In this document: in pieces, positions 1-64,000 of the stretch
Layout of the letters: each line of letters opens with the position of its first letter
Position numbering within the stretch: the stretch's first letter is position 1
Assembly: GCF_025628885.1 (NCBI RefSeq)
Contig: NZ_JAOTIF010000001.1
Span: forward strand, 186,001-250,000
Length of the DNA stretch: 64,000 nt
Reading direction: 5' to 3'
DNA from: Paraflavisolibacter caeni
GTDB lineage: Bacteria > Bacteroidota > Bacteroidia > Chitinophagales > Chitinophagaceae
The notes under the pieces: model-generated
Told to the model about the DNA's origin: nothing
Database searches by the model: none
Seen by the model: the letters and a program-made list of their open reading frames with translations, nothing else
Position numbers and translations under genes: made by a program

Positions 1-1
1 G

Positions 2-574
2 ATTTCCCTGATCAGGAAAGAGCGCCTGTTACATCTTCTGGAACGGCTGCTGAATGAAGAGGAATTTTTATCACCTGGGGGTATCAGGGCATTGTCAAAG
101 TATCACGAAACGCATCCCTACACTTTTTACCTGACTGGTTATACTCATACCATTCAATATGAACCTGGTGATTCTACTTCTGATATGTTTGGTGGTAACT
201 CTAACTGGCGTGGGCCTGTTTGGCTACCGATCAATTACCTCATTATCCAGGCTTTGCGTCGGTATGGCGAATTTTACCAGGATAGTTTAATGGTAGAATA
301 TCCAACTGGTTCCGGAAATAGATTGAATCTTTTACAAATCTCAGACGAACTGACCCGCCGTATTATCAGTTTATTTGAGAAAGATGAAAATGGAAATCGG
401 CGTTTACATGGAAAATATAACCCTTTCTACCAAAAGCCAGAAAATCAGCACCTGCTACTATTCTATGAATATTTCCATGGCGACACGGGCTCTGGCCTTG
501 GTGCAAGTCATCAGACCGGCTGGACTGCCCTGGTCGCAGAGTTGATCAATAGATTACAAACTGAATACAAATAA
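2..574 (+). CDS. MGH1-like glycoside hydrolase, C-terminal part (5' end outside window)
   Basis: The reading frame is open from the left edge to a stop at 572-574, so only the last 190 or so residues are present. The stretch has the look of the (alpha/alpha)6 barrel end of MGH1/GH63-like glucosidases: FLSPGGIRALSKYH, then YEPGDSTSDMFGGNSNWRG, then GPVWLPINYLIIQALRRYG. In that family the NSNWRGPVW region lines the active site. The protein probably hydrolyses an alpha-glucoside or mannosylglycerate-like substrate; the substrate cannot be told from this fragment. No start codon can be given; a TTG at 92 is internal to the family homology. Downstream gene 609-1121 is convergent. Confidence 0.75.
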   Translation: MSLIRKERLLHLLERLLNEEEFLSPGGIRALSKYHETHPYTFYLTGYTHTIQYEPGDSTSDMFGGNSNWRGPVWLPINYLIIQALRRYGEFYQDSLMVEYPTGSGNRLNLLQISDELTRRIISLFEKDENGNRRLHGKYNPFYQKPENQHLLLFYEYFHGDTGSGLGASHQTGWTALVAELINRLQTEYK

Positions 575-608
575 TAGGTGTAATTGTCCTTCTTAAAAAA
601 GTTACTTT

Positions 609-1121
609 TTAGCGGCCAGTCTTAAGTTCTTCACCTGTTAGGAAATAATAAAGATTCTGCAATTGATGTAAGTGATAAAAGTTGTTGCTGGCAGGTAAGC
701 CATTGACAGTTGCACGGCCAAAGCACTCCCCATTACTTTTTATATAGGCAAAAATCTCGTTTTTATTATTGCCAATAATGGGGAGTGTCAAAATGAACTC
801 CCTTGCACTGGGTGCAAGTGGATAGTCCTTATTTTCTATAAATCCGTATTTCTCCAGTAATTCAGATTTCAATACTACCGGGAAGAGCAATTTGGCGTCC
901 CCCTTCGACAGCAGGTCAAAATGCTCAAAAGTGCATGGTACCATACTGATCCTGTTATTTATCTTTTGTAGTATAAAATTCCCGAGTCTTAATTCTTGTT
1001 CCTTGATCATGCGGTAAAAATAGGAAACCCAAACAGAAACGATTCGCTTATCTCCTGTCCTGGCGGGATCCCGTTTAGTGTCATTATACCGGACAACTGC
1101 CTCCTGGCCTGCTCTTTTCAT
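609..1121 (-). CDS. hypothetical protein, about 170 aa
   Basis: I do not recognise a characterised family. ATG at 1121 gives 170 residues and TTG at 1142 adds seven. The frame stays open and coding-like for about 30 more codons (WQFVNIYAQFPTLIEKWHA) up to a TGA near 1234, with no ATG there, so the true 5' end is uncertain and may have been lost. The C-terminus (FYHLHQLQNLYYFLTGEEL) resembles a tail I associate with uncharacterised Bacteroidota proteins, but this is recollection only. No signal peptide or membrane segment is seen. Neighbours give no functional hint. Confidence 0.5.
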   Translation of the reverse strand: MKRAGQEAVVRYNDTKRDPARTGDKRIVSVWVSYFYRMIKEQELRLGNFILQKINNRISMVPCTFEHFDLLSKGDAKLLFPVVLKSELLEKYGFIENKDYPLAPSAREFILTLPIIGNNKNEIFAYIKSNGECFGRATVNGLPASNNFYHLHQLQNLYYFLTGEELKTGR

Positions 1122-1317
1122 CCATGCGCCAACAGTTGACAATGCGTGCCACTTTTCAATAAGAGTAGGAAACTGGGCATAAATATTTACAAATTGCCAA
1201 GTTTGTTGCTTAAATAACAGCTTTCAGCATAAAAATTGCTCTATTTGACCAGCTCTGCTGGCTGGCATTTTATTTATAGATATGATAACAGACAGTTGAT
1301 AATATAAAATATTTGAA

Positions 1318-1842
1318 ATGAAAACATCAACCGCATTCGCTGGTGGACTTGCTGGAGCATGTGCACTAACCGTTGTACACGAATTGGTAAGAAAAGCAGA
1401 CAGCCAGGCGCCCCGTCAGGACAAGCTGGGCATGCAGGTCCTTGCCAAAACTTTACACAAAGCCAATAAACCTGTGCCTTCACAAAAACAGTTGCGCAAT
1501 TGGGCTCTTGCCGGTGATATTGTATTGAACAGCCTTTATTATAGCCTTGCAGGAGCGGGCAAACCGAAGAATGTCTTTCTTCGTGGTGTCATCCTTGGGG
1601 CTGCTTCAGGTTTAGGTACTTTGTTCCTGCCTAAATATATGGGACTTGATAATAGCTATTCAAACCGGAGTTCAAAAACGAAAGTGCTTTCTGTTGCTTT
1701 GTATGTGATCGGCGGATTAGCAGCTGCAGCGGCCATAAAGGCACTTACAAAATCAGATAAGGAAGATCAAAAAGAAAGAGAGCAGCGTACCGATGAATAT
1801 ATGGGGTATGAAACTACAGCACCTTTAGATGGATATTGGTAG
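1318..1842 (+). CDS. hypothetical membrane protein, 174 aa
   Basis: ATG at 1318 follows four bases after an AATATTTG that matches the Bacteroidota -7 box (TAnnTTTG) at all but one position. The protein has a hydrophobic N-terminus (AFAGGLAGACALTVVHELV), a central segment around LAGDIVLNSLYYSLAGAG, a Gly/Ala-rich stretch (GVILGAASGLGTLFLP), a last helix (VLSVALYVIGGLAAAAAI) and a charged tail. It is probably an inner-membrane protein with three or four helices. No catalytic motif is visible and I do not recognise the family. Confidence 0.6.
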   Translation: MKTSTAFAGGLAGACALTVVHELVRKADSQAPRQDKLGMQVLAKTLHKANKPVPSQKQLRNWALAGDIVLNSLYYSLAGAGKPKNVFLRGVILGAASGLGTLFLPKYMGLDNSYSNRSSKTKVLSVALYVIGGLAAAAAIKALTKSDKEDQKEREQRTDEYMGYETTAPLDGYW

Positions 1843-2163
1843 ACTAACCCCCGCTCATGACCTTTTCTTGCACAGAAATTATTGATCCCTTATGTTGATA
1901 GGAGTGTAAAAAATGAGTTGGATATAATAGAAAGTGACCGTAAAAATGAAGACAGCAAAGGGTTTTAGAGGAAGTCAGTGGCTTTTGGCATGATTGTATA
2001 GGAAAAAAGTTGTTGGTTACAGGCTTGATTTCGAACCTACATTTGTGAAACAAAACGAGAGCGAAAAGATATAGTGAACAGAACCCGGATCGTTTTACAA
2101 AAGCTGTGTAACCAGCCTGAAAATTATTTTGATCTCTTTTCATATGGCAAGCAATCGTTAGAC
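1843..2163. other. intergenic region without a convincing gene
   Basis: A 120-codon minus-strand frame covers most of this stretch but has an unnatural composition and no family resemblance, so I treat it as chance. The right part, from 2012, can fold (see the RNA candidate) and leads into a terminator. Confidence 0.5.
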
Positions 2164-2194
2164 GCCCTTTGTTTCTACAAGGGGCTTTTTTTTT
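2012..2194 (+). ncRNA. candidate structured RNA or long 3' UTR
   Basis: GTTGGTTACA at 2012-2021 can pair with TGTAACCAGC at 2107-2116 (ten pairs, one G-U), closing an 85-nt internal region. Inside it, the segment 2021-2038 can form a second imperfect hairpin. The transcript would end at the terminator 2164-2194. It could be an independent small RNA or the 3' end of the 1318-1842 mRNA; no good promoter was seen between 1843 and 2011. It does not match tmRNA, RNase P or SRP RNA signatures that I know. Confidence 0.22.
2164..2194 (+). terminator. Rho-independent terminator
   Basis: Stem GCCCTTTG / CAAGGGGC (eight pairs, one G-U) with loop TTTCTA, followed directly by nine T residues on the plus strand. 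The reverse strand has no T-run, so it acts on rightward transcription only. No gene ends just before it; the nearest rightward stop is at 1842. Confidence 0.75.
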
Positions 2195-2311
2195 CCTTAT
2201 GAGCATCTCAACCTGTTGATTTACCTGATCTTTCTTAAACTTTCAAGTTCTACCCGTTGCCAATTTGCATGAGCCTAACAGTAATGCTCAACTGAAGACA
2301 ACAAAAATGGC

Positions 2312-2476
2312 CTACTGCCTTCCATACCCCCTTCCAGGCTCCCCTCTGCTCCCATAATGCTTCACCACAAAACACTTCCCAATCGAGCCCCGGATCATGC
2401 CCAACAAGAGTCTAGGTACCTTCTTGCCATCCTTGATCACCACCCTTTCTTTACTATTGATATAGACCTGTTCCAT
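2312..2476 (-). pseudogene. remnant of a small Bacteroidota hypothetical protein gene
   Basis: ATG at 2476 opens a 54-codon frame whose first 44 residues (MEQVYINSKERVVIKDG, then GMIRGSIGKCFVVKHYG) resemble the N-terminus of a family of 100-150 aa uncharacterised Bacteroidota proteins as I remember them. After KHYG the sequence turns into GSRGEPGRGYGRQ and stops, so the usual C-terminal half is missing. I therefore call it a truncated copy. It could instead be a chance frame. The 11-bp phased array at 2605-2681 lies just upstream. Confidence 0.35.
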
Positions 2477-2604
2477 ATAGCTCATCCATTTATACCCTAA
2501 AGCTACTCCGCCCCACCCACAAGCAAAAACCTTATGGCCGATTTGGCAGAAAATGGCAGGAAATGGCCGCTTTTGTCCTCTCCCAGCTCCAGTTTTCAAG
2601 TAGG

Positions 2605-2681
2605 GATCCTTCGTACCTCAAGTATACCTGAAGCATACCATCAGTATACCTAGAGTATGACAACAGTATGCCTCCTTCGTT
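2605..2681. repeat. 11-bp phased degenerate tandem array (array A, 7 units)
   Basis: Seven consecutive 11-bp units can be read from 2605: GATCCTTCGTA, CCTCAAGTATA, CCTGAAGCATA, CCATCAGTATA, CCTAGAGTATG, ACAACAGTATG, CCTCCTTCGTT. The central ones share CCTnnAGTATA. A TA step recurs once per unit, close to one helical turn. The array lies upstream of the minus-strand remnant at 2312-2476 and some 470 bp before the susC-like gene. Confidence 0.7.
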
Positions 2682-3153
2682 CCTAAACCTTTCAAAAGAA
2701 TACTTTCTTCCCCTACAGCCTCCCTGCTCCACCCAATCAAAATTGAGACAAGTCATCAAGCAGAACATTTTTGCAATCAATGATTAATAGTGGTTAAAAA
2801 TTTACTAATATTGATAACCTAACGTATATTGAGATTGATCCGGGAAAAGTGGTTATTGTCATGAGATCCGTTATGAAAACCTGTCTCCTCTATGGAGCTA
2901 ATGAATTCAGGATAATATCATTTTCCAATTGCGATTTCCGGAAAGACACGGATGATGTTTGAATAAATTGCTTTGCCTGTTATGGTTGTGTGATTGGGTG
3001 AAAGTTGACACCTGGATAAAATCTGCAAACAGTGATGTGCCGGAAGCAAACTGTCTCGTAACCATAAATCCTGCTTCAGATATTATTACAGCATACAATG
3101 TGCTAATGAATGAGAACACTAAAAAACTATATTCATTACTAATTAATGACGCT
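2682..3153. other. intergenic region upstream of the susC-like gene
   Basis: Holds no gene I can support. The susC reading frame is open leftward to a TTG at 2959, but the residues before the signal peptide do not look like SusC, so this stretch is probably leader or promoter DNA. No exact TAnnTTTG box was found close to the chosen start. Confidence 0.4.
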
Positions 3154-6100
3154 ATGACAAAAAAAGCATTGGGCGGAACCAATCCCCGGCTGCCGTACCG
3201 GCAAATTTTATTTGAGCTAATGCTTTCAGCTTTTCTTGTTTTTTGGGGTTTGCAGGCGCTTTCCAATTCACCGGAACGTAAACTTGTTAATCATGAAAAG
3301 CAGCATGGTAGCTTATCGATTAAATCTGAAATTGATGATTTCAATAAAGAGATCAATTGGAAATCCGCTTTTGCAGATACTACTATCCGCGGTAGGATAA
3401 CGGATAGTATAGGCCAGGGTTTATCCGGCGTTTCTGTAACAGAAAAGGGTACAAAGAATGGAGCAATTACGAATACATCCGGCGAATTCGTCTTAAATGG
3501 TGTAAAACAAAATGCAACATTGGTAATCAGTAGTGTTGGCTTTGAAACACAGGAAATTCAGTTGAGCAGGGGACAGTTGCTTCGGCCGCATATCGTTTTA
3601 CAAAGAGAGTCAAGCACCTTGCAGGATGTTGTGGTTACAGGCTTTCAAAGAATCAATAAGCGCCAGTTTACTGGTGCAGCTACAAAATTGACAATTGGCG
3701 AAGTAAAAACTGAAGGAGTTATCGATGTGAGTCGCATGCTGGAGGGTAGGGCGGCAGGTGTTTCGATTCAAAATGTGTCTGGTACGTTTGGCGCAGCACC
3801 TAAAATACGCATCCGGGGTGCTACCTCAATTTCTGGTGAAAACAAGCCGTTGTGGGTAGTTGATGGCGTAGTATTGGAAGATGTGGTGAATGTTTCCAAT
3901 GATCAATTGGCATCGGGCGATCCAAACACACTGCTGGGTTCAGCAGTTGCCGGTTTGAATGCAAACGATATTGAAACATTTGACATATTGAAAGACGCTG
4001 CGGCTACTGCACTTTATGGCGCACGGGCAATGAATGGCGTTATTGTGATTACTACAAAAAAAGGAAGAGCCGGCAAGCCTTCCATTTCTTACACAGGCAA
4101 TTTTAGCTATCAATTGAAGCCTACTTATGAAAATTACGACATCATGAATTCATTAGACCAGATGTCGGTTTATGCGGAAATCGAACGTAAAGGTTTCTTG
4201 CCTTTTTCAGACTTGGTAAATAGTCCGAATACTGGAGTTTATGGTAAAATGGATGAATTGATCCGTACACCCGACTCCACCGGCAGGTTTGCAGTGGAAA
4301 ATACCCCCGAAGGCAGGCGTGCTTTTTTAAGTCGGTACGCCAAAGTTAATACCGATTGGTTTGATATATTGTTCCGCAACTCTCTGACTCAGGAACATGC
4401 TTTGAGTATTTCATCCGGTACTGAAAAGGCCCAATCTTATTTTTCCACCAGCTTTTATCATGATGGGGGTTGGACCATTGCAGATAAAGTGAACAGGTAC
4501 ACGGCTAATTTCCGCAACAACTATAATTTCTCAAACAAATTTGCTGCAGGCTTTATTATTACAGGTTCCGTAAGGCAGCAAACTGCACCAGGCACTGTAA
4601 GTAGGGTGAGCAATCCTGTGGAAGGTGCATATGACCGTGATTTCGATATCAATCCTTTCAGTTATGCCTTAAATACAAGTCGTGCCTTAACGCCCTACGA
4701 TGAAAACGGAAACCTGGAATATTTCAAAATGAATTTTGCGCCTTTTAATATCATTAATGAGCTGGATAATAATTATATCAAACTGAATGTACTTGATCTT
4801 AAATTACAGGCAGACGCATCTTATAAATTTACCCCCGATCTGCGCTATGAATTTTTTGGTGCGATGCGTTTTGTAAAGTCAAGCAGGGAACATCAAATTA
4901 AGGAAAACTCCAACATGGCGGAAGCCTACCGTGCTGCACCCAATTCAATTGTAGCTGAAAGAAATAAATTCCTCTACCGCGATCCGGACAATCCAAGCCT
5001 GCCTCCAGTAGTGGTGCTGCCCTATGGTGGATTTTATAACCGTGCAGAAGACCAGTTAGTGAATTACACTTTTAGAAACGTGCTTAACTATTCAAAATCT
5101 TTTAATGACAATGACCATCAGGTATCTGCGTTAATTGGTCAGGAGGTTAAATATGCAGATAGGCAGAGCGCATCCAATACAGGTTATGGTTACCAATACG
5201 AGAATGGTGGTGTTCCCTTTGTTGATTATCGTATATTAAAACAAACACTGGAAAATAATTTCGCCTATTATGGCATGGGTAATGAATACGATCGCTTTGT
5301 AGGCTTTTTTGCTAATGCCAGTTATTCTTACCAGGGAAAATATACATTGAATGGTACTGTGCGGGAGGATGGTTCTAACCGCCTTGGTAAGTCACAATCA
5401 GCACGTTGGTTGCCTACCTGGACTGTATCGGGAAAATGGAATGTAGACAGGGAGAAATTCATGGATAATGTTAATTCGATTAGTTATCTGACATTAAGAG
5501 GTAGCTATGGCCTAAATGCGAGTTATGGTAGTGCCACCAACTCCACAGTAGTTTTAAAATCAGATCTGACTAAGAGGCCTTATCTTTCAGATGCACAGGC
5601 CGCTATCTCCCTGCAGAACCTGGAAAATGCAGACCTTACCTGGGAAAAGAAGTATGAAGCTGATATTGGCCTCGACATAGGACTATTCAATAACAGGCTG
5701 AACATAACTGCAGATGCATACAACCGGAATAGCTTTGATTTAATCAGTTTGGTAAAAACATCAGGTATAGGTGGTGAGGTGTATAAGGCTGCTAATTTTG
5801 CAGATTTAAAATCACATGGGCTTGAATTGACCATAGGCGGGAAAATTTTCAATTATAACGACTGGGGGTGGAGTACTAACCTGACCTCTGGATATAATGA
5901 AAATGAAATTACCAATGCAAAAAACAACCCTACCATTTTTGACCTGGTAAAACCCGAAGGTGGTGCTAAGGAAGGTTACCCCGTGCGTGGTTTATTTTCT
6001 ATAAAGTTTGCTGGTTTAAATCCCGAAAATGGCGTAGCCGAGTTTGTAACCAACGAAAAAGGCGATACCAGCTATGCTATTTATTTACAGAGTGATACTA

Positions 6101-6651
6101 CATCCTACTTAAAATACGAAGGACCTGTGGACCCTACCTTATCTGGCGGGTTCAGCAATACTTTCCGGTATAAAAACTTCACCCTGAATTTTTTAATTAC
6201 GTATCAATTCGGAAATAAAATAAGGTTAACGCCTGTATACAGCAGCACATATTCAGATTTAAGTGCCTTGCCCGGAGAATTTAAAAACCGATGGACGTTA
6301 CCTGGTGATGAAAAAATAACCAATATCCCTTCCATTACAGATTTGTATACCAGGAGAGATTTGAATAATGCCAGTGCTTATCCTTACAATAACTACAACT
6401 TTTCAACAGCTCGTGTGGTAGACGGTGGTTATGTTAGGCTGAAAACAATTTCGTTAATGTACAATGTGCCCACAAGTGTTTTGCAAAAGATCAAACTGAA
6501 CTCTTTGTCAGTCAACTTAGTAGGAAACAACTTGTGGTTGATCTATTCGGATGCGAAACTAAAAGGGCAGGATCCTGAATTTTTTAATGCAGGCGGTGTC
6601 GCTCTTCCAATAAACAAGCAATTTGTCCTCTCTTTAAAAGTAGGTATTTAA
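3154..6651 (+). CDS. SusC/RagA family TonB-linked outer membrane protein
   Basis: This is a TonB-dependent receptor that imports a substrate across the outer membrane together with its SusD partner. With ATG 3154 the protein is 1165 aa: signal peptide around residues 16-36 (ILFELMLSAFLVFWGLQA), a carboxypeptidase-regulatory-like domain at about 76-150 (TTIRGRITDSIGQGLSGVSV), a plug domain beginning LQDVVVTGFQ and containing PLWVVDGVV and GARAMNGVIVITTKKG, then a large beta-barrel. ATG 3106 and TTG 2959 are alternative starts; 3154 best places the signal peptide. SusD follows after 16 bp, so they form one operon. The substrate is not shown by the sequence; no glycoside hydrolase lies in the operon. 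Confidence 0.93.
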   Translation: MTKKALGGTNPRLPYRQILFELMLSAFLVFWGLQALSNSPERKLVNHEKQHGSLSIKSEIDDFNKEINWKSAFADTTIRGRITDSIGQGLSGVSVTEKGTKNGAITNTSGEFVLNGVKQNATLVISSVGFETQEIQLSRGQLLRPHIVLQRESSTLQDVVVTGFQRINKRQFTGAATKLTIGEVKTEGVIDVSRMLEGRAAGVSIQNVSGTFGAAPKIRIRGATSISGENKPLWVVDGVVLEDVVNVSNDQLASGDPNTLLGSAVAGLNANDIETFDILKDAAATALYGARAMNGVIVITTKKGRAGKPSISYTGNFSYQLKPTYENYDIMNSLDQMSVYAEIERKGFLPFSDLVNSPNTGVYGKMDELIRTPDSTGRFAVENTPEGRRAFLSRYAKVNTDWFDILFRNSLTQEHALSISSGTEKAQSYFSTSFYHDGGWTIADKVNRYTANFRNNYNFSNKFAAGFIITGSVRQQTAPGTVSRVSNPVEGAYDRDFDINPFSYALNTSRALTPYDENGNLEYFKMNFAPFNIINELDNNYIKLNVLDLKLQADASYKFTPDLRYEFFGAMRFVKSSREHQIKENSNMAEAYRAAPNSIVAERNKFLYRDPDNPSLPPVVVLPYGGFYNRAEDQLVNYTFRNVLNYSKSFNDNDHQVSALIGQEVKYADRQSASNTGYGYQYENGGVPFVDYRILKQTLENNFAYYGMGNEYDRFVGFFANASYSYQGKYTLNGTVREDGSNRLGKSQSARWLPTWTVSGKWNVDREKFMDNVNSISYLTLRGSYGLNASYGSATNSTVVLKSDLTKRPYLSDAQAAISLQNLENADLTWEKKYEADIGLDIGLFNNRLNITADAYNRNSFDLISLVKTSGIGGEVYKAANFADLKSHGLELTIGGKIFNYNDWGWSTNLTSGYNENEITNAKNNPTIFDLVKPEGGAKEGYPVRGLFSIKFAGLNPENGVAEFVTNEKGDTSYAIYLQSDTTSYLKYEGPVDPTLSGGFSNTFRYKNFTLNFLITYQFGNKIRLTPVYSSTYSDLSALPGEFKNRWTLPGDEKITNIPSITDLYTRRDLNNASAYPYNNYNFSTARVVDGGYVRLKTISLMYNVPTSVLQKIKLNSLSVNLVGNNLWLIYSDAKLKGQDPEFFNAGGVALPINKQFVLSLKVGI

Positions 6652-6667
6652 AAAAACCGGTAACAAT

Positions 6668-8134
6668 ATGAAAAGAATACTAACATATATCTTTTTAATC
6701 AGCATGCTGCCTTTGGCAGGCTGCAAAAAGTTCTTGGAAAAACCGCCAGATAACCGGACTGAGGTTACAGCTCCCGACCAGGTTACTTTGTTATTGACTA
6801 CTGCTTACCCCCATGCTAATTATATTTTATTCTGCGAAGCTATGTCAGACAATGCAGAAGATAAGGGTGGGGGAGGTGCCGGCGATCCATCAGATTTGAT
6901 CAATAGGCAGTCTTATATGTTTCAGGATGTGCAATCCAAGGAATTAGATTCTCCCGAAGCTTACTGGGATTCCTGTTATAAAGCCATTGCTGTAGCCAAT
7001 CAGGCTTTGCAAATTATTAATGATGCAACGGATCAAAACTCATTTAAAGCGCAGCGTGGTGAAGCTCTGGTAGCAAGAGCTTATGCTCATTTTATGCTGG
7101 TGACCCTATTTGCAAAGGCTTATGACCCTGCGACGGCTTCTTCCGATCAGGGCATTCCTTATGTAACTACACCCGAAACGCAAGTGTTTGCTAAATATGA
7201 CCGCAAAACAGTCGCTTATGTTTATGATATGATTGAAAAGGATTTGTTGGACGGCATTCCATTAATTGACGAACGCATTTACGGCAATGCTCCGAAATTT
7301 CATTTTACAAAAAGAGCTGCACACGCATTTGCATCACGTTTTTACCTTTTTAAACGTAACTATCCTCAGGTAATAGCACATGCCGAACAGGCTTTTTCTG
7401 GGAGTGCTGCTGAAAACCTGCGTTTTTGGAATACTTCGTACAGTGATTTGCAATATTTTGACTTACAGGCCATTTACACTAAATCCTCAGAAAGAGCCAA
7501 TATTCTATTACAGGAAGCTAATTCAATTTGGGGTCGTAGTTATCCTTTATATCGTTTCGGGTTGGGAAGCGATTTATTGAATGAACTTTTCCTTAGTCAA
7601 AATGTAACAGGAGGCGCTTATGCAATTAGGTATAATATCTATGGCAGCGTTCAGTACTATAACATTCCTAAATTTTACGAACATTTCGTGCGTGCCGGTA
7701 TCAATGCAGATATAGGCGATCCGTATAATACGATTCCGTTGCTCACTGCCGAAGAAGTTTTGTTTAATAGATCTGAAGCTTATGCAAGATTGAAAAACTA
7801 TCCTGCAGCATTAGCCGATTTAAATGCCTGGATAAGTAAAAATATAAGAGCATACAATAGTGCCCAGCATGATCTTACTGCAAAGAAGGTTGTGGACTAT
7901 TACAAAATGCCAACAGATACCATGGGGGCCTTGGTTCGTGCAGGATTGGACTTTAAAAGGGTTAGCTTTATGCACGAGGGGCTAAGATGGTTTGATATTC
8001 TTCGGTTAAAAATTCCAATTGTACATACAACAGATGATGGGTTAAGAATTCCACTTAGCGCCAATGATTTCAGAAGGGTATTACAAATACCACAGGAGGC
8101 GAGTTTATCTGGTATTCCTTTAAACCCGCGTTAA
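6668..8134 (+). CDS. SusD/RagB family nutrient-binding lipoprotein
   Basis: Surface lipoprotein that forms the lid over the SusC channel and captures substrate. The 488-aa product starts with a lipoprotein signal ending LAGC, with Cys19 as lipidation site, followed by KKFLEKPPDNRTEV, typical of SusD N-termini. TPR-like helical segments follow (QRGEALVARAYAHFMLV; EEVLFNRSEAYARL), and the end has the usual SusD pattern (FKRVSFMHEGLRWFDILRLK, then RRVLQIPQEASLSG). Placed between the SusC gene and two more lipoproteins, all on the plus strand. Confidence 0.94.
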   Translation: MKRILTYIFLISMLPLAGCKKFLEKPPDNRTEVTAPDQVTLLLTTAYPHANYILFCEAMSDNAEDKGGGGAGDPSDLINRQSYMFQDVQSKELDSPEAYWDSCYKAIAVANQALQIINDATDQNSFKAQRGEALVARAYAHFMLVTLFAKAYDPATASSDQGIPYVTTPETQVFAKYDRKTVAYVYDMIEKDLLDGIPLIDERIYGNAPKFHFTKRAAHAFASRFYLFKRNYPQVIAHAEQAFSGSAAENLRFWNTSYSDLQYFDLQAIYTKSSERANILLQEANSIWGRSYPLYRFGLGSDLLNELFLSQNVTGGAYAIRYNIYGSVQYYNIPKFYEHFVRAGINADIGDPYNTIPLLTAEEVLFNRSEAYARLKNYPAALADLNAWISKNIRAYNSAQHDLTAKKVVDYYKMPTDTMGALVRAGLDFKRVSFMHEGLRWFDILRLKIPIVHTTDDGLRIPLSANDFRRVLQIPQEASLSGIPLNPR

Positions 8135-8168
8135 TTCCATCTGACATTTAGAAAAATAAAGTAAACAG

Positions 8169-9509
8169 ATGAAACTTATTAATAAAATTTCTGCCATTTT
8201 TTGTGTACTGCTTGTTCTTGCATCTTGCAAAAAAGAAGAAAACCTGGATGGTCCGCTACCTGATACCTTAGGTGGGGAAACCTGGACGAAAGGCGCTATT
8301 GACAAATGGCTTTACGACAGCCTTACAAAAACGTACAACATTGAAACAAAGTACCGTTGGGATCCTTGGGAGGTTCAACTGGATAAAACTTTAGTGCCGC
8401 CCGATGAAAACAAAGTGATTCCGGTAATGACGGCTGTAAAGCGAATATGGATTGATCCATATACACAGGAGACAGGCAGTGATTTATTTATCAAGAAATA
8501 TGCGCCAAAGGAATTTATCCTGGTAGGGAGTCCTCAATACGATTTTGGCCAGATACTTTTGGGCCAGGCAGAAGGTGGGAACAAAATTGCTTTATATACA
8601 ATCAACAATTTTGATCAAAGTAACATCATCGAGTTGAGAAGAATGTTGCATACGATTGAGCATGAGTTTGCCCATATCTTACATCAGAATATACTTTATC
8701 CTGTTGAATATAAAAGTATCTCGACAGGATATACTGCTACCTGGTTTAATATTAGCGAAGAAGAGGCCAGGGAGAACGGGTTCATAACAGCTTATTCCAT
8801 GTCAGGACCAGACGAGGACTTTGTTGAGATGGTATCTATAATGTTAGTTAATGGCAAGGAGGTTTACGAAGAAATGATTGCTTCGATCACCAATCCCGAA
8901 GCACAGGCAGATCTCCGCAGAAAAGAAGAAATTGTGGTTTCTTATTTCAAACAGTCATGGAATATCGACTTTTATCGCTTACAGCAAAGAACCCAGAATG
9001 CTATTAATAAATTAGCTGGTCCACCACCTGCTATTGAAGCTTATTTTGGTTTTGAGAAGGCATATTCTTCTTCACTCGTAAGCATTTCATCTCCGAAACT
9101 TTTGCCTCAATCTCCAGGTTTTATACAAGTGTATAACCAGGCCAAATTAGGCCTAAAAGGAGTTGGGGGACGTGAGCTACTTGATTCAACTTATATGTTT
9201 TTTAGTGCAGATGATACGATAATTCTTGCTGCACTTTATCGGAATGCAAGCCGGGATACTTTATCAGCAGCACATTTTGTGTATGCTATTACAAAGGATG
9301 GTGGCAATGTTTACAGCTTTAAATATGTCGGAACCAATTCTAATGGCCTGATTATTCAGTCGGGCATTGCTCCTTTACTCAATTATTTTAGTAATAATAA
9401 ATTCAGAATAGATTGGTATAAAGACCCGAATAAAGATTTTCAGTTGCGATCGGTATTTACGCCACAGCAAGATCCTTCTGCCTATTTTGTTGGGTTGCTA
9501 CTTGAATGA
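8169..9509 (+). CDS. substrate import-associated zinc metallohydrolase lipoprotein
   Basis: A 446-aa lipoprotein (LASC, Cys20) with an HExxH zinc motif, HTIEHEFAHILHQN, His165-Glu166-His169. It matches the lipoprotein family found beside SusC/SusD pairs and named for its HExxH motif. The acidic segment GPDEDFVEMVS downstream may hold the third metal ligand; this is an inference. It probably works at the cell surface and hydrolyses something bound for the SusCD channel, such as a peptide or an amide. The start ATG lies 34 bp after susD. Confidence 0.88.
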   Translation: MKLINKISAIFCVLLVLASCKKEENLDGPLPDTLGGETWTKGAIDKWLYDSLTKTYNIETKYRWDPWEVQLDKTLVPPDENKVIPVMTAVKRIWIDPYTQETGSDLFIKKYAPKEFILVGSPQYDFGQILLGQAEGGNKIALYTINNFDQSNIIELRRMLHTIEHEFAHILHQNILYPVEYKSISTGYTATWFNISEEEARENGFITAYSMSGPDEDFVEMVSIMLVNGKEVYEEMIASITNPEAQADLRRKEEIVVSYFKQSWNIDFYRLQQRTQNAINKLAGPPPAIEAYFGFEKAYSSSLVSISSPKLLPQSPGFIQVYNQAKLGLKGVGGRELLDSTYMFFSADDTIILAALYRNASRDTLSAAHFVYAITKDGGNVYSFKYVGTNSNGLIIQSGIAPLLNYFSNNKFRIDWYKDPNKDFQLRSVFTPQQDPSAYFVGLLLE

Positions 9510-9557
9510 TCATGATGGCAATAAAGACGTCATTATTTTTTATAATAAACTCATTGT

Positions 9558-10910
9558 ATGTCTAAATATATTCTGTTCTATATCTTAGGATTAGCAGTTG
9601 TTTTTGGCAGCTGTACAAAAGAAACAGACAATCTTTTTGATCAAACATCTGACGAACGGCTTTCTCAAACTTTAAGCAGTTTTCAACAAGCGTTAGCACA
9701 AGCTCCGGGTTGGAAAGTGTATGTTTACCCCCATGGTTTGCAATCTGAGGAGATTGATGTGGGAGGCTTTACTTATTTTATGAAATTCACCGATGCAAAT
9801 AGAGTTTCCATGGTGTCTGATTATGATTCAGTAATGTCTGCGACGCCAAAGGAAAGCGGATACCGATTGAAAGCAGTTCAGCGCCCCTCCATTTATTTTG
9901 ATACGTACAGTTACCTACATATTCCTGCCGACCCAACTTTTGAAGTTAGTACCAGTCCAACTTTTCAACAAGGATTTGGATGGGGTACCGACTTTGATTA
10001 TTCTTTTGTAAAAACTACACCAGGCGACACTATTATATTAAAAGGAAACTTTAATAAAAGTGAAGCTGTAATGATAAAGGCAACCCAGGTAGAAATTGAT
10101 TCTGCATTTAACAAGGGAAGATTAAAAACTATTAGAAATTTTACATCGAATTATTTGGATAAGAATAAATATTTATATTTCGTTGCTTCAAGTAATTTAT
10201 TATCCGTTCCTTCTTTTAACCTTTTCCTTAGAAAGGTGGTTTTCTACAATTTCTCAGCAAGTGGAAACCTCTCTTCAATAATTGAAACTCCATTTAGTTA
10301 TACCTTGACCGGCCTACACTTTAAAGACACGGTTACAATTGGAATTTATGCCTTTCAGGACCTTTTATGGGATAATGTAAAACAGCTTTATTATTTCAAC
10401 TCAGGTGGCAGGAGAGTTGAGTTCGCGAATGAAACTTCTACCATTGTTTCTTTTTCTCTTGCAGGTATGATAGGAGGGACAGATTACCAGGTGATCAGCA
10501 TTCCTCCACAACCACTGCCTAATCAATCAGCTACATTTACTGCAAAATACAATGCGGTAAAGGCGAATCTGAAATCAGGACCGTATAATTTGGATTTAAC
10601 CTATACGCAGTTTGTTTTTGATGCAACAAATAGAACAATGAATATGAATGTTTATGCCTATCCGGGCACCAACCTGTTGACTGCTCAGTATAATTATACC
10701 TATACAGTAGACAACAACGGGTATTTTAAATTTACAAGGACAGGACAAAACGAATATGGGCGGCAGGTAGAAGGAAGTATGAGAGAGATTTTGGACTATT
10801 TAGAGACAGATAATTTCAGGTTGACAGGTACATTGACTTCTACAATTATTTTGGGCCAGTATACCAGCAAAGAACGGCCAGATTTCTTCTTCTCAGGGAA
10901 TTTATTTTGA
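9558..10910 (+). CDS. DUF4302 domain-containing lipoprotein
   Basis: A 450-aa lipoprotein (FGSC, Cys19). The N-terminal half has features of DUF4302: ERLSQTLSSFQQALAQAPGW, then GGFTYFMKFTDANRVSMVSD, then ESGYRLKAVQRPSIYFDTYS and YLHIPADP. Members of this domain are usually encoded in SusC/SusD operons; their role is unknown, perhaps substrate binding. This is the last gene of the operon and ends 12 bp before a strong terminator. Confidence 0.85.
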   Translation: MSKYILFYILGLAVVFGSCTKETDNLFDQTSDERLSQTLSSFQQALAQAPGWKVYVYPHGLQSEEIDVGGFTYFMKFTDANRVSMVSDYDSVMSATPKESGYRLKAVQRPSIYFDTYSYLHIPADPTFEVSTSPTFQQGFGWGTDFDYSFVKTTPGDTIILKGNFNKSEAVMIKATQVEIDSAFNKGRLKTIRNFTSNYLDKNKYLYFVASSNLLSVPSFNLFLRKVVFYNFSASGNLSSIIETPFSYTLTGLHFKDTVTIGIYAFQDLLWDNVKQLYYFNSGGRRVEFANETSTIVSFSLAGMIGGTDYQVISIPPQPLPNQSATFTAKYNAVKANLKSGPYNLDLTYTQFVFDATNRTMNMNVYAYPGTNLLTAQYNYTYTVDNNGYFKFTRTGQNEYGRQVEGSMREILDYLETDNFRLTGTLTSTIILGQYTSKERPDFFFSGNLF

Positions 10911-10922
10911 TCACTTTTGATC

Positions 10923-10974
10923 ACTAATAAAGAAGGAGCCCATTCAGAACTGAATGGGCTCCTTCTTTATTAGT
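10923..10974. terminator. bidirectional terminator, perfect 25-bp inverted repeat
   Basis: The arms 10923-10947 and 10950-10974 are perfect complements with a two-base AA spacer. The flanks are A-rich on one side and T-rich on the other. It sits between the convergent DUF4302 and recQ genes, and the right arm contains the recQ stop codon (10970-10972). Confidence 0.9.
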
Positions 10975-12871
10975 TTAATGATATCAGCCCCTTGGGGTCT
11001 ATTATAACTCTTTGCTCTCTTTGCATAAATTGCAATGTTTTCTGCACCTTTTCCTTATTCATGTTATCCACCTTTAACATTAATTCTGCCAATGTTAAAG
11101 ATGAATCGGAAAGATGCTTAATAATAACAGCTGTGATTTGCTCAAATTCTTCTGCTTTTAGAATTGAGGATTTCTGGCGCAGGCAGTTATCACAAACACC
11201 GCACTCGCTGCTATCTTTGTCTCCAAAATACTGATTGATAAAACTGCTTCTGCAGTGAATACACCTGGTATAATCAATCATTGTTTTAGCTCGCCTGATA
11301 AATGTCTCTTTTCGTTTATTGTAGGCAGTAAGATCCATTGTCAACTCATTGGCTGGCACACGGTTCCTTCTAAAGATGATCTGGGGTTCATCATTCTGCG
11401 GGTTGTATTGAATAATATGATAGGCTGTAATTTCTTTTAATAGCCGTTTGATTTCATCTTCATGCTTTCTCAGCAAGCGGCCTAGTAACTGTTCGGAAAC
11501 AAAGGATGGATAATCAAATATGCCTCCGTAGGTGCGCAGCATAGTTGTTAATAGGGGTTCGTATTCAGGGTGGATTCTTTCAAAGTCATACAACTGTCGT
11601 TTTGAAGTAGTGAAAACAACCGTTGATGGCGTAAAACTCTTTTCATTGTAGTCGATCCAGCCATCCTGTTCCAGCGCTTTTAACGCATACAAAGATAAAA
11701 AGCTGTCAAGTTTGAAGTTCTTGACAAAAGTCTCATATCGGAATGTATAACTCATGTCCAGGCCACTGTAAGCTGGTATTTGTAAAAAGTTCACCAGGGC
11801 ATAATAAACATCTCTAATTTGCTCAAAGGAGGGAAATCGTTTGGTATGCAACTCCGAAAGTTCCTGGATATCCCTTTCATCATGCAACAACACTGCATAA
11901 GATTTCTTGCCATCTCTGCCAGCACGCCCTGCTTCCTGGTAATAATTTTCCAGGCAGTCTGGTATGTCTACATGCACAACAACCCGCACATCCGGTTTGT
12001 CAATGCCCATACCAAAAGCATTCGTGCAGACAATGATCTTTATTTTATTTTCGATCCAGCCTTGTTGGCTTTGTGCCCGCTCTTCATTGGTTAAGCCTGC
12101 ATGGTAGTGCTGGGCTGAAAACCCATGCATCTGCAACAGGCTGGCGATTTCTACTGTCCGCCTTCTGCTCTTGCAATAAACAATAGCCGTTCCGGGAACT
12201 TTTGACAGGATGTCCGCCAGTTTGTTCAGTCTGGAATCCACGTTAAAAACACTGTAACTCAGATTCTTTCTTTCAAAAGATTGCCGGATAATGTGGGGCG
12301 TTTTGAATTGCAGTTGCTTACAAATGTCCTTTTGCACTTCTTCTGTAGCAGAAGCCGTCAGAGCAAGCACTGGGACATTTGGCAAGTGGTCTCTCAATGA
12401 TGCTATACGCAGGTATGAAGGTCTGAAGTCATATCCCCATTGTGATATACAGTGCGCTTCATCAACAGCAATGAGGTTTACATGCATTGCTGGCAGGTAT
12501 TCAAGGAATAGGGAAGTCTCTAACCGCTCAGGCGATACATACAAAAATTTATAGGGCCCATAGGCAACATTCTTCAAAGTTTGCACAATCTGCCTGCGCG
12601 ACATACCCGAATAGATGGCCGCCGCGAGTATCCCCTTTTTATTCAGGTTTTCAACCTGGTCTTTCATTAGTGCAATCAGAGGCGAGATCACAATGCAAAT
12701 GCCATCCAGGGCCAGTGCCGGCACCTGGAAGCAAATAGATTTGCCCCCTCCTGTAGGTAATAATGCCAGGGTATCCTTGCCTTCTAATGCCGAATCTATG
12801 ATTTCTTTTTGTAAGGGGCGAAAATCCTCAAAACCCCAATATTGCTGCAGTATGGAATGAATCTCTGTCAA
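10970..12871 (-). CDS. recQ: RecQ family ATP-dependent DNA helicase
   Basis: 3'-5' DNA helicase for recombination and replication-fork repair. Walker A is LLPTGGGKS (residues 38-45), the DEAH box is at 137-140 followed by CISQWGYDFRPSY, and helicase motifs VVHVDIPD and YYQEAGRAGRDG are present. A four-Cys zinc site lies near residues 530-560 (CIHCRSSF, then CGVCDNC). At 633 aa only about 80 residues follow the zinc site, so a full winged helix plus HRDC domain is lacking, as in the shorter RecQ of many Bacteroidota. The start is TTG at 12871: family homology begins at once (TEIHSILQQYWGFEDFRPLQ) and no ATG is in frame nearby. Confidence 0.93.
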   Translation of the reverse strand: MTEIHSILQQYWGFEDFRPLQKEIIDSALEGKDTLALLPTGGGKSICFQVPALALDGICIVISPLIALMKDQVENLNKKGILAAAIYSGMSRRQIVQTLKNVAYGPYKFLYVSPERLETSLFLEYLPAMHVNLIAVDEAHCISQWGYDFRPSYLRIASLRDHLPNVPVLALTASATEEVQKDICKQLQFKTPHIIRQSFERKNLSYSVFNVDSRLNKLADILSKVPGTAIVYCKSRRRTVEIASLLQMHGFSAQHYHAGLTNEERAQSQQGWIENKIKIIVCTNAFGMGIDKPDVRVVVHVDIPDCLENYYQEAGRAGRDGKKSYAVLLHDERDIQELSELHTKRFPSFEQIRDVYYALVNFLQIPAYSGLDMSYTFRYETFVKNFKLDSFLSLYALKALEQDGWIDYNEKSFTPSTVVFTTSKRQLYDFERIHPEYEPLLTTMLRTYGGIFDYPSFVSEQLLGRLLRKHEDEIKRLLKEITAYHIIQYNPQNDEPQIIFRRNRVPANELTMDLTAYNKRKETFIRRAKTMIDYTRCIHCRSSFINQYFGDKDSSECGVCDNCLRQKSSILKAEEFEQITAVIIKHLSDSSLTLAELMLKVDNMNKEKVQKTLQFMQREQRVIIDPKGLISLN

Positions 12872-12912
12872 AAAAGTATGTTAGAAGTGCGAAATTAGAA
12901 TACTGATTAGTA

Positions 12913-12942
12913 CAACCTAAACATATTCGTCATTCGTCATTC
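12913..12942. repeat. GAATGACGAAT-family repeat, copy 1
   Basis: On the minus strand this reads GAATGACGAATGACGAAT followed by ATGTTTAGGTTG. The same words occur near 16878-16942 (GAATGACGAAT and TTTAGGTTG). Here the element touches the end of the copA-like gene: its stop TGA (12943-12941) overlaps the element. Confidence 0.6.
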
Positions 12943-15058
12943 AATCGACTTTTTTGACGAATAATCTTACCGAGTTAGCTGCTAGTACCACGTCACTTAA
13001 GCCCATGACCAAGGCGCCAAATGTGGGGCTTAAGAAACCAAAAGCTGCAACAGGAATGGCAATTATATTATATAAGAACGCCCAAAAGAGGTTTTGTTTG
13101 ATGGTCATATATGTATGCCTTCCCAACCCAAGTGCGGTAGGCAACTTTTTAAGGCCGCTGTTCATCAGCACTACATGGGCGCTTTGCATAGCCAGTTGCG
13201 AAGCCTCGCTCATGGAGATGCCAATAGTCGCTTTAGCCAGGGCAGGAGCATCATTGATCCCATCACCAATCATGACAGTTGGTGTCTTTGCTGATAGGTC
13301 GGTAATTGTCTGCAGCTTTTGTTCCGGTGTCTGTTCCGCGATCACTTCATCCAGTCCTAATACCTCTGCTATATGCTGGCTTTTTTTCAAACGGTCGCCA
13401 CTCAGCAAAATAGTTTTAAGATTTTTTGATTTCAGATAACGAACTACATCCTTTGCTTCAGGGCGCAACTCATCTTCCAGGTCTATCCAGCCAATTAATT
13501 CATTGTTGCGTACAATATAAATGTTGTGTGTATGATCTGTTGTTAGATGTTTCGCAACCGTATAAGAGCCTGCCTTGTAATGATTTCCTTCCTTGTCCGT
13601 AGCTTGCATGCCCTTGCCTTTTACTTCTTCAATTTGCTGCCACCTGGTCTCCTCGCTGGTCCGCCAGTGCTTTGCAATGCTCTTGGCTAATGGGTGGTTG
13701 GAATACTTCTCCAGGGAAAAAACGATCCTCTTAAACGCTTCCTCATCAATGCCAATGGCTTTCCAATCACCAATAACGAATGCTCCGGTGGTGAGCGTGC
13801 CGGTCTTATCAAAAACCACTTGTGTGACATTTCTGAACAATTCAAGGCTTTTCGCATTCCTGAACAGGATACCATTCCTGGCGCCACGCCCTAAGCCAAC
13901 TGCAATGGCTGCAGGGGTAGCTAACCCCATTGCACAGGGACATGCGATTACCAATACGGCAATGCTGCGCATGAGCGCTGGAGTAAAGGCTCCTAAGATC
14001 AGCCAGTTAGCCACTAAAGTGATGGCGGCAATGGATAAAACCACTGGCACAAATACCCCACTGATCTTATCTGCCAGTTGCTGTACCGGCGGCTTTTCTC
14101 CCTGGGCTTTCTTGACAAGTTTGAGAATATTGGAAAGGATCGTATCGTCGCCGGCTGCTGTTACGTAGGCTTTTATGGTGCCATCCTCCAGTATGCTACC
14201 GCCTATCAGTTTATCTTTTTTTGTCTTATACACGGGCACACTTTCCCCGGTAATGATAGATTCGTTTACCTGGGCTTCACCCCACAATACTTTACAGTCG
14301 GCGGGCACCTGTTCGCCTGTTCGGATCAATATCAGGTCACCGGACTTTAATTGGGTGTTTTCTACAGGGAAGATATGTTCCTGGTGCTTATCATCAAAGG
14401 CAATCATATTAGCCATCACTTTCTGTGATTTCACCAAAGCTTTTAAAGAACGTTGGGTAGATTGAATGGAGGCATCCTCAAGGTATTCTCCCAAAAACAC
14501 CAATGTGATGATGGTTGCAGCCGTTTCAAAGAACAGGTAATCAGTTCCTAAATTGAAAATGGCGCCGATAAGGCTGTAGATAAAAGCAGAAGATGCACCT
14601 ACGGTAATAAGCACATTCATATTAGGTACCCTGTTACGGATACTTTTAATGGCTGAGCGCCCAAAATGCCGCATGCCAACAAAGAACACAGGCAATGTTA
14701 TGGCCAGTTGAACCCACGGATTCATGAGTGCGTGAAAATGCAGGCCAGGTACCATGTGCAAAAACAGTAGCACCGCAGTAAAAGGCAGGCAAAATAGGAA
14801 ACGGCTGAGGTTAGTAGAAAGGAATGGCTTTTTCTTTTTTGTTTCTTGATGCACAGATCCAACTTTATACCCAAGGGATTCTATTCCCTTGGCTAAAGTT
14901 TCCAGGGATGTTTTGTCTTTGGCCAGCTCAAAAGAAACATCACCGTCAATTGCGTTCACCGCAATATGATCCGCGCCATTCTTTTGTAAGTATTTATGAA
15001 CAGTCAAGGCGCAGTTGGCACAATCCATGCCTTCCACTTTCCATTGAACTTTTTCCAT
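12941..15058 (-). CDS. copA: heavy-metal (copper-type) translocating P-type ATPase
   Basis: Exports Cu(I) or a similar ion from the cytoplasm. The 705-aa protein has one N-terminal HMA domain (GMDCANC, Cys13 and Cys16), the ion-binding CPC motif (VLVIACPCAMGLATPAA), the phosphorylation loop DKTGTLTTG and the hinge MIGDGINDAPALAKA. Hydrophobic segments fit the eight-helix P1B plan. In the last helix the copper pump MxxSS motif reads MGLSD, so the metal choice is less certain than for classical CopA. It stands alone between recQ (same strand) and the divergent tsaE; no chaperone or copper regulator is adjacent. Confidence 0.9.
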   Translation of the reverse strand: MEKVQWKVEGMDCANCALTVHKYLQKNGADHIAVNAIDGDVSFELAKDKTSLETLAKGIESLGYKVGSVHQETKKKKPFLSTNLSRFLFCLPFTAVLLFLHMVPGLHFHALMNPWVQLAITLPVFFVGMRHFGRSAIKSIRNRVPNMNVLITVGASSAFIYSLIGAIFNLGTDYLFFETAATIITLVFLGEYLEDASIQSTQRSLKALVKSQKVMANMIAFDDKHQEHIFPVENTQLKSGDLILIRTGEQVPADCKVLWGEAQVNESIITGESVPVYKTKKDKLIGGSILEDGTIKAYVTAAGDDTILSNILKLVKKAQGEKPPVQQLADKISGVFVPVVLSIAAITLVANWLILGAFTPALMRSIAVLVIACPCAMGLATPAAIAVGLGRGARNGILFRNAKSLELFRNVTQVVFDKTGTLTTGAFVIGDWKAIGIDEEAFKRIVFSLEKYSNHPLAKSIAKHWRTSEETRWQQIEEVKGKGMQATDKEGNHYKAGSYTVAKHLTTDHTHNIYIVRNNELIGWIDLEDELRPEAKDVVRYLKSKNLKTILLSGDRLKKSQHIAEVLGLDEVIAEQTPEQKLQTITDLSAKTPTVMIGDGINDAPALAKATIGISMSEASQLAMQSAHVVLMNSGLKKLPTALGLGRHTYMTIKQNLFWAFLYNIIAIPVAAFGFLSPTFGALVMGLSDVVLAANSVRLFVKKVD

Positions 15059-15083
15059 GCTATTCGTCTTTTATGCAAATTTA

Positions 15084-15136
15084 TTCAACCCTGTCGGGGT
15101 GGCTATATTCAGGAGTTGTTATCTTTTCAACCCTGT
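15084..15136. repeat. direct repeat TTCAACCCTGT (2 copies)
   Basis: An identical 11-mer is found at 15084-15094 and 15126-15136 in the divergent copA/tsaE intergenic region. It could be a pair of regulator sites for copA or small dispersed-repeat debris; there is no further evidence. Confidence 0.3.
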
Positions 15137-15172
15137 TGCAAACAATGTTAAAAATCCCTTTTTCTTTGCAAA

Positions 15173-15616
15173 ATGGTTCAGGAAATCAATTTGGAGCAAT
15201 TAAATGAATTTGCCCTGTCATTCTGGAAACACGTGGGTAATGCAAAAGTTTTTGCCTTGCATGGCGAAATGGGAGCTGGTAAAACCACCATGGTTTCTGC
15301 TCTTTGTCGTGCAAAAGGTGTACAGGTTGCAGCAAGTAGTCCAACATTTTCCATTATTAATGAGTATGTTTTTAAAGAAGACGGTATTGAAAAGATCATC
15401 TACCATATTGATCTTTACCGGTTGAATAGCCGGGAAGAAATACTACAGACAGGTGTCGAAGATTGTATAGGCAGTGGGGAAATCTGCCTGGTGGAATGGC
15501 CCGCTAAAGCAGAATGGCTTTTTGATGAAAATACCGTTCATTTACACATAAAAGTGGTAAATGAAAGCCGGCGTGAAATAAAAGTGGAAATCCCATCTGC
15601 TGCGCTTTATAAATAA
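15173..15616 (+). CDS. tsaE: tRNA threonylcarbamoyladenosine biosynthesis ATPase TsaE
   Basis: P-loop ATPase that works with TsaB and TsaD to make t6A at position 37 of ANN-decoding tRNAs. The 147-aa protein is of normal size. Walker A is GEMGAGKTT (about residues 31-39), followed by SSPTFSIINEY, HIDLYRL and CLVEWPAKAEW, all typical of TsaE. ATG 15173 is five bases after the G of TTTCTTTG, a near-consensus -7 box, so the mRNA may have almost no leader. Alanine dehydrogenase follows after 43 bp, probably cotranscribed. Confidence 0.93.
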   Translation: MVQEINLEQLNEFALSFWKHVGNAKVFALHGEMGAGKTTMVSALCRAKGVQVAASSPTFSIINEYVFKEDGIEKIIYHIDLYRLNSREEILQTGVEDCIGSGEICLVEWPAKAEWLFDENTVHLHIKVVNESRREIKVEIPSAALYK

Positions 15617-15659
15617 GATCGTAATTTGTAACCCTAAATTCGGAAGCAAGGCCCTGCTT

Positions 15660-16874
15660 ATGTCCCAGCAAAAACCCATTATCAGCACCTCATTCAGTTT
15701 TGAAACTTTAGAAGAAACACTGGATATTAAACCCAAAGGTGCGCAAGTTCATATTGGAATTCCTAAAGAGATCACTTTACAGGAAAATCGTATTGCCCTT
15801 ACTCCTGATGCGGTAAGTGTATTGGTGAGTAATGGCCACCATGTAACTATTGAGCACAACGCAGGTGAGGCAGCACATTTTGCTGACAAAGATTATAGCG
15901 AAGCCGGGGCTAAAGTTGTATACAACCGTGAAGATGTATATAAGGCCCCCATTCTTGTAAAAAGCGCTCCAGTTGTCGAGGATGATCTCCCGCTGCTGCA
16001 ATTCAACCAGATGATCATTTCTCCCATTCATTTGAGCATCTTGAAAGCAGAATTGTTGCAAAAGATGATGGAAAAGCGCATTACCGCGATTTCTTTCGAA
16101 AATCTGAAAGATGATAGCGGAACTTATCCCATTGTACGCAGTATGAGTGAAATTGCTGGGAGCGCTGTCATGTTGATCGCAGCTCAATATTTGAGCTCAT
16201 CCAACCATGGTAAAGGCGTATTGTTAGGTGGGATATCTGGCATTGCGCCTACCAAAGTGATCATCCTGGGTGCTGGTATTGTAGGCGAATATGCCGCAAG
16301 GGCTGCCCTGGCATTAGGTGCATCCGTAAAAGTGTTTGACAACAGCATTTATCGTTTAAAGCGATTGCAGAATAACATTGGTCACCGGCTTTGGACCTCC
16401 GTCATCGAGCCTCGAATGCTGGCGAAACAGTTGAAGACCTGTGAAGTGGCCGTTGGCGCCCTGGGTTCCGATACCGGTCGTACACCTATAGTTGTAACAG
16501 ACGAAATGGTCAGCAGCATGCGTAAGGGCAGCGTGATCATCGATGTAAGCATCGATAGGGGTGGGTGTTTTGAAACCTCTGAAATCACTACACACGAAAA
16601 TCCGGTCTTTTTGAAATATGGGGTAATCCACTATTGTGTCCCCAACATTCCATCTGGTTTTGCCCGTACAGCTTCGCAGGCCATTAGTAATGTGCTGATG
16701 CCTCTTTTGCTGAAGGCCGGAGACGAAGGCGGGTTTGAAAAACTCATCTGGCATAACATTCATGCGCGAAGTGGCATTTATTTGTTCAAAGGAGCCCTGA
16801 CCAACTTTCACCTGAGCGAACGCTTTAGTCTGAAATATACAGATCTGAATTTACTCATAGCCAGCCAGCGCTAA
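15660..16874 (+). CDS. ald: alanine dehydrogenase
   Basis: NAD-dependent interconversion of L-alanine and pyruvate plus ammonia. The protein is 404 aa; the homologous part begins at VHIGIPKEITLQENRIALTP, so there is a 30-residue N-terminal extension. Substrate-domain residues of the family are present (ENRIALTP; LVKSAP). The Rossmann fold is KVIILGAGIVGEYAARAA and the C-terminal lobe has GSVIIDVSIDRGGCFETS and NIPSGFARTAS. The related transhydrogenase alpha subunit is less likely because alanine-dehydrogenase features run the full length. The stop is followed at once by a GAATGACGAAT repeat. Confidence 0.9.
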   Translation: MSQQKPIISTSFSFETLEETLDIKPKGAQVHIGIPKEITLQENRIALTPDAVSVLVSNGHHVTIEHNAGEAAHFADKDYSEAGAKVVYNREDVYKAPILVKSAPVVEDDLPLLQFNQMIISPIHLSILKAELLQKMMEKRITAISFENLKDDSGTYPIVRSMSEIAGSAVMLIAAQYLSSSNHGKGVLLGGISGIAPTKVIILGAGIVGEYAARAALALGASVKVFDNSIYRLKRLQNNIGHRLWTSVIEPRMLAKQLKTCEVAVGALGSDTGRTPIVVTDEMVSSMRKGSVIIDVSIDRGGCFETSEITTHENPVFLKYGVIHYCVPNIPSGFARTASQAISNVLMPLLLKAGDEGGFEKLIWHNIHARSGIYLFKGALTNFHLSERFSLKYTDLNLLIASQR

Positions 16875-16877
16875 TAT

Positions 16878-16942
16878 GAATGACGAATAAGCAAAAGTCT
16901 CATCAACCTAAACTTATTCGTCACTTGAATCATTCGTCATTC
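16878..16942. repeat. GAATGACGAAT-family repeat, inverted pair between convergent genes
   Basis: TGACGAATAAG at 16881-16891 and CTTATTCGTCA at 16913-16923 are perfect complements with a 21-base loop; a further ATTCGTCATTC lies at 16932-16942. The loop carries CAACCTAAAC, as in copy 1. The hairpin could end transcription of both ald and the convergent tolC-like gene. The tolC stop codon (16937-16939) lies inside the element. Confidence 0.6.
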
Positions 16943-18235
16943 CCAGTAAACAGTTCCCGTAAGTCTCGCCAGTTCAATATTGGCTAGGGTCAATTGATAC
17001 TGGTATTGAATTGCTGCCAATTCAACCTTTTGTACATTGGTGTTGGCATTCAATAATTCTACATTGGTGCTCAGTCCGTTGTTGTACCTGGACTGGGCCA
17101 GTCTTAATGCTTCTTTTGCAATAGTTATTTGTTCGTGCGAATTCTTCAGTCGCTCCTGGTTAGATTTGATATCTGTGATCGCCTGTTTAATGTCTTTTTC
17201 ATATTGGTTGTTCAGGGTTTCTACAACCAATTCGTTTTGCTTTACAACACTTGAAGCAATTTTGTTTTGTTGCTTTAACCTCCCACCTGAGAAAATTGGG
17301 ATACTTACACCTGCGCCTACTGCATAATTAAAACGGACATCCTGTATCACTGGTTGGTAACCATTGCGGAAACCTGTACTCCCATTCAGGTTGATGCTTG
17401 GCTTGGACTCCAGTCTCACTAGGGCAAGTTCTGTTTCAGCCTGTTTGATGCGTTGCTGCGCAATAATGAAGTCATAGTTATTGATTTGGGCTGATTTTAA
17501 AGCGTCATTCACAGCTGAAGCATTCGCTGTAAAGTCAAACTGGGTTGTTTTCAGTGCCCTTGTTTCCTGGCCGGTAGCATAGGTCAGCAGGTTAAATTGT
17601 TTTTCCAGGTTGTTTTGCAAATCCACTTTCCTGTTCTGCTCAATATCAATATTGTTTTGGAGTGTCAGTACGTCAATTTTTAAGGCATCACCGTTTTTGA
17701 ACTTGTTCTCCATCAGTTTTTTATTGGCTTCCAGTACGCTGATCACTGAATCCTGTACATCAATCGCTTTTTGAAGGTAGATAATGGTATAATAGATCCC
17801 TGCAACCTGGGATGCCAGTTGAGCCTTTGTGTTTTCAATATTGTTCTTTGATTGCAGTAGATCAAGTTTCGCCCTTTCGATATTCAGCCGCGTTTTTCCA
17901 AAGTCATAAATTGAATGGACAATGTTAATACCGGCATTCACATTATTGTGTGGCTGAAACTGTATGTCTTTTAATGTATTTCCTAAAGGGAACTGGGCTT
18001 CTGCAACAGGAGCCACATAATTATAAGAAGCTGTTCCGCTAACCAGTGGAAGTTTCCCTTTTTCTGCCAGGCTAACCTTCTGCTCACTTATAGTAGCTGC
18101 CTGTTGCAGTTCCTTGATCTTGGGGAAATAAGAAAACGACTGCTGAATGATGTTATTCAATTCAGTATTGGCCTGTTGAGCCTGGGCGTGGAACAAAACC
18201 AATATTGAAAATATACTTATGCTAATTTTTTTCAT
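16937..18235 (-). CDS. TolC family outer membrane efflux protein
   Basis: Outer-membrane channel of a tripartite drug exporter. The 432-aa protein has a signal peptide (MKKISISIFSILVLFHAQAQ) without a lipobox Cys and two outer-membrane-efflux repeats with long coiled coils (near residues 140-220 and 340-410; SRYNNGLSTNVELLNANTNV). It is the last gene of a minus-strand operon after hlyD-type and MFS genes (57-bp gap). The terminal GAA-TGA codons are supplied by a dispersed repeat. Confidence 0.92.
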   Translation of the reverse strand: MKKISISIFSILVLFHAQAQQANTELNNIIQQSFSYFPKIKELQQAATISEQKVSLAEKGKLPLVSGTASYNYVAPVAEAQFPLGNTLKDIQFQPHNNVNAGINIVHSIYDFGKTRLNIERAKLDLLQSKNNIENTKAQLASQVAGIYYTIIYLQKAIDVQDSVISVLEANKKLMENKFKNGDALKIDVLTLQNNIDIEQNRKVDLQNNLEKQFNLLTYATGQETRALKTTQFDFTANASAVNDALKSAQINNYDFIIAQQRIKQAETELALVRLESKPSINLNGSTGFRNGYQPVIQDVRFNYAVGAGVSIPIFSGGRLKQQNKIASSVVKQNELVVETLNNQYEKDIKQAITDIKSNQERLKNSHEQITIAKEALRLAQSRYNNGLSTNVELLNANTNVQKVELAAIQYQYQLTLANIELARLTGTVYWE

Positions 18236-18292
18236 GAATCAAATTTTAATAATAAAGGTTACCGGGAATTAAATCTTTGTCTATCATCGCTC

Positions 18293-19876
18293 CTAGTGAG
18301 CTTCGGCTGCTGCTGCCATCGCCTGCTTGGCATTTTTGTTCTTAGTTCTTAAAAAGATTACCAATGGTAAAACAAGCAGGAAAAAGATAGAGATCAACCT
18401 GAACGTATCTAGGTAGGATAGATAATAGGCCTGTTTGTCTATGGTAAGATCCAATACTTTATAAGCCATATCCTGGGCATGGAAAGTATCAGAAGCTCTT
18501 GGCAGAAAATTCTGGGTAAGGCCTGCTACTCGCTGTGTTACTGCTGTACTATTATCTGAAATATTACTGAGCAAATCAGTACGGTGTTGGGCGTATCCAT
18601 GCGCGACATAATTATTAGCCAGTGCAATTCCAAACGCACCTCCCAATTGCCTGATCATATTGTTCAAGGCAATACCGGAAGCATATTCATTGGGTCGCAA
18701 ACCTGCTACCGCCTGGTTGATCAGTGGCAGTTGCACCATCGAAATACCCAAAGCCCTTAAAATCAATGGAAAAAAGAAATCCCATCGGCTGACATCATTG
18801 CTCACCGACCCGCTTAACCAACCGTAAGAAGCAAATAGTAAAAAGCCTGCAATGACAAAAGGAAGAGGAGAAACACCTCTCGACATTAGCTTACCAATAA
18901 TCGGCATCATCACCACACCTATCAATGTCGGTGGTAAAAGTGAAAGTCCGGTTTCGTAAGGTGTATACCCTAAAACACGTTGTGCCAGTACAGGGTAAAC
19001 AAATACAGAAGTAAACAGCCCAAAACCAATCACAAACGTGAAGATGGTTGTAAATGCAAGATTTCGATTACCCAATACCCTTAGGTTCACTGCCGGGTTG
19101 GGAATACTCAACTCCCGCCAGATGAACCCAACCAAGCCTACAATAGCAAAGAGTGAGGAAATCCTGATCAGGTTACTATTAAACCAGTCTTCAGCTTCGC
19201 CTCTTTCCAGTACATATTGTAAAAAGCCGATACCAACTGTTAATAGTAAAATACCAGTATAATCGATTTCTATATTTTTCTTGTTTTTGCCTTCTCCTTC
19301 TTTACGATCAATGAATGAGATCGCCAATATTGTAGCAATAATACCAATAGGGATGTTGATCGTAAAGATGAGCGGCCAGCTAAAGTTGTCAATTATATAA
19401 CCTCCTAAAGTAGGGCCAAGTGTAGGGCCAAGAATCAATCCCATACCAAACAAGCCAGAGGCTAACGGCCGGTCTTTTGGTTCAAAAGCATCAAATAGAA
19501 TAGCCTGTGAAGTTGACAAAAGTGCACCCCCTCCAATACCTTGCATAAACCGCCAGAGTATGATTTCTACAAGTGAATTCGATTCGGCACAGAGGTATGA
19601 TGCTACTGTAAACAAAATCATAGAACCTATATAATAGGTTTTCCGTCCGAAATATTCTCCCAGGAATCCTGTCAGCGGTATTATAATAACATTGGCAATG
19701 GCATAAGAGGTGATCACCCAACTGATGTCTTCTATCGTTACACCTAGGCTGCCCGCAATCTGATTCAGACCTACATTGACAATAGACGTGTCTATTAGTT
19801 CCATTACAGCTGCCGTAACTGTCGTCAGTACTATGATAAACTTGGCAAATCCCTTCGGAGTTTTAGTTGCATTCAT
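18293..19876 (-). CDS. DHA2 family (EmrB/QacA type) MFS multidrug transporter
   Basis: Inner-membrane proton-drug antiporter, 527 aa with about 14 hydrophobic helices. MELIDTSIVNVGLNQIAGSL at the start, GIGGGALLSTSQAILFDAF and the antiporter motif region GMGLILGPTLGPTLGGYI are characteristic of DHA2 pumps. It lies 9 bp downstream of the membrane fusion protein gene and upstream of tolC, so the three form an EmrA-EmrB-TolC system. Expression is probably controlled by the MarR protein encoded divergently. Confidence 0.93.
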   Translation of the reverse strand: MNATKTPKGFAKFIIVLTTVTAAVMELIDTSIVNVGLNQIAGSLGVTIEDISWVITSYAIANVIIIPLTGFLGEYFGRKTYYIGSMILFTVASYLCAESNSLVEIILWRFMQGIGGGALLSTSQAILFDAFEPKDRPLASGLFGMGLILGPTLGPTLGGYIIDNFSWPLIFTINIPIGIIATILAISFIDRKEGEGKNKKNIEIDYTGILLLTVGIGFLQYVLERGEAEDWFNSNLIRISSLFAIVGLVGFIWRELSIPNPAVNLRVLGNRNLAFTTIFTFVIGFGLFTSVFVYPVLAQRVLGYTPYETGLSLLPPTLIGVVMMPIIGKLMSRGVSPLPFVIAGFLLFASYGWLSGSVSNDVSRWDFFFPLILRALGISMVQLPLINQAVAGLRPNEYASGIALNNMIRQLGGAFGIALANNYVAHGYAQHRTDLLSNISDNSTAVTQRVAGLTQNFLPRASDTFHAQDMAYKVLDLTIDKQAYYLSYLDTFRLISIFFLLVLPLVIFLRTKNKNAKQAMAAAAEAH

Positions 19877-19885
19877 AAACTATTT

Positions 19886-20941
19886 TTATTTTACCCTTAC
19901 ATCCACCTCCGCACTCAATCCTGCCTTTAAAATAGGCTTAAGGTCAGTGGAGTTCTCAAACTCTATTTTTACAGGAACCCGCTGGGTTACTTTTACAAAG
20001 TTTCCGGATGCATTATCTGGGGGCAGAAGCGAAAACTTGGCTCCGGTAGCTTCACTGAATGAAGTGATCTTACCATTGAACTTTTTATCAGGATAACCAT
20101 CAAGTGTTATTTCAACAGGCTGTCCGATGCTTAGACTTTTCAATTGTGTTTCCTTGAAGTTGGCTACCAGCCAGAAGGTTTCATTGTTAACAACTGTGGT
20201 CAATGATTGCCCCGGTTGAATATATTGACCTCTTTCAAGATTGGTTTTACCTACACGGCCATTGCTTGGAGCATAGATGTGAGTATAGCTCAGCCTTAGC
20301 TTTGCCTGGTCTAAGGCAGCTTTACGGGTAGCTATCGTTGCTTGTGCTTTTTGGATAAGGGCCGAAGCCGTTCCTCCTTGCACAGATGCCTGTTTGATTT
20401 GCTCACTTCCTGCAATCAGTTGCATACGAGCTGTTTCTACATTAGAACGGCTGTCATCTAACTGTTTGCGTGTAATAGAGCCGTCAGCAAACAGGGCCTC
20501 ATCCCTCGTTAAGTCGCTTTGGGCTTTTGCTAATTTGGTCTGCAACACATCGGTATTCGCAGAAGCTACCTTTTCTGCGGCCCCCACATTAACATAAGCA
20601 GCTCTTGCACTTGCCAGGTCAGCTTCGGCCTGCAAAAGATCAGCCTCTGCCTGTGATACAGCTATTTGATATTCCTTGTCATCAAGTACTAGCAATAATT
20701 GTCCGGCTTTGATTTCCTGGTAATCATCTACATACACAGAATCAATATACCCGGCAATTCGGCTGATGACCGGTACTGCATTACTTTCAAGCTGTGCATT
20801 ATCGGTACTTTCATAATGTATTGAATGCATCAGCTTTTTGTAGCCGAACGATCCGCCGATGATCAAAATGAGCGGTAGAATAAAGGTGATTGGTTTTAAC
20901 TGTCTTTTGGATTTGTGAACTTTTTGATTGTTGCTTTCCAT
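19886..20941 (-). CDS. HlyD/EmrA family membrane fusion protein
   Basis: Periplasmic adaptor joining the MFS pump to TolC. The 351-aa protein has one N-terminal membrane helix (ITFILPLILIIGGSFGY), a barrel-sandwich half (AVPVISRIAGYIDSVYVDDY), a coiled-coil hairpin (about 90-190) and a second lipoyl half (IYAPSNGRVGKTNLERGQYI). First gene of the efflux operon, with a consensus Bacteroidota promoter upstream overlapped by palindromic operators. Confidence 0.93.
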   Translation of the reverse strand: MESNNQKVHKSKRQLKPITFILPLILIIGGSFGYKKLMHSIHYESTDNAQLESNAVPVISRIAGYIDSVYVDDYQEIKAGQLLLVLDDKEYQIAVSQAEADLLQAEADLASARAAYVNVGAAEKVASANTDVLQTKLAKAQSDLTRDEALFADGSITRKQLDDSRSNVETARMQLIAGSEQIKQASVQGGTASALIQKAQATIATRKAALDQAKLRLSYTHIYAPSNGRVGKTNLERGQYIQPGQSLTTVVNNETFWLVANFKETQLKSLSIGQPVEITLDGYPDKKFNGKITSFSEATGAKFSLLPPDNASGNFVKVTQRVPVKIEFENSTDLKPILKAGLSAEVDVRVK

Positions 20942-20960
20942 CGGTGAAAATTTGTGGACA

Positions 20961-20992
20961 CAAAGGTAAACTAAGTTTACTAAATAGTCAAA
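20961..20992 (-). promoter_or_regulatory. promoter of the hlyD-MFS-tolC operon
   Basis: On the minus strand TTTG (20992-20989), a 20-bp spacer and TACCTTTG (20968-20961) match exactly the Bacteroidota consensus of -33 TTTG, 19-21 bp, and -7 TAnnTTTG. The -7 box ends 19 bp before the ATG at 20941. Confidence 0.8.
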
Positions 20993-21001
20993 CTAGTTTA
21001 C
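20966..21001. promoter_or_regulatory. tandem MarR-type operators
   Basis: GTAAACTAAGTTTAC (20966-20980) is a perfect palindrome around one central base. TCAAACTAGTTTAC (20988-21001) is a near-perfect one. The half-site AGTTTACTA repeats at a 21-bp interval, two helical turns. The first operator overlaps the -7 box of the efflux operon and the second covers its -33 box; both lie just before the marR promoter. Binding by the adjacent MarR protein is inferred. Confidence 0.7.
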
Positions 21002-21015
21002 TACTTTCTTATTCT

Positions 21016-21023
21016 TATCTTTG
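21016..21023 (+). promoter_or_regulatory. -7 box of marR
   Basis: TATCTTTG matches TAnnTTTG exactly and ends six bases before ATG 21030, so the transcript should have almost no leader. No clear TTTG is found at the -33 distance. Confidence 0.55.
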
Positions 21024-21029
21024 CAGAGC

Positions 21030-21524
21030 ATGAATAAAACTGAATTAAATACACAATTGCAGGAACTGCAGGCAGCCAGGCCTCTGACTTGGGGAAAAGT
21101 GATTTCGCTTTTAAAGCGACAGTTTGACAATTGGGCTTTACATGAGCTGACGCAACAAGGATATGAAGAGTTCAAAATGGCTTACATGCCTGTACTGATG
21201 AATATTCACCCAGACGGTATTACTAATAATGAGCTGGCTCGTAAAGCAAGGGTCACCAAACAGGCCATGAGTAAAGTAATCAAAGAATTAATTGAACTGG
21301 ATTTTGTTGTAACAGAAACCGATAGCCACGATAAACGTAGCTCTATCATTCATTTAACAGAGAAAGGTAAAAAACTGGTAATTGACGCCAGGCAAAAAGT
21401 ATGTGAGTTGGACAAGGAGTATGAAGAACTGCTCGGAAAAGAAGAGTTTGCAGTTTTAAAAGAACAATTGGTTACAATTATTAAGTGTCACGACGAAAAG
21501 CACGGCCTCGTAGGTTGCTTTTAA
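21030..21524 (+). CDS. MarR family transcriptional regulator
   Basis: Winged-helix repressor of 164 aa, probably controlling the divergent efflux operon and itself. The recognition region is NELARKARVTKQAMSKVIKE and the wing is DSHDKRSSIIHLTEKGKKL. ATG 21030 is chosen over TTG 21021 because the TTG lies inside the -7 box. The 3' end overlaps the convergent ABC ATPase gene by 44 bp. The inducing ligand is unknown. Confidence 0.88.
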   Translation: MNKTELNTQLQELQAARPLTWGKVISLLKRQFDNWALHELTQQGYEEFKMAYMPVLMNIHPDGITNNELARKARVTKQAMSKVIKELIELDFVVTETDSHDKRSSIIHLTEKGKKLVIDARQKVCELDKEYEELLGKEEFAVLKEQLVTIIKCHDEKHGLVGCF

Positions 21525-22134
21525 AATTAGTAATTGCTATACGTTCTTTGCAAAAACTATACTCCACCTCATCATTCGAACATACAATCACCAACCGTTC
21601 TTTACAATAATTTTGAATTAAGGAATGATACAGCTCTATGCCCTGTATATCCAGGTTGCTGCATGGCTCATCCAGTAGAACAACCGGAGTGTTGGTAAAA
21701 ATGGCCTGAGCTAATTTTACACGCTGTTTCATTCCCGACGAATAATAACGGATCTGTTTTTGGGCAGCAGCTTGCAAACCAATAGCTTCTATTACTTCTT
21801 GAGCGTTCATTCCTTCCAGGTAGTTTTTGAATTGGAAGTGGAACTTCAGGAATTCAACCAGGGTCATTTCTTCAATCACTTCCAAGTAAGGGGCACTGAA
21901 AGAAATATATTGGAATGCCTCATCTGGTGGAATATTATTGTTGGTACTTGCATAGCTAATAGAACCTTCATTTAGGTGCAACATGCCTGCTATGCTTTGT
22001 AAAAGTGTGGACTTACCGGACCCGTTGGGTCCGGTAATGGCGTAAGATATGCCTGAAAGAAATTCAAGATCAGCATTTCGGAAAATCCATTCGCGGTTAA
22101 ACCGCTTACCGGCTCCGGAAAGCTTAATCTTCAT
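21481..22134 (-). CDS. ABC transporter ATP-binding protein
   Basis: Single ABC ATPase domain of 217 aa: Walker A GPNGSGKST, signature YSSGMKQRVKLAQAI, Walker B VVLLDEPCSNLD. Start ATG 22134 (MKIKLSGAGKRF) overlaps the end of lpxA by 11 bp, pointing to translational coupling. A longer frame to 22188 lies wholly inside lpxA and is unlikely. No permease gene is adjacent, so the partner is encoded elsewhere or the protein has a non-transport role. Its place after lpxC and lpxA hints at envelope work, but this is only context. Confidence 0.8.
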   Translation of the reverse strand: MKIKLSGAGKRFNREWIFRNADLEFLSGISYAITGPNGSGKSTLLQSIAGMLHLNEGSISYASTNNNIPPDEAFQYISFSAPYLEVIEEMTLVEFLKFHFQFKNYLEGMNAQEVIEAIGLQAAAQKQIRYYSSGMKQRVKLAQAIFTNTPVVLLDEPCSNLDIQGIELYHSLIQNYCKERLVIVCSNDEVEYSFCKERIAITNFKSNLRGRAFRRDT

Positions 22135-22921
22135 CCACATTATTTTTTGAATACCTTTTAATAATACCAGTCTTGGACTGTAATACAAAATCGATGATCT
22201 TTTTTTTCAACTCGCCATCAGCAACCTCTTCTTCAATACGTTTCAATGCACTGGAAGTAATGAGGTTTTGAACAAAGAGGATATGATAGATCTGCGAAAT
22301 CGTTTGTATTTGTTCTGGTTGGAAGTTTCTGCGTTGCAAACCAATAACATTAATACCCGCGTAACTCATAGGTTCGCGCCCAGCCTTAATAAAGGGTGGA
22401 ACGTCTTTTCGAATAGAACTTTGTCCGCCGATATAAGTATGAGAGCCTATTCGTGTAAACTGTTTTGCGGCTGTCAAACCACCAATAACCGCATAATCGC
22501 CAACTTCTACATGACCAGCCAGTTGCACGCTATTGGCCAATACAACGTTGTTGCCTACATGACAGTCGTGGGCAATATGTGCATAAGCCATGATCAGGCA
22601 ATGGCTCCCTACAACGGTTTTCCATTTGTCTTGAGTACCGCGGTTAATAGTAACACATTCGCGAATGGTAGTATAGTCCCCTACTTCGGCAGTAGTTTCT
22701 TCACCTATGAATTTTAGATCTTGCGGAATTGCACCAATTACAGCACCAGGAAAAATCTTACAGCCTTTGCCAATCCGGCTAAAAGGCATTATGACAGCAT
22801 GAGACATAATATGCGTGTCATCACCAATGGTTACATTATCGTGAATAACTGCAAAAGGTTCAATTGTAACATTGTTGCCCAGTTTTGCATTGGGATGAAC
22901 AGACGCCAGCGGTGAAATCAT
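22124..22921 (-). CDS. lpxA: acyl-ACP--UDP-N-acetylglucosamine O-acyltransferase LpxA
   Basis: First committed acyl transfer in lipid A synthesis, in the cytoplasm. The 265-aa length is normal. The N-terminal two thirds are left-handed hexapeptide repeats (IHPNAKLGNNVTIEP-like turns such as VHPNAKLGNNVTIEPFAVI), with the active-site His region MAYAHIAHDCHVGNN and the family element VIGAIPQDLKF. The start overlaps the stop of lpxC-fabZ by four bases. Confidence 0.95.
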   Translation of the reverse strand: MISPLASVHPNAKLGNNVTIEPFAVIHDNVTIGDDTHIMSHAVIMPFSRIGKGCKIFPGAVIGAIPQDLKFIGEETTAEVGDYTTIRECVTINRGTQDKWKTVVGSHCLIMAYAHIAHDCHVGNNVVLANSVQLAGHVEVGDYAVIGGLTAAKQFTRIGSHTYIGGQSSIRKDVPPFIKAGREPMSYAGINVIGLQRRNFQPEQIQTISQIYHILFVQNLITSSALKRIEEEVADGELKKKIIDFVLQSKTGIIKRYSKNNVDED

Positions 22922-24342
22922 AATCTAACTTTGGGTTTCTTTACAATTTGAGCAACCAGGTCAGCTTCGGTAACAACTTTATCGCCGACAAAAATAGTTC
23001 CTTTCATTTCACAAATGCCACGGCGAACCGGATTCAATAATTCCATTTTTAAAATCAAGGTATCACCTGGCACAACTTTATTCTTGAATTTGCAGTTATC
23101 GATCTTTAAAAAGTAAGTGTCATAATCATGTTCCGGATCATCCGGAATGGTCAAAATGCCACCAGTTTGGGCAAGAGCCTCTACCTGCAATACACCAGGC
23201 ATTACACAGTTACCTGGAAAGTGCCCTTGGAAGAATGGTTCGTTATAAGTAACGTTTTTAACTGCGACAACCACCTTTTCGGTCAATTCAATTACTTTGT
23301 CTACCAGCAAAAACGGGTATCTGTGTGGCAGCTTTCTTTCAATGGCATGTACATCCAACAATGGCGCCTTTGCAGGATCATATTTGGGAATACCCTGTTT
23401 ATGCCTGTTTTTCTTGATATGTTCCTTGATCTTTCTTGCAAAAGCTACATTCGAAGAATGTCCGGGACGATTGGCGATAATATGGGCTTTAAATGGAAAG
23501 CCTACTAACGCCAGGTCGCCAATGACATCCAGTAATTTATGACGTGCCGGTTCATTAGGGAAGCGGAGGTCAAGATTATTCAGAATGCCGCCTTCTGTAA
23601 CCCGCACATTTTCTTTCTGGAAGATCTTCGACAATCGGGAAACCTGGGCTTCAGTTACCGGCTTATCTACAACTACAATAGCATTGTTTACATCACCACC
23701 TTTTATAAGATTATGGTCGAGCAGGTATTCCAACTCGTGGAAAAAGCAGAATGTACGGCATGGAGATATCTCATTCTTGAATTGAGAGATATGCTTTAAT
23801 GCAGCATGCTGGGTTCCTAAAACCGGCGAATTAAAATCTATGAGCGTGTTGATCCGGTACTCGTGATAGGGTAGGGCTACCATTTCCACCTTCTTCCCTT
23901 CATCAACAAAACTGATGTTATGCTCCAGTATATAATATGTTTTGACCGCATTTTGTTTTTGAATGCCAGCCTTTTCTATTACTTCCACGAAAGGTGAAGC
24001 GCTGCCATCCAGGATAGGCACTTCCGGCGCGTTGATCTCGATTAGAACGTTATCAACGCCGCACCCAACCAATGAAGCCATAAGGTGTTCAATGGTGCTG
24101 ACCCTCGCTCCATTTGATTCAATGGTGGTACTGCGTGTGGTTTCTACTACATTATCGACATCAGCCTTTACAGTTGGCTTTCCAGGTAAGTCTACCCTTT
24201 GAAAAACGATCCCCGTATTGGGATCCGCAGGCTTTAACACGATTTCAACTGTTTGTCCACTATGAATGCCTATGCCATCGATTCTTACTTCGGCAGCTAG
24301 TGTTTGTTGAAATTCCTGATTTATACAGTTTTCCGATTGCAT
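22918..24342 (-). CDS. lpxC/fabZ: bifunctional UDP-3-O-acyl-GlcNAc deacetylase / 3-hydroxyacyl-ACP dehydratase
   Basis: Fusion of the zinc deacetylase of lipid A synthesis with the fatty-acid dehydratase FabZ, as known in Bacteroidota. ATG 24342 ([13 protein letters not shown]) gives 474 aa. The LpxC part (to about residue 310) shows [16 protein letters not shown], the zinc-ligand region [17 protein letters not shown] and [15 protein letters not shown]. The FabZ part (about 330-470) shows [13 protein letters not shown] and the catalytic region [20 protein letters not shown]. First gene of the lpxC/fabZ-lpxA-ABC operon. A TACTTTCG, one base off the -7 consensus, lies just upstream. Confidence 0.95.
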
Positions 24343-24487
24343 GCGGCGAAAGTATGAAAATACCATCAACCCCTAAAACGGAGTTTCGGAAAAGATTTTT
24401 GAATGGTCGGTGCAATGGGCAAGTGGCAGTTACCAGCTAAAATGTGTGTTTGACATTACCTTGACTCTTTACTCGACTATTTGAGCG

Positions 24488-24495
24488 TATTTTTG
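24488..24495 (+). promoter_or_regulatory. -7 box of the araC-type gene
   Basis: TATTTTTG fits TAnnTTTG exactly and ends six bases before ATG 24502, the same spacing as at marR. No clear -33 TTTG at the usual distance. Confidence 0.45.
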
Positions 24496-24501
24496 CTGAT
24501 C

Positions 24502-25437
24502 ATGCAGGAAGCAGCAACCACATTTGAGGCAATTGCCGAACGGCCAGAAATGCACCAGCAACTGGTTTTTGAAACCCGTCGCCAAATCCCGGGTTCTGTG
24601 CACTATTCAATTAGAAGATTTGTAAAACCCGAGGATTGGATGGCTGAAGATACTGGCATGCTGAAATACCATGTGGTAAAAAATGAACCCGAGAAAGCCC
24701 ATCTGGAGCTTCGTTTTTGCATTTCTGCTAATATGTATTGCAAAGAATTTGAAACAGACTGTGGCCATTGCAAAGCGCACACCTCTGTAAATTGCAATGA
24801 TAAATTTGACAGCATCAACATTCTAAGTTTTGTTTTTACCTCAACAGTGTTATCCCAGTTTGCAAAACCGCGTAAGAATAGCGTCGAATTGAGTGATGAG
24901 ATTCTTTCTTTCCGGCATCCTTCTTCTTTTGCTAAGATCATTCCGCTTTGCAACCGCATGCGCTTGGTGCTGGATGGCCTGTTGAACCATAATTATAATG
25001 ATACGCTGGAAAACATCTTTGTGAACGCCCAGACACAAATGTTGCTCTTATACAGTATGGATTGCATACTGGGTGAAAAAGAAATTGAAACTGTTACCTG
25101 CAGATTCCTGTCAAACGAAGCCGACAAGGAAAAACTTCTGAAGGCCAGGGACATCCTCATCCTGCAAATCGGTGAGCCCATTACCATCAAGGAACTAAGC
25201 CGGAAAGTAGCGATGAATGAGTGCTATTTGAAGAAAGGTTTCAAAGAAATGTTCGGGGCAACCATTTTTGAGTTTTACCAAAGTCAACGTATGGAACATG
25301 CTAAATATCTATTATATGAAAAGGGGCTTAGCGTAACGGAAGTATCCTTGATGTTGGGCTATTCTTCTATTTCACACTTTTCAACTGCCTTTAAAAAACA
25401 TACAGGACTGAAACCTTGTGAATTACTATTCCGGTAA
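24502..25437 (+). CDS. AraC family transcriptional regulator with a cysteine cluster
   Basis: A 311-aa protein with a C-terminal AraC double helix-turn-helix (from about residue 218: ITIKELSRKVAMNECYLKKG and GLSVTEVSLMLGYSSISHFS). The N-terminal sensor region is unlike the usual cupin and holds five cysteines between residues 73 and 98 in the pattern C-x6-C-x6-C-x2-C-x7-C (CISANMYCKEF, DCGHCKAH, NCNDK). Such a cluster suggests binding of a metal or a redox signal; this is inference. The next gene is a His-rich transporter-like membrane protein on the same strand. ATG 24502 is preferred over TTG 24481, which lies upstream of the -7 box. Confidence 0.85.
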   Translation: MQEAATTFEAIAERPEMHQQLVFETRRQIPGSVHYSIRRFVKPEDWMAEDTGMLKYHVVKNEPEKAHLELRFCISANMYCKEFETDCGHCKAHTSVNCNDKFDSINILSFVFTSTVLSQFAKPRKNSVELSDEILSFRHPSSFAKIIPLCNRMRLVLDGLLNHNYNDTLENIFVNAQTQMLLLYSMDCILGEKEIETVTCRFLSNEADKEKLLKARDILILQIGEPITIKELSRKVAMNECYLKKGFKEMFGATIFEFYQSQRMEHAKYLLYEKGLSVTEVSLMLGYSSISHFSTAFKKHTGLKPCELLFR

Positions 25438-25452
25438 AATATAAAGTCTGGA

Positions 25453-25505
25453 ATGTCAATATTTAAAATGTAAGTTCTTCCCTGTTACATTTTAAATATT
25501 GACAT
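25453..25505. terminator. perfect 21-bp inverted repeat, possible terminator
   Basis: The arms 25453-25473 and 25485-25505 are exact complements around an 11-base loop (GTTCTTCCCTG). The arms are AT-rich, begin with ATGTCAATATTT, and are followed by an AT-rich stretch that repeats words such as GCATTT and ACATTTTA. It may end the araC transcript 16 bp after its stop, or be a miniature repeat. It has no T-run of the usual kind. Confidence 0.45.
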
Positions 25506-25557
25506 TTGCATTTCATATCTGCATTTTACTTTTTACATTTTATATTCTATATTCTCC

Positions 25558-26175
25558 ATGTTTAGCGTTTTAGCTGGTACCTTATTCTTAGCAATCATCC
25601 ATGCCCTCATTCCTAACCATTGGCTGCCGCTGGTTGCCGTCGCCCGTGCCGAGAAATGGAAGGCAAAAGACGTGACCAGCATTACTTTCCTGGCTGCTTT
25701 GGCACATGTACTGGGCACAGTAGCACTCGGGCTTGTACTTGGGTATATCGGCAATGAACTGGAGTCGGATTATGGACAAATCATTCATGTTACATCTTCA
25801 ATCCTGCTTATAGTATTTGGTTTGATCTATTTTTCTGTAAATCTTCCACATCATCACCATAGCGGTCAGCAGGATGTAGCTGCATATAAAAGATCTAAAA
25901 GAAAATGGATTCTGATCTTTATTGTAATGATGTTTCTTTCTCCCTGCCTTGAAGTGGAGAGCCTTTTTCTAACTGCTGGCGTATATGGTATGGGGGTAGT
26001 TATGGGAATGGCAGTTGTATATGCAGTTGTGAGTATTTCAGGCATCTTGCTTCTGGTAAACCTGGGTTATAAAGGAGCCAACCTGTTAAGTGCAGAATTC
26101 ATAGAGCATAATGAAAAACGCATAAGTGGTATCGTATTGATATTGGTGGGAATTGTAAGTTACTTTTTGCATTAA
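25558..26175 (+). CDS. predicted metal transporter-like membrane protein (RcnA/HoxN-like)
   Basis: A 205-aa membrane protein with about six helices. Helix 1 has HALIPNHWLPL, similar in layout to the HAxxxxH motif of nickel/cobalt carriers and RcnA. A cytoplasmic or periplasmic loop has four histidines in a row (LPHHHHSGQQD), also seen in metal efflux proteins, and helix 4 begins FLSPCLEVE. I infer transport of a divalent metal. It follows the Cys-cluster AraC gene by 120 bp. A UreH-like or other permease role is possible. Confidence 0.6.
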   Translation: MFSVLAGTLFLAIIHALIPNHWLPLVAVARAEKWKAKDVTSITFLAALAHVLGTVALGLVLGYIGNELESDYGQIIHVTSSILLIVFGLIYFSVNLPHHHHSGQQDVAAYKRSKRKWILIFIVMMFLSPCLEVESLFLTAGVYGMGVVMGMAVVYAVVSISGILLLVNLGYKGANLLSAEFIEHNEKRISGIVLILVGIVSYFLH

Positions 26176-26208
26176 AAACAATGCCGCTCAACGAGCGGCA
26201 TTGTTTTT
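26174..26208. terminator. bidirectional terminator
   Basis: Arms AAAAACAATGCCGCTC (26174-26189) and GAGCGGCATTGTTTTT (26193-26208) form a perfect 16-bp stem with loop AAC. It sits between the convergent transporter-like gene and hemL, touching both stop codons. Confidence 0.9.
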
Positions 26209-27487
26209 AAGAAAAGAATTTCCTCGCTACTTCTATAGTCTCATTCAGATCATCATAAGTAAGAGCATTACTCAGGAACCAGCTTTCAAAAGCTGATGGC
26301 GGCAGGTAAATGCCATTACTGAGCATATGATGAAAGAATTTACTGAAAAGAGAATTGTCGGCAGCTGATGCTGTCGCAAAGTCAATGACGGGCTGCTCGC
26401 TAAAGTGTACACTCAGCATAGACCCAAGTTGGTTTATAACATAAGGAACACCGCTTTCACGAAGAACATTATCCAGCCCTGCCTTCAGGTAAATGGCTTT
26501 TTCATCCAGTTCCTGGTAAATAGATGGATGATTGTTGAGCTCAGTAAGCAAGTCATAGCCTGCTACCATAGCTAGGGGATTTCCACTCAATGTACCAGCC
26601 TGGTAAACATTACCCAATGGCGCAATGTGCTCCATGATGGCTCTTTTCCCACCAAAAGCTCCTACAGGCATGCCCGCCCCAATCACCTTTCCGTAAGTCA
26701 CAAGGTCGGCATTTACTTGCAGGCGTTGCTGGGCACCACCCGGGGCAAGGCGAAAGCCGGTCATCACTTCATCAAAAATGAATACAATATCTTCCTGGGT
26801 GCAAAGTAGACGCAATCCCTCAAGGAAGCCTGGCTGAGGAAGAATACAACCCATATTGCCGGCAACCGGCTCAATAATGATGGCCGCAATTTGATTTTTA
26901 TTTTCTTCAACCAGTTTTTGGACAGCATCCAGGTTATTGTAAGGGGCCGTTAATGTATCTGATGCAACACCGCCGGTAACTCCGGGAACAGTCTGAATAT
27001 TAAAAGTCGCTACACCACTGCCAGCTTTTACCAGGAAGGAATCAGCATGACCATGGTAGCAACCTTCAAACTTGATGATCTTATTCCTCCCTGTATAGCC
27101 CCTGGCCAGGCGAATGGCACTCATACAGGCTTCAGTACCGCTGCTCACCATACGGATCAGGTCAATATTGGGAGCCATGCTTTTGACCAGTTCGGCCATT
27201 TCAATTTCCAATTCTGTAGGAGCGCCAAAAGAAGTGGAATATTGGACCTTTTCTTTAATGGCTTTCACCACCGAGTCATGGGCGTGGCCCAGGATCATCG
27301 GTCCCCATGAGTTGATATAATCTATATAGCGGTTGCCATCCTCATCATATAAATAAGCTCCTTTTGCTCTTTGTATAAAAATCGGCGTGCCGCCTACGCT
27401 TTTGAACGCTCTCACCGGCGAGTTCACACCGCCCGGTATGCTTTGCTTTGCTCGCTCAAATAATTCCTGGCTTTTTGAAATTTTCAT
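26207..27487 (-). CDS. hemL: glutamate-1-semialdehyde 2,1-aminomutase
   Basis: PLP enzyme that makes 5-aminolevulinate from glutamate-1-semialdehyde in the C5 pathway. The 426 aa are full length. Visible features: [19 protein letters not shown], the phosphate-binding region [42 protein letters not shown], and the PLP lysine in [18 protein letters not shown]. Last gene of the leftward hem operon, 25 bp after hemB, ending in a shared terminator. Confidence 0.96.
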
Positions 27488-27512
27488 AAATCAGTTGGTT
27501 GGGTTTATTATA

Positions 27513-28487
27513 CTATCCAATTAAACGAACAGCATCTTTGGCAAAATAGGTGGCAATTAAATCAGCGCCTGCTCTTTTGATTGAGGTCAGGCTTTCTATA
27601 ATGGCCTTTTCCTCATTCAGCCATCCCATTTTTGCAGCTGCCTTGATCATGGCGTACTCACCACTAACATGGTAGGCGCTTACAGGCACCGTCACTGCAT
27701 TTTTTACCTCACGAATGATATCCAGGTACGCCATAGCAGGCTTTACCATTACAATATCCGCGCCTTCCTCTACATCCATTAAAGTCTCCTTGATGGCTTC
27801 AATGCGGTTGGCATAGTCCATCTGGTAAGTCTTCTTGTCTCCAAAGCCCGGGGCTGAATCCAGTGCATCACGGAATGGACCATAAAAACAAGAGGCGTAC
27901 TTAGCGCTATAGGACATGATGCCGGTTTTGCTAAAACCACTTTGTTCCAGCGCATTACGAATAGCAGCGATGCGGCCATCCATCATATCGCTGGGAGCAA
28001 CAATATCCGCTCCGGCCTGGGCATGACTCACGCTCATTTGTGCCAGAACCTCTACAGTGGGATCATTGACAATTTCACCATCTTTTACAATGCCATCATG
28101 ACCATATGAGGAAAAGGGATCTAATGCCACATCCGTCATAACGATCATTTCTGGAACAGCATCCTTGATGGCTTTAATGCTGCGTTGCATCAATCCGTCA
28201 GGATTCACTGCCTCCGTACCTTCATTATCTTTCAGCTCATCTTTACATTTAATAAATAATAAAACGCTCTTAATACCCATACTCCAGAGTTCCTTTACTT
28301 CTTTCACAGTTAAGTCAACTGACCTGCGAAAGTAATTTGGCATGGAGGCGATTTCAGTAGTTACATTTTCACCTTCATCAATAAATAAAGGAGCTACAAA
28401 GTCGTTGGGAGTTAATATAGTTTCTGCTACCAGGCTTCTGATAGACGGGTTTGTCCTAAGTATTCTATTTCTTCTTTGTAAGTACAT
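27513..28487 (-). CDS. hemB: delta-aminolevulinic acid dehydratase (porphobilinogen synthase)
   Basis: Joins two 5-aminolevulinates into porphobilinogen. ATG 28487 (MYLQRRNRILRTNPSIRSLV) gives 324 aa; a longer frame to 28541 adds unlikely residues. The active-site lysines lie in GIMSYSAKYAS and DIVMVKPAMAYLDII. In the metal-site segment the sequence is VALDPFSSYGHDG, without the three cysteines of zinc enzymes, so this is the Mg-type form. Follows hemF after an 89-bp gap. Confidence 0.95.
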   Translation of the reverse strand: MYLQRRNRILRTNPSIRSLVAETILTPNDFVAPLFIDEGENVTTEIASMPNYFRRSVDLTVKEVKELWSMGIKSVLLFIKCKDELKDNEGTEAVNPDGLMQRSIKAIKDAVPEMIVMTDVALDPFSSYGHDGIVKDGEIVNDPTVEVLAQMSVSHAQAGADIVAPSDMMDGRIAAIRNALEQSGFSKTGIMSYSAKYASCFYGPFRDALDSAPGFGDKKTYQMDYANRIEAIKETLMDVEEGADIVMVKPAMAYLDIIREVKNAVTVPVSAYHVSGEYAMIKAAAKMGWLNEEKAIIESLTSIKRAGADLIATYFAKDAVRLIG

Positions 28488-28576
28488 CTTGAATTTCTGA
28501 TTTTGAGATATTGTGATTTTGAAATGGTATTCAGATGCCAAATTTCCTAATTCCTTTAATTGGGTACTGATTTATT

Positions 28577-29506
28577 TCACACCCAATCCCTGGGATGCAA
28601 GCACACCTGCAACAATTTATCTTCCTCGCTGCCTGCTTCAGGCTGGTAATTATAATACCAGCGCGCAGTCATTGGCAAACTCATTAAAATACTTTCTATC
28701 CTGCCATTGGTCTTCAAACCAAACAAAGTACCCCGGTCGTGGATCAGGTTGAACTCTACATAGCGCCCCCTCCTGATTTCCTGCCATTCCTTTTGCCTGG
28801 TTCCATAAGACGTTAACTTCCTTTTTTCTGCTATAGGCGCGTAAGCTGGTATAAAGGCATTTCCATTAGACTGCTGAAATTCAAATAATCGTTCAGCCTC
28901 CGTATCATTTTCCGGGCGTAGGTAATCATAAAATACGCCTCCAATGCCACGCCTTTCATTATTACGGTGCTTGTTCACAAAATACTCATCACACTGTTTT
29001 TTATATTTTGGATACAAATCTGCCCCGAATGGATCTATTGCATTCTTAAGTGTAGAATGAAAATGAACCGCATCCTCTTCCAATAAATAATAAGGAGTTA
29101 AGTCTGAACCGCCGCCAAACCAGCAGTCTATTTTATTATCTTTGGTATCGTACAATTCAAAATATCTCCAGTTAGCATGAACAGTGGGAACAAAGGGATT
29201 AACCGGGTGAATTACTAATGACAAACCACAGGCAAAAAAATGACTATCGGGTACTTTGAACGCCTGCTGCATTGCTTCAGGAAGTTTGCCAAATACGGCA
29301 GAGGTGTTGACACCCCCTTTTTCAAATACGGCCCCGTCAGTTATAATACGGGTGATTCCACCACCGCCTTCTTCACGTATCCATTGATCTTCTTCAAATT
29401 TCGCTTTCCCATCTACTTTTTCAAGTGCAGTACAAATTGAGTTTTGCAACTGCAAAATATATTGATGAAAACGGTCTTTAAGTAAACTCTTTTCTGTTGA
29501 ATTCAT
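28577..29506 (-). CDS. hemF: oxygen-dependent coproporphyrinogen III oxidase
   Basis: Oxidative decarboxylation of coproporphyrinogen III to protoporphyrinogen IX using O2. The 309-aa protein shows the family blocks HANWRYFELYD, CWFGGGSDLTPYYL, KHRNNERRGIGGVFYDYL and RRGRYVEFNLIHDRGTLFGL. Its presence points to aerobic haem synthesis; no oxygen-independent hemN/hemZ is in the window. It lies 2 bp after the alpha/beta hydrolase gene. Confidence 0.96.
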   Translation of the reverse strand: MNSTEKSLLKDRFHQYILQLQNSICTALEKVDGKAKFEEDQWIREEGGGGITRIITDGAVFEKGGVNTSAVFGKLPEAMQQAFKVPDSHFFACGLSLVIHPVNPFVPTVHANWRYFELYDTKDNKIDCWFGGGSDLTPYYLLEEDAVHFHSTLKNAIDPFGADLYPKYKKQCDEYFVNKHRNNERRGIGGVFYDYLRPENDTEAERLFEFQQSNGNAFIPAYAPIAEKRKLTSYGTRQKEWQEIRRGRYVEFNLIHDRGTLFGLKTNGRIESILMSLPMTARWYYNYQPEAGSEEDKLLQVCLHPRDWV

Positions 29507-29508
29507 AT

Positions 29509-30504
29509 TTATGATTGCTTGAGAAAATCTAATAGTGGCTTGATAAAGGCACTGAAATTTTCAATATGAGGCAGATGACCAATATGATCAATCTCCACAA
29601 GCCTTGAATTTTTAATACGTTCGTGTGTTTTCTTTCCTAGTTCCGGGTAGTTGCCCATTGTTTTCCTGACTTCTTCAGAAACCAGGTTTTTACCCAAAGC
29701 AGTACGGTCTCGCTGGCCAATAATGAGTAGGGTAGGAGCCGTGATCCGGTCCAGCTCATATACAACGGGCTGATTGATGATCATATCTGTTGTAAGTGCT
29801 GCATTCCATGCAATGATAGGATATTGCGGGTTGAGTGTCCACCCGGCCAGCATGTTTACCCACTTTTCATATTGTGGTTTCCAGTTGCCTCCATAATAAT
29901 TTTCGGTTTGATAGGCTTTTATCTTTTCAAAGCTTTGCTTCAGCTCTCCTTGGTAAACCATATCAACTGATTGGTAGGGGACCTTTGTTTTATAATCCTC
30001 AAGTCCTATAGGATTTTCAAGGATCAACTTTTCCACCATGTCCGGGAACATCAATGTAAACCTTACTGCCAGCATGCCGCCCATTGAATGACCGAGCACA
30101 TTCACTTTTCTTACTTGTAGACTATCCAATAGTTTTTTGGTATTGTCAGCTAAAAGAGCAAAGGAATATTGCAACATGGCAGGCTTGGATGATTTTCCAA
30201 ATCCTATCTGGTCCGGCATGATCACGCGGTACCCGTTGGCCAAAAGTGCTTTTGCCGTGCTGTCCCAATAAGCGCCGGAAAAGTTCTTACCGTGAAAAAG
30301 CAAAACTGTCTGCCCATTCGGCTGTGCTGGTTGCACATCCATATAGGCCATCTTTAAATTTTGCTTTTGAATATGTAAATGAATATAGTGTACAGGGAAG
30401 GGATAAGAGAAGTTTTCCAGTTCCAATCCTAACGGGCGTAGCTGTGCAAACGTGCTGATCCCTAAAAACAAGCCTGCAAATAATATAGCCAGACACCTCT
30501 TCAT
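29509..30504 (-). CDS. alpha/beta hydrolase, exported
   Basis: ATG 30504 (MKRCLAILFAGLFLGISTFA) gives 331 aa with a signal peptide, so the enzyme acts outside the cytoplasm. The oxyanion region is LLFHGKNFSGAYW, the nucleophile elbow is GHSMGG, the acid is likely in GQRDRTALG and the base in DHIGHLPHIE, completing the triad. The substrate is unknown. It lies between hemE (2 bp) and hemF (2 bp), so it must be cotranscribed with haem genes, although an exported hydrolase has no known step in that pathway. Confidence 0.88.
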   Translation of the reverse strand: MKRCLAILFAGLFLGISTFAQLRPLGLELENFSYPFPVHYIHLHIQKQNLKMAYMDVQPAQPNGQTVLLFHGKNFSGAYWDSTAKALLANGYRVIMPDQIGFGKSSKPAMLQYSFALLADNTKKLLDSLQVRKVNVLGHSMGGMLAVRFTLMFPDMVEKLILENPIGLEDYKTKVPYQSVDMVYQGELKQSFEKIKAYQTENYYGGNWKPQYEKWVNMLAGWTLNPQYPIIAWNAALTTDMIINQPVVYELDRITAPTLLIIGQRDRTALGKNLVSEEVRKTMGNYPELGKKTHERIKNSRLVEIDHIGHLPHIENFSAFIKPLLDFLKQS

Positions 30505-30506
30505 AA

Positions 30507-31538
30507 TTATTCCTTCCATTCCTTCACCGCTTCCACAAATGCCTTGGCGTGATCAACAGGAACATTAGGCGTAATGCCGTGACCTAAATTGGCAATATAG
30601 GCTTGTGCGCCAAAGCCATCGATCATCTCCTTGACAGCTTTCTTGATTACAGGGATAGGCGCTAGTAGTTTAGCAGGATCGAAATTACCTTGTAAGGTGA
30701 TCCTTTTGCCCGTCATTTCCCTTGCCATCTGGGGAGTCACCGACCAGTCCAGGCCAATGCCCGATGCGCTACTTTCGCTCAGGTCTTTTAAAGCATACCA
30801 GCTGCCTTTCGGAAATAAGATCACAGGCGCATGGTCTTTTACAGCATCTGCAATTTGCAGCAGGTAAGGTTGTGCAAATGTTTTAAAATCTTCAGGACTA
30901 AGCGATCCTGCCCAACTATCAAATACCTGCACGGTATCTGCACCGGCTTTTACCTGTGCTTGCAGATAACTAATAGTAGCATCAGTAATTTTTTGAAGCA
31001 GTTGGTGTGCTAGCTCAGGTTCGGTAAACGCAAATTGTTTGGCTTTCTCCCATGTTTTGCTGCCCTTACCCTCGATCATATAACAGAGAATTGTCCAAGG
31101 AGCGCCGGCAAAACCAATTAGTGGCACTCGCCCGTTCAATTCTTTCTTGGTGAGTGAAAGAGCATCCATCACATAATGTAAACGATCTGCTGCTCCATCA
31201 ACCTGCAACTCATTAATATCCTTTTGGGTTTTAATGGTTTTAGGCAACACTGGACCTTTACCTTCTTCAAGCAATACCTCTACACCTAATGCTTGTGGAA
31301 TTACCAGGATATCAGAAAAAATGATAGCTGCATCTACACCTACCTGGTCCACAGGTTGAAGGGTAATCTCTGTTGCTAGTTCAGGCGTCTGCACACGCGT
31401 AAAGAAATCATATTGATTCCTCAATTTGATATAATCAGGTAAGTAACGGCCAGCCTGGCGCATCATCCAAACAGGAGGGCGTTCTACTTTTTCTTTCCTT
31501 AGCGCACGAAGCAGTAAATCATTTTTTAAATTGCTCAT
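30507..31538 (-). CDS. hemE: uroporphyrinogen decarboxylase
   Basis: Removes four acetate carboxyls from uroporphyrinogen III to give coproporphyrinogen III. The 343-aa protein has the substrate-binding N-terminus [16 protein letters not shown], the catalytic Asp region [16 protein letters not shown], the signature [16 protein letters not shown] and the end [19 protein letters not shown]. It is 70 bp after hemD in the leftward operon. Confidence 0.97.
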
Positions 31539-31608
31539 TGGTAATTTTTTTCTCCTTCAAAGACTTTAAACCATTGAAGGATCTATAGTGGAATTATTGA
31601 TCGATTTT

Positions 31609-32307
31609 CTAAAAACGGAAATAAGCCAGCATTTTCTTCACCAAATCCTCTTTACCAGGGGTATCGGCAGAAACAATGCTGTCGCAGCCTTTTGCCTTTA
31701 AAGCAGAGGCGGTTGTACTGCCAATCGCAAATGCCACACCACACGAAGCCGGTTGGTTATATGAAAAAAAACTGTTTACAGCACTAGGACTAAAAAATAG
31801 AACACCGTCATACTTTTTAGAAACAGGCTTTGCTGTCTCAATGGTGCGATAAACAACCATTTCTTTAATACTGATCCCCTGCTCTTTTAATTTTAAAGGC
31901 AACTCTTCTCTTCTTTGTTCGCCACAAAAGAACACAACTTCTTTTACACCTCTATATATAATTACATCCGCAAGAGCGGAAGCATTTTCTGCTGTTCCCT
32001 TTACTTTACCAGTACCCCATACACTTTCTATAAGCTGACGTGTTGTATTGCCTATAGAGTATATTTCCCAGTTTATCTCTGTTCCTGTATGGTCTTTGAT
32101 CGCTTCAACTGCATTCATACTGGTAATGACCACTGTTAAGGGGGTGCGTGCCAGTTCTTTGATCAAAAGCTGCTGGTCCTGCGAAACAATAGGCTGGGTT
32201 TCAATAAATGACTGGCATTCTATGGAAACTCCCATTAATGCAGCTTCCTTTATAAGTTGTGCATCCAGTGGGCGGGTACTCAATATGTTCAGATTATTTC
32301 TTGGCAT
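31609..32307 (-). CDS. hemD: uroporphyrinogen-III synthase
   Basis: Closes hydroxymethylbilane with ring-D inversion. ATG 32307 (MPRNNLNILSTRPLDAQLIK) gives 232 aa and overlaps hemC by 14 bp; a longer frame to 32400 lies wholly within hemC. The sequence is diverged, as usual for HemD, but shows the two-lobe pattern: STRPLDAQ near the start, ITSMNAVEAI, the middle YSIGNTTRQLIE, and late FFSPSAVNSFF with AFAIGSTTASALKAKG. Position between hemC and hemE supports the call. Confidence 0.92.
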   Translation of the reverse strand: MPRNNLNILSTRPLDAQLIKEAALMGVSIECQSFIETQPIVSQDQQLLIKELARTPLTVVITSMNAVEAIKDHTGTEINWEIYSIGNTTRQLIESVWGTGKVKGTAENASALADVIIYRGVKEVVFFCGEQRREELPLKLKEQGISIKEMVVYRTIETAKPVSKKYDGVLFFSPSAVNSFFSYNQPASCGVAFAIGSTTASALKAKGCDSIVSADTPGKEDLVKKMLAYFRF

Positions 32308-33283
32308 TGCGGATATCCTGGACAATTTTGGCACCAGATGGTTCACTGAGCAGCTCATTTGCTGCCAAAATTCCCAAAGTGCCAGCATCAGAAGTAGCAC
32401 ATGCTTTTTCTATTTCTACTTTCTGCTTACCGTCTGGACTGATGATATTTCCTTTGAACGTGACTGAACCATTGCTGGTTGTAGCAAGGGCGCTGATAGG
32501 TGTGGAACAGCCTCCCATAAGAGTCCTTAAGAAATCGCGCTCGATTTTAGCACATAAAGCAGTCGCCTCATCGTTGAAAGGCTGGCAGGCTTCAAATGAA
32601 AATGAATCGTCTTCACGGCAAACAACCATGATGGCGCCCTGGGCCGGAGCTGGTAGCATCCAGTCAAGGTCTACAGAGTTTTGCGGCCGCAATTCTATAC
32701 GTTCAACTCCTGCGGCCGCAAATACAGCTCCGTTCCAGTTACTTTCCGCAACTTTTCGCAGACGGGTATTTACATTACCACGGAGGTTTTCAATCCTGTG
32801 GCCCGGATATCGGTTGAGCCATTGGGCTATACGTCTAATAGAGGACGTTCCGATAGTGAATGGTAAATCGTCACTAGTCAATGCGCTATTAGTTGGAGAC
32901 GCACTATTCATCATGGACCATTTACCATTCGCATAACCTAGCCTTTCCAGGTCAGCGGGGTCTTTATAAACAAATATATCTTTATAGGAAGCTCTTTTAA
33001 GCACAGAGGCCTGGCGAATACCTTTGGCAAGTTGTGTTGGCACGTCCTTCATGGAGTGTACAGCAATATCAACACGGTCGTTGAGCAGGGCTGCGTCAAG
33101 GGTTTTGGTGAAAACACCCTGAACGCCTAATTCATAAAGAGGTGTAACAGTGTCAATATCCCCTTCGCTTTTGATGAAAACCAGTTCTGAAGACACTCCG
33201 GCATTCTTTAAAAGCGTTTGCACCAATGTAGCTTGCCATACAGCCAACTGGCTTTCTCTTGTTCCAATACGTAAAATCTTCAT
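32294..33283 (-). CDS. hemC: hydroxymethylbilane synthase (porphobilinogen deaminase)
   Basis: Polymerises four porphobilinogens. The 329-aa protein starts RIGTRESQLAVWQATLVQ, has the catalytic DIAVHSMKDVPTQL, the RRIAQWLNRYP and NLRGNVNTRLRK segments, and the dipyrromethane-cofactor cysteine in FLRTLMGGCSTPISAL. Its start overlaps the hemA stop by one base (TAATG). Confidence 0.97.
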   Translation of the reverse strand: MKILRIGTRESQLAVWQATLVQTLLKNAGVSSELVFIKSEGDIDTVTPLYELGVQGVFTKTLDAALLNDRVDIAVHSMKDVPTQLAKGIRQASVLKRASYKDIFVYKDPADLERLGYANGKWSMMNSASPTNSALTSDDLPFTIGTSSIRRIAQWLNRYPGHRIENLRGNVNTRLRKVAESNWNGAVFAAAGVERIELRPQNSVDLDWMLPAPAQGAIMVVCREDDSFSFEACQPFNDEATALCAKIERDFLRTLMGGCSTPISALATTSNGSVTFKGNIISPDGKQKVEIEKACATSDAGTLGILAANELLSEPSGAKIVQDIRNAKK

Positions 33284-34518
33284 TATGTATGTACGGCACC
33301 AATGGCCATAAAGTTGTTGATAGCTTCAAAGTAGTGACAGGCGCCTTGGTTCTGCACGCGAATTTTAGAAGCCATTTCGTTAATGATTCTTTGAATACGG
33401 ATATCTGCTTCTTTACTGCAGCAAATGGAGGCCGCTTCAAATTGTGGATGTTTGTGAATTTCTTTCAGCTTCAGTTTCGCTGTTTTCAACAGGGGAACGT
33501 GGCGGCGCATTTCGTGCCAATCCTTGAACTCCATCATTAATTCAGAGATGATCGCTTTCGCTTTAGGTACTTCGGCTTCCCGTTTACGCAGCGTTTCATC
33601 CTTCAGCCTTGAGAGTTCATCCACATTTACCAGTTGAACATTGGGAAGGAGTTGAGCGGCTTCTTCTACATTATAAGGAATAGAAAGATCGATGATCAGT
33701 TTTTGACCACAGTCTTTTACATGTTGATGTAATATGGTGGGTTCTGAAGAGTTGGTAGCAACCAAAATGATATCAGCTTTTTTAATTTCTTCTTCAAGTG
33801 CCTCGATCGGCGCATGCTTCAGACCTAATTCTGTGGCTAGTTCCTGTGCTTTTTCTTCAGTACGGTTGATCAGTGTAATATTTTTGGTTTCCAGGTAGTC
33901 TACCAGGTTCTTGCAGGTATTACGGCCAATTTTGCCTACACCCAGCAAGAGTATATTTTTCTTACGGATATTTTTTACGTTGCTTCTGATGTACTGAACT
34001 GCGGCAAAGGAAACCGAAACCGTACCGCCACTTAACTCTGTATTATTTTTAATAAGCTTGGAAGATTGTAAAACCGAATTAACCAAACGCTCTGTAAATG
34101 CACCAATAAAGCCATGTTCTTTGGCAAACTTTGCTGCGATCTTCATCTGGCCCACAATTTCATAATCTCCAAGTATCTGTGAGTCCAGGCCTGCTCCTAC
34201 ATTGAAAAGGTGTTCAATAGCTTCAGCGCCATTTTTGATGTAAGCCATTTTATGGAAAGTATCCGCATCGCCGGCAGTTTGTGAGCACAATACATCTATC
34301 AACTGGTTGCTGTTGTAAGCAAAGCCGTAAATCTCAGTGCGGTTGCAGGTGGATAGAATGAAAAGTTCATTTAACCCTTTAGTGCTGGCCAATTCTAAAA
34401 CTTGGGCATATTGCTCGTTGCCAATTGCAAATTGGCCCCTCACAGAAGCGTCAGATTTCTTGTAATTGATTCCTGCTATAAAAAAATTAGATATGTTCTT
34501 GTGATAATTGGTTTCCAT
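33283..34518 (-). CDS. hemA: glutamyl-tRNA reductase
   Basis: First committed step of the C5 haem pathway: NADPH-dependent reduction of glutamyl-tRNA to glutamate-1-semialdehyde. The 411-aa protein shows the active-site Cys in ILSTCNRTEIYGF, the GAGLDSQILGDYEIVGQ block, the NADPH fold ILLLGVGKIGRNTCKNL and the C-terminal dimerisation helices. First gene of the leftward hem operon; an exact -7 box lies 29 bp upstream. A haem-regulation motif (KK near the start) is not evident. Confidence 0.96.
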   Translation of the reverse strand: METNYHKNISNFFIAGINYKKSDASVRGQFAIGNEQYAQVLELASTKGLNELFILSTCNRTEIYGFAYNSNQLIDVLCSQTAGDADTFHKMAYIKNGAEAIEHLFNVGAGLDSQILGDYEIVGQMKIAAKFAKEHGFIGAFTERLVNSVLQSSKLIKNNTELSGGTVSVSFAAVQYIRSNVKNIRKKNILLLGVGKIGRNTCKNLVDYLETKNITLINRTEEKAQELATELGLKHAPIEALEEEIKKADIILVATNSSEPTILHQHVKDCGQKLIIDLSIPYNVEEAAQLLPNVQLVNVDELSRLKDETLRKREAEVPKAKAIISELMMEFKDWHEMRRHVPLLKTAKLKLKEIHKHPQFEAASICCSKEADIRIQRIINEMASKIRVQNQGACHYFEAINNFMAIGAVHT

Positions 34519-34546
34519 TCAGTATAAATAGATCAGAATCGTACTG

Positions 34547-34554
34547 CAAAAGTA
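34547..34554 (-). promoter_or_regulatory. -7 box of the hemA operon
   Basis: TACTTTTG on the minus strand fits TAnnTTTG exactly and ends 29 bp before the hemA ATG. The -33 element is weak (a T-run 22-25 bp upstream). A rightward GACTTTTG, one base off consensus, for hemH lies at about 34612-34619. Confidence 0.55.
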
Positions 34555-34709
34555 CCCCTAGGGTCTCGTAAGAGTGAAAAAGTTCTGTCATTGCTGTGTC
34601 ATTTAAGTGACTGACTTTTGTCATATTGGAAATTGATTTGGATCGATTCAACCACTTTCGATACACAGTTGGCGCTGCCTATTTACATTTGCTCTCTCAA
34701 ATTTCTGTC

Positions 34710-35753
34710 ATGAAGCGAGCTGTAGTTTTAATGAATCTGGGTTCACCGGATTCTACTGAAGTGAAAGATGTAAAAAGATATCTTGATGAATTTTTAATGG
34801 ACGAAAGGGTAATTGATAAACCTTGGTTGCTGCGGGCTTTATTGGTGAAAGGAATCATTATTCCTTCTCGCGCGCCAAAATCAGCCGAAGCCTATAAATC
34901 TATCTGGACTGATAAAGGATCTCCATTGATTGTGATCAGCAAAGATTTGAGAAACGCATTGGCTAAAGAAATTGAGGAACCAGTAGTGATTGCAATGCGT
35001 TATGGCAATCCTTCTCCTAAAGCTGCTTTCGATGAACTACTGGTAAAAAATCCCGACCTGGAAGAAGTGATCCTGGTACCTTTATATCCCCACTACGCAA
35101 TGAGCAGTTACGAAACGGCTGTCGAATATGCTAAAGAGCAGTATAAGAAGGGTGGCTATAAATTCAGGCTCACTACAATTAAACCTTATTACGATCATCC
35201 TGATTATATAAATGCACTTTGCGAAAGCATCCGGCCTTACCTGGATCAGCCTTTCGATCAAATATTATTTTCTTACCATGGTGTGCCGGAGCGGCATATA
35301 TATAAAGGAGATATTACCGGAAAGCATTGCCTCAAAGTAGAAAATTGTTGCGATACACCCTCGCCCGCACATGAATATTGTTACCGCCATCAGTGCTGGC
35401 AAACAACCAAAATAGTGACAGAGCGTCTGCAAATCCCTAAAGAGAAATGGGGCTTTTCATTCCAGTCACGCCTTGGCCGCGATCCCTGGCTGCAACCCTA
35501 TACAGCTGCACGCCTGGAAGCATTACCTAAAGAAGGTGTGAAAAGAGTATTAGTAGTATGCCCCGCCTTCGTGAGCGACTGCTTGGAAACTTTGGAAGAA
35601 ATAGCCGAAGAAGGCAAAGAAACCTTTTTACATGCCGGAGGTGAAAGCTTCGAAATGATCCCCTGCCTGAATGTCCACCCACTCTGGGTCAGCGCCCTGG
35701 CAAAGTGGATTAAAGAATACGCACAGGGAAACAAAGAGATGGTGTTGAAATAA
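34710..35753 (+). CDS. hemH: ferrochelatase with a Cys-rich segment
   Basis: Inserts Fe(II) into protoporphyrin IX. ATG 34710 (MKRAVVLMNLGSPDSTEVKD) gives 347 aa; a frame reaching 34626 adds residues foreign to the family. The catalytic His is in LFSYHGVPERHIY and FSFQSRLGRDPWLQPY and PAFVSDCLETLEEI are conserved. Between them the segment 207-229 holds five cysteines (KHCLKVENCC, EYCYRHQCW), which might bind a cluster as in some bacterial ferrochelatases. It is divergent from hemA and followed by hemJ, closing the pathway. Confidence 0.96.
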   Translation: MKRAVVLMNLGSPDSTEVKDVKRYLDEFLMDERVIDKPWLLRALLVKGIIIPSRAPKSAEAYKSIWTDKGSPLIVISKDLRNALAKEIEEPVVIAMRYGNPSPKAAFDELLVKNPDLEEVILVPLYPHYAMSSYETAVEYAKEQYKKGGYKFRLTTIKPYYDHPDYINALCESIRPYLDQPFDQILFSYHGVPERHIYKGDITGKHCLKVENCCDTPSPAHEYCYRHQCWQTTKIVTERLQIPKEKWGFSFQSRLGRDPWLQPYTAARLEALPKEGVKRVLVVCPAFVSDCLETLEEIAEEGKETFLHAGGESFEMIPCLNVHPLWVSALAKWIKEYAQGNKEMVLK

Positions 35754-35808
35754 AATAGAAAGAATTATTAAATATTACTAATTATTGATTTACTGATCAT
35801 TCACCACC

Positions 35809-36357
35809 ATGTATCTCTATATTAAAGCACTACACATTATTTTCGTCGTCACCTGGTTTGCCGGGATATTTTATATTGTTCGCCTGTTTATTTATAATAC
35901 CGAAGCGCAGGAAAAGAATGAACCAGAACGATCTATCCTTCAAAAACAGTTTTCCATTATGATCCAACGTTTGTGGTTGGGCATCACCTGGCCATCAGCC
36001 ATATTGACTCTCGTTTTTGGACCATGGGTGTGGATCATGTTAGGCTTTATCCCTGAATGGTTGTTGGTAAAACTGGCTTTTGTACTTGGCCTGTATATTT
36101 ACCACTTCACCCTCCATACCATTTACAAACAGCAAGCAAAAGGAATTTTCAAATACACTTCCCAACAACTCCGTATCTGGAATGAAGTTGCAACCATATT
36201 CCTCATCGCCATTGTCATGCTGGCAACTGTAAAACAAAGCATTAGCCTTGTGTGGGGGCTCGTAGGACTGGTTGGCTTCATTATAGTTTTAATGAGTGCA
36301 ATTAAGATCTATAAACAGATCAGAAATAAAGAAACTACTCATAGCCATGGCCAATAA
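35809..36357 (+). CDS. hemJ: HemJ-type protoporphyrinogen IX oxidase (membrane)
   Basis: Membrane oxidase of protoporphyrinogen IX to protoporphyrin IX, replacing HemG or HemY. The 182-aa protein has four or five helices and the HemJ start LYIKALHIIFVVTWFAGIFY followed by IVRLFIYNTEA, with the conserved His; later helices match the UPF0093 layout (KLAFVLGLYIYHFTLHTIYK; WNEVATIFLIAIVMLA). It follows hemH by 55 bp and is followed by a terminator. Confidence 0.88.
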   Translation: MYLYIKALHIIFVVTWFAGIFYIVRLFIYNTEAQEKNEPERSILQKQFSIMIQRLWLGITWPSAILTLVFGPWVWIMLGFIPEWLLVKLAFVLGLYIYHFTLHTIYKQQAKGIFKYTSQQLRIWNEVATIFLIAIVMLATVKQSISLVWGLVGLVGFIIVLMSAIKIYKQIRNKETTHSHGQ

Positions 36358-36394
36358 AAAGGGATGCCAAACAACTTGGCATCCCTTTTTATTG
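36352..36394. terminator. bidirectional terminator
   Basis: Arms 36352-36370 and 36376-36394 form a perfect 19-bp stem (core AAAAAGGGATGCCAA) with loop ACAAC. It ends hemJ and the convergent S9 peptidase gene; the hemJ stop codon lies in the left arm. Confidence 0.9.
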
Positions 36395-36417
36395 CAGCAA
36401 TAATGTAAGCATGCATA

Positions 36418-38367
36418 TTACATAGGCTTTTTCTCATTAGACTTCGCCTGGCCATTATTATAAGCGCCCTTATTATTGGCTCCCTTTAAGTACTTGTCCA
36501 AAAACGTCAATATCTGCCCATAGCCTTTGATCTCATTTTCTTTCTTTACAAATCCATGTCCTTCATCAGGAAATACAATATATTCAACCGGCACTTTGTT
36601 CTTCCGCACCTTCGCTACTATTTCATCGCTTTCAATTTGAAGTACCCGCGGATCATTGGCTCCTTGCAATACAAGCAATGGCTTTTTGATATTGGATGCA
36701 TGGAGTAATGGTGAATACTGTTTCAATCGGACTGTATCAGCCGTGTTGGGATCGCCTATTTCTTCATACAAAGCTTTTTTGAACGATTCCCAGTAAGGAG
36801 GTATTTCTTTTAAAGTACGTAGCCAGTTCGCTACACCAAAAAGGTCAACGCCAGTTACAAATTCGTCAGGGTGAAAAGTCAAAGCTGCCAGCGTCATATA
36901 ACCGCCATATGAGCCTCCCATGATACCGATCTTGTTGGCATCAATATAGGGTAGGGAGGCAAGATACTTTTTACCCCAAACTACATCTTTCAGGTCTTTA
37001 TCACCATGGTTTCGGTTATCCATTTTGAAGAATGTTTTTCCATAGCCGCTGCTGCCCCTGTTGTTAACATCCAACACCGCATAACCATGGTTTACAAGGA
37101 ATTGTATCAGGGAAAAGTATCCGATCCTGGCCTGGCCACCTGGACCACCATGCACCATAACAATAGCCGGAACTTTAGAACTGGAACTAGCCTGGTGTGG
37201 CTTGTAAAAAATGGCCGGTATTTCCAGTTCGTCAAATGATGTATAATGCACTACCTCCGCATTCACAAGGTCGTCAGGGTTGATTTCTGGGTTCAATGAA
37301 TTGGTAAGTCTCTTTAATTCCTTTGTGCCGAAATCATATACATATAAATTATTGGGAGACTTAGAATCGCCAATGGTGAGGCGCATTTTATTTTCACTTT
37401 GGGAAATATTCACAGACTTGATGTCGCCACCGGTTACTTTAGGAAATTCTACTTCTTTACCGGTCTTATGATCAAACAGGTAAAGTTTATTGCGGCCATC
37501 TTCATTAACACCAATTACACGGTATTTTTCATTAAAAGATGTGTACATGTACATAACATCCCACTTAGATTCAAAGACCTTTTCCCTTTGTCCTGAAGCA
37601 ATATCATACCGCACCACATATTGAAATTCATTATCTGCATCGGTAATATAATATAGCGATTGATTATCCATGGAAAACTGTGCGGGGGAGTTGTTGCTTT
37701 CTTTGTCGTCACTATTCAGTTTCGTCATTTGCTTTGTCTGCTGGTCGTAAAGAAATAAGTTGGAAAAAGTAGTGGTGACAGGCTGTACTAGTGCCAGGTA
37801 GCGTTCATTATCAGAAATGCCACTCACATCAAAGCCCTTTTCATTTTGATAAATAAGCGTTGGCGTCCAGGTAGCTACATCCATCTTATAGAAGTCAAAA
37901 AACTTGGGGTCTCTTTTGTTGGATAAGTAATAAAGCCATTTACGATCGCGGCTCCAACCTCCAAAAAAAGCTTTTTCTTTCTCACCGGGTGTGAGATCTT
38001 TGACTGTACCGTCGCTTTTGAGTAGATAAAGATGGTCGTTTTCATTGCCCCCTTTATCTGCACTATAAATAATATCATTCGTGCCCGGTACATAGTCATT
38101 TACAAAAACAGATTCCTTGGTTGATTTCGTTAATACCTTTTTCTCGCCCGTGGCAATATTGATTTCATATGCATTGTAAATACCGCTTTCATTGCTGTTT
38201 ACAAGTAGCTTTTGGTCATCAGTCGAAAAAGCTCCGCCACCATAATTTGTATTCTTATAAAACTGTTCAATGGTATATTGCTTTACCGGGCGGGATTTGG
38301 CAGTTTTGGTCTGTGTAAATCCCGGTAAGCATAACAATAAGACAGCGATCGCAAGTAATGGTTTCAT
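36418..38367 (-). CDS. S9 family peptidase (prolyl oligopeptidase-like)
   Basis: Exported serine peptidase of 649 aa with a signal peptide (MKPLLAIAVLLLCLPGFTQT). The first 380 or so residues form a WD40/TolB-like beta-propeller of repeated blade motifs; the C-terminal alpha/beta hydrolase domain has HGGPGGQARIGYF, the nucleophile in MGGSYGGYMTLAAL, the acid in LQGANDPRVLQIES and the base in FPDEGHGFVKKEN. It probably trims proline-containing or other short peptides in the periplasm. It stands alone. Confidence 0.93.
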   Translation of the reverse strand: MKPLLAIAVLLLCLPGFTQTKTAKSRPVKQYTIEQFYKNTNYGGGAFSTDDQKLLVNSNESGIYNAYEINIATGEKKVLTKSTKESVFVNDYVPGTNDIIYSADKGGNENDHLYLLKSDGTVKDLTPGEKEKAFFGGWSRDRKWLYYLSNKRDPKFFDFYKMDVATWTPTLIYQNEKGFDVSGISDNERYLALVQPVTTTFSNLFLYDQQTKQMTKLNSDDKESNNSPAQFSMDNQSLYYITDADNEFQYVVRYDIASGQREKVFESKWDVMYMYTSFNEKYRVIGVNEDGRNKLYLFDHKTGKEVEFPKVTGGDIKSVNISQSENKMRLTIGDSKSPNNLYVYDFGTKELKRLTNSLNPEINPDDLVNAEVVHYTSFDELEIPAIFYKPHQASSSSKVPAIVMVHGGPGGQARIGYFSLIQFLVNHGYAVLDVNNRGSSGYGKTFFKMDNRNHGDKDLKDVVWGKKYLASLPYIDANKIGIMGGSYGGYMTLAALTFHPDEFVTGVDLFGVANWLRTLKEIPPYWESFKKALYEEIGDPNTADTVRLKQYSPLLHASNIKKPLLVLQGANDPRVLQIESDEIVAKVRKNKVPVEYIVFPDEGHGFVKKENEIKGYGQILTFLDKYLKGANNKGAYNNGQAKSNEKKPM

Positions 38368-38762
38368 ATCATTAAAGTTTATATAAGGGAAAAGTGTGAA
38401 GATTCAGGGAAGCACCAGCAACATTAAAGAGAGGGATTGGTTTGAAAACCTCCTCATTGTAAGCTGGTAGTGTAGTTTTTAACTAGGAAAAGGATGGCTT
38501 CGGCATTTTCAATTGGTAATTGAATTGTACAAACAAGTTAAAGAATTAAAATAAAAAAATGTAACCGTTCATCCTAATGTTAGAATCTAAATGAGTATTT
38601 AGGAGAATTAAAGGATTAAGGTATTCTCAGCCTTATTCGGACTAGGGGGCAGTTGGGGTTTGGTAGAATCTTTTATTGTCTTTCTAAAAAAACTTTTGGT
38701 TTTTCCGGTTCTCTTTATATATTAGCGGTGTACTATTGTAGTAATACACCAAAACACTAAAT
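38368..38762. other. divergent intergenic region, S9 peptidase / ABC operon
   Basis: About 395 bp without a gene. It holds a 13-bp fragment (38639-38651, GGACTAGGGGGCA) identical to part of the GC-rich dispersed repeat at 57012-57024, a possible -33 TTTG at about 38697, and the palindromic operator 38727-38750 before the ABC operon. Confidence 0.5.
38727..38750. promoter_or_regulatory. putative GntR (YtrA-type) operator
   Basis: GGTGTACTATT and GTAGTAATACACC form an inverted repeat: GGTGTA and TACACC separated by 12 bp, with further inner pairs. The layout resembles the AGTGTA-spacer-TACACT operator of YtrA regulators. It ends 12 bp before the ABC ATPase start and lies after a possible promoter, a position fit for repression by the GntR protein of the same operon. 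Confidence 0.6.
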
Positions 38763-39623
38763 ATGATTCGACTACATGATCTTCACTTTAGCTACAAAAA
38801 GAAGCAAGTATTTAATGGACTTTACCTCGATTTTTCGCCCGGTCACATTTATGGCTTGCTGGGGAAAAATGGGGCTGGCAAGTCTACCCTCCTGCGCATC
38901 ATTGCAGGATTATTGTATCCGCAAAATGGCAAGATAACGGTTGATACAAACATACCTGTACAGAGACTGCCCAGCTTCCTGCAGGATGTTTTCCTATTGC
39001 CGGAAGAATTTCACCTGCCCGATATGCCGATCCGTAAATTTTTAAAGCATCATGCGCCGTTTTATTCCCGGTTCAGCCATGAGCAGTTCGAGAAGTATTG
39101 CGCAGATTTCGACGTTCCGCAGGGGAGTACTTTACAGGGTATGAGCTATGGACAAAAAAAGAAGGTGATGATTGCTTTCGCTCTTGCTACCAATGCCCGT
39201 TATGTATTGATGGACGAGCCATCAAATGGCCTGGATATTATGAGCAAAAGCCGTTTCCGCAAAGTGCTGGCAGAGGCCTTGGACGAAGAACGTTGCATGA
39301 TTATCTCCACTCACCAGGTAAAGGATCTGGAAAACCTTATTGACCGCATTACGATTATTGATGAGGGGAAAATATTGTTTGACAAGGACATAGAGGAAAT
39401 TTCCAAAAAACTGTCCTTCCATGTTTCATTTGATGAAAGCGAAACAAGGGAAGCTTTTTATGTAGAGCCTTCTCTTCGTGGAAATGCCATGGTCAGCCGC
39501 AATGAAAGCGGGGAAGAAAGCAAGCTCGACCTCGAACTCCTTTACAAGGCCATTATGGTCAACGGCGACATGATCAAAGATGTTTTTAATCCTTTAAACC
39601 AACTTCATGAATCAGGTATTTAA
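38763..39623 (+). CDS. ABC transporter ATP-binding protein
   Basis: ABC ATPase of 286 aa with Walker A LLGKNGAGKST, signature GMSYGQKKKVMIAFAL, Walker B YVLMDEPSNGLD and the switch His in IISTHQVKDLENL. The last 80 residues form an accessory domain. It powers the membrane protein encoded next, whose start lies 17 bp before this gene's stop. YtrA-type operons of this shape often respond to envelope stress or peptide antibiotics; the role here is unproven. Confidence 0.9.
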   Translation: MIRLHDLHFSYKKKQVFNGLYLDFSPGHIYGLLGKNGAGKSTLLRIIAGLLYPQNGKITVDTNIPVQRLPSFLQDVFLLPEEFHLPDMPIRKFLKHHAPFYSRFSHEQFEKYCADFDVPQGSTLQGMSYGQKKKVMIAFALATNARYVLMDEPSNGLDIMSKSRFRKVLAEALDEERCMIISTHQVKDLENLIDRITIIDEGKILFDKDIEEISKKLSFHVSFDESETREAFYVEPSLRGNAMVSRNESGEESKLDLELLYKAIMVNGDMIKDVFNPLNQLHESGI

Positions 39624-40461
39624 TTTTCAGCGCTTCGCTTTATTGGTTAGTAAACACTGGGTTGACAATAAAAAACGGTATTCATTATCCATCATTGCCT
39701 TTATCGGGCTGCTATTTTTATGGTTTGTGTATCAAATGCTGTTTGAAGAGAAGAGGTATCATAATTTCGGGGCCGACTTTCAGGTACGGACCTATTTCAT
39801 CAGCCTGCTTTTGGCGGGTTCTATTTATGCCAGTCAGTTCTTCAGCGAATTGGGGTCTAGGTCTAGAGGTATCAATTACCTCTTGATGCCTGCATCGGTA
39901 TTGGAAAAGTTGTTGTGCGGCCTCTTGTTCGGAATTGTTCTCTATTTTGTTGTGTTCACCCTGTCCTTTTATTTTGTGAATACGACCATGAACTTTCTTG
40001 CCAATATATTCAATGCCAATAATTTTGAATCATTAGGCTTAAATTATACCCCATCAAAAGTAATTAATGTTTTTGTGCGGGATCATGATCCTCTCAATGA
40101 AGCATCTTTGTTCATACGAGCCTTCCTGGTCATACAATCGGCTTTCCTGTTGGGTACAGTTTATTTTAGGAGATACAGCTTTCTTAAAACAGCCATTGCT
40201 TTGGTCCTTATATATTTTTTCTTTCTTTCAGGGGGAGCGTATTTCAGTGAGCACATCCTAAGTGGCCGTTTTTCAGTTGATATGCAGGTATATCATCTTT
40301 ACACAGGTGGCATAGATGAGATACCACTGCCTCCAGGTGGCGCAAATGAGGTACGACTACCTGTATGGCATTCAACAATGTATCTATCTTTTTTCAGATA
40401 TACTGTGCCTCCCATTTTATGGTGCGCCACTTATTTCAGTCTTAAAGAAAAAGAAATTTAA
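39607..40461 (+). CDS. ABC transporter permease-like membrane protein
   Basis: A 284-aa protein with about six hydrophobic helices (IIAFIGLLFLWFVYQMLF; GLLFGIVLYFVVFTLSFYFV; LVIQSAFLLGTVYF; TAIALVLIYFFFLSGGAYF). No clear sequence family, but size, topology and a 17-bp overlap with the ATPase gene mark it as the membrane subunit. The element ASQFFSELGSRSRGINYLLM resembles the coupling region of ABC-2 type permeases. Confidence 0.75.
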   Translation: MNQVFNFQRFALLVSKHWVDNKKRYSLSIIAFIGLLFLWFVYQMLFEEKRYHNFGADFQVRTYFISLLLAGSIYASQFFSELGSRSRGINYLLMPASVLEKLLCGLLFGIVLYFVVFTLSFYFVNTTMNFLANIFNANNFESLGLNYTPSKVINVFVRDHDPLNEASLFIRAFLVIQSAFLLGTVYFRRYSFLKTAIALVLIYFFFLSGGAYFSEHILSGRFSVDMQVYHLYTGGIDEIPLPPGGANEVRLPVWHSTMYLSFFRYTVPPILWCATYFSLKEKEI

Positions 40462-40489
40462 GTCTTTCCCTTCATTTAAAATCACAATT

Positions 40490-40861
40490 ATGCAATTCAG
40501 GGAATCTGGTTCTATATACTTACAAATTGCAGATTATGTCTGTGAGAAGATCCTGTTGCAGCAATGGATGGTGGAAGAACGCATTCCTTCTGTGCGTGAG
40601 TTGGCCATGCAACTGGAGGTCAATCCCAATACAGTAATGCGCACTTACGATTTTTTGCAACAGCAGGAAATTATTTACAACCAACGGGGGATCGGTCTTT
40701 TTGTTTCATCCAACGCGGTACAGCAAGCGCTTCAATACCGTAAAAAAGAATTCATGCAAAAAGAACTGCCGCTATTGTTCAGAAACCTCTACTTGCTGAA
40801 CATGAATATAGAAGAATTAAAACAGGAATATGAGAACTATGTGTTACAAAACTTCTCATGA
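40490..40861 (+). CDS. GntR family transcriptional regulator (YtrA subfamily)
   Basis: A 123-aa protein made of a GntR winged helix plus a short C-terminal helical tail, the YtrA layout. The DNA-binding part reads YLQIADYVCEKILLQQWM, then IPSVRELAMQLEVNPNTVMR and YNQRGIGLFV. ATG 40490 is chosen; an open frame reaching 40316 lies within the permease gene. It is likely the repressor of its own operon through the palindrome at 38727-38750. Confidence 0.9.
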   Translation: MQFRESGSIYLQIADYVCEKILLQQWMVEERIPSVRELAMQLEVNPNTVMRTYDFLQQQEIIYNQRGIGLFVSSNAVQQALQYRKKEFMQKELPLLFRNLYLLNMNIEELKQEYENYVLQNFS

Positions 40862-40896
40862 ATTATTAATCTCATTAAATCTAAAAAGTTTTCCTA

Positions 40897-41580
40897 ATGA
40901 AAACAAGTAATAAGATTCTGCTTGGAGCTTTTATAACTGCCTTGCTCCTTTGGGGTGGCCTGTACGCTGCCGTATACATCAAATACAAAACCGGAGATTT
41001 TAATTTAGAATATTCAAAAGAATGGGATAAAAGGGTATTTCAACTTCATAATGTTGATTACGTGTTTTTGGAGAATGTCGTCCATATTTCCCTTTATAGC
41101 TCAGACTCGGCAAGTTTACAACTCGCAAAAAGAAAAGACGAAAATTTTAAAGTCAAATTTGTACAGAGAGGAGATAGTTTATTTATTTCTGCCCCTGCAC
41201 ATAGTAACGAGTTCGAGGGAATAGTTCAATTGCATATAAACCCAAATGCCAGGGTAAGGGCTACGAATTCAGGCCTGTCCCTTAACTACGATAATGACAG
41301 TACTTTTATTCCATCGTTTTTCCTGGAGTTAGACAGTTCCAGTGTTTATGCCCGTCCCCATTCTGCCCAGGGAAAGGTCTACTATAATCGTTTACAAATC
41401 ACAGCCAGAAATAATTCAGAGATCTCGTTGAGTGAAGTTGAAGCCTCTGGGGCTGAAATTTCGCTGGAGAACTCCCGGCTGAATCTGCATAATTGTACGA
41501 TTGGCCATTTGGATTTGAAGAATGACCGGTCTTCACAGGTGTCCTTTTCAGGCAGCAGTATCTCCAGGCAACAGAAATGA
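40897..41580 (+). CDS. hypothetical membrane-anchored protein, 227 aa
   Basis: One N-terminal membrane helix (ILLGAFITALLLWGGLYAAV), then an extracytoplasmic region rich in beta-strand and Ser/Asn/Asp, with repeated short strands (ITARNNSEISLSEVEASGAE, then ISLENSRLNLHNCTIG), suggesting a right-handed beta-helix like the GIN/DUF2807 type. It follows the GntR gene by 35 bp and is likely the fourth gene of the operon. Function unknown. Confidence 0.7.
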   Translation: MKTSNKILLGAFITALLLWGGLYAAVYIKYKTGDFNLEYSKEWDKRVFQLHNVDYVFLENVVHISLYSSDSASLQLAKRKDENFKVKFVQRGDSLFISAPAHSNEFEGIVQLHINPNARVRATNSGLSLNYDNDSTFIPSFFLELDSSSVYARPHSAQGKVYYNRLQITARNNSEISLSEVEASGAEISLENSRLNLHNCTIGHLDLKNDRSSQVSFSGSSISRQQK

Positions 41581-41661
41581 TGTGGTTTATATTTAATTGT
41601 ATCTCTAATCAACTATAACCTATACTGGCATAAAAATTTATCCTTGTTTTCAAAAAATACT

Positions 41662-41850
41662 ATGGAAAATAATAAAGACCGTCTGAAGGAACAAGATGCA
41701 CCTCTGAAAAATACAGATCGCGCATTCGTAAAAGTAAATCGCGATGGCACTCCGGGATTGCCTCAAACTGCAGAAAATAATGATGATCGCAAGCAGAAAG
41801 AAGCTGACTTGGAACAACAGCGAAAAGAGGCATTAACCGAGAGAGATTAA
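41662..41850 (+). CDS. small charged hypothetical protein, 62 aa
   Basis: Starts at ATG 41662 (MENNKDRLKEQDAPLKNTDR). Strongly hydrophilic, no Cys or Trp, many Lys, Asp, Glu and Asn, so probably disordered. No family recognised. Codon use and the clean start favour a real gene. A TTG at 41644 is an alternative start. Confidence 0.5.
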   Translation: MENNKDRLKEQDAPLKNTDRAFVKVNRDGTPGLPQTAENNDDRKQKEADLEQQRKEALTERD

Positions 41851-42302
41851 GGTTCGGTTAAACATAAAATGATCCTCTGGTTGTTGCTTCATCATCTCAT
41901 TTTAAATAATAAAAAGGTGTTTTTCATAGGCTTCTTCCTAAATCAACACTTGACACACTTCATTATTGGGTCTTGAATTTTTTAGGGCAGAATCAGTGAA
42001 ACGGGCCTTTATCTGGCTTGTCCAAACTGGCTTATTTGAATCAACTGTGCAAATAAGAATTACTAGATCGCTTTTTTTATTGATCTCAATTAATTCATTG
42101 CCAAATTAATCAATGTTTATAGCAATGTCAATATGAGCCTACATCTCAATGCACTATCATTGATTGTAACAACAAGACATTGTTTTCAAAGCGCTTAACC
42201 TTACTCCATTTGGTAAAATCTTACCAACATAATGTAATATATACCTGAGGATCAAGCTGATTGACTGCCTTGAAGTACTTTAGGTTTCAAATCTTGCTTT
42301 AT
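41851..42302. other. intergenic region upstream of the DUF3826 gene
   Basis: About 450 bp. Holds TTGGTAA (42210-42216) and TTACCAA (42221-42227), a perfect 7-bp inverted repeat around AATC that could be a regulator site 76 bp before the start. Also AAGCGCTT at 42189-42196, an 8-bp palindrome. A 35-codon frame at 41869-41976 has no support. Confidence 0.4.
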
Positions 42303-43031
42303 ATGAGAAAATATGCAAAGAAGCCCGGCTTGATCTGTACAGTTTTATTGTTGGCAACTACGATGTCCTTTTCTGCCCATGCACAAACACAGGCCGCGGC
42401 CATCTCTACAATGAGTGCTGAAGCCAAAGCAAAGTCAGATGTGGATCAGGAAAAGAAAGCTGCAGAGTGGGTGTCTTCCCTCAACCTGAACGATGTTTCA
42501 AAAGAAGACCGCCTGAAGACACTGATTGCGACTCATTTAAAAACCATCCGCGACTGGCACAACGAACATCTTATTACAACTGTTCCCGCTGGTATTAATC
42601 CAGTGACAGGTAAACGTCTGAGCGAATTGGATAGGCAGATCATCGCAAATTCAGCCATGCCTCAATCTGTTCACCAGGACCTGATGGCTGGTCTGCGCAA
42701 AGACCTCTCCGAAGAGCAGGTAGAAGTTATTCTTGATAAATACACCGTCGGCAAAGTGGCTTTCACATTGAAGGGCTATCAGGCTATTGTGCCAAACATG
42801 ACGCCTGAAGAAGAGGCTTTTGTTTTGACTAACCTGAAACTGGCTCGCGAACAAGCAATTGACTTCAAAAACATGAATCAGATTTCAGCCATCTTTGAAA
42901 TCTATAAAACCCAGTGCGAGCAGTATTTCAACACACACGGCCGTAATTGGAGAGAAATGTATAAAGCTTATACAGATGCTGTAAAAGCCAAAAAGGCCGC
43001 CGAAAAAGCTGCCGCTAAACCGGCTCAATAG
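42303..43031 (+). CDS. DUF3826 domain-containing exported protein
   Basis: ATG 42303 (MRKYAKKPGLICTVLLLATT) gives 242 aa with a signal peptide ending at SAHAQ. The body matches DUF3826: KAAEWVSSLNLNDVSKEDRL, THLKTIRDWHNEH, GINPVTGKRLSELDRQIIA, DKYTVGKVAFTLKGYQAIVP, AIFEIYKTQCEQYFNTHGRN. The tail is Lys/Ala-rich. Function unknown; such genes are often near polysaccharide-utilisation genes, but here it stands alone and is followed by its own terminator. Confidence 0.88.
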   Translation: MRKYAKKPGLICTVLLLATTMSFSAHAQTQAAAISTMSAEAKAKSDVDQEKKAAEWVSSLNLNDVSKEDRLKTLIATHLKTIRDWHNEHLITTVPAGINPVTGKRLSELDRQIIANSAMPQSVHQDLMAGLRKDLSEEQVEVILDKYTVGKVAFTLKGYQAIVPNMTPEEEAFVLTNLKLAREQAIDFKNMNQISAIFEIYKTQCEQYFNTHGRNWREMYKAYTDAVKAKKAAEKAAAKPAQ

Positions 43032-43066
43032 CACATCTAATAATTATTGTATAAAAGTTTACGAAC

Positions 43067-43098
43067 AGGCTGCTCTTATATTACAAAGCAGCCTTTTT
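43067..43098 (+). terminator. Rho-independent terminator of the DUF3826 gene
   Basis: Stem AGGCTGCT (43067-43074) / AGCAGCCT (43087-43094) with a 12-base loop, followed by T residues. Confidence 0.85.
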
Positions 43099-43140
43099 GT
43101 TAATCCCTAAAACTCCTTCACAACCCCAAACCTCAAAATC

Positions 43141-43196
43141 CCGAAATCCGAAATCCCACCTCCGAAATCCCCTCTATCATCTACCCTCTATCATCT
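43141..43196. repeat. short direct repeats, pyrimidine-rich
   Basis: CCGAAATCC occurs three times (43141, 43148, 43162), and CCCTCTATCATCT twice (43170-43182 and 43184-43196). ATTCGTCATTC, the dispersed word found after copA and ald, follows at 43207-43217. The patch lies between the terminator and the 11-bp array. Confidence 0.6.
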
Positions 43197-43221
43197 TTTC
43201 TACCCCATTCGTCATTCCAAG

Positions 43222-43375
43222 CCTATACCTTATAGTAATCTTATAGAAAACTTACAGTAAAGTTATAGTAAACTTATAGTAGAGTTATAGTAAACATCCT
43301 CCGTACATACTCCCTAGATACTCCATATATACTCCGTATCCACTCCGTACCTAAGGCGTATCTAAGCCATAGCTG
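43222..43375. repeat. 11-bp phased degenerate tandem array (array B, 14 units)
   Basis: Fourteen consecutive 11-bp units without a slip. The first half follows TAGTAAACTTA (units such as TAGTAATCTTA, TAGAAAACTTA, CAGTAAAGTTA, TAGTAGAGTTA). From 43299 the units follow CTCCGTAnnTA (CTCCGTACATA, CTCCCTAGATA, CTCCATATATA, CTCCGTATCCA, CTCCGTACCTA), then AGGCGTATCTA. The array ends 34 bp before the ileS -7 box. There is no long open frame through it. Confidence 0.85.
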
Positions 43376-43409
43376 CCTTACTCTCCCCCAACTTGTGAAC
43401 TCCATTTCG

Positions 43410-43417
43410 TACCTTTG
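43410..43417 (+). promoter_or_regulatory. -7 box of ileS
   Basis: TACCTTTG matches TAnnTTTG exactly, 30 bp before ATG 43448. No TTTG at the expected -33 distance; a TTG lies 14 bp upstream. Confidence 0.55.
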
Positions 43418-43447
43418 CAAACATTTTTAATTTAAGTCATCTGCCTT

Positions 43448-46400
43448 ATGGCCAATCGCTATAAAGAGTTTAAGCATCTTAACCTGCCTTCCATTGAAAA
43501 AGAGATCCTCCAAAAATGGGAGAGCGAAAACGCTTTTGAAAAAAGTATTGAAATCCGTCAGGACGCCCAGCCTTTCGTCTTTTACGAAGGTCCCCCCAGC
43601 GCCAATGGTATGCCGGGCATCCACCACGTCATTTCCCGCACCCTGAAGGATCTCGTATGCCGCTATAAAACCATGAGCGGCTTCAAAGTACAGCGCAAAG
43701 GCGGTTGGGATACCCATGGCTTACCTGTAGAGCTTGGAGTAGAAAAGGAATTAGGCATTACCAAAGAGGATATTGGCAAAAAGATCTCCGTGGCAGAATA
43801 CAACCAGAAATGCCGCGAAGCCGTTTTGCGCTATAAGGACAAGTGGGACGACCTGACCACCAAAATGGGTTACTGGGTCGACCTGAAAGATCCCTATATT
43901 ACTTTTACCAATGAATATATTGAAAGCCTGTGGTGGTGCCTGAAACAGCTCTACCAAAAGGAATTGCTGTATAAAAGCGTCTCAATCCAGCCCTATTCAC
44001 CCGCCGCTGGTACAGGTTTAAGCTCTCACGAGCTCAACCAGCCCGGTACCTACAAAATGGTAAAGGATACCAGCGCCATTGCCATGTTTAAGGTGGTGCA
44101 AAACGAAAAGAGCAAGTTCCTTTTCGATGCGGCTCCAACCACGGAAGTATTCTTCCTCGCCTGGACGACCACTCCTTGGACCCTTCCTTCTAACCTCGGT
44201 CTGACAGTAGGTTCCAACATTGACTACGTCTTGGTGAAAACCTTCAACCCCTATACCCACCTTCCTGTAAATCTTGTATTAGCCAAAGCGCTCCTGGGCA
44301 AGTACTTTAAGCCCGAAGAAGAGAATGGTGATTTTGAAGGATATACTGAAGGAACAAAACACCTGCCCTGGACAATCCTGGCTGAATTCAAAGGAAAAGA
44401 TCTGGAAGGTCTGGAATATGAGCAATTACTTCCATATGAGGCCAATTCTTTGGAAGCCATCAAGGCAGTAACGCCTGATGCTAAACCTTTCCGGGTGTTG
44501 CTGGGCGACTTCGTGACTACCGAAGATGGTACTGGTATCGTGCATACAGCTCCAGCCTTTGGTGCGGATGACTTTAAGGTAGGTAAGAAATTCAATATTG
44601 GTATTTTAACCTTGGTAGACCGCGAAGGAAAGTTCGTGGATGGCCTGGGCGAATTCAGCAAACGCTATATAAAAGATTATAAAGACGAGGCTGGTTATGT
44701 AGATGTAAACGTGGATATCTCTGTAAAACTGAAAAAGGAGAACAGGGCTTTCAAGGTTGAAAAATACGAACACAGCTACCCCCATTGCTGGCGTACCGAC
44801 AAGCCGGTGGTTTACTATCCTTTGGATGCTTGGTTCATCCGTACAACGGCTTTGCGCGAAAGGATGGTCGAGCTGAACAAAACCATCAATTGGAAACCAA
44901 AAGCTACTGGCGAAGGCCGCTTTGGCAACTGGTTGGAAAATATGGTGGACTGGAACCTCAGCCGTAGTCGCTACTGGGGCACGCCGCTTCCGATCTGGAG
45001 AACGGAGGAGGGCACCGAAGAAAAATGCATTGGCTCAATTGAAGAGCTCAATGCCGAGATCCGTAAAGCCAATGAGGTTTTAGGCGGTGATGTAAATACC
45101 CATTACCTGCACGACGGCATTCTCGACCTCCACAAGCCTTATGTAGACGACGTGATCCTCGTGTCAGACTCAGGCCAGCCAATGCGCCGCGAGCCAGACC
45201 TTATCGATGTTTGGTTTGATAGTGGTGCCATGCCTTATGCCCAATGGCACTTTCCTTTCGAAAAGCAGGAAACCTTTAATCATAACTTCCCTGCCGACTT
45301 TATCGCTGAAGGTGTGGATCAAACGCGTGGATGGTTCTATACCCTCCATGCCCTTGGCGTAATGCTGTTTGATAGCGTGGCCTTCAAAACCTGCGTTTCC
45401 AATGGCTTGGTTCTGGACAAGGCCGGCAATAAAATGAGTAAACGCCTCGGCAATGTGATCGATCCGTTTAAAACAATTGCCGACTTTGGCGCCGATGCCA
45501 CCCGCTGGTACCTGGTGACCAACGCATCTCCTTGGGACAACTTGAAGTTTGATATTGAAGGTATTCGCGAGGTACAGCGCAAATTCTTTGGTACATTATA
45601 TAATACATATCAATTCTTCGCGCTCTATGCCAATGTAGACGGATTTACGTTCAAGGAAGATTACATCCCGGTAAAAGATCGTCCTGAAATTGACAAGTGG
45701 ATCCTTTCTTCCCTCCATACTTTGATCAAAAAGACCAAAGCTGCATTTGACGATTATGAGCCAACCACAGCTGGCCGCTTGATCGAGGACTTTGTGGATG
45801 AACACCTAAGTAATTGGTATGTACGCCTTTGTCGCCGCCGTTTCTGGAAAGGAGAGTACGAATTGGATAAAATTTGCGCTTACCAAACCCTTTACGAGTG
45901 CTTGGAAACTGTAGTTCGGTTGATGGCGCCTATTTCTCCGTTCTTCAGTGATGAGCTTTACCGCAACTTAAATGCTGTAACCGGTAGGCATACCGCTGAA
46001 TCTGTTCACCACTTGTTATTCCCGGATGCTGATGAGAAATTAATTGATGTGCTGCTGGAAGAAAGAATGCAATTAGCCCAGGATGCTTCATCTCTTATTC
46101 TTTCTCTTAGAAAGAAGGCGAATATTAAAGTTCGGCAACCTCTTCAAAAGGTGTTGATTCCTGTACTCAACCCTGCTATGGAACAACAATTGCACAGAGT
46201 ACAAGAACTTATACTCGCAGAAGTGAATGTAAAAGCAATTGAGTTCCTTACAGATACGGAAGGCTTTATTAAAAAGAAAATAAAACCTAACTTTCAGGCC
46301 TTGGGAAAGAAGCTCGGCCCTAAAATGAAAGAGGTAAATACTAAATTGTCAAAATTTAGTCAGCATGATATTACTTTTTTTGAAAAAGAAGGTCGATATT

Positions 46401-46795
46401 CACTTCCCGTTGGAGATGATATTGTAGAGTTGACCCTTAGCGAGGTGGAAATTAGTAGTGAGGATATCCCAGGTTGGACAGTTGCCAGTAAGGGGCCTTT
46501 AACAGTAGCCCTTGATATCAATGTTACACCTGAATTGGTTCAGGAGGGTGATGCCAGGGAATTCGTAAATAGGATTCAGAAAATCAGGAAGGATAGTGGT
46601 TTTGATGTTACAGATAGGATAGAAGTGAAAGTGGCTGCCAATAATGGCATACAGCAGTCCTTGGCTAAGTTTAACAATTATATTTGCGCTGAAATTCTGG
46701 CAGATAAGCTAGAGTTAGCACCCGATATTAACGATGGCATAGAAATAGAAGTAAATGACAATGTGTTGAAGGTCATCGTTTCTAAAAAGGAGTAA
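43448..46795 (+). CDS. ileS: isoleucyl-tRNA synthetase
   Basis: Charges tRNA-Ile; class I synthetase of 1115 aa. The HIGH-type motif is GMPGIHHVISR, the KMSKS-type motif is AGNKMSKRLGN, and editing-domain features TTTPWTLPSNLGLTVG and FVTTEDGTGIVHTAPAFGAD are present. GWDTHGLPVELGVEKELGI and YNQKCREAVLRYKDKW resemble the eukaryote-like type 2 enzymes, and no C-terminal zinc-finger cysteines are seen. That class is known for mupirocin resistance, so resistance can be suspected but not shown. Followed by the DksA-like gene after 5 bp. Confidence 0.96.
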   Translation: MANRYKEFKHLNLPSIEKEILQKWESENAFEKSIEIRQDAQPFVFYEGPPSANGMPGIHHVISRTLKDLVCRYKTMSGFKVQRKGGWDTHGLPVELGVEKELGITKEDIGKKISVAEYNQKCREAVLRYKDKWDDLTTKMGYWVDLKDPYITFTNEYIESLWWCLKQLYQKELLYKSVSIQPYSPAAGTGLSSHELNQPGTYKMVKDTSAIAMFKVVQNEKSKFLFDAAPTTEVFFLAWTTTPWTLPSNLGLTVGSNIDYVLVKTFNPYTHLPVNLVLAKALLGKYFKPEEENGDFEGYTEGTKHLPWTILAEFKGKDLEGLEYEQLLPYEANSLEAIKAVTPDAKPFRVLLGDFVTTEDGTGIVHTAPAFGADDFKVGKKFNIGILTLVDREGKFVDGLGEFSKRYIKDYKDEAGYVDVNVDISVKLKKENRAFKVEKYEHSYPHCWRTDKPVVYYPLDAWFIRTTALRERMVELNKTINWKPKATGEGRFGNWLENMVDWNLSRSRYWGTPLPIWRTEEGTEEKCIGSIEELNAEIRKANEVLGGDVNTHYLHDGILDLHKPYVDDVILVSDSGQPMRREPDLIDVWFDSGAMPYAQWHFPFEKQETFNHNFPADFIAEGVDQTRGWFYTLHALGVMLFDSVAFKTCVSNGLVLDKAGNKMSKRLGNVIDPFKTIADFGADATRWYLVTNASPWDNLKFDIEGIREVQRKFFGTLYNTYQFFALYANVDGFTFKEDYIPVKDRPEIDKWILSSLHTLIKKTKAAFDDYEPTTAGRLIEDFVDEHLSNWYVRLCRRRFWKGEYELDKICAYQTLYECLETVVRLMAPISPFFSDELYRNLNAVTGRHTAESVHHLLFPDADEKLIDVLLEERMQLAQDASSLILSLRKKANIKVRQPLQKVLIPVLNPAMEQQLHRVQELILAEVNVKAIEFLTDTEGFIKKKIKPNFQALGKKLGPKMKEVNTKLSKFSQHDITFFEKEGRYSLPVGDDIVELTLSEVEISSEDIPGWTVASKGPLTVALDINVTPELVQEGDAREFVNRIQKIRKDSGFDVTDRIEVKVAANNGIQQSLAKFNNYICAEILADKLELAPDINDGIEIEVNDNVLKVIVSKKE

Positions 46796-46800
46796 TTGGT

Positions 46801-47727
46801 ATGGCAACAAAAAAAGCGGCGCCTAAAAAGGAGGCAAAAGCTGCAACACCCATGAAAAAAACTGCAGCAAAACAAGCTGCAAGTCAGAAACCTGTTAAAG
46901 CTACCGGATCAATAAAGTCCGAAGCTAAAAAGCCAGTGAAAAAAGCGGCTCCTGCTAAACGTTCTGTGGCTGCAGTTAAGGTCGCAAAACCTGCTGCCTC
47001 ATCCATAAAGGATAAGAAGGTGGCTACTAGGAATGGAGCCCATTCTGTAGGAGCCCATTCTGTAAAAAAAGGAACCGCGGTTGGAAAAACGGCTGCACCG
47101 GTAAAAAAATCCCCGGCAGTTGCACAGCATGAGCCTGCAAAACCTCCTGTTACTGTAAAGAAGGCTTCCGTTGAAGCTCCGACAGTTCAGGAAGTAAAGC
47201 CCGCTATTAAGCCTTTAGAAAAACCAGCATCCAGGAAAGAATCGGTAAAGCCTGTTTCTGTACCAAAAACAACAACATCAAAAGCCGTTAAATACGAACC
47301 TGAGTTTACTAAATCAGTGTTAGACTATAATAATCAAAATCAAGAACAACAGAAACCTACTATGCGATATTCTGATGCCGAGTTGGCCGAATTTAGAGAG
47401 CTGATCAATAGGAAACTAGAAACAGCCAAAAAAGAACTTGCTTATTTACAAGGCTTGATCACAAGGAAGGATGAGAGCGGTGAAATGGATGAAGGTCGTT
47501 ATATGACAATGGAAGATGGAAGTATGAGTATGGAAAGAGAACAATTGAGCCAAATGGCTAGCCGCCAGATTCAATTTATTGACCACCTGGAAAAAGCCAT
47601 TATGCGCATTGAAAACAAAACTTATGGCGTTTGCCGCGTAACTGGCAAATTGATCGATAAAGCTCGTTTGCGCGCAGTGCCTCATGCTACTCTTAGCATC
47701 GAAGCAAAACAAATGATGAATAAATAA
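46801..47727 (+). CDS. TraR/DksA-like protein with histone-H1-like N-terminal tail
   Basis: A 308-aa protein in two parts. Residues 1 to about 175 are Lys/Ala/Pro repeats (KKAAPKKEAKAATPMKKTAA), like histone H1 tails, with a small duplication (GAHSVGAHSV). Residues 180-308 are DksA/TraR-like: a coiled coil (MRYSDAELAEFREL to IDHLEKAIMRIENK), then YGVCRVTGKLIDKARLRAVP and HATLSIEAKQ. Only Cys278 of the four zinc cysteines remains. It may bind RNA polymerase and nucleic acid. It is cotranscribed with ileS; in related genomes lspA often follows, but here a terminator does. Confidence 0.88.
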   Translation: MATKKAAPKKEAKAATPMKKTAAKQAASQKPVKATGSIKSEAKKPVKKAAPAKRSVAAVKVAKPAASSIKDKKVATRNGAHSVGAHSVKKGTAVGKTAAPVKKSPAVAQHEPAKPPVTVKKASVEAPTVQEVKPAIKPLEKPASRKESVKPVSVPKTTTSKAVKYEPEFTKSVLDYNNQNQEQQKPTMRYSDAELAEFRELINRKLETAKKELAYLQGLITRKDESGEMDEGRYMTMEDGSMSMEREQLSQMASRQIQFIDHLEKAIMRIENKTYGVCRVTGKLIDKARLRAVPHATLSIEAKQMMNK

Positions 47728-47776
47728 GCTAACTTTTTTTATAAACCAAAGGTTTCAATACCACTGGTTTTAAACT

Positions 47777-47812
47777 AAAACCTCGAAGCCATGAATTCCT
47801 TCGGGGTTTTTT
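47777..47812 (+). terminator. Rho-independent terminator of the ileS operon
   Basis: Stem AAAACCTCGAAG (47777-47788) / CTTCGGGGTTTT (47799-47810), twelve pairs with one G-U, ten-base loop, followed by further T. It may also serve the convergent S41 gene. Confidence 0.8.
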
Positions 47813-47865
47813 ACTATCTCTAACGCCGCCCTTAAAGCGCTACTTCACCATCCACGTTTCACCAT

Positions 47866-48891
47866 TCACCTCCCCACACCCACTCGCTCAATAATATCCT
47901 TATACCTTTTCTGAACTTCATTATTAGGCTCCTTTTGTTTCAACTGTTCAAGTGCTATCATATGGGCTTTTTGTAATGCATCTTTTGCAGGAACCTGCAC
48001 ATCCGGTTGAACACCTTTCACTTCCCAGTTCGTCTTCGTAATCGGGTTTTCAACATGAGCCATGGATACATATAGGTCAAGTCTTGATCCATCTTTGAAG
48101 CGGTAAACAGGCATGGTCCCACCTGGATTAGCCCCACCTCCTGTAGTTTCACCTATGATCATTACCCTTTTCATATTTTGAAGATCGTATGCAAATTCTT
48201 CTGCCGAGGAAAAAGTACCTTTATCTGTGAGTAAATAAACAGGCTTGTCTAGGTATCGCGGACCTGCTAACTTACGATAGGTATAGATGCTATCAGTATG
48301 GTCGTTCCAAAAAATGGTGTTTACAAGGATCGAGTCTTCAGGAAGAAGATAACTGATTACCTCATTGGAAAGCATACCACCTCCATTTCCTCTTAAGTCT
48401 ATGATCAGGGCATCGGTATTTTGAACAAAAGAAAAGGCTGATGGTACAATTTGATCCGGAGACCCGAAAGCCTCAATTCTTATATAACCAATATTTCCTG
48501 GAAGTATTTCCAACTTGGTGAAGCCATTGTTCAGAAACTTGTCATTGATCAATCCCCATGGTATCTGTGGCTTTGGCGCTGTATCATTGGCAATATCAGG
48601 TGTCAGGTAAAAGAAGTTAAGGTGCCCGTCCTGTGTAAAATGCTTCAGGTCCCGGGACAATGAGTCTTTATAAGCATCTATGGTATTAAGCGCTGTATAA
48701 CGGCCTGACTTCCATTGTTTATCAAGGTATTCCAGGGTAGGCTTTACGCTGCTTTTAAAGTGGTAATGAGTCGCAAAAAGTTTCCGGGTGCTGTCAAATA
48801 TGGCCTTCTTTTCCTTGGGGGTGATGGCCTGACCAAATGAATAGGAGGCCAGCAAAAGGCAAATAGCCGTTAATAATTTCTTGTAAAACAT
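47866..48891 (-). CDS. S41 family peptidase (C-terminal processing protease type)
   Basis: Exported peptidase of 341 aa: signal peptide (LLTAICLLLASYSFGQ), an N-terminal S41 helper domain (LEYLDKQWKSGRYTALNTID), a strand GNIGYIRIEAFG, LIIDLRGNGGGMLSNEVISY, and the catalytic Ser in LLTDKGTFSSAEEFAY followed by GETTGGGANPGG. It lacks an evident PDZ domain, as in the retinoid-binding-protein-like branch of S41. It stands alone. Confidence 0.9.
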   Translation of the reverse strand: MFYKKLLTAICLLLASYSFGQAITPKEKKAIFDSTRKLFATHYHFKSSVKPTLEYLDKQWKSGRYTALNTIDAYKDSLSRDLKHFTQDGHLNFFYLTPDIANDTAPKPQIPWGLINDKFLNNGFTKLEILPGNIGYIRIEAFGSPDQIVPSAFSFVQNTDALIIDLRGNGGGMLSNEVISYLLPEDSILVNTIFWNDHTDSIYTYRKLAGPRYLDKPVYLLTDKGTFSSAEEFAYDLQNMKRVMIIGETTGGGANPGGTMPVYRFKDGSRLDLYVSMAHVENPITKTNWEVKGVQPDVQVPAKDALQKAHMIALEQLKQKEPNNEVQKRYKDIIERVGVGR

Positions 48892-49076
48892 TTTCGTTGG
48901 TTTATTTCTATTGGATGCATGTTTCTGAAAAAAGGTTACAGCTATATGTCGTTAGTTCCTATTGATGAAATTCCTTCTTTGAGTCGCATGCTTTTTGCAG
49001 AAATAACTTTCAATAGTAAATTTATCTTTTAAAGCAGGTATCTGTCTCTACGAAACCATGACTCATAACATACAAT

Positions 49077-49958
49077 ATGTCAGGTATGCATAGATCTGCT
49101 TATCGTTTAACAATAGTGATTGTTATCCTCGCCCTGGTAGCTTCAATCGGTGGGCTCTTGATCAAGGGACTTTACCATGATAATCTTTTTGTAAATACTG
49201 CATGGCGGGGAACTGATCTTGTCACTTTGATAATCGCACTTCCCCTGCTCATTGTTTCCTTGATCTTTTCAATGCGTGGTTCTCAAAGGGCTCAACTTGT
49301 ATGGTTAGGTATGGTAGATTATATGCTGTATAATTATGCTTTTTACCTGTTTGGATCAGCCTTCAACGCATTCTTCCTGGTTTATGTGGCAATATTTACA
49401 CTATCCATATTTACTTTGATCTTTGGATTGCTCTCCATTGATGTTGAAGCCATCGGTTGGAAGTTTAAAAATGGTGTTCCTGCTAAGTGGATCAGCGGCT
49501 ATATGTTTTTATTGGCATTCGGATTATTGAGCGTCTATACAACTCAGATATATCAGTTTATCTCGGCAGATATAGTGCCGTCTATAATTATTATGACTGG
49601 CCACCCGACAAGTATAGTATTTGCCCTCGACTTATCCCTCTTGGTTCCCCCATTGATTTTAGGGGGTATTTGGTTGTGGAAAAGACTTGATTGGGGATTT
49701 ATCCTTGCTGGTATTCTTCTTTCTAAAGGAGCTGTTTACCCTTTATCCTTAGCTTTAGGTGCTCATTTTGCTGCAGATGCAGGCATCCCCGGAGTTTCCT
49801 CCCAAATCGGTTTTTGGATTGCTTTATCGGTTTCGGCCATGATTGCCTGCTTGTTTCTCTTAGGGAACATGTCTTCAAATAAAAAAAAGCAATCAGCTTC
49901 GATGGGCAATAATTCCGTTCCTTCTGTTCCCGTGTCAAAGGACATTTTAAACAAGTAA
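49077..49958 (+). CDS. hypothetical membrane protein, 293 aa
   Basis: Integral membrane protein with about eight hydrophobic helices (IVIVILALVASIGGLLIKG; LVTLIIALPLLIVSLIFSM; FFLVYVAIFTLSIFTLIFGL; VFALDLSLLVPPLILGGIWL) and a Lys/Ser-rich cytoplasmic tail. ATG 49077 or 49086. No motif of known transporters or enzymes was recognised. Confidence 0.75.
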   Translation: MSGMHRSAYRLTIVIVILALVASIGGLLIKGLYHDNLFVNTAWRGTDLVTLIIALPLLIVSLIFSMRGSQRAQLVWLGMVDYMLYNYAFYLFGSAFNAFFLVYVAIFTLSIFTLIFGLLSIDVEAIGWKFKNGVPAKWISGYMFLLAFGLLSVYTTQIYQFISADIVPSIIIMTGHPTSIVFALDLSLLVPPLILGGIWLWKRLDWGFILAGILLSKGAVYPLSLALGAHFAADAGIPGVSSQIGFWIALSVSAMIACLFLLGNMSSNKKKQSASMGNNSVPSVPVSKDILNK

Positions 49959-50153
49959 ACTACCAGCTCAAACGGGTCAATACGGGTGCACATGATTTTG
50001 CTACATCAATTGGATAGCTGAAAGTTGAAGAAGATGACTTCTAATAGCTTAATTGCACATCTTGGCATAAAAATCATAGTACATAAATAGATAAGTATAT
50101 AATAAAACAGGCATCTGTTTTATAAGCAATTCTGTATTAAACACCCTAGGCTA

Positions 50154-51044
50154 ATGCAACCTTTTATACAAAAGTTGAGAACTCCTATTTGTGCCTTGTT
50201 ACTTTTTCTGCAATTCTTTTCCGCTTTACCATCAACTGCTCAGGAAAGTTCTGATTCTGCTTTTGTTGCTCCGCCTGGGCAGGGAATGGACACTGTGATT
50301 AAATTAAATGATGCAAAATCTAAAGATTCTGTTCCCGGATACTATTACAGGATTAATGGGACCTATTTAAAATCCTACTGGACAGATTTCAAATACGCGG
50401 CAACTACGCCTCTGCATTGGAAAGGAAGGGATTGGGCAAAGTTTGCCACTATTATTGGTGGAACAGGTATCATAATGCTTACCCTGGATGAACCTGTCCA
50501 GGAAATGATGTTGCGGAATCAGAATGAAGTATTTGATAAGGCATCAGAAATTTTATATCCTTTAGGAAATCGTTTCCCACCATTTTTATTGGCTGGTATG
50601 TATGCAACAAGCATCATTACACACAATCGGCGCATGGAGCATGCTTCCTTGTCTGTAGCCAAATCCTTAGCAATTTCAACAGTATTCTATATCGCCGCAA
50701 AATCTGTTATCCGCCGGCAACGGCCAACCCGTACTGATGATCCCTTCGATTTTGCACCTCCATTCACCGGCGAAGAATATACCAGTTTCCCATCAGGGCA
50801 TACAAACACAGCTTTTGCCGTAGCAACTGCATTCTCTTTGGAATATAATAATAAGAAATGGGTGCCTTGGGTAGCCTACGCACTGGCATCATTGACTGCT
50901 ATTTCCCGACTGTATGACAACCGGCATTGGTTAAGTGATATTGTTATTGGTGCTTCCATCGGGCATTTTGTTACAAAAGCAGTATATAAGCAGGAATATA
51001 AAAGGAGGGCTGCAGGAAAGATTAACCTGAAAGGTGTCCAATAA
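50154..51044 (+). CDS. PAP2 superfamily phosphatase 1
   Basis: Membrane phosphatase of 296 aa with a signal-like N-terminus (ICALLLFLQFFSALPSTAQE). Phosphatidic acid phosphatase motifs are complete: KSVIRRQRPTRT (motif 1), YTSFPSGHTNTAF (motif 2) and SRLYDNRHWLSDIVIGASIG (motif 3). Substrate may be phosphatidate, undecaprenyl diphosphate or a lipid A phosphate. A second PAP2 gene follows on the same strand. Confidence 0.9.
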   Translation: MQPFIQKLRTPICALLLFLQFFSALPSTAQESSDSAFVAPPGQGMDTVIKLNDAKSKDSVPGYYYRINGTYLKSYWTDFKYAATTPLHWKGRDWAKFATIIGGTGIIMLTLDEPVQEMMLRNQNEVFDKASEILYPLGNRFPPFLLAGMYATSIITHNRRMEHASLSVAKSLAISTVFYIAAKSVIRRQRPTRTDDPFDFAPPFTGEEYTSFPSGHTNTAFAVATAFSLEYNNKKWVPWVAYALASLTAISRLYDNRHWLSDIVIGASIGHFVTKAVYKQEYKRRAAGKINLKGVQ

Positions 51045-51234
51045 ATGGCTTTAACAACATTTTTGGTAGCTTTACTGCGAGGATAGTAATTGTAAGCAAC
51101 TAGTTAAATAACAAGCTCTTGAAATATTATCCCTTTGGCTCAATGTAAATTGCAGCTTGGTTCATAATTATGAGTCCATGCATAATGGCTGACTTTTCAT
51201 GAGCTAATTGTTTACCCATCATCCTCTGTAAACC

Positions 51235-52146
51235 ATGACAATGCTAAGAACATTGCTTTGCCTTTTTGTTACTGTAGGCTTAATCTGCCCTGCAGCATCT
51301 GTTTGGGCTCAGCAAAAAGATTTATCTTCTACTTCAGTACAGATCGATTCAACTTTAATTGAACGTTCATCTTCCTCATTAGTTAATAACAGTGTAAGCC
51401 ATTTAATAAGCGATACTTCTTTAAATGTAGCAGGCGATTCAGCAAAGACCATTACAAAGGCCCCTATTGTATCTAAGCCAATTTCTTTAAAGGCTGTCTT
51501 GATTCCTACAGCTATGATCGGTTATGGTGCATTCGCATTATCAAATAAAGAACTTAAAAGTGTGAATTTGGCCGTTAGAAAGGGATTGTGGGAAGACAGA
51601 AATAATGGAAACGGAAAACCTTTACATATTGATAACTTTTCATTGATGGCTCCTGCAGTAGCAGTGTATGTGCTCAATGCAGCAGGAGTGAAGGGTAAGA
51701 ATAACTTTATTGATCGTAGTCTTCTGTACGGAATGTCTAATTTAATCGGTACTGGTATCGTTTCCTCTGTTAAGCGTTTGTCAGATGAGATTCGTCCGGA
51801 CAGTTCCAATTACCTTTCTTTTCCTTCTGGCCATACAACGAGAGCCTTTATTGCTGCTGAGTTCATGCGGCAGGAGTACAAGCACCTCTCTCCTTGGTAC
51901 GGCATCGCCGGCTATGCTGTAGCGGCCGGCACAGGCTTTTTACGGATGTACAACAACAAACATTGGCTCAATGATGTTATTGCCGGGGCTGGCGTGGGCA
52001 TTTTATCTACGCGTATTTCCTATTGGCTCTATCCCAAAATGAAGAACTTGTTTGTAAAAGAAGGAAAGGAAAAGTCATCCCATACTATGATCATGCCTAC
52101 CTACCAAAACGGGGCTATTGGCCTCGGCATGGTGCACTCATTTTAA
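51235..52146 (+). CDS. PAP2 superfamily phosphatase 2
   Basis: Membrane phosphatase of 303 aa with a signal peptide (LLCLFVTVGLICPAASVWAQ). Motif 1 is VKRLSDEIRPDSSNY, motif 2 YLSFPSGHTTRAF, and motif 3 RMYNNKHWLNDVIAGAGVG. It resembles its upstream neighbour in plan but has only low visible similarity outside the motifs, so it is not a recent duplicate. The 190-bp gap between the two leaves room for separate promoters. Confidence 0.88.
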   Translation: MTMLRTLLCLFVTVGLICPAASVWAQQKDLSSTSVQIDSTLIERSSSSLVNNSVSHLISDTSLNVAGDSAKTITKAPIVSKPISLKAVLIPTAMIGYGAFALSNKELKSVNLAVRKGLWEDRNNGNGKPLHIDNFSLMAPAVAVYVLNAAGVKGKNNFIDRSLLYGMSNLIGTGIVSSVKRLSDEIRPDSSNYLSFPSGHTTRAFIAAEFMRQEYKHLSPWYGIAGYAVAAGTGFLRMYNNKHWLNDVIAGAGVGILSTRISYWLYPKMKNLFVKEGKEKSSHTMIMPTYQNGAIGLGMVHSF

Positions 52147-52191
52147 CATGGATTCCTGACAATCAAACTTTTTTCCTGGTTCTAGGTTCTA

Positions 52192-53964
52192 CTAACAACC
52201 ATCTGTTATTTTCTTCACTGTGCCCCTCCGCTCACCGATCTGTTGTCTCCACATAGCATAGTACAGGCCCTTTTGCAGCAATAGGTTATCGTGGGTACCT
52301 GTTTCAACAATCTCACCATTTTCCAGGACATAGATTACATCAGCGTGCATAATGGTGGAAAGTCGGTGAGCGATCAGGATCGTGATTTGATTGCGGCTGG
52401 CTGAAATATTACGGATTGTAGCAGTAATATTTTCTTCTGTAAGTGAATCAAGTGCAGATGTTGCCTCATCAAAAATGAGTAGTCTGGGATTACGTATCAG
52501 CGCACGGGCAATAGAAAGACGTTGTTTTTCTCCTCCCGAAAGCTTGATGCCGCCTTCACCTATAATAGAATCCAGACCATCTGGCGAGCGGGCAAGTAAT
52601 TCATCACACGAAGCTTTGTGTAACGCAAGAAGCATTTCTGCATCAGTAGCATGTGGTTTTACAAATTGCAGGTTCTCCCTGAAAGATCCTGCAAAAAGTT
52701 GTGTGTCCTGTGTCACCAATCCAATTTGCCGGCGCAGTTCATTATAGTGTATTACTGAAGCATGCTCTTCATTATAGTAGATTTCTCCGCTAACTGGCCG
52801 GTATAGACCTGCCAGTAGCTTTACCAAGGTCGATTTACCGGAACCGGAAGGACCTACAAAAGCAATAGTTTCACCTGTTTCTGTAGAAAATGAAAGATTT
52901 TCTATGGCATTGGTTTGGGCTGTGCGGTGCCGGAAAGATACGTTTTCAAAACGGATGTTCTGCAAATGCCCCAATTCCTTGGCATCGTCTGGCCGTTTTT
53001 CAACAGGCTTGCTCATCAAATGATCAAAGTTGTTGATGGAAGCTTCAACTTCTCGGTAGTTGAGGATAATATGTCCTAAGTCTTGTAGAGGACTGAATAT
53101 CGAAGATGAAATGGCTTGCATGCTCACCAATTCTCCGGGTGTAAGTAGATCCTTGAAAATGAGCCAAAGAAGAGCAAACAGGATTCCCTGTTTTAAAAGC
53201 AAAATGGTTGCGCCTTGTACAAAGCCTAGGGAGCGAACCTTACGGATTTTGGTCATTTCCAGGTCAAATATCTTTTGATTCTGATCGCGTAAACGGCGCA
53301 ATTCTGAGAAAGTTAATCCAAGGCTTTTAACCAGTTCTATATTCCTGAGCGACTCTGTCATGGCGCCACTAAGCCGGTTAGTCTCTTTGTTGATGGCCCG
53401 TTGGGTTGCTTTCATCTTTTTAGATAACATGCCCGTAAGAGACCCTAATAAAAGAATACCGATAAGGAAAACAGGGATCAGGAGCCAATTTTTAGTGATG
53501 GCGTACCAAATGAGAAAACTCAGGCCAACAAGAGATGAAAACAGAATGTTAATGAAAGTGTTCATAAAACGCTCTGTGTCCGACTTGACCTTTTGTAACA
53601 CAGATACCAATTCGCCGCTTCGTTGTTCTTCATATTCCTGGTAAGAAAGCCGGAGTGCCTGCTTTAAGCCATCATTAAAAATGCGCATTCCGAACTTTTG
53701 AACTGCAAGCCTGGAAGTATAATCCTGGAAAGCCCTGGCTGCACGGGAACCGGTTGCGATCGCAATACTGATGCCCAACCATTTAAGTACTCCCATAACA
53801 AGTTCTTGATGACTCTTGTTTCCAGGATTCAACGCAAATGTGTCAATGATTTTACCGTATATAATTGGGTCTATTAATGAAAGTAGTTGTGCCACAGTCG
53901 CTAATACCAACGAAAAGAAGATTAGCCTTTTCTGAGGATGCAGGTATTTCCAAAGTATTTTCAT
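52192..53964 (-). CDS. ABC exporter, fused permease and ATPase
   Basis: A 590-aa type IV half-transporter. Residues 1 to about 310 hold six helices (LIFFSLVLATVAQLLSLIDP at the start). The ATPase half has Walker A FVGPSGSGKSTLVKLL, Q-loop region IGLVTQDTQLF, signature IKLSGGEKQRLSIARAL, Walker B LLIFDEATSALD and the H-loop AHRLSTIMHAD. It forms a dimer and probably exports a lipid, peptide or drug. No partner gene is next to it. Confidence 0.92.
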   Translation of the reverse strand: MKILWKYLHPQKRLIFFSLVLATVAQLLSLIDPIIYGKIIDTFALNPGNKSHQELVMGVLKWLGISIAIATGSRAARAFQDYTSRLAVQKFGMRIFNDGLKQALRLSYQEYEEQRSGELVSVLQKVKSDTERFMNTFINILFSSLVGLSFLIWYAITKNWLLIPVFLIGILLLGSLTGMLSKKMKATQRAINKETNRLSGAMTESLRNIELVKSLGLTFSELRRLRDQNQKIFDLEMTKIRKVRSLGFVQGATILLLKQGILFALLWLIFKDLLTPGELVSMQAISSSIFSPLQDLGHIILNYREVEASINNFDHLMSKPVEKRPDDAKELGHLQNIRFENVSFRHRTAQTNAIENLSFSTETGETIAFVGPSGSGKSTLVKLLAGLYRPVSGEIYYNEEHASVIHYNELRRQIGLVTQDTQLFAGSFRENLQFVKPHATDAEMLLALHKASCDELLARSPDGLDSIIGEGGIKLSGGEKQRLSIARALIRNPRLLIFDEATSALDSLTEENITATIRNISASRNQITILIAHRLSTIMHADVIYVLENGEIVETGTHDNLLLQKGLYYAMWRQQIGERRGTVKKITDGC

Positions 53965-54310
53965 CGAACGTGATTATAAGCAAGCATTATAATGTTGATG
54001 TTTCGTTCCCTTGTTGAACATGTTTTGCATATTGGACGGTATGAATCTAATTCCAAAAAGCGCGTGCAATGTAGAGGAAGCGGCTTTGAAAACTAATGAT
54101 ATAAAGCCATAAAAAGCTGATTATGATCAGTATATGATTAAATTAAGTCATAAGGATACGTCAGTCTTTTTGATCAATTTCAAACAAATCCTGGTGATCG
54201 ATTAAATGTTCTTATTTACCAGCAAAAAATAATATTTTGACGATTCTTTTTTCCTGATTAATATTGACGATCCAACTTTGCAAATCCGTAACAATCGAAT
54301 TCTAGTATCC
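53965..54310. other. intergenic region
   Basis: About 350 bp with no supported gene. Near the right end CAACTTTG (about 54273), one base from the TAnnTTTG box, could be the promoter of the small open frame at 54311. A 23-codon frame at 54134-54205 is not credible. Confidence 0.35.
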
Positions 54311-54406
54311 ATGAATCAGTTATTTAGCGCAACCTCAATCAAGATCGCTCTAAGAGTCGTAGGCATTATTGTATTACTGTTTATTCTGGTTAATGCATTC
54401 ATCTAA
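54311..54406 (+). CDS. small single-helix membrane protein, 31 aa
   Basis: ATG 54311 opens a 31-codon frame: a short polar start (MNQLFSATSIKIALR) and one strong helix (VVGIIVLLFILVNAF) ending in TAA. The shape, a positive residue before the helix and a possible promoter upstream, is that of a small inner-membrane protein. It is isolated between a divergent and a convergent gene. It could still be a chance frame. Confidence 0.4.
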   Translation: MNQLFSATSIKIALRVVGIIVLLFILVNAFI

Positions 54407-54546
54407 GGCTTGAGAATTTCCTTGAGTTTAAAAAGTAATTACCTTTTCACCTGATTGGTAAGTATGCCGGCACTGAAAGATCATTAACATGATCTTTTGA
54501 ACCCTTTCATGCCTGGCCTTCTCCTTGGCAAATTGCCCAACACCGC

Positions 54547-55629
54547 TCAAGGTTCATAGTCATACGGCAGTTGGTCCGCTAGATTTTTCCAACTCCAGTA
54601 ACCTTGCGCCGTCCAACTGCGCTGATCAAGAAAATAACCATTCTCCTTTATTAGAATAGCATCAGACAAGTCTACGTAAGAGATTTGCATTTTTACATTA
54701 AGTGGCAGGTGGCTTTGCTGCAGGTAAGCTGCTTCTGGTGCTTTCTTCGTGTAAGTGATACTTGCTTTTTGCGGAAACCAAAGTTCCGCATTACCAGTGG
54801 AGTCATTATAGTAGTAATATGATGTATCATAAGGATTTGCCAGGCGTTGGAATTGATGTGCATCTGTCCGCGACAGCATGTCCACAGTAAAGCCATCTTG
54901 TTTGAGCGTGCTGTCATAATAAGATCTCAAAAAGTGGAGACGGGAACCTAAGTAAGTCTGTTGCCTGTTCTTCGCCCATAAAGCTTGTTGTGCAGTATCT
55001 CCTTCCATAACAGTATACAGGCAATTGCCTCGATAAGAACAGATGGAGTTTTTATTGTAAAATACAAACGAGTCTAGTTCGTATCTAAGGTTATAGCCCA
55101 GTGCATTGTTTGCAATTAGAAGTGGCTCTGTTGCCAGAACTTTCAATCTATCAGAGCGTCTGTAATACAGGAACTTCAATGCTTCGGGATTTTTCAATGT
55201 GCAGCTATCTGCAAAAGGGGTAGCCCCTATAAAATTCTTGAGAAAAAACTGCCCATACTTTTCAAGGCCATCAGGCACCTCGTTACTGCTGGTGATCACT
55301 ACTTCACTCATGCTTTTATCTTCCTTCTTCAATTCAATATCTATTTGCTTGTCAGCATCTGCCTGTATGTTGATCGTTTGACTGGAGTAACCGGTAAAAG
55401 AAATGACAAGTTCATAGCCCCCTTTATTCAATATGATTCTGTAATCACCTTCTTTATTGGTAATAACACCTCTGGTAGTGTTTTGGGCAAATACGGATGC
55501 TCCTTCCAGTGGGGTCTTAGTTTCTGAATCCACTACTTTTCCACTAATAATGGCTTGCGTATGTCCTAAAAAAGAAATAAGGGTAACGAATAAGAATAAA
55601 CAGGTACGGTGTAAAATGATATTTTTCAT
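54547..55629 (-). CDS. carboxypeptidase-like regulatory domain protein, exported
   Basis: A 360-aa exported protein: signal peptide (LFLFVTLISFLGHTQA), then a CarboxypepD_reg-like beta-sandwich (about 26-105: IISGKVVDSETKTPLEGASV, FTGYSSQTINI) and a C-terminal region of unknown function (EKYGQFFLKNFIGATPFADS; SRLHFLRSYYDSTLKQDGFT). The latter resembles proteins I have seen only as uncharacterised Bacteroidota outer-envelope proteins. It lacks a TonB plug or barrel. Confidence 0.8.
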   Translation of the reverse strand: MKNIILHRTCLFLFVTLISFLGHTQAIISGKVVDSETKTPLEGASVFAQNTTRGVITNKEGDYRIILNKGGYELVISFTGYSSQTINIQADADKQIDIELKKEDKSMSEVVITSSNEVPDGLEKYGQFFLKNFIGATPFADSCTLKNPEALKFLYYRRSDRLKVLATEPLLIANNALGYNLRYELDSFVFYNKNSICSYRGNCLYTVMEGDTAQQALWAKNRQQTYLGSRLHFLRSYYDSTLKQDGFTVDMLSRTDAHQFQRLANPYDTSYYYYNDSTGNAELWFPQKASITYTKKAPEAAYLQQSHLPLNVKMQISYVDLSDAILIKENGYFLDQRSWTAQGYWSWKNLADQLPYDYEP

Positions 55630-55733
55630 AAGAATTTTGTTGTTTAAAGCTCAATATCTTCCAAATCACTCCAACAATAATTAATTATTTATCTGTCATC
55701 ATTCCTCTACATTTGTCACTGCATAGGTTTCTG

Positions 55734-56855
55734 TCATTTCCTTAACGTCACCAACCCCAATTTTAGTGCCTCCATATATTTTTTACAGGCATCACTGATA
55801 ACTGTTTCTAATGGTGTGTAAGAAAACTGTGGTAATGCCTTCAGCAAAGCACTGTTATTAAAACGGGTATGACTATGCGCAACTTTTGCTGTTTCTGCTG
55901 TTAATAACGGCTTTTGGCCGGTAAATAGGGATTTGAGCGCTTCCAGCCTCCAGGCAATTTCACCCATTTTATAGGTGGCCTGGCGATAAGGCTTTCTTTT
56001 ACCAAAACCTTCCGCAATCATATTAAAAAGATGCTGGAAGGAAATATTTTCAGTATTGACAATAAACCGTTTTTCTGTAATATCAGATAATAATAATTGT
56101 ACTGCCGCTTCTGCAACATCTTCTACGCCAACAAACCCGTTCACACCAGCGGTAAACCAGGAAAATTCTTTATAGGCATTTTTGAAAATAGCACAACTGG
56201 ATTGGTGCCAGTCGCCAAAGCCTAAAATTGTGCTGGGATTGATAATAACACCTCCAAGTCCTTCAGAAATTCCTCGCCAAATCTCCAGTTCCGCTTTATG
56301 CTTTGAGATAGCGTAGTGAGTGTTGCTTTTATTTTCTTCCCATTTCTTGTCTTCCGACACCAGCTCAGACTTGGGAGTACGGCCCAGGGCAGCCACTGAA
56401 CTTACATGCACCAGTCGCTTAATGTTGTTTTCCAGCGCAATGTTCACAACGTTGGCAGTTCCTTCAATATTCACCTGGTACATTTCATGGCGGTTTGCTT
56501 TTCCAAAAGAAACAACCGCGGCCGAATGAATAACTGAATCAATGCCTTGCATGGCATCATCCAGCGCTACTACATCCAGTACATCCCCTTCTACCCACTC
56601 CACTTTTTCCATAATGGACCTGGGGATGTAAAAAGGATGCTTGCTGGTGCGCTTGATAGCACGAACCGAAAAGCCTTTTTCAACCAAATTCTTCAAAACA
56701 TAAGCTCCTAAAAAACCAGTACCTCCTGTTACTAATATCTTCCTCACACGCTCAACTCCGTCTGTAGTAGGTGAGTTCTGACCCTCAGGTCCGTTTTGAT
56801 CGTTGTTTTCCGTTATTTGCGAAGATGTATTATTCAATTTAGTATGCTTGTTCAA
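55734..56855 (-). CDS. NAD-dependent epimerase/dehydratase family protein (extended SDR)
   Basis: A 373-aa protein with a 38-residue Asn/Gln-rich N-terminal extension, then the Rossmann motif LVTGGTGFLGAYVLKNL. The catalytic Ser region is LVHVSSVAALG and the YxxxK pair is in HYAISKHKAELE. It resembles dihydroflavonol-reductase-like SDRs that act on an oxo or hydroxyl group of an unknown substrate. A later start at the V before RKILVTGG is possible. It stands alone. Confidence 0.88.
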   Translation of the reverse strand: MNKHTKLNNTSSQITENNDQNGPEGQNSPTTDGVERVRKILVTGGTGFLGAYVLKNLVEKGFSVRAIKRTSKHPFYIPRSIMEKVEWVEGDVLDVVALDDAMQGIDSVIHSAAVVSFGKANRHEMYQVNIEGTANVVNIALENNIKRLVHVSSVAALGRTPKSELVSEDKKWEENKSNTHYAISKHKAELEIWRGISEGLGGVIINPSTILGFGDWHQSSCAIFKNAYKEFSWFTAGVNGFVGVEDVAEAAVQLLLSDITEKRFIVNTENISFQHLFNMIAEGFGKRKPYRQATYKMGEIAWRLEALKSLFTGQKPLLTAETAKVAHSHTRFNNSALLKALPQFSYTPLETVISDACKKYMEALKLGLVTLRK

Positions 56856-56984
56856 AAATAGGCTGAGCCCGTTTAATTTATAAAGCGCAAAACTACGGGT
56901 ACATCTCTTTTCTACAAGTTTGAAATTTTATCTAATTGCCAATTGGATATTTTACAAATTTTAAGAACGCTACAATTATGCCTT

Positions 56985-57022
56985 TGTGCGCAGATGCTCT
57001 CCGCCTCTGGCGGACTAGGGGG
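56985..57022. repeat. 38-bp GC-rich dispersed repeat, copy 1
   Basis: Shares 33 of 38 positions with 62600-62637 and contains CCGCCTCTGGCGG, a perfect 6-bp inverted repeat around one base. On the minus strand it carries the last codons and the TAG stop of the 3-hydroxyacyl-CoA dehydrogenase gene. Confidence 0.75.
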
Positions 57023-57869
57023 CATCATAATTATAAAATCCCTTCTTTGTTTTTCTGCCTAAAGCTCCGGTTTCAACTTTTTCTTTTTGTAAGTATGAGG
57101 GCTTGAGACGATCTGGTTGATTTAATTGGTCATAAACCGAACAGCTAACGGCATAGTTAATATCATTGCCAATTAGATCCATCAGATGAAAGGGACCCAT
57201 TTTGAAGCCTCTGGCTTCAATCAGTCGATCAATAGTAGGGTAGTCGGCAATCCCTTCTTCTACCAGTCTAAGGGCTTCAATGTAGAAAGGGCGTGCTATT
57301 CTGTTGACAATGAATCCTGGAGCATCTTTACACACTACAGGTATTTTGTTCATGCGTTGTATAATGTTTACTAATGACTGTACTATCTCATCGCCGGTCT
57401 GTTCTCCTTTTACAATTTCTACCAGCTTCATAATTGGAGCTGGATTGAAAAAATGAAGACCAGCTACTCTTTCAGGATAGATTACTTGTCTAGCCAGTTG
57501 TGTAATAGATAGAGAAGAAGTATTGCTTGCCAGAACAGTTTCTGGTTTATTGATTTTGGCTAATTGTTGCAATAAGGCAGCCTTAGCTTCCATATTCTCT
57601 ACAATGGCCTCAATGATCAAATCTGCAACGCAGTGATTGAGCTCTGAAGTGAATGTTAGATTGTTGAAAATATTTGCTCTTGCAGCTTCATCGATCTTCC
57701 CTTTTTCTACAAGTGCGGCAAGATCCTTTTGCAGTTTGTTGGCTGCATTTTGCAATACATGCCCATTTACCTCGTACAAAATGGTTTTAAAACCAGCCGA
57801 TGCTGCTACTTGGGCTATGCCACTGCCCATAGTTCCTGCTCCGCAGATACAAATGGTTGAAAGGTGCAT
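57015..57869 (-). CDS. 3-hydroxyacyl-CoA dehydrogenase (3-hydroxybutyryl-CoA type)
   Basis: NAD-dependent oxidation of (S)-3-hydroxyacyl-CoA, in fatty-acid or butanoate metabolism. ATG 57869 (MHLSTICICGAGTMGSGIAQ) gives 284 aa, the usual single-domain length; the frame to 57902 adds unlikely residues. Features are the NAD fold, LASNTSSLSITQLA, the catalytic His in GLHFFNPAPIMKLVEIV, and DAPGFIVNRIARPFYIEALR. The last codons (DAP, stop) come from a dispersed repeat. Confidence 0.93.
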   Translation of the reverse strand: MHLSTICICGAGTMGSGIAQVAASAGFKTILYEVNGHVLQNAANKLQKDLAALVEKGKIDEAARANIFNNLTFTSELNHCVADLIIEAIVENMEAKAALLQQLAKINKPETVLASNTSSLSITQLARQVIYPERVAGLHFFNPAPIMKLVEIVKGEQTGDEIVQSLVNIIQRMNKIPVVCKDAPGFIVNRIARPFYIEALRLVEEGIADYPTIDRLIEARGFKMGPFHLMDLIGNDINYAVSCSVYDQLNQPDRLKPSYLQKEKVETGALGRKTKKGFYNYDAP

Positions 57870-58045
57870 TTCAAAAAGGATTTCAATTATAAAAGTTAGC
57901 AACTTTTACTCAGAACAAATAAGCACTCAATCAATTCCGCTACCTACAATTAGTGTAAAGGAATGCCCCGCCCATATTCTGGCACGAATGTTTATCATAT
58001 ATTGGCTTATTTGTATTTCGTAACTTTAAGAATCAACACTTTCTT

Positions 58046-58243
58046 ATGAAACAAAAATTGCCAATACCCATGATTGTCGGCATGTTGTCTGCATGGGCAG
58101 CCGGTTTGATACTTTTGTTCGTAATGAAGAAGAAAGCAAAAAAAGAAGAAAGGCCTTCGAAAAATGCTCCTCAGCTTGATATAGAAAACCCCGGCAGTCA
58201 GGCAGAATTTTTGACGGCAGCTACAGAATCTGAGGTTGGATAA
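58046..58243 (+). CDS. small membrane protein, 65 aa
   Basis: One N-terminal helix (IPMIVGMLSAWAAGLILLFV), a basic stop-transfer (MKKKAKKEER) and a polar tail. No family recognised. It lies alone between the dehydrogenase and pheS genes; TAACTTTA, one base off the -7 consensus, occurs shortly upstream. Confidence 0.5.
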   Translation: MKQKLPIPMIVGMLSAWAAGLILLFVMKKKAKKEERPSKNAPQLDIENPGSQAEFLTAATESEVG

Positions 58244-58417
58244 TCCTGAACCAGGAATTGAAAGAAGGAAAAAGGAGTAAAGAATATAAAGTAGTCTCCA
58301 TAGACAGGGTTAAAATCTGTCTACAAGCCATGTTTTCCCCCTCAATCAAACTATCTCAAGTCTGGCAATAGGCAATAAATTAACTCATTAATCTTTTTAA
58401 TGCTGCAAATCCGCGGT

Positions 58418-59440
58418 TCAGACAAACTGCCTCAAAAACCGCACATCATTCTCACTAAAGAGGCGTAAATCGTTGATTTGATAGAGTAGCATTGCAATGC
58501 GCTCTATGCCCATACCAAACGCATATCCGGTATATTTATTGGAATCAATACCGCAATTCTCCAATACTTTTGGATGCACCATGCCGCAGCCCAGGATTTC
58601 CACCCAGCCGGTATGTTTACACACGCGGCAACCATCTCCACCGCAGATCAAACAACTGATATCCATTTCTGCACTAGGCTCAGTGAAAGGAAAATAGGAG
58701 GGACGGAAACGCACTTTCACATCTTTTCCAAACAACTCCTGTACAAAGAAGTATAAAGTCTGCTTTAAGTCGGCAAAACTTACGTGTTCATCGATGTATA
58801 AGCCTTCAACTTGGTGGAAGAAGCAGTGAGCACGGGCTGATATAGTTTCGTTTCGGTAAACCCTTCCCGGGCAAATGATGCGGATAGGAAGTTTCCCTTT
58901 TTCCATTTCACGGGTTTGCACATTACTGGTGTGTGTGCGCAGCAGCCAGTCTGGATTCTGATGAATGTAAAAAGTATCCTGCATGTCGCGGGCCGGGTGA
59001 TGCTCTGGTAAGTTCAGCGAAGTGAAATTATGCCAGTCATCCTCGATCTCCGGACCATCAGCTACAGCAAAGCCCAGTCGGTTAAAAATATCAAGTATCC
59101 TTTTGCGCACCAGGTTGATAGGATGACGGGATCCTGTCTGCATAGCGTCGCCAGGAAGAGAAAGATCAATTTCTTCTACAGCCTGCTGGCCATTGCCTGC
59201 AGACTGTTCTTTGGCAGTTTCGTATTTTGTTTCAGCAAATTGCTTGAAATCGTTCAGTACCTGACCAAATTCCTTCTTTCTTTCATTGGGTACATTCTTC
59301 ATTTCACCAAAGAGACTTTTTACAATACCCTTTGTACCCAGGAATTTAATGCGGTATTCTTCGAGTTGTTGGGGAGTAACAATTTCTAAACCTTCGATTT
59401 CTTTACGATAGGCTTCTATTTGCTGTACAATTTGATCCAT
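58418..59440 (-). CDS. pheS: phenylalanyl-tRNA synthetase alpha subunit
   Basis: Catalytic subunit of the alpha2beta2 enzyme that charges tRNA-Phe. ATG 59440 (MDQIVQQIEAYRKEIEGLEI) gives 340 aa; a frame to 59500 would overlap cdsA. Seen are the coiled-coil N-arm, LNLPEHHPARDMQDTFYIH, class II motif 2 (RVYRNETISARAHCFFHQVE), the substrate loop RFRPSYFPFTEPSAEMDI and motif 3 (GYAFGMGIERIAMLLYQIND). pheT is not adjacent. Third gene of a leftward group with a CPBP protease gene and cdsA. Confidence 0.96.
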   Translation of the reverse strand: MDQIVQQIEAYRKEIEGLEIVTPQQLEEYRIKFLGTKGIVKSLFGEMKNVPNERKKEFGQVLNDFKQFAETKYETAKEQSAGNGQQAVEEIDLSLPGDAMQTGSRHPINLVRKRILDIFNRLGFAVADGPEIEDDWHNFTSLNLPEHHPARDMQDTFYIHQNPDWLLRTHTSNVQTREMEKGKLPIRIICPGRVYRNETISARAHCFFHQVEGLYIDEHVSFADLKQTLYFFVQELFGKDVKVRFRPSYFPFTEPSAEMDISCLICGGDGCRVCKHTGWVEILGCGMVHPKVLENCGIDSNKYTGYAFGMGIERIAMLLYQINDLRLFSENDVRFLRQFV

Positions 59441-59463
59441 GCTGCAAATATAAGCTGCCTGCT

Positions 59464-60333
59464 TCAGAACCCGCTCAAACCCAGCTGCACATATACCCAA
59501 ACCACTGTCGCGGCAAATAGTAGCGAATCAAAACGGTCTAAAAAACCACCATGCCCGGGCATGATCTGGCCACTGTCTTTGACGCCTGCCATGCGTTTCA
59601 GCTTACTTTCAAACAAGTCTCCATAGGTGCCTGAAATCGCTGCCAGGGTAGCTATAATAGCGGTATGTACGGGTGATAACTTCCCTGTAAAATAAGCAAT
59701 CAAACTCATCGCAATAATGGCCAGGATCATTCCACCGATCGTGCCTTCCCATGTTTTTTTGGGAGAAATAGGAGAGAAGGGGGTCTTGCCAATGAAGGAA
59801 CCTACAACATATGCCATCGTATCATTCACCCACAAAGAGAAAATGATCAATAAAGGAATGATCAGGTTCAATTGATAATTATCCTCGATCCAATAGTTGC
59901 GCAGATCGATCAATAGGGCTATACTCAATGAAATATAGAGCAGTCCAAAAAATGAATATCCAAGATTCTTCAAAAAGAATTTTCTTGATTGTAGCAATAT
60001 CAGCAGGGGTAGCAGGATCATTAACACCAATCCCGTCCAGAATCCAACCTCGTTAAGTCGGACGCCTGCTATCCTGATCTCTGCGTTCGTAAAATAGAGC
60101 ATCATGCACCACCCGGCCAGCATTACGCCATATTTTTGAGCCGGTGGAATGGCTGGATAGTCAGGATTGATCTTGGCAATAAGCTTTTGATATTCAAACC
60201 AGCAACCAAAGTGAACTACAGAGAATAAAATGAAGAATGACCAGCGGTTCCATAACAGGCCAGCCATCATGACAACAACAAAAACGATTGCTGTTAGGGT
60301 ACGGGTTTTAAACGTTTGCCAGTTGAATGCCAT
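59464..60333 (-). CDS. cdsA: phosphatidate cytidylyltransferase
   Basis: Makes CDP-diacylglycerol for phospholipid synthesis in the inner membrane. The 289-aa protein has about eight helices and the full CDP-diglyceride synthetase signature near the C-terminus (SKLKRMAGVKDSGQIMPGHG, then GFLDRFDSLLFAA). FSPISPKKTWEGTIGG is also typical. It starts 5 bp after the CPBP gene. Confidence 0.95.
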   Translation of the reverse strand: MAFNWQTFKTRTLTAIVFVVVMMAGLLWNRWSFFILFSVVHFGCWFEYQKLIAKINPDYPAIPPAQKYGVMLAGWCMMLYFTNAEIRIAGVRLNEVGFWTGLVLMILLPLLILLQSRKFFLKNLGYSFFGLLYISLSIALLIDLRNYWIEDNYQLNLIIPLLIIFSLWVNDTMAYVVGSFIGKTPFSPISPKKTWEGTIGGMILAIIAMSLIAYFTGKLSPVHTAIIATLAAISGTYGDLFESKLKRMAGVKDSGQIMPGHGGFLDRFDSLLFAATVVWVYVQLGLSGF

Positions 60334-60338
60334 TTTAT

Positions 60339-61301
60339 TTAATCAAAAGTGAAGTCATGGGGTTTAGTTGTGTCATGTTTATACACATCTACATACGAAC
60401 TGCGGGAACGCTTGATCATTTGCCATACAATGACGCCAACAATACCCGCACTGATCAAAGCAACAGAGGCAAGGTTCGACTGGTCAAACATAGTGGCTTC
60501 AGCATCTGCCGCTAGTTCCGGTTTCAGGTAAGCAAGTATCACCAGTAAGGCATCATAAGCAAAATGAGCCGCAATGGCAGTCAGGAGACTACCACTAAAC
60601 CAATAAATCATACCTAACAGAACTCCTAAAGCCATTCTGGGAAGGAAACCAAAAAATTGAAAATGAAAGGCCGAGAATATCATGGCCGTCACTAAAATGC
60701 CCACCCAGGGATTTTTAAATGCCTTAATAAATAGTCGCTGCAAAACGCCACGGAAGAAAAGCTCTTCTCCAATCGCTGCGAAAGCAGCAATAAAAATAAG
60801 GTTGAGGATCAATTGCCAGGGCGTATGCTTGCTGAGCATAAACTGGATCAGTTTCAAGGCTTCTTCCTCTTTACTTTGGATCCACCTTTGTGTTTCCGGA
60901 CCAAAAACAAACGTTCGGTTCAGCATCCCTAAATATTCAACCAATGGTATTGATATGACCATTGCGCCAATACCTAACAACCAAAAAATATGATTTGATG
61001 GTTTTTTCAGGCCAATATATCGATCAGGCTTGGGATCAGAAAAATAGGCAAACAAGAGGCTGGGAATCAAAAATAATCCAAGAAACTGCGCTAATTGCAA
61101 TGTCCTGAGCACTGCAACTTTATTGCTCAGATTGGAATTATCCCAGTTTTTCATGTTGCTTAACTCTAAGAAGCTGATACCTGTAATTTTGGTAACAATG
61201 ATCCCTGCGGTTAGGCTTAAAATTGTCCAGGTACCGAATGCCATTCCTAGAAATAGCAACAGTTGAATCCATACTGGTCTTGTTTTAAGATAAGATTGCA
61301 T
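60339..61301 (-). CDS. CPBP family intramembrane metalloprotease
   Basis: A 320-aa membrane protein with about eight helices and the CPBP/Abi signature: IGEELFFRGVLQRLF (the EExxxR site), then FSAFHFQFFGFLPR and LTAIAAHFAYDALLV carrying the His ligands. Such proteins are CAAX-prenyl-protease-like; in bacteria they take part in protein maturation or self-immunity. It is the first gene upstream of cdsA and pheS. Confidence 0.9.
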   Translation of the reverse strand: MQSYLKTRPVWIQLLLFLGMAFGTWTILSLTAGIIVTKITGISFLELSNMKNWDNSNLSNKVAVLRTLQLAQFLGLFLIPSLLFAYFSDPKPDRYIGLKKPSNHIFWLLGIGAMVISIPLVEYLGMLNRTFVFGPETQRWIQSKEEEALKLIQFMLSKHTPWQLILNLIFIAAFAAIGEELFFRGVLQRLFIKAFKNPWVGILVTAMIFSAFHFQFFGFLPRMALGVLLGMIYWFSGSLLTAIAAHFAYDALLVILAYLKPELAADAEATMFDQSNLASVALISAGIVGVIVWQMIKRSRSSYVDVYKHDTTKPHDFTFD

Positions 61302-61443
61302 ATCTCCTCCCTTTCTGTAATGTATTTTTGCGGTTCTATTTAGAAAAACGGCTGCAAGATAAGCTCCTAACCTTGTTTTAAACTAAGAAACTAATGAACC
61401 GGCAAACTCGTAGCGCGTGAATTTGTTAAATTGTAAACTCTGA

Positions 61444-62478
61444 ATGGTAAAAATAGACAACATACAACTACCAGATTTCCCTTTACTGCTGGCTCCAATG
61501 GAAGATGTGAGTGATCCGCCTTTCAGGGCCGTCTGCAAGGCAAACGGAGCAGACCTGATGTATACGGAATTCATCAGCAGTGAGGGATTGATCCGCGATG
61601 CCATCAAAAGCCGCCAGAAACTAGACATTTTTGAAAATGAAAGGCCTATTGGAATCCAAATATTTGGTGGTGATGAAGAGGCAATGGCACTGGCCGCTAA
61701 AATTGTGGATACTACCCAACCTGATCTGGTAGATATCAATTTTGGATGCCCCGTTAAAAAGGTAGTGACCAAAGGTGCTGGTGCTGCTGTTTTAAAAGAC
61801 GTGGATCTTATGGTGCGGCTGACCAAAGCTGTAGTAAAATCCACTACACTGCCGGTTACAGTGAAAACCCGCCTGGGATGGGATGCCGACACAATTAATA
61901 TAGAAGATGTCGCAGAACGTTTACAGGATGTTGGCATTAAAGCTTTATCCATACACGGCCGTACCCGTTGTCAGTTGTATAAAGGTTCTGCTGACTGGAA
62001 CCCAATTGCCAAGGTAAAAGAAAATCCTCGTATCAAGATTCCCATCTTTGGTAATGGTGATATTGATGCTCCGGAAAAAGCAGTTTTATACAAAAATACT
62101 TATGGCGTGGATGGCGTGATGATTGGCCGCGCCGCAATTGGTTATCCTTGGATATTCAATGAAATTAAACACTATATCAAAACAGGCGAGCACCTGCCGC
62201 CTCCAACAATTCAGCAACGGGTAGAAGTGATTCGCCAGCATTTGCACCGCTCTGTAGAGTGGAAAGGCCTGAAGCCCGGCATCAATGAAATGCGCCGTCA
62301 CTATACGAATTATCTGAAAGGCCTCCCCAATATCAAAGAATTTCGTTTACGACTGGTTACAATAACAGAAGTCGAACAAATTGACGAAGTCCTCCGGGAA
62401 ATCGTGAAATTCTACGACGGCTTCCAATTCACTCCTCGGAAAGTGGAAATGGATACTTTAGCCTATAGTTGTGATTAA
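61444..62478 (+). CDS. dusB: tRNA-dihydrouridine synthase (DusB-like)
   Basis: FMN enzyme that reduces uridines in the tRNA D-loop. The 344-aa protein shows LLLAPMEDVSDPPFRAVCKA, the Dus signature VDINFGCPVKKVVTKGAG, KTRLGWDADTINIED, SIHGRTRCQLYKGSADW, the FMN-phosphate segment IPIFGNGDID and MIGRAAIGYPWIF. Subtype is a guess from overall similarity. Followed by a terminator. Confidence 0.94.
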   Translation: MVKIDNIQLPDFPLLLAPMEDVSDPPFRAVCKANGADLMYTEFISSEGLIRDAIKSRQKLDIFENERPIGIQIFGGDEEAMALAAKIVDTTQPDLVDINFGCPVKKVVTKGAGAAVLKDVDLMVRLTKAVVKSTTLPVTVKTRLGWDADTINIEDVAERLQDVGIKALSIHGRTRCQLYKGSADWNPIAKVKENPRIKIPIFGNGDIDAPEKAVLYKNTYGVDGVMIGRAAIGYPWIFNEIKHYIKTGEHLPPPTIQQRVEVIRQHLHRSVEWKGLKPGINEMRRHYTNYLKGLPNIKEFRLRLVTITEVEQIDEVLREIVKFYDGFQFTPRKVEMDTLAYSCD

Positions 62479-62500
62479 GAAAAACTTGCTAGCGTATATT

Positions 62501-62558
62501 ATTAAAAGGTTCTAAACTGGTAAAAACATTTCAACACATAAGAACCTTTTAATTTTTA
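62501..62558 (+). terminator. terminator after the dus gene
   Basis: Arms ATTAAAAGGTTCT (62501-62513) and AGAACCTTTTAAT (62541-62553) are perfect complements with a 27-base loop, then TTTTTA. It could also serve the convergent HAD gene, but it lies 62 bp past that stop. Confidence 0.7.
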
Positions 62559-62599
62559 TTTATCTCGCGCGTTGTCGATCTTCCTTTACAGATTAGGGT

Positions 62600-62637
62600 T
62601 GTGCGCTGACGCTCTCCGCCTCAGGCGGACTGGGGGT
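62600..62637. repeat. 38-bp GC-rich dispersed repeat, copy 2
   Basis: Matches 56985-57022 at 33 of 38 positions, including CCGCCTCAGGCGG. On the minus strand it encodes the last codons and the TGA stop (62623-62621) of the HAD gene, in the same reading frame as copy 1 in its gene. Confidence 0.75.
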
Positions 62638-63301
62638 GTGGTTGTGAGTACAATTCCTCCACAAACTCCTCCTCATAATCCTTTATAAACCCAATCACAT
62701 TGGGATAAGCTGCAAATTCCTCTTTTTCGTGCATTGTAGTAATCACTAACACATCCATCCCGGCACGAAGGGCGGCTTCTACACCTTTGGGGGCATCTTC
62801 AAATACAAGGCAGTCTTTAGGATCTACGCCCAATAAAGCTGCTGCCTTAATAAAAGTTTCCGGGTCAGGCTTACTGTAAGCCACATCATCTGCACTCACA
62901 ATAGCATTGAAATAATCACGGATATTCAGATTGTCAACTACAAAGTCAATATTAAATGTAATAGCAGCAGAGCCAATGGCCATTTGAATGCCCGCATCTG
63001 CAGCTTTTTTCAAAACCTTGTCAAGACCTGGTATCAGTTTTAAATGAGCGATATATTCCTGCTGATACCTTTTTTCTTTCTCGACAGAGAGCGTTTTCAT
63101 TTCTTCTTTGCTAAAATGGTCTGGTCCGAAAACGCGCACAAGCAACTCCTCATTTTTGCCATACATATGACTTTTTACCTCTTCCCAACTAAGTCCTGCA
63201 GACAAATCATTATTCAAAATGCTGAACCATGCCTTTGTGTGATATCCCATATCATCAATCATGGTTCCGTTTAAGTCAAATAAAAAAGCTTTATAATTCA
63301 T
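62621..63301 (-). CDS. HAD family hydrolase, beta-phosphoglucomutase-like
   Basis: Cytoplasmic phosphatase or phosphomutase of 226 aa with a helical cap domain. Motif I is FLFDLNGTMIDD, with nucleophile Asp9 but Asn11 where the usual DxD has its second Asp. Motif II is in MAIGSAAITFN, the Lys is in AYSKPDPETFIKAA and motif IV is LVFEDAPKGVEAALRAG. The Asn may change the acid/base step. The final PQSA codons derive from a dispersed repeat. Confidence 0.88.
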   Translation of the reverse strand: MNYKAFLFDLNGTMIDDMGYHTKAWFSILNNDLSAGLSWEEVKSHMYGKNEELLVRVFGPDHFSKEEMKTLSVEKEKRYQQEYIAHLKLIPGLDKVLKKAADAGIQMAIGSAAITFNIDFVVDNLNIRDYFNAIVSADDVAYSKPDPETFIKAAALLGVDPKDCLVFEDAPKGVEAALRAGMDVLVITTMHEKEEFAAYPNVIGFIKDYEEEFVEELYSQPHPQSA

Positions 63302-63377
63302 TATGCTCCCTTATAGTAATTTATTAAAATACAAATGCCTGCAAGTCATTTTTTTCATCGACAGCAGGCGTAAAATC

Positions 63378-63497
63378 ATGAAGTTTCAAAGGTATTTACT
63401 TATAATTGTAGGTGTTACATTTATATGTTATATTTTCATGCTAAAATTTAACACCGGAACGATTGACTTATTTACTTTAAAAGATGCCAGTTTATGA
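63378..63497 (+). CDS. small membrane protein, 39 aa, overlapping the Nudix gene
   Basis: ATG 63378 (MKFQRYLLIIVGVTFICY) gives one helix and a short tail (FNTGTIDLFTLKDASL). Its TGA overlaps the next ATG in ATGA (63494-63497), which suggests translational coupling. No family recognised. It could be a leader peptide or a chance frame. Confidence 0.4.
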   Translation: MKFQRYLLIIVGVTFICYIFMLKFNTGTIDLFTLKDASL

Positions 63498-64000
63498 CCC
63501 AGTATGCCAATCAACAACATATTCTTGTTGCCGTAGATTGTATCATTTTTGGTTTTGATGGGAAGGATATTAAGCTCTTATTGATTCAAAGAGGATTTGA
63601 ACCAGAGAAGAATAAATGGAGCTTAATGGGAGGTTTTCTGAAACCAAATGAGAAGCTTGATGAAGCTGCCAACCGTGTATTAAAGCAGTTAACAGGCCTG
63701 GAAGGCGTATACCTGGAGCAATTGCAGGCATTTAGCGATACAGACAGGGACCCCGAAGAGAGAACAATTTCAATTCCTTACTTCGCTTTGATCGACATAC
63801 AGCAATACGAAAAGCAGATCAACGAAGCTTATCATCCTGAATGGTATCTGCTAAATAAGAAGCCACGCTTGATTTTTGACCATGATGATATGGTTCGGTT
63901 AGCGCAAAAACATTTACGCTATAAGGCTGCACTGCATCCGATTCTTTTTGAATTATTACCCCCTAAATTCACAATTCCTCAGTTACAAAACCTGTATGAA
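63494..64000 (+). CDS. Nudix-domain transcriptional regulator, N-terminal part (3' end outside window)
   Basis: The first 169 residues show a Nudix fold: VAVDCIIFGFDGKDIKLLLI, NKWSLMGGFLKPNEKLDEAA, DTDRDPEERTISIPYFALID. The Nudix box GFLKPNEKLDEAANRVLKQL lacks the catalytic glutamates (REUxEE reads RVLKQL), so it is probably not a hydrolase. After it a winged helix begins (FELLPPKFTIPQLQNLYE). This is the layout of NrtR/AraR-like regulators, which bind a sugar or ADP-ribose derivative. The target genes would lie beyond the window. Confidence 0.85.
   Translation, partial: MTQYANQQHILVAVDCIIFGFDGKDIKLLLIQRGFEPEKNKWSLMGGFLKPNEKLDEAANRVLKQLTGLEGVYLEQLQAFSDTDRDPEERTISIPYFALIDIQQYEKQINEAYHPEWYLLNKKPRLIFDHDDMVRLAQKHLRYKAALHPILFELLPPKFTIPQLQNLYE

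Follow-up and report, generated by a model that had tools for sequence, protein, structure and literature searches.

The window analysed here is the whole 64,000-nucleotide stretch of Paraflavisolibacter caeni DNA. Between its ileS gene and the preceding ORF it carries a tandem array at positions 43222-43375, which an earlier note, made from the sequence by reading, had described as 14 units of 11 bp in two sub-families. Both descriptions hold on re-reading: the array divides without a single slip, and the sub-families, one of type II words and one of CTCC words, are real. The array and its neighbours are listed below, together with a second 11-bp array in the window.

42261..43031, + strand: upstream ORF of 256 aa, without an NCBIfam match
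43067..43098, + strand: intrinsic-terminator-like hairpin with a T run, 3' of the upstream ORF, identified by sequence reading with no program score
43117..43196, + strand: 7-bp-period stretch with units AAATCCG and CCCTCTATCATCTA, lying within the longer match of several copies
43204..43218, + strand: CCCATTCGTCATTCC module, which also precedes several type II arrays and occurs at other sites of contig C1
43230..43295, + strand: sub-array 1, type II words TTATAGTAATC, TTATAGAAAAC, TTACAGTAAAG, TTATAGTAAAC, TTATAGTAGAG and TTATAGTAAAC, in a word order common to 20 ungapped copies, this one included
43296..43375, + strand: sub-array 2, CTCC words from ATCCTCCGTAC to CTAAGCCATAG, in the same register as sub-array 1
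43410..43417, + strand: TACCTTTG, -7-box-like by its sequence
43448..46795, + strand: ileS, isoleucine--tRNA ligase (TIGR00392, 1012 bits, cut-off 621)
2607..2676, + strand: second 11-bp array, made of type III words such as ATACCTGAAGC, with GATCCTTCGTACC as its left end

In other copies the element begins at about 43228-43230, and the first unit of this array (43222-43232) is weak. The -7 consensus of Bacteroidota is TAnnTTTG, and the 34 bp given earlier for the distance from the array end to TACCTTTG is correct. The array lies downstream of the terminator-like hairpin and upstream of TACCTTTG, which makes transcription from the ileS promoter improbable; judging by position, the array is probably not transcribed from it. 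No ORF of at least 60 aa covers the array, in line with the claim that it has no coding frame, and since the period is also not a multiple of three, we reject a coding reading. Similarly, CRISPR repeats are about 23-47 bp long with unique spacers between them, and the array was rightly held to be different, its period of 11 being continuous and spacers being absent. Among the named genomes returned for IleS, in a comparison from which records very close to this genome may have been left out, the best match is that of Flavisolibacter longurius (83%). Elsewhere in the window, the array at 2607-2676 lies between divergent genes by crude ORF calls, and positions 46801-47727 encode a DksA-like C-terminal domain (under the NCBIfam cut-off) after a long Lys/Ala-rich N-terminal part.

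The autocorrelation that the earlier note had proposed gives a self-identity of 0.699 at lag 11 for positions 43222-43375, against 0.274 in dinucleotide shuffles (z 10.6, 0 of 2000). Echoes follow at lags 22, 33 and 44 (z 9.0, 6.9 and 4.8); for the remaining lags in the range 5-44, z is at most 1.1. No other stretch of equal length in the window has so strong a lag-11 signal, and the value of the array is unmatched anywhere in the window at any other lag from 6 to 30. Tandem Repeats Finder also calls period 11 at these positions.

A BLAST search with window positions 43040-43450 against the same genome returns 47 matches. At least 19 other places cover most of the ileS array at 75-96% identity (40 best of 128 candidates scored), so that a search for further arrays, also proposed in the earlier note, finds the same words in the same order across the genome. 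The degenerate word order common to the copies indicates block copying of an array already formed, rather than growth at ileS. The suggestion of a decaying repeat that once expanded by slippage thus survives in one part: a slippage history is likely, and growth at ileS is wrong, as the irregularities are common to the 19 other copies. We further note that GTA recurring four times at intervals of 11 bases gives 110+105 hits in this genome, while the reversed pattern gives 4+3 and GTA at period 10 gives 2+0 (these counts are hits, not loci, and long arrays are counted many times). Contig C1 (1.0 Mb) holds 29 lag-11 segments, 69-288 bp long, at 26 loci; third-order Markov sequence, compared with the first 800 kb, yields zero repeat segments at lags 5-40.

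The segments are mostly intergenic: with genes taken as longest-ORF calls, 25 of the 29 are clear of ORFs of at least 90 aa, and the remaining four overlap ORFs over 0.08, 0.20, 0.25 and 1.00 of their length. Once ORFs shorter than 300 bases or covering more than half an array had been removed (781 reduced to 769, the ORF over 407245-407349 among those removed), nine of the 26 loci lie between divergent genes (7.9 expected), one between convergent genes (2.7) and 16 between codirectional genes (15.3), which fits chance placement. The gene on the 3' side is codirectional for 24 of 30 type IV copies (P 0.017 against the expectation of 0.6 from the 26-locus count, uncorrected for multiple tests), for 13 of 23 type II copies and for 11 of 18 copies of an element in a congeneric genome, G015. 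The type IV tendency is thus missing in type II and in G015, and a terminator or promoter role based on gene orientation is rejected.

Four word families make up these arrays, mixed and mostly in one register. CTCC words come after type II words, as at ileS, and elsewhere also after a different first half of type I words (TTATAGAGACC). Type III arrays have the left end CATCCTTCGTWGC and the right end CACGAAACAGATTTTGACCCC, and type III alone has ends (TTTCGTGCTTCAG and CTTCGTTGCTTCAG) that read by eye as imperfect inverted repeats. Type IV words (CTACTTACTCC, GTACCTAAGCC, GACCATCCTTC and others) end in a conserved 140-bp core, GATCTGAATTGAGCAAATGCTC...AAGTTTTGAACCCCC, and the core region has at least 40 scored places, query included (40 best of 127 candidates scored); in 30 aligned copies (core plus 45 array bases) mean column identity is 90%. 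The families are also joined as a mosaic: at least three further places carry a match of about 430-460 bp to a III-IV composite, and at least five more carry type IV with the end of type III. Stretches of period 7 take part as well: of the 22 segments with lag 7 found in the 1 Mb, 10 have an 11-bp array no more than 150 bp away.

Register is kept across this variation. The distance across arrays between fixed modules is constant modulo 11 in 18 of 18 type IV, 9 of 12 type II and 7 of 8 type III cases, with type IV distances of 89 to 144 bp falling into six length classes. Where non-array sequence is included, 15 copies measured from the left end of type IV to the core fall into six residue classes, and 13 copies measured from CATTCGTCATTCC to the type II array fall into five. 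Among gaps in pairwise alignments, in which pairs and copies are non-independent, those in type IV arrays comprise 454 multiples of 11 and 152 others, the latter often summing to 11 (1 + 10, 4 + 7) in what looks like splitting by the aligner; those in the type IV core comprise 0 multiples of 11 and 568 others, many of them 1-bp indels. Type II stretches give 113 and 630, counts that are not clean, partly since the 165-base stretches overrun the shared part. Whole-word slippage accounts for the 11-bp steps. It may be joined by selection on register, which could be reflected in the abundance of 11-bp gaps in type IV arrays, compared with the 1-bp indels of the core.

The spectrum of periods is narrow. 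At a threshold of 0.66 over 1 Mb, and across 14 lags from which multiples of 3 were left out, 28 segments are found at lag 11, 20 at lag 22, 18 at lag 7 and six at lag 14, with one each at lags 17, 20 and 23 and none at lags 5, 8, 10, 13, 16, 19 and 25. Within that set of lags, the repeat periods of this 1 Mb are almost exclusively 11, 7 and their doubles.

The region upstream of ileS could be read in 15 of the 17 other genomes of the genus, and the array is absent in all 15, where the best lag-11 identity is 0.36-0.52 against 0.82 in this genome. TACCTTTG is kept in 11 of the 13 relatives examined for it, and four of the 15 have a 7-bp-period repeat upstream of ileS (lag-7 identity 0.66-0.82). 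In a wider set of 80 named loci, 76 of which have at least 200 bases upstream, only that of Niastella yeongjuensis carries an 11-bp array of other words, with CTGACAGGGAC words just upstream of ileS (locus L103, about 2721-2808); at a lag identity of 0.64, a lag-7 repeat occurs in five of the 76 and a lag-10 repeat in none. With at least 19 copies elsewhere and absence in every genus relative read, the idea that the array belongs to ileS finds no support.

Searches of other genomes give a similar picture. The type IV core was matched in one of 147 family genomes, this one (at most the five best candidates scored per genome), and the type II element in three of 18 genus genomes, two of which, besides this one, match a simple 7-bp repeat. 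On these matches, the repeat in front of ileS would so far be known in its own genome alone. Arrays of the same period, which the earlier note had proposed to look for in related genomes, are present in several of them with other words. At period 11, eight or more GTA hits are found in 17 of 194 family genomes, and at period 10 in one of 194, the latter mostly a 5-bp microsatellite; for the reversed pattern (ATG) the counts are 16 and 2 of 194. Across the phylum, six of 247 genomes reach eight hits, this one included.

Within the genus, GTA arrays are found in G015 (67+57 hits) and G007 (27+29). G015, a single-contig genome, has an element of its own, with 11-bp words such as TGTACCTCTCC followed by a conserved stretch, in at least 36 places above 100 bits, query included (40 best of 142 candidates scored). 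Samples of 200 kb at threshold 0.66 give three 7-bp repeats and no lag-11 segment in G003; ten 7-bp repeats, two of period 8 and one of period 11 in G012; and one period-11 segment with none of period 7 in G022, the whole genome of which has 57+67 ATG-pattern hits. By eye, words in other species have a similar shape, with TA near the start and C at the end. Two other kinds of repeat were met in these genomes. In G012 (loci L276 and L277), 7-bp repeats are followed by their own reverse complement (TTAGCTG ... CAGCTAA) and would make long heptamer hairpins, and G242 owes most of its hits to palindromic 36-mers (GTACGAAAAGCGTACCATCATGGTACGGAAAGTGTA in form), which are dispersed, of another kind, and fit the same pattern.

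Several known classes of repeat share features with these arrays. The heptamer repeats of cyanobacteria are known as STRRs. Such heptamer arrays and other long SSRs are alike in their short head-to-tail units, mostly intergenic position, many loci, lineage-specific units and variable copy number; passages of three papers describe them in cyanobacteria, in Xanthomonas and, as TAACTGA, in Beggiatoaceae and some Bacteroidetes, and report long SSRs with units of 6-11 bp in certain archaea (PMC4692102, PMC4679880, PMC4060949). Here, in contrast, the unit is 11 bp, the words are degenerate with an order common to dispersed copies, and the repeat has fixed end modules and the conserved 140-bp core. 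There are 226 distinct words among the 328 units of period 11, unlike the near-identical units of a long SSR.

REP/BIME and other interspersed repeats are likewise mosaic and intergenic, in tens of copies or more; the repeat described here, found in one genome of those searched, differs from REP/BIME in having an 11-bp register and lacking both a REP-like palindrome and a Y1 transposase match in its own genome. Y1_Tnp (PF01797) has 0 matches in this genome and 0 in G007, and three partial matches in G015 (33-34 bits, above cut-off); it is matched in 14 of 18 genus genomes, G004 and G010 also being without it. The lack of a match in this genome indicates that a RAYT is not the mobiliser there, and with no palindromic hairpin unit either, assignment to REP/BIME is rejected for this genome. 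As a separate observation, the three genomes of the genus richest in GTA arrays (this one, G007 and G015) are ones in which Y1_Tnp is absent or partial, most others having several. MITE-like elements are also dispersed, non-coding and a few hundred bp long, and the apparent imperfect inverted repeats at type III ends may recall them.

An RNA family is rejected as well. Rfam gave two matches on six loci, both below the gathering score, and among 29 predicted pairs of the type IV core none shows changes on both sides, in 30 copies too similar for this to be very informative. Inverted repeats are limited to one weak pair (18 nt, 78%) in window positions 43100-43440, and none of at least 10 nt was found in a III-IV composite. 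Among the titles and abstract openings listed in a literature search, with subscription journals mostly outside its scope, there was no description of such arrays, and nothing that combined 11-bp units, tandem repeats and Chitinophagaceae.

We favor, at a probability of roughly 0.6, a dispersed repeat that is specific to the lineage, has its 11-bp words renewed through slippage or unequal recombination, and sits at ileS as a passenger. In structure, the element is a string of 11-bp words, degenerate and held in a single register, to which 7-bp-period stretches and fixed end modules are often attached. Copies would spread by transposition or recombination, and the number of words would rise and fall through slippage in replication or through unequal recombination; the copy upstream of the ileS promoter would then play no particular part at that gene. 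That periods 11 and 7 are preferred would stem from the copying or slipping machinery, and a passage of PMC4692102 reports the idea that heptamer repeats are tied to the length of DNA held by the polymerase. Several observations count against this reading. Periods 8, 10 and 13 would be expected of ordinary slippage, and at threshold 0.66 they are absent from the 1 Mb; no mobilising enzyme was found, the Y1 family being unmatched in this genome; the gap pattern of type IV arrays could mean selection on register; and words of similar shape, by eye, occur in other species.

Register and phase would likewise be explained by a phased binding platform, in which every 11-bp word would place an identical site on one side of the helix, to be bound, as a filament or wrap, by a DNA-binding protein that belongs to the host or to the element's own copying machinery. 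Protein and site would co-evolve, so that word vocabularies differ among species. In keeping with this, register is kept across different word families, period-11 arrays recur across the family, and the share of units with TA at its best phase is 57% at period 11 (328 units) and 26-29% at periods 9, 10, 12 and 13. Across 20 type II copies, however, conservation at TA positions is not significantly above that at other positions (P 0.23), no protein was identified and position relative to genes is not robust, and we regard such a platform as unlikely.

The strand bias of the arrays bears on another reading, in which transcripts of the C-rich strand, unstructured, G-poor and with a C about every 11 nt, let Rho end stray intergenic transcription. 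On the C-richer strand of the 29 segments the C/G ratio is 1.15-2.73, average folding is weak (mean z -0.37 against -1.45 on the other strand; mean energy per 100 nt -14 against -26 kcal/mol), and C occupies one phase in 55% of words. This strand resembles in form the rut rule given in a passage of PMC6407284 (78 nt, C>G, C every 11-13 nt), and neighbouring 7-bp stretches have the same C-richer strand in 10 of 10 pairs, judged by eye. Several findings make this role improbable. Arrays are not in excess downstream of genes, the 5'-side gene pointing into the element in 13 of 30 type IV, 9 of 23 type II and 6 of 18 G015 copies, and 9 of the 26 loci are divergent. Only five of 29 arrays have a strand skew beyond the 90th percentile for intergenic DNA, three of 29 C-rich strands fold at z < -3 (three segments fold at z < -5 on the G-rich strand), and in G007 the listed words show no clear excess of C over G.

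Phasing of bendable steps at 11 bp could also wrap about 130 bp around gyrase or a nucleoid protein. Gyrase-binding interspersed elements are known in E. coli. Its gyrase motif, as given in a passage of PMC6379681, is 130 bp long, its flanks having a GC periodicity of 10.75 bp, and is close in length and period to the arrays, the segments of which span 69-288 bp and have three times the GC power of shuffles at 11 bp. Here, unlike in the gyrase motif, the 11-bp harmonic does not dominate the GC signal, power at 5.5 and 3.67 bp being higher still, and these harmonics fit sequence words rather than a smooth bend. Predicted bend per 60 bp, from a wedge table, is 56.1 degrees in 19 arrays, 55.7 (sd 15.3) in 554 other intergenic controls and 48.4 in shuffled arrays. 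The A-tract signal outside arrays is weak, with a non-coding AA/TT peak at 11.5 (1.7 times mean power) and a coding peak at 14.0, the edge of the range. Curvature and gyrase-type phasing are not supported as a property of the class, whose bend equals that of other intergenic DNA, and a wrapping site is quite improbable.

That curved or phased DNA stimulates ileS, as the earlier note had suggested, is highly improbable and not supported: the copy at ileS is close to the -7 box and has a high predicted bend of its own (97.5 degrees per 60 bp), yet the class bends no more than intergenic DNA, the array is absent upstream of ileS in the relatives read, and copies abound elsewhere in the genome.

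The dispersed-repeat reading carries a caution, in that a striking array next to an essential gene may not be part of that gene. A bolder possibility, which we hold to be doubtful, is that a dedicated DNA-binding or copying activity of Chitinophagaceae, with one fixed step the size of a helical turn and another of 7 bp, repeatedly writes intergenic arrays of 11-bp words, keeps them in register and disperses them, with a vocabulary for each lineage. If true, such a fixed-step activity would define phased nucleoprotein or copying elements of a new class. A passage of PMC4692102 notes that 7-bp repeats are over-represented in bacteria and calls their cause little studied. The near-binary spectrum of 7 and 11 in the 1 Mb sampled, together with the family-wide period of 11, makes that cause testable, whether it be the footprint of a polymerase, helical phase or a specific protein.
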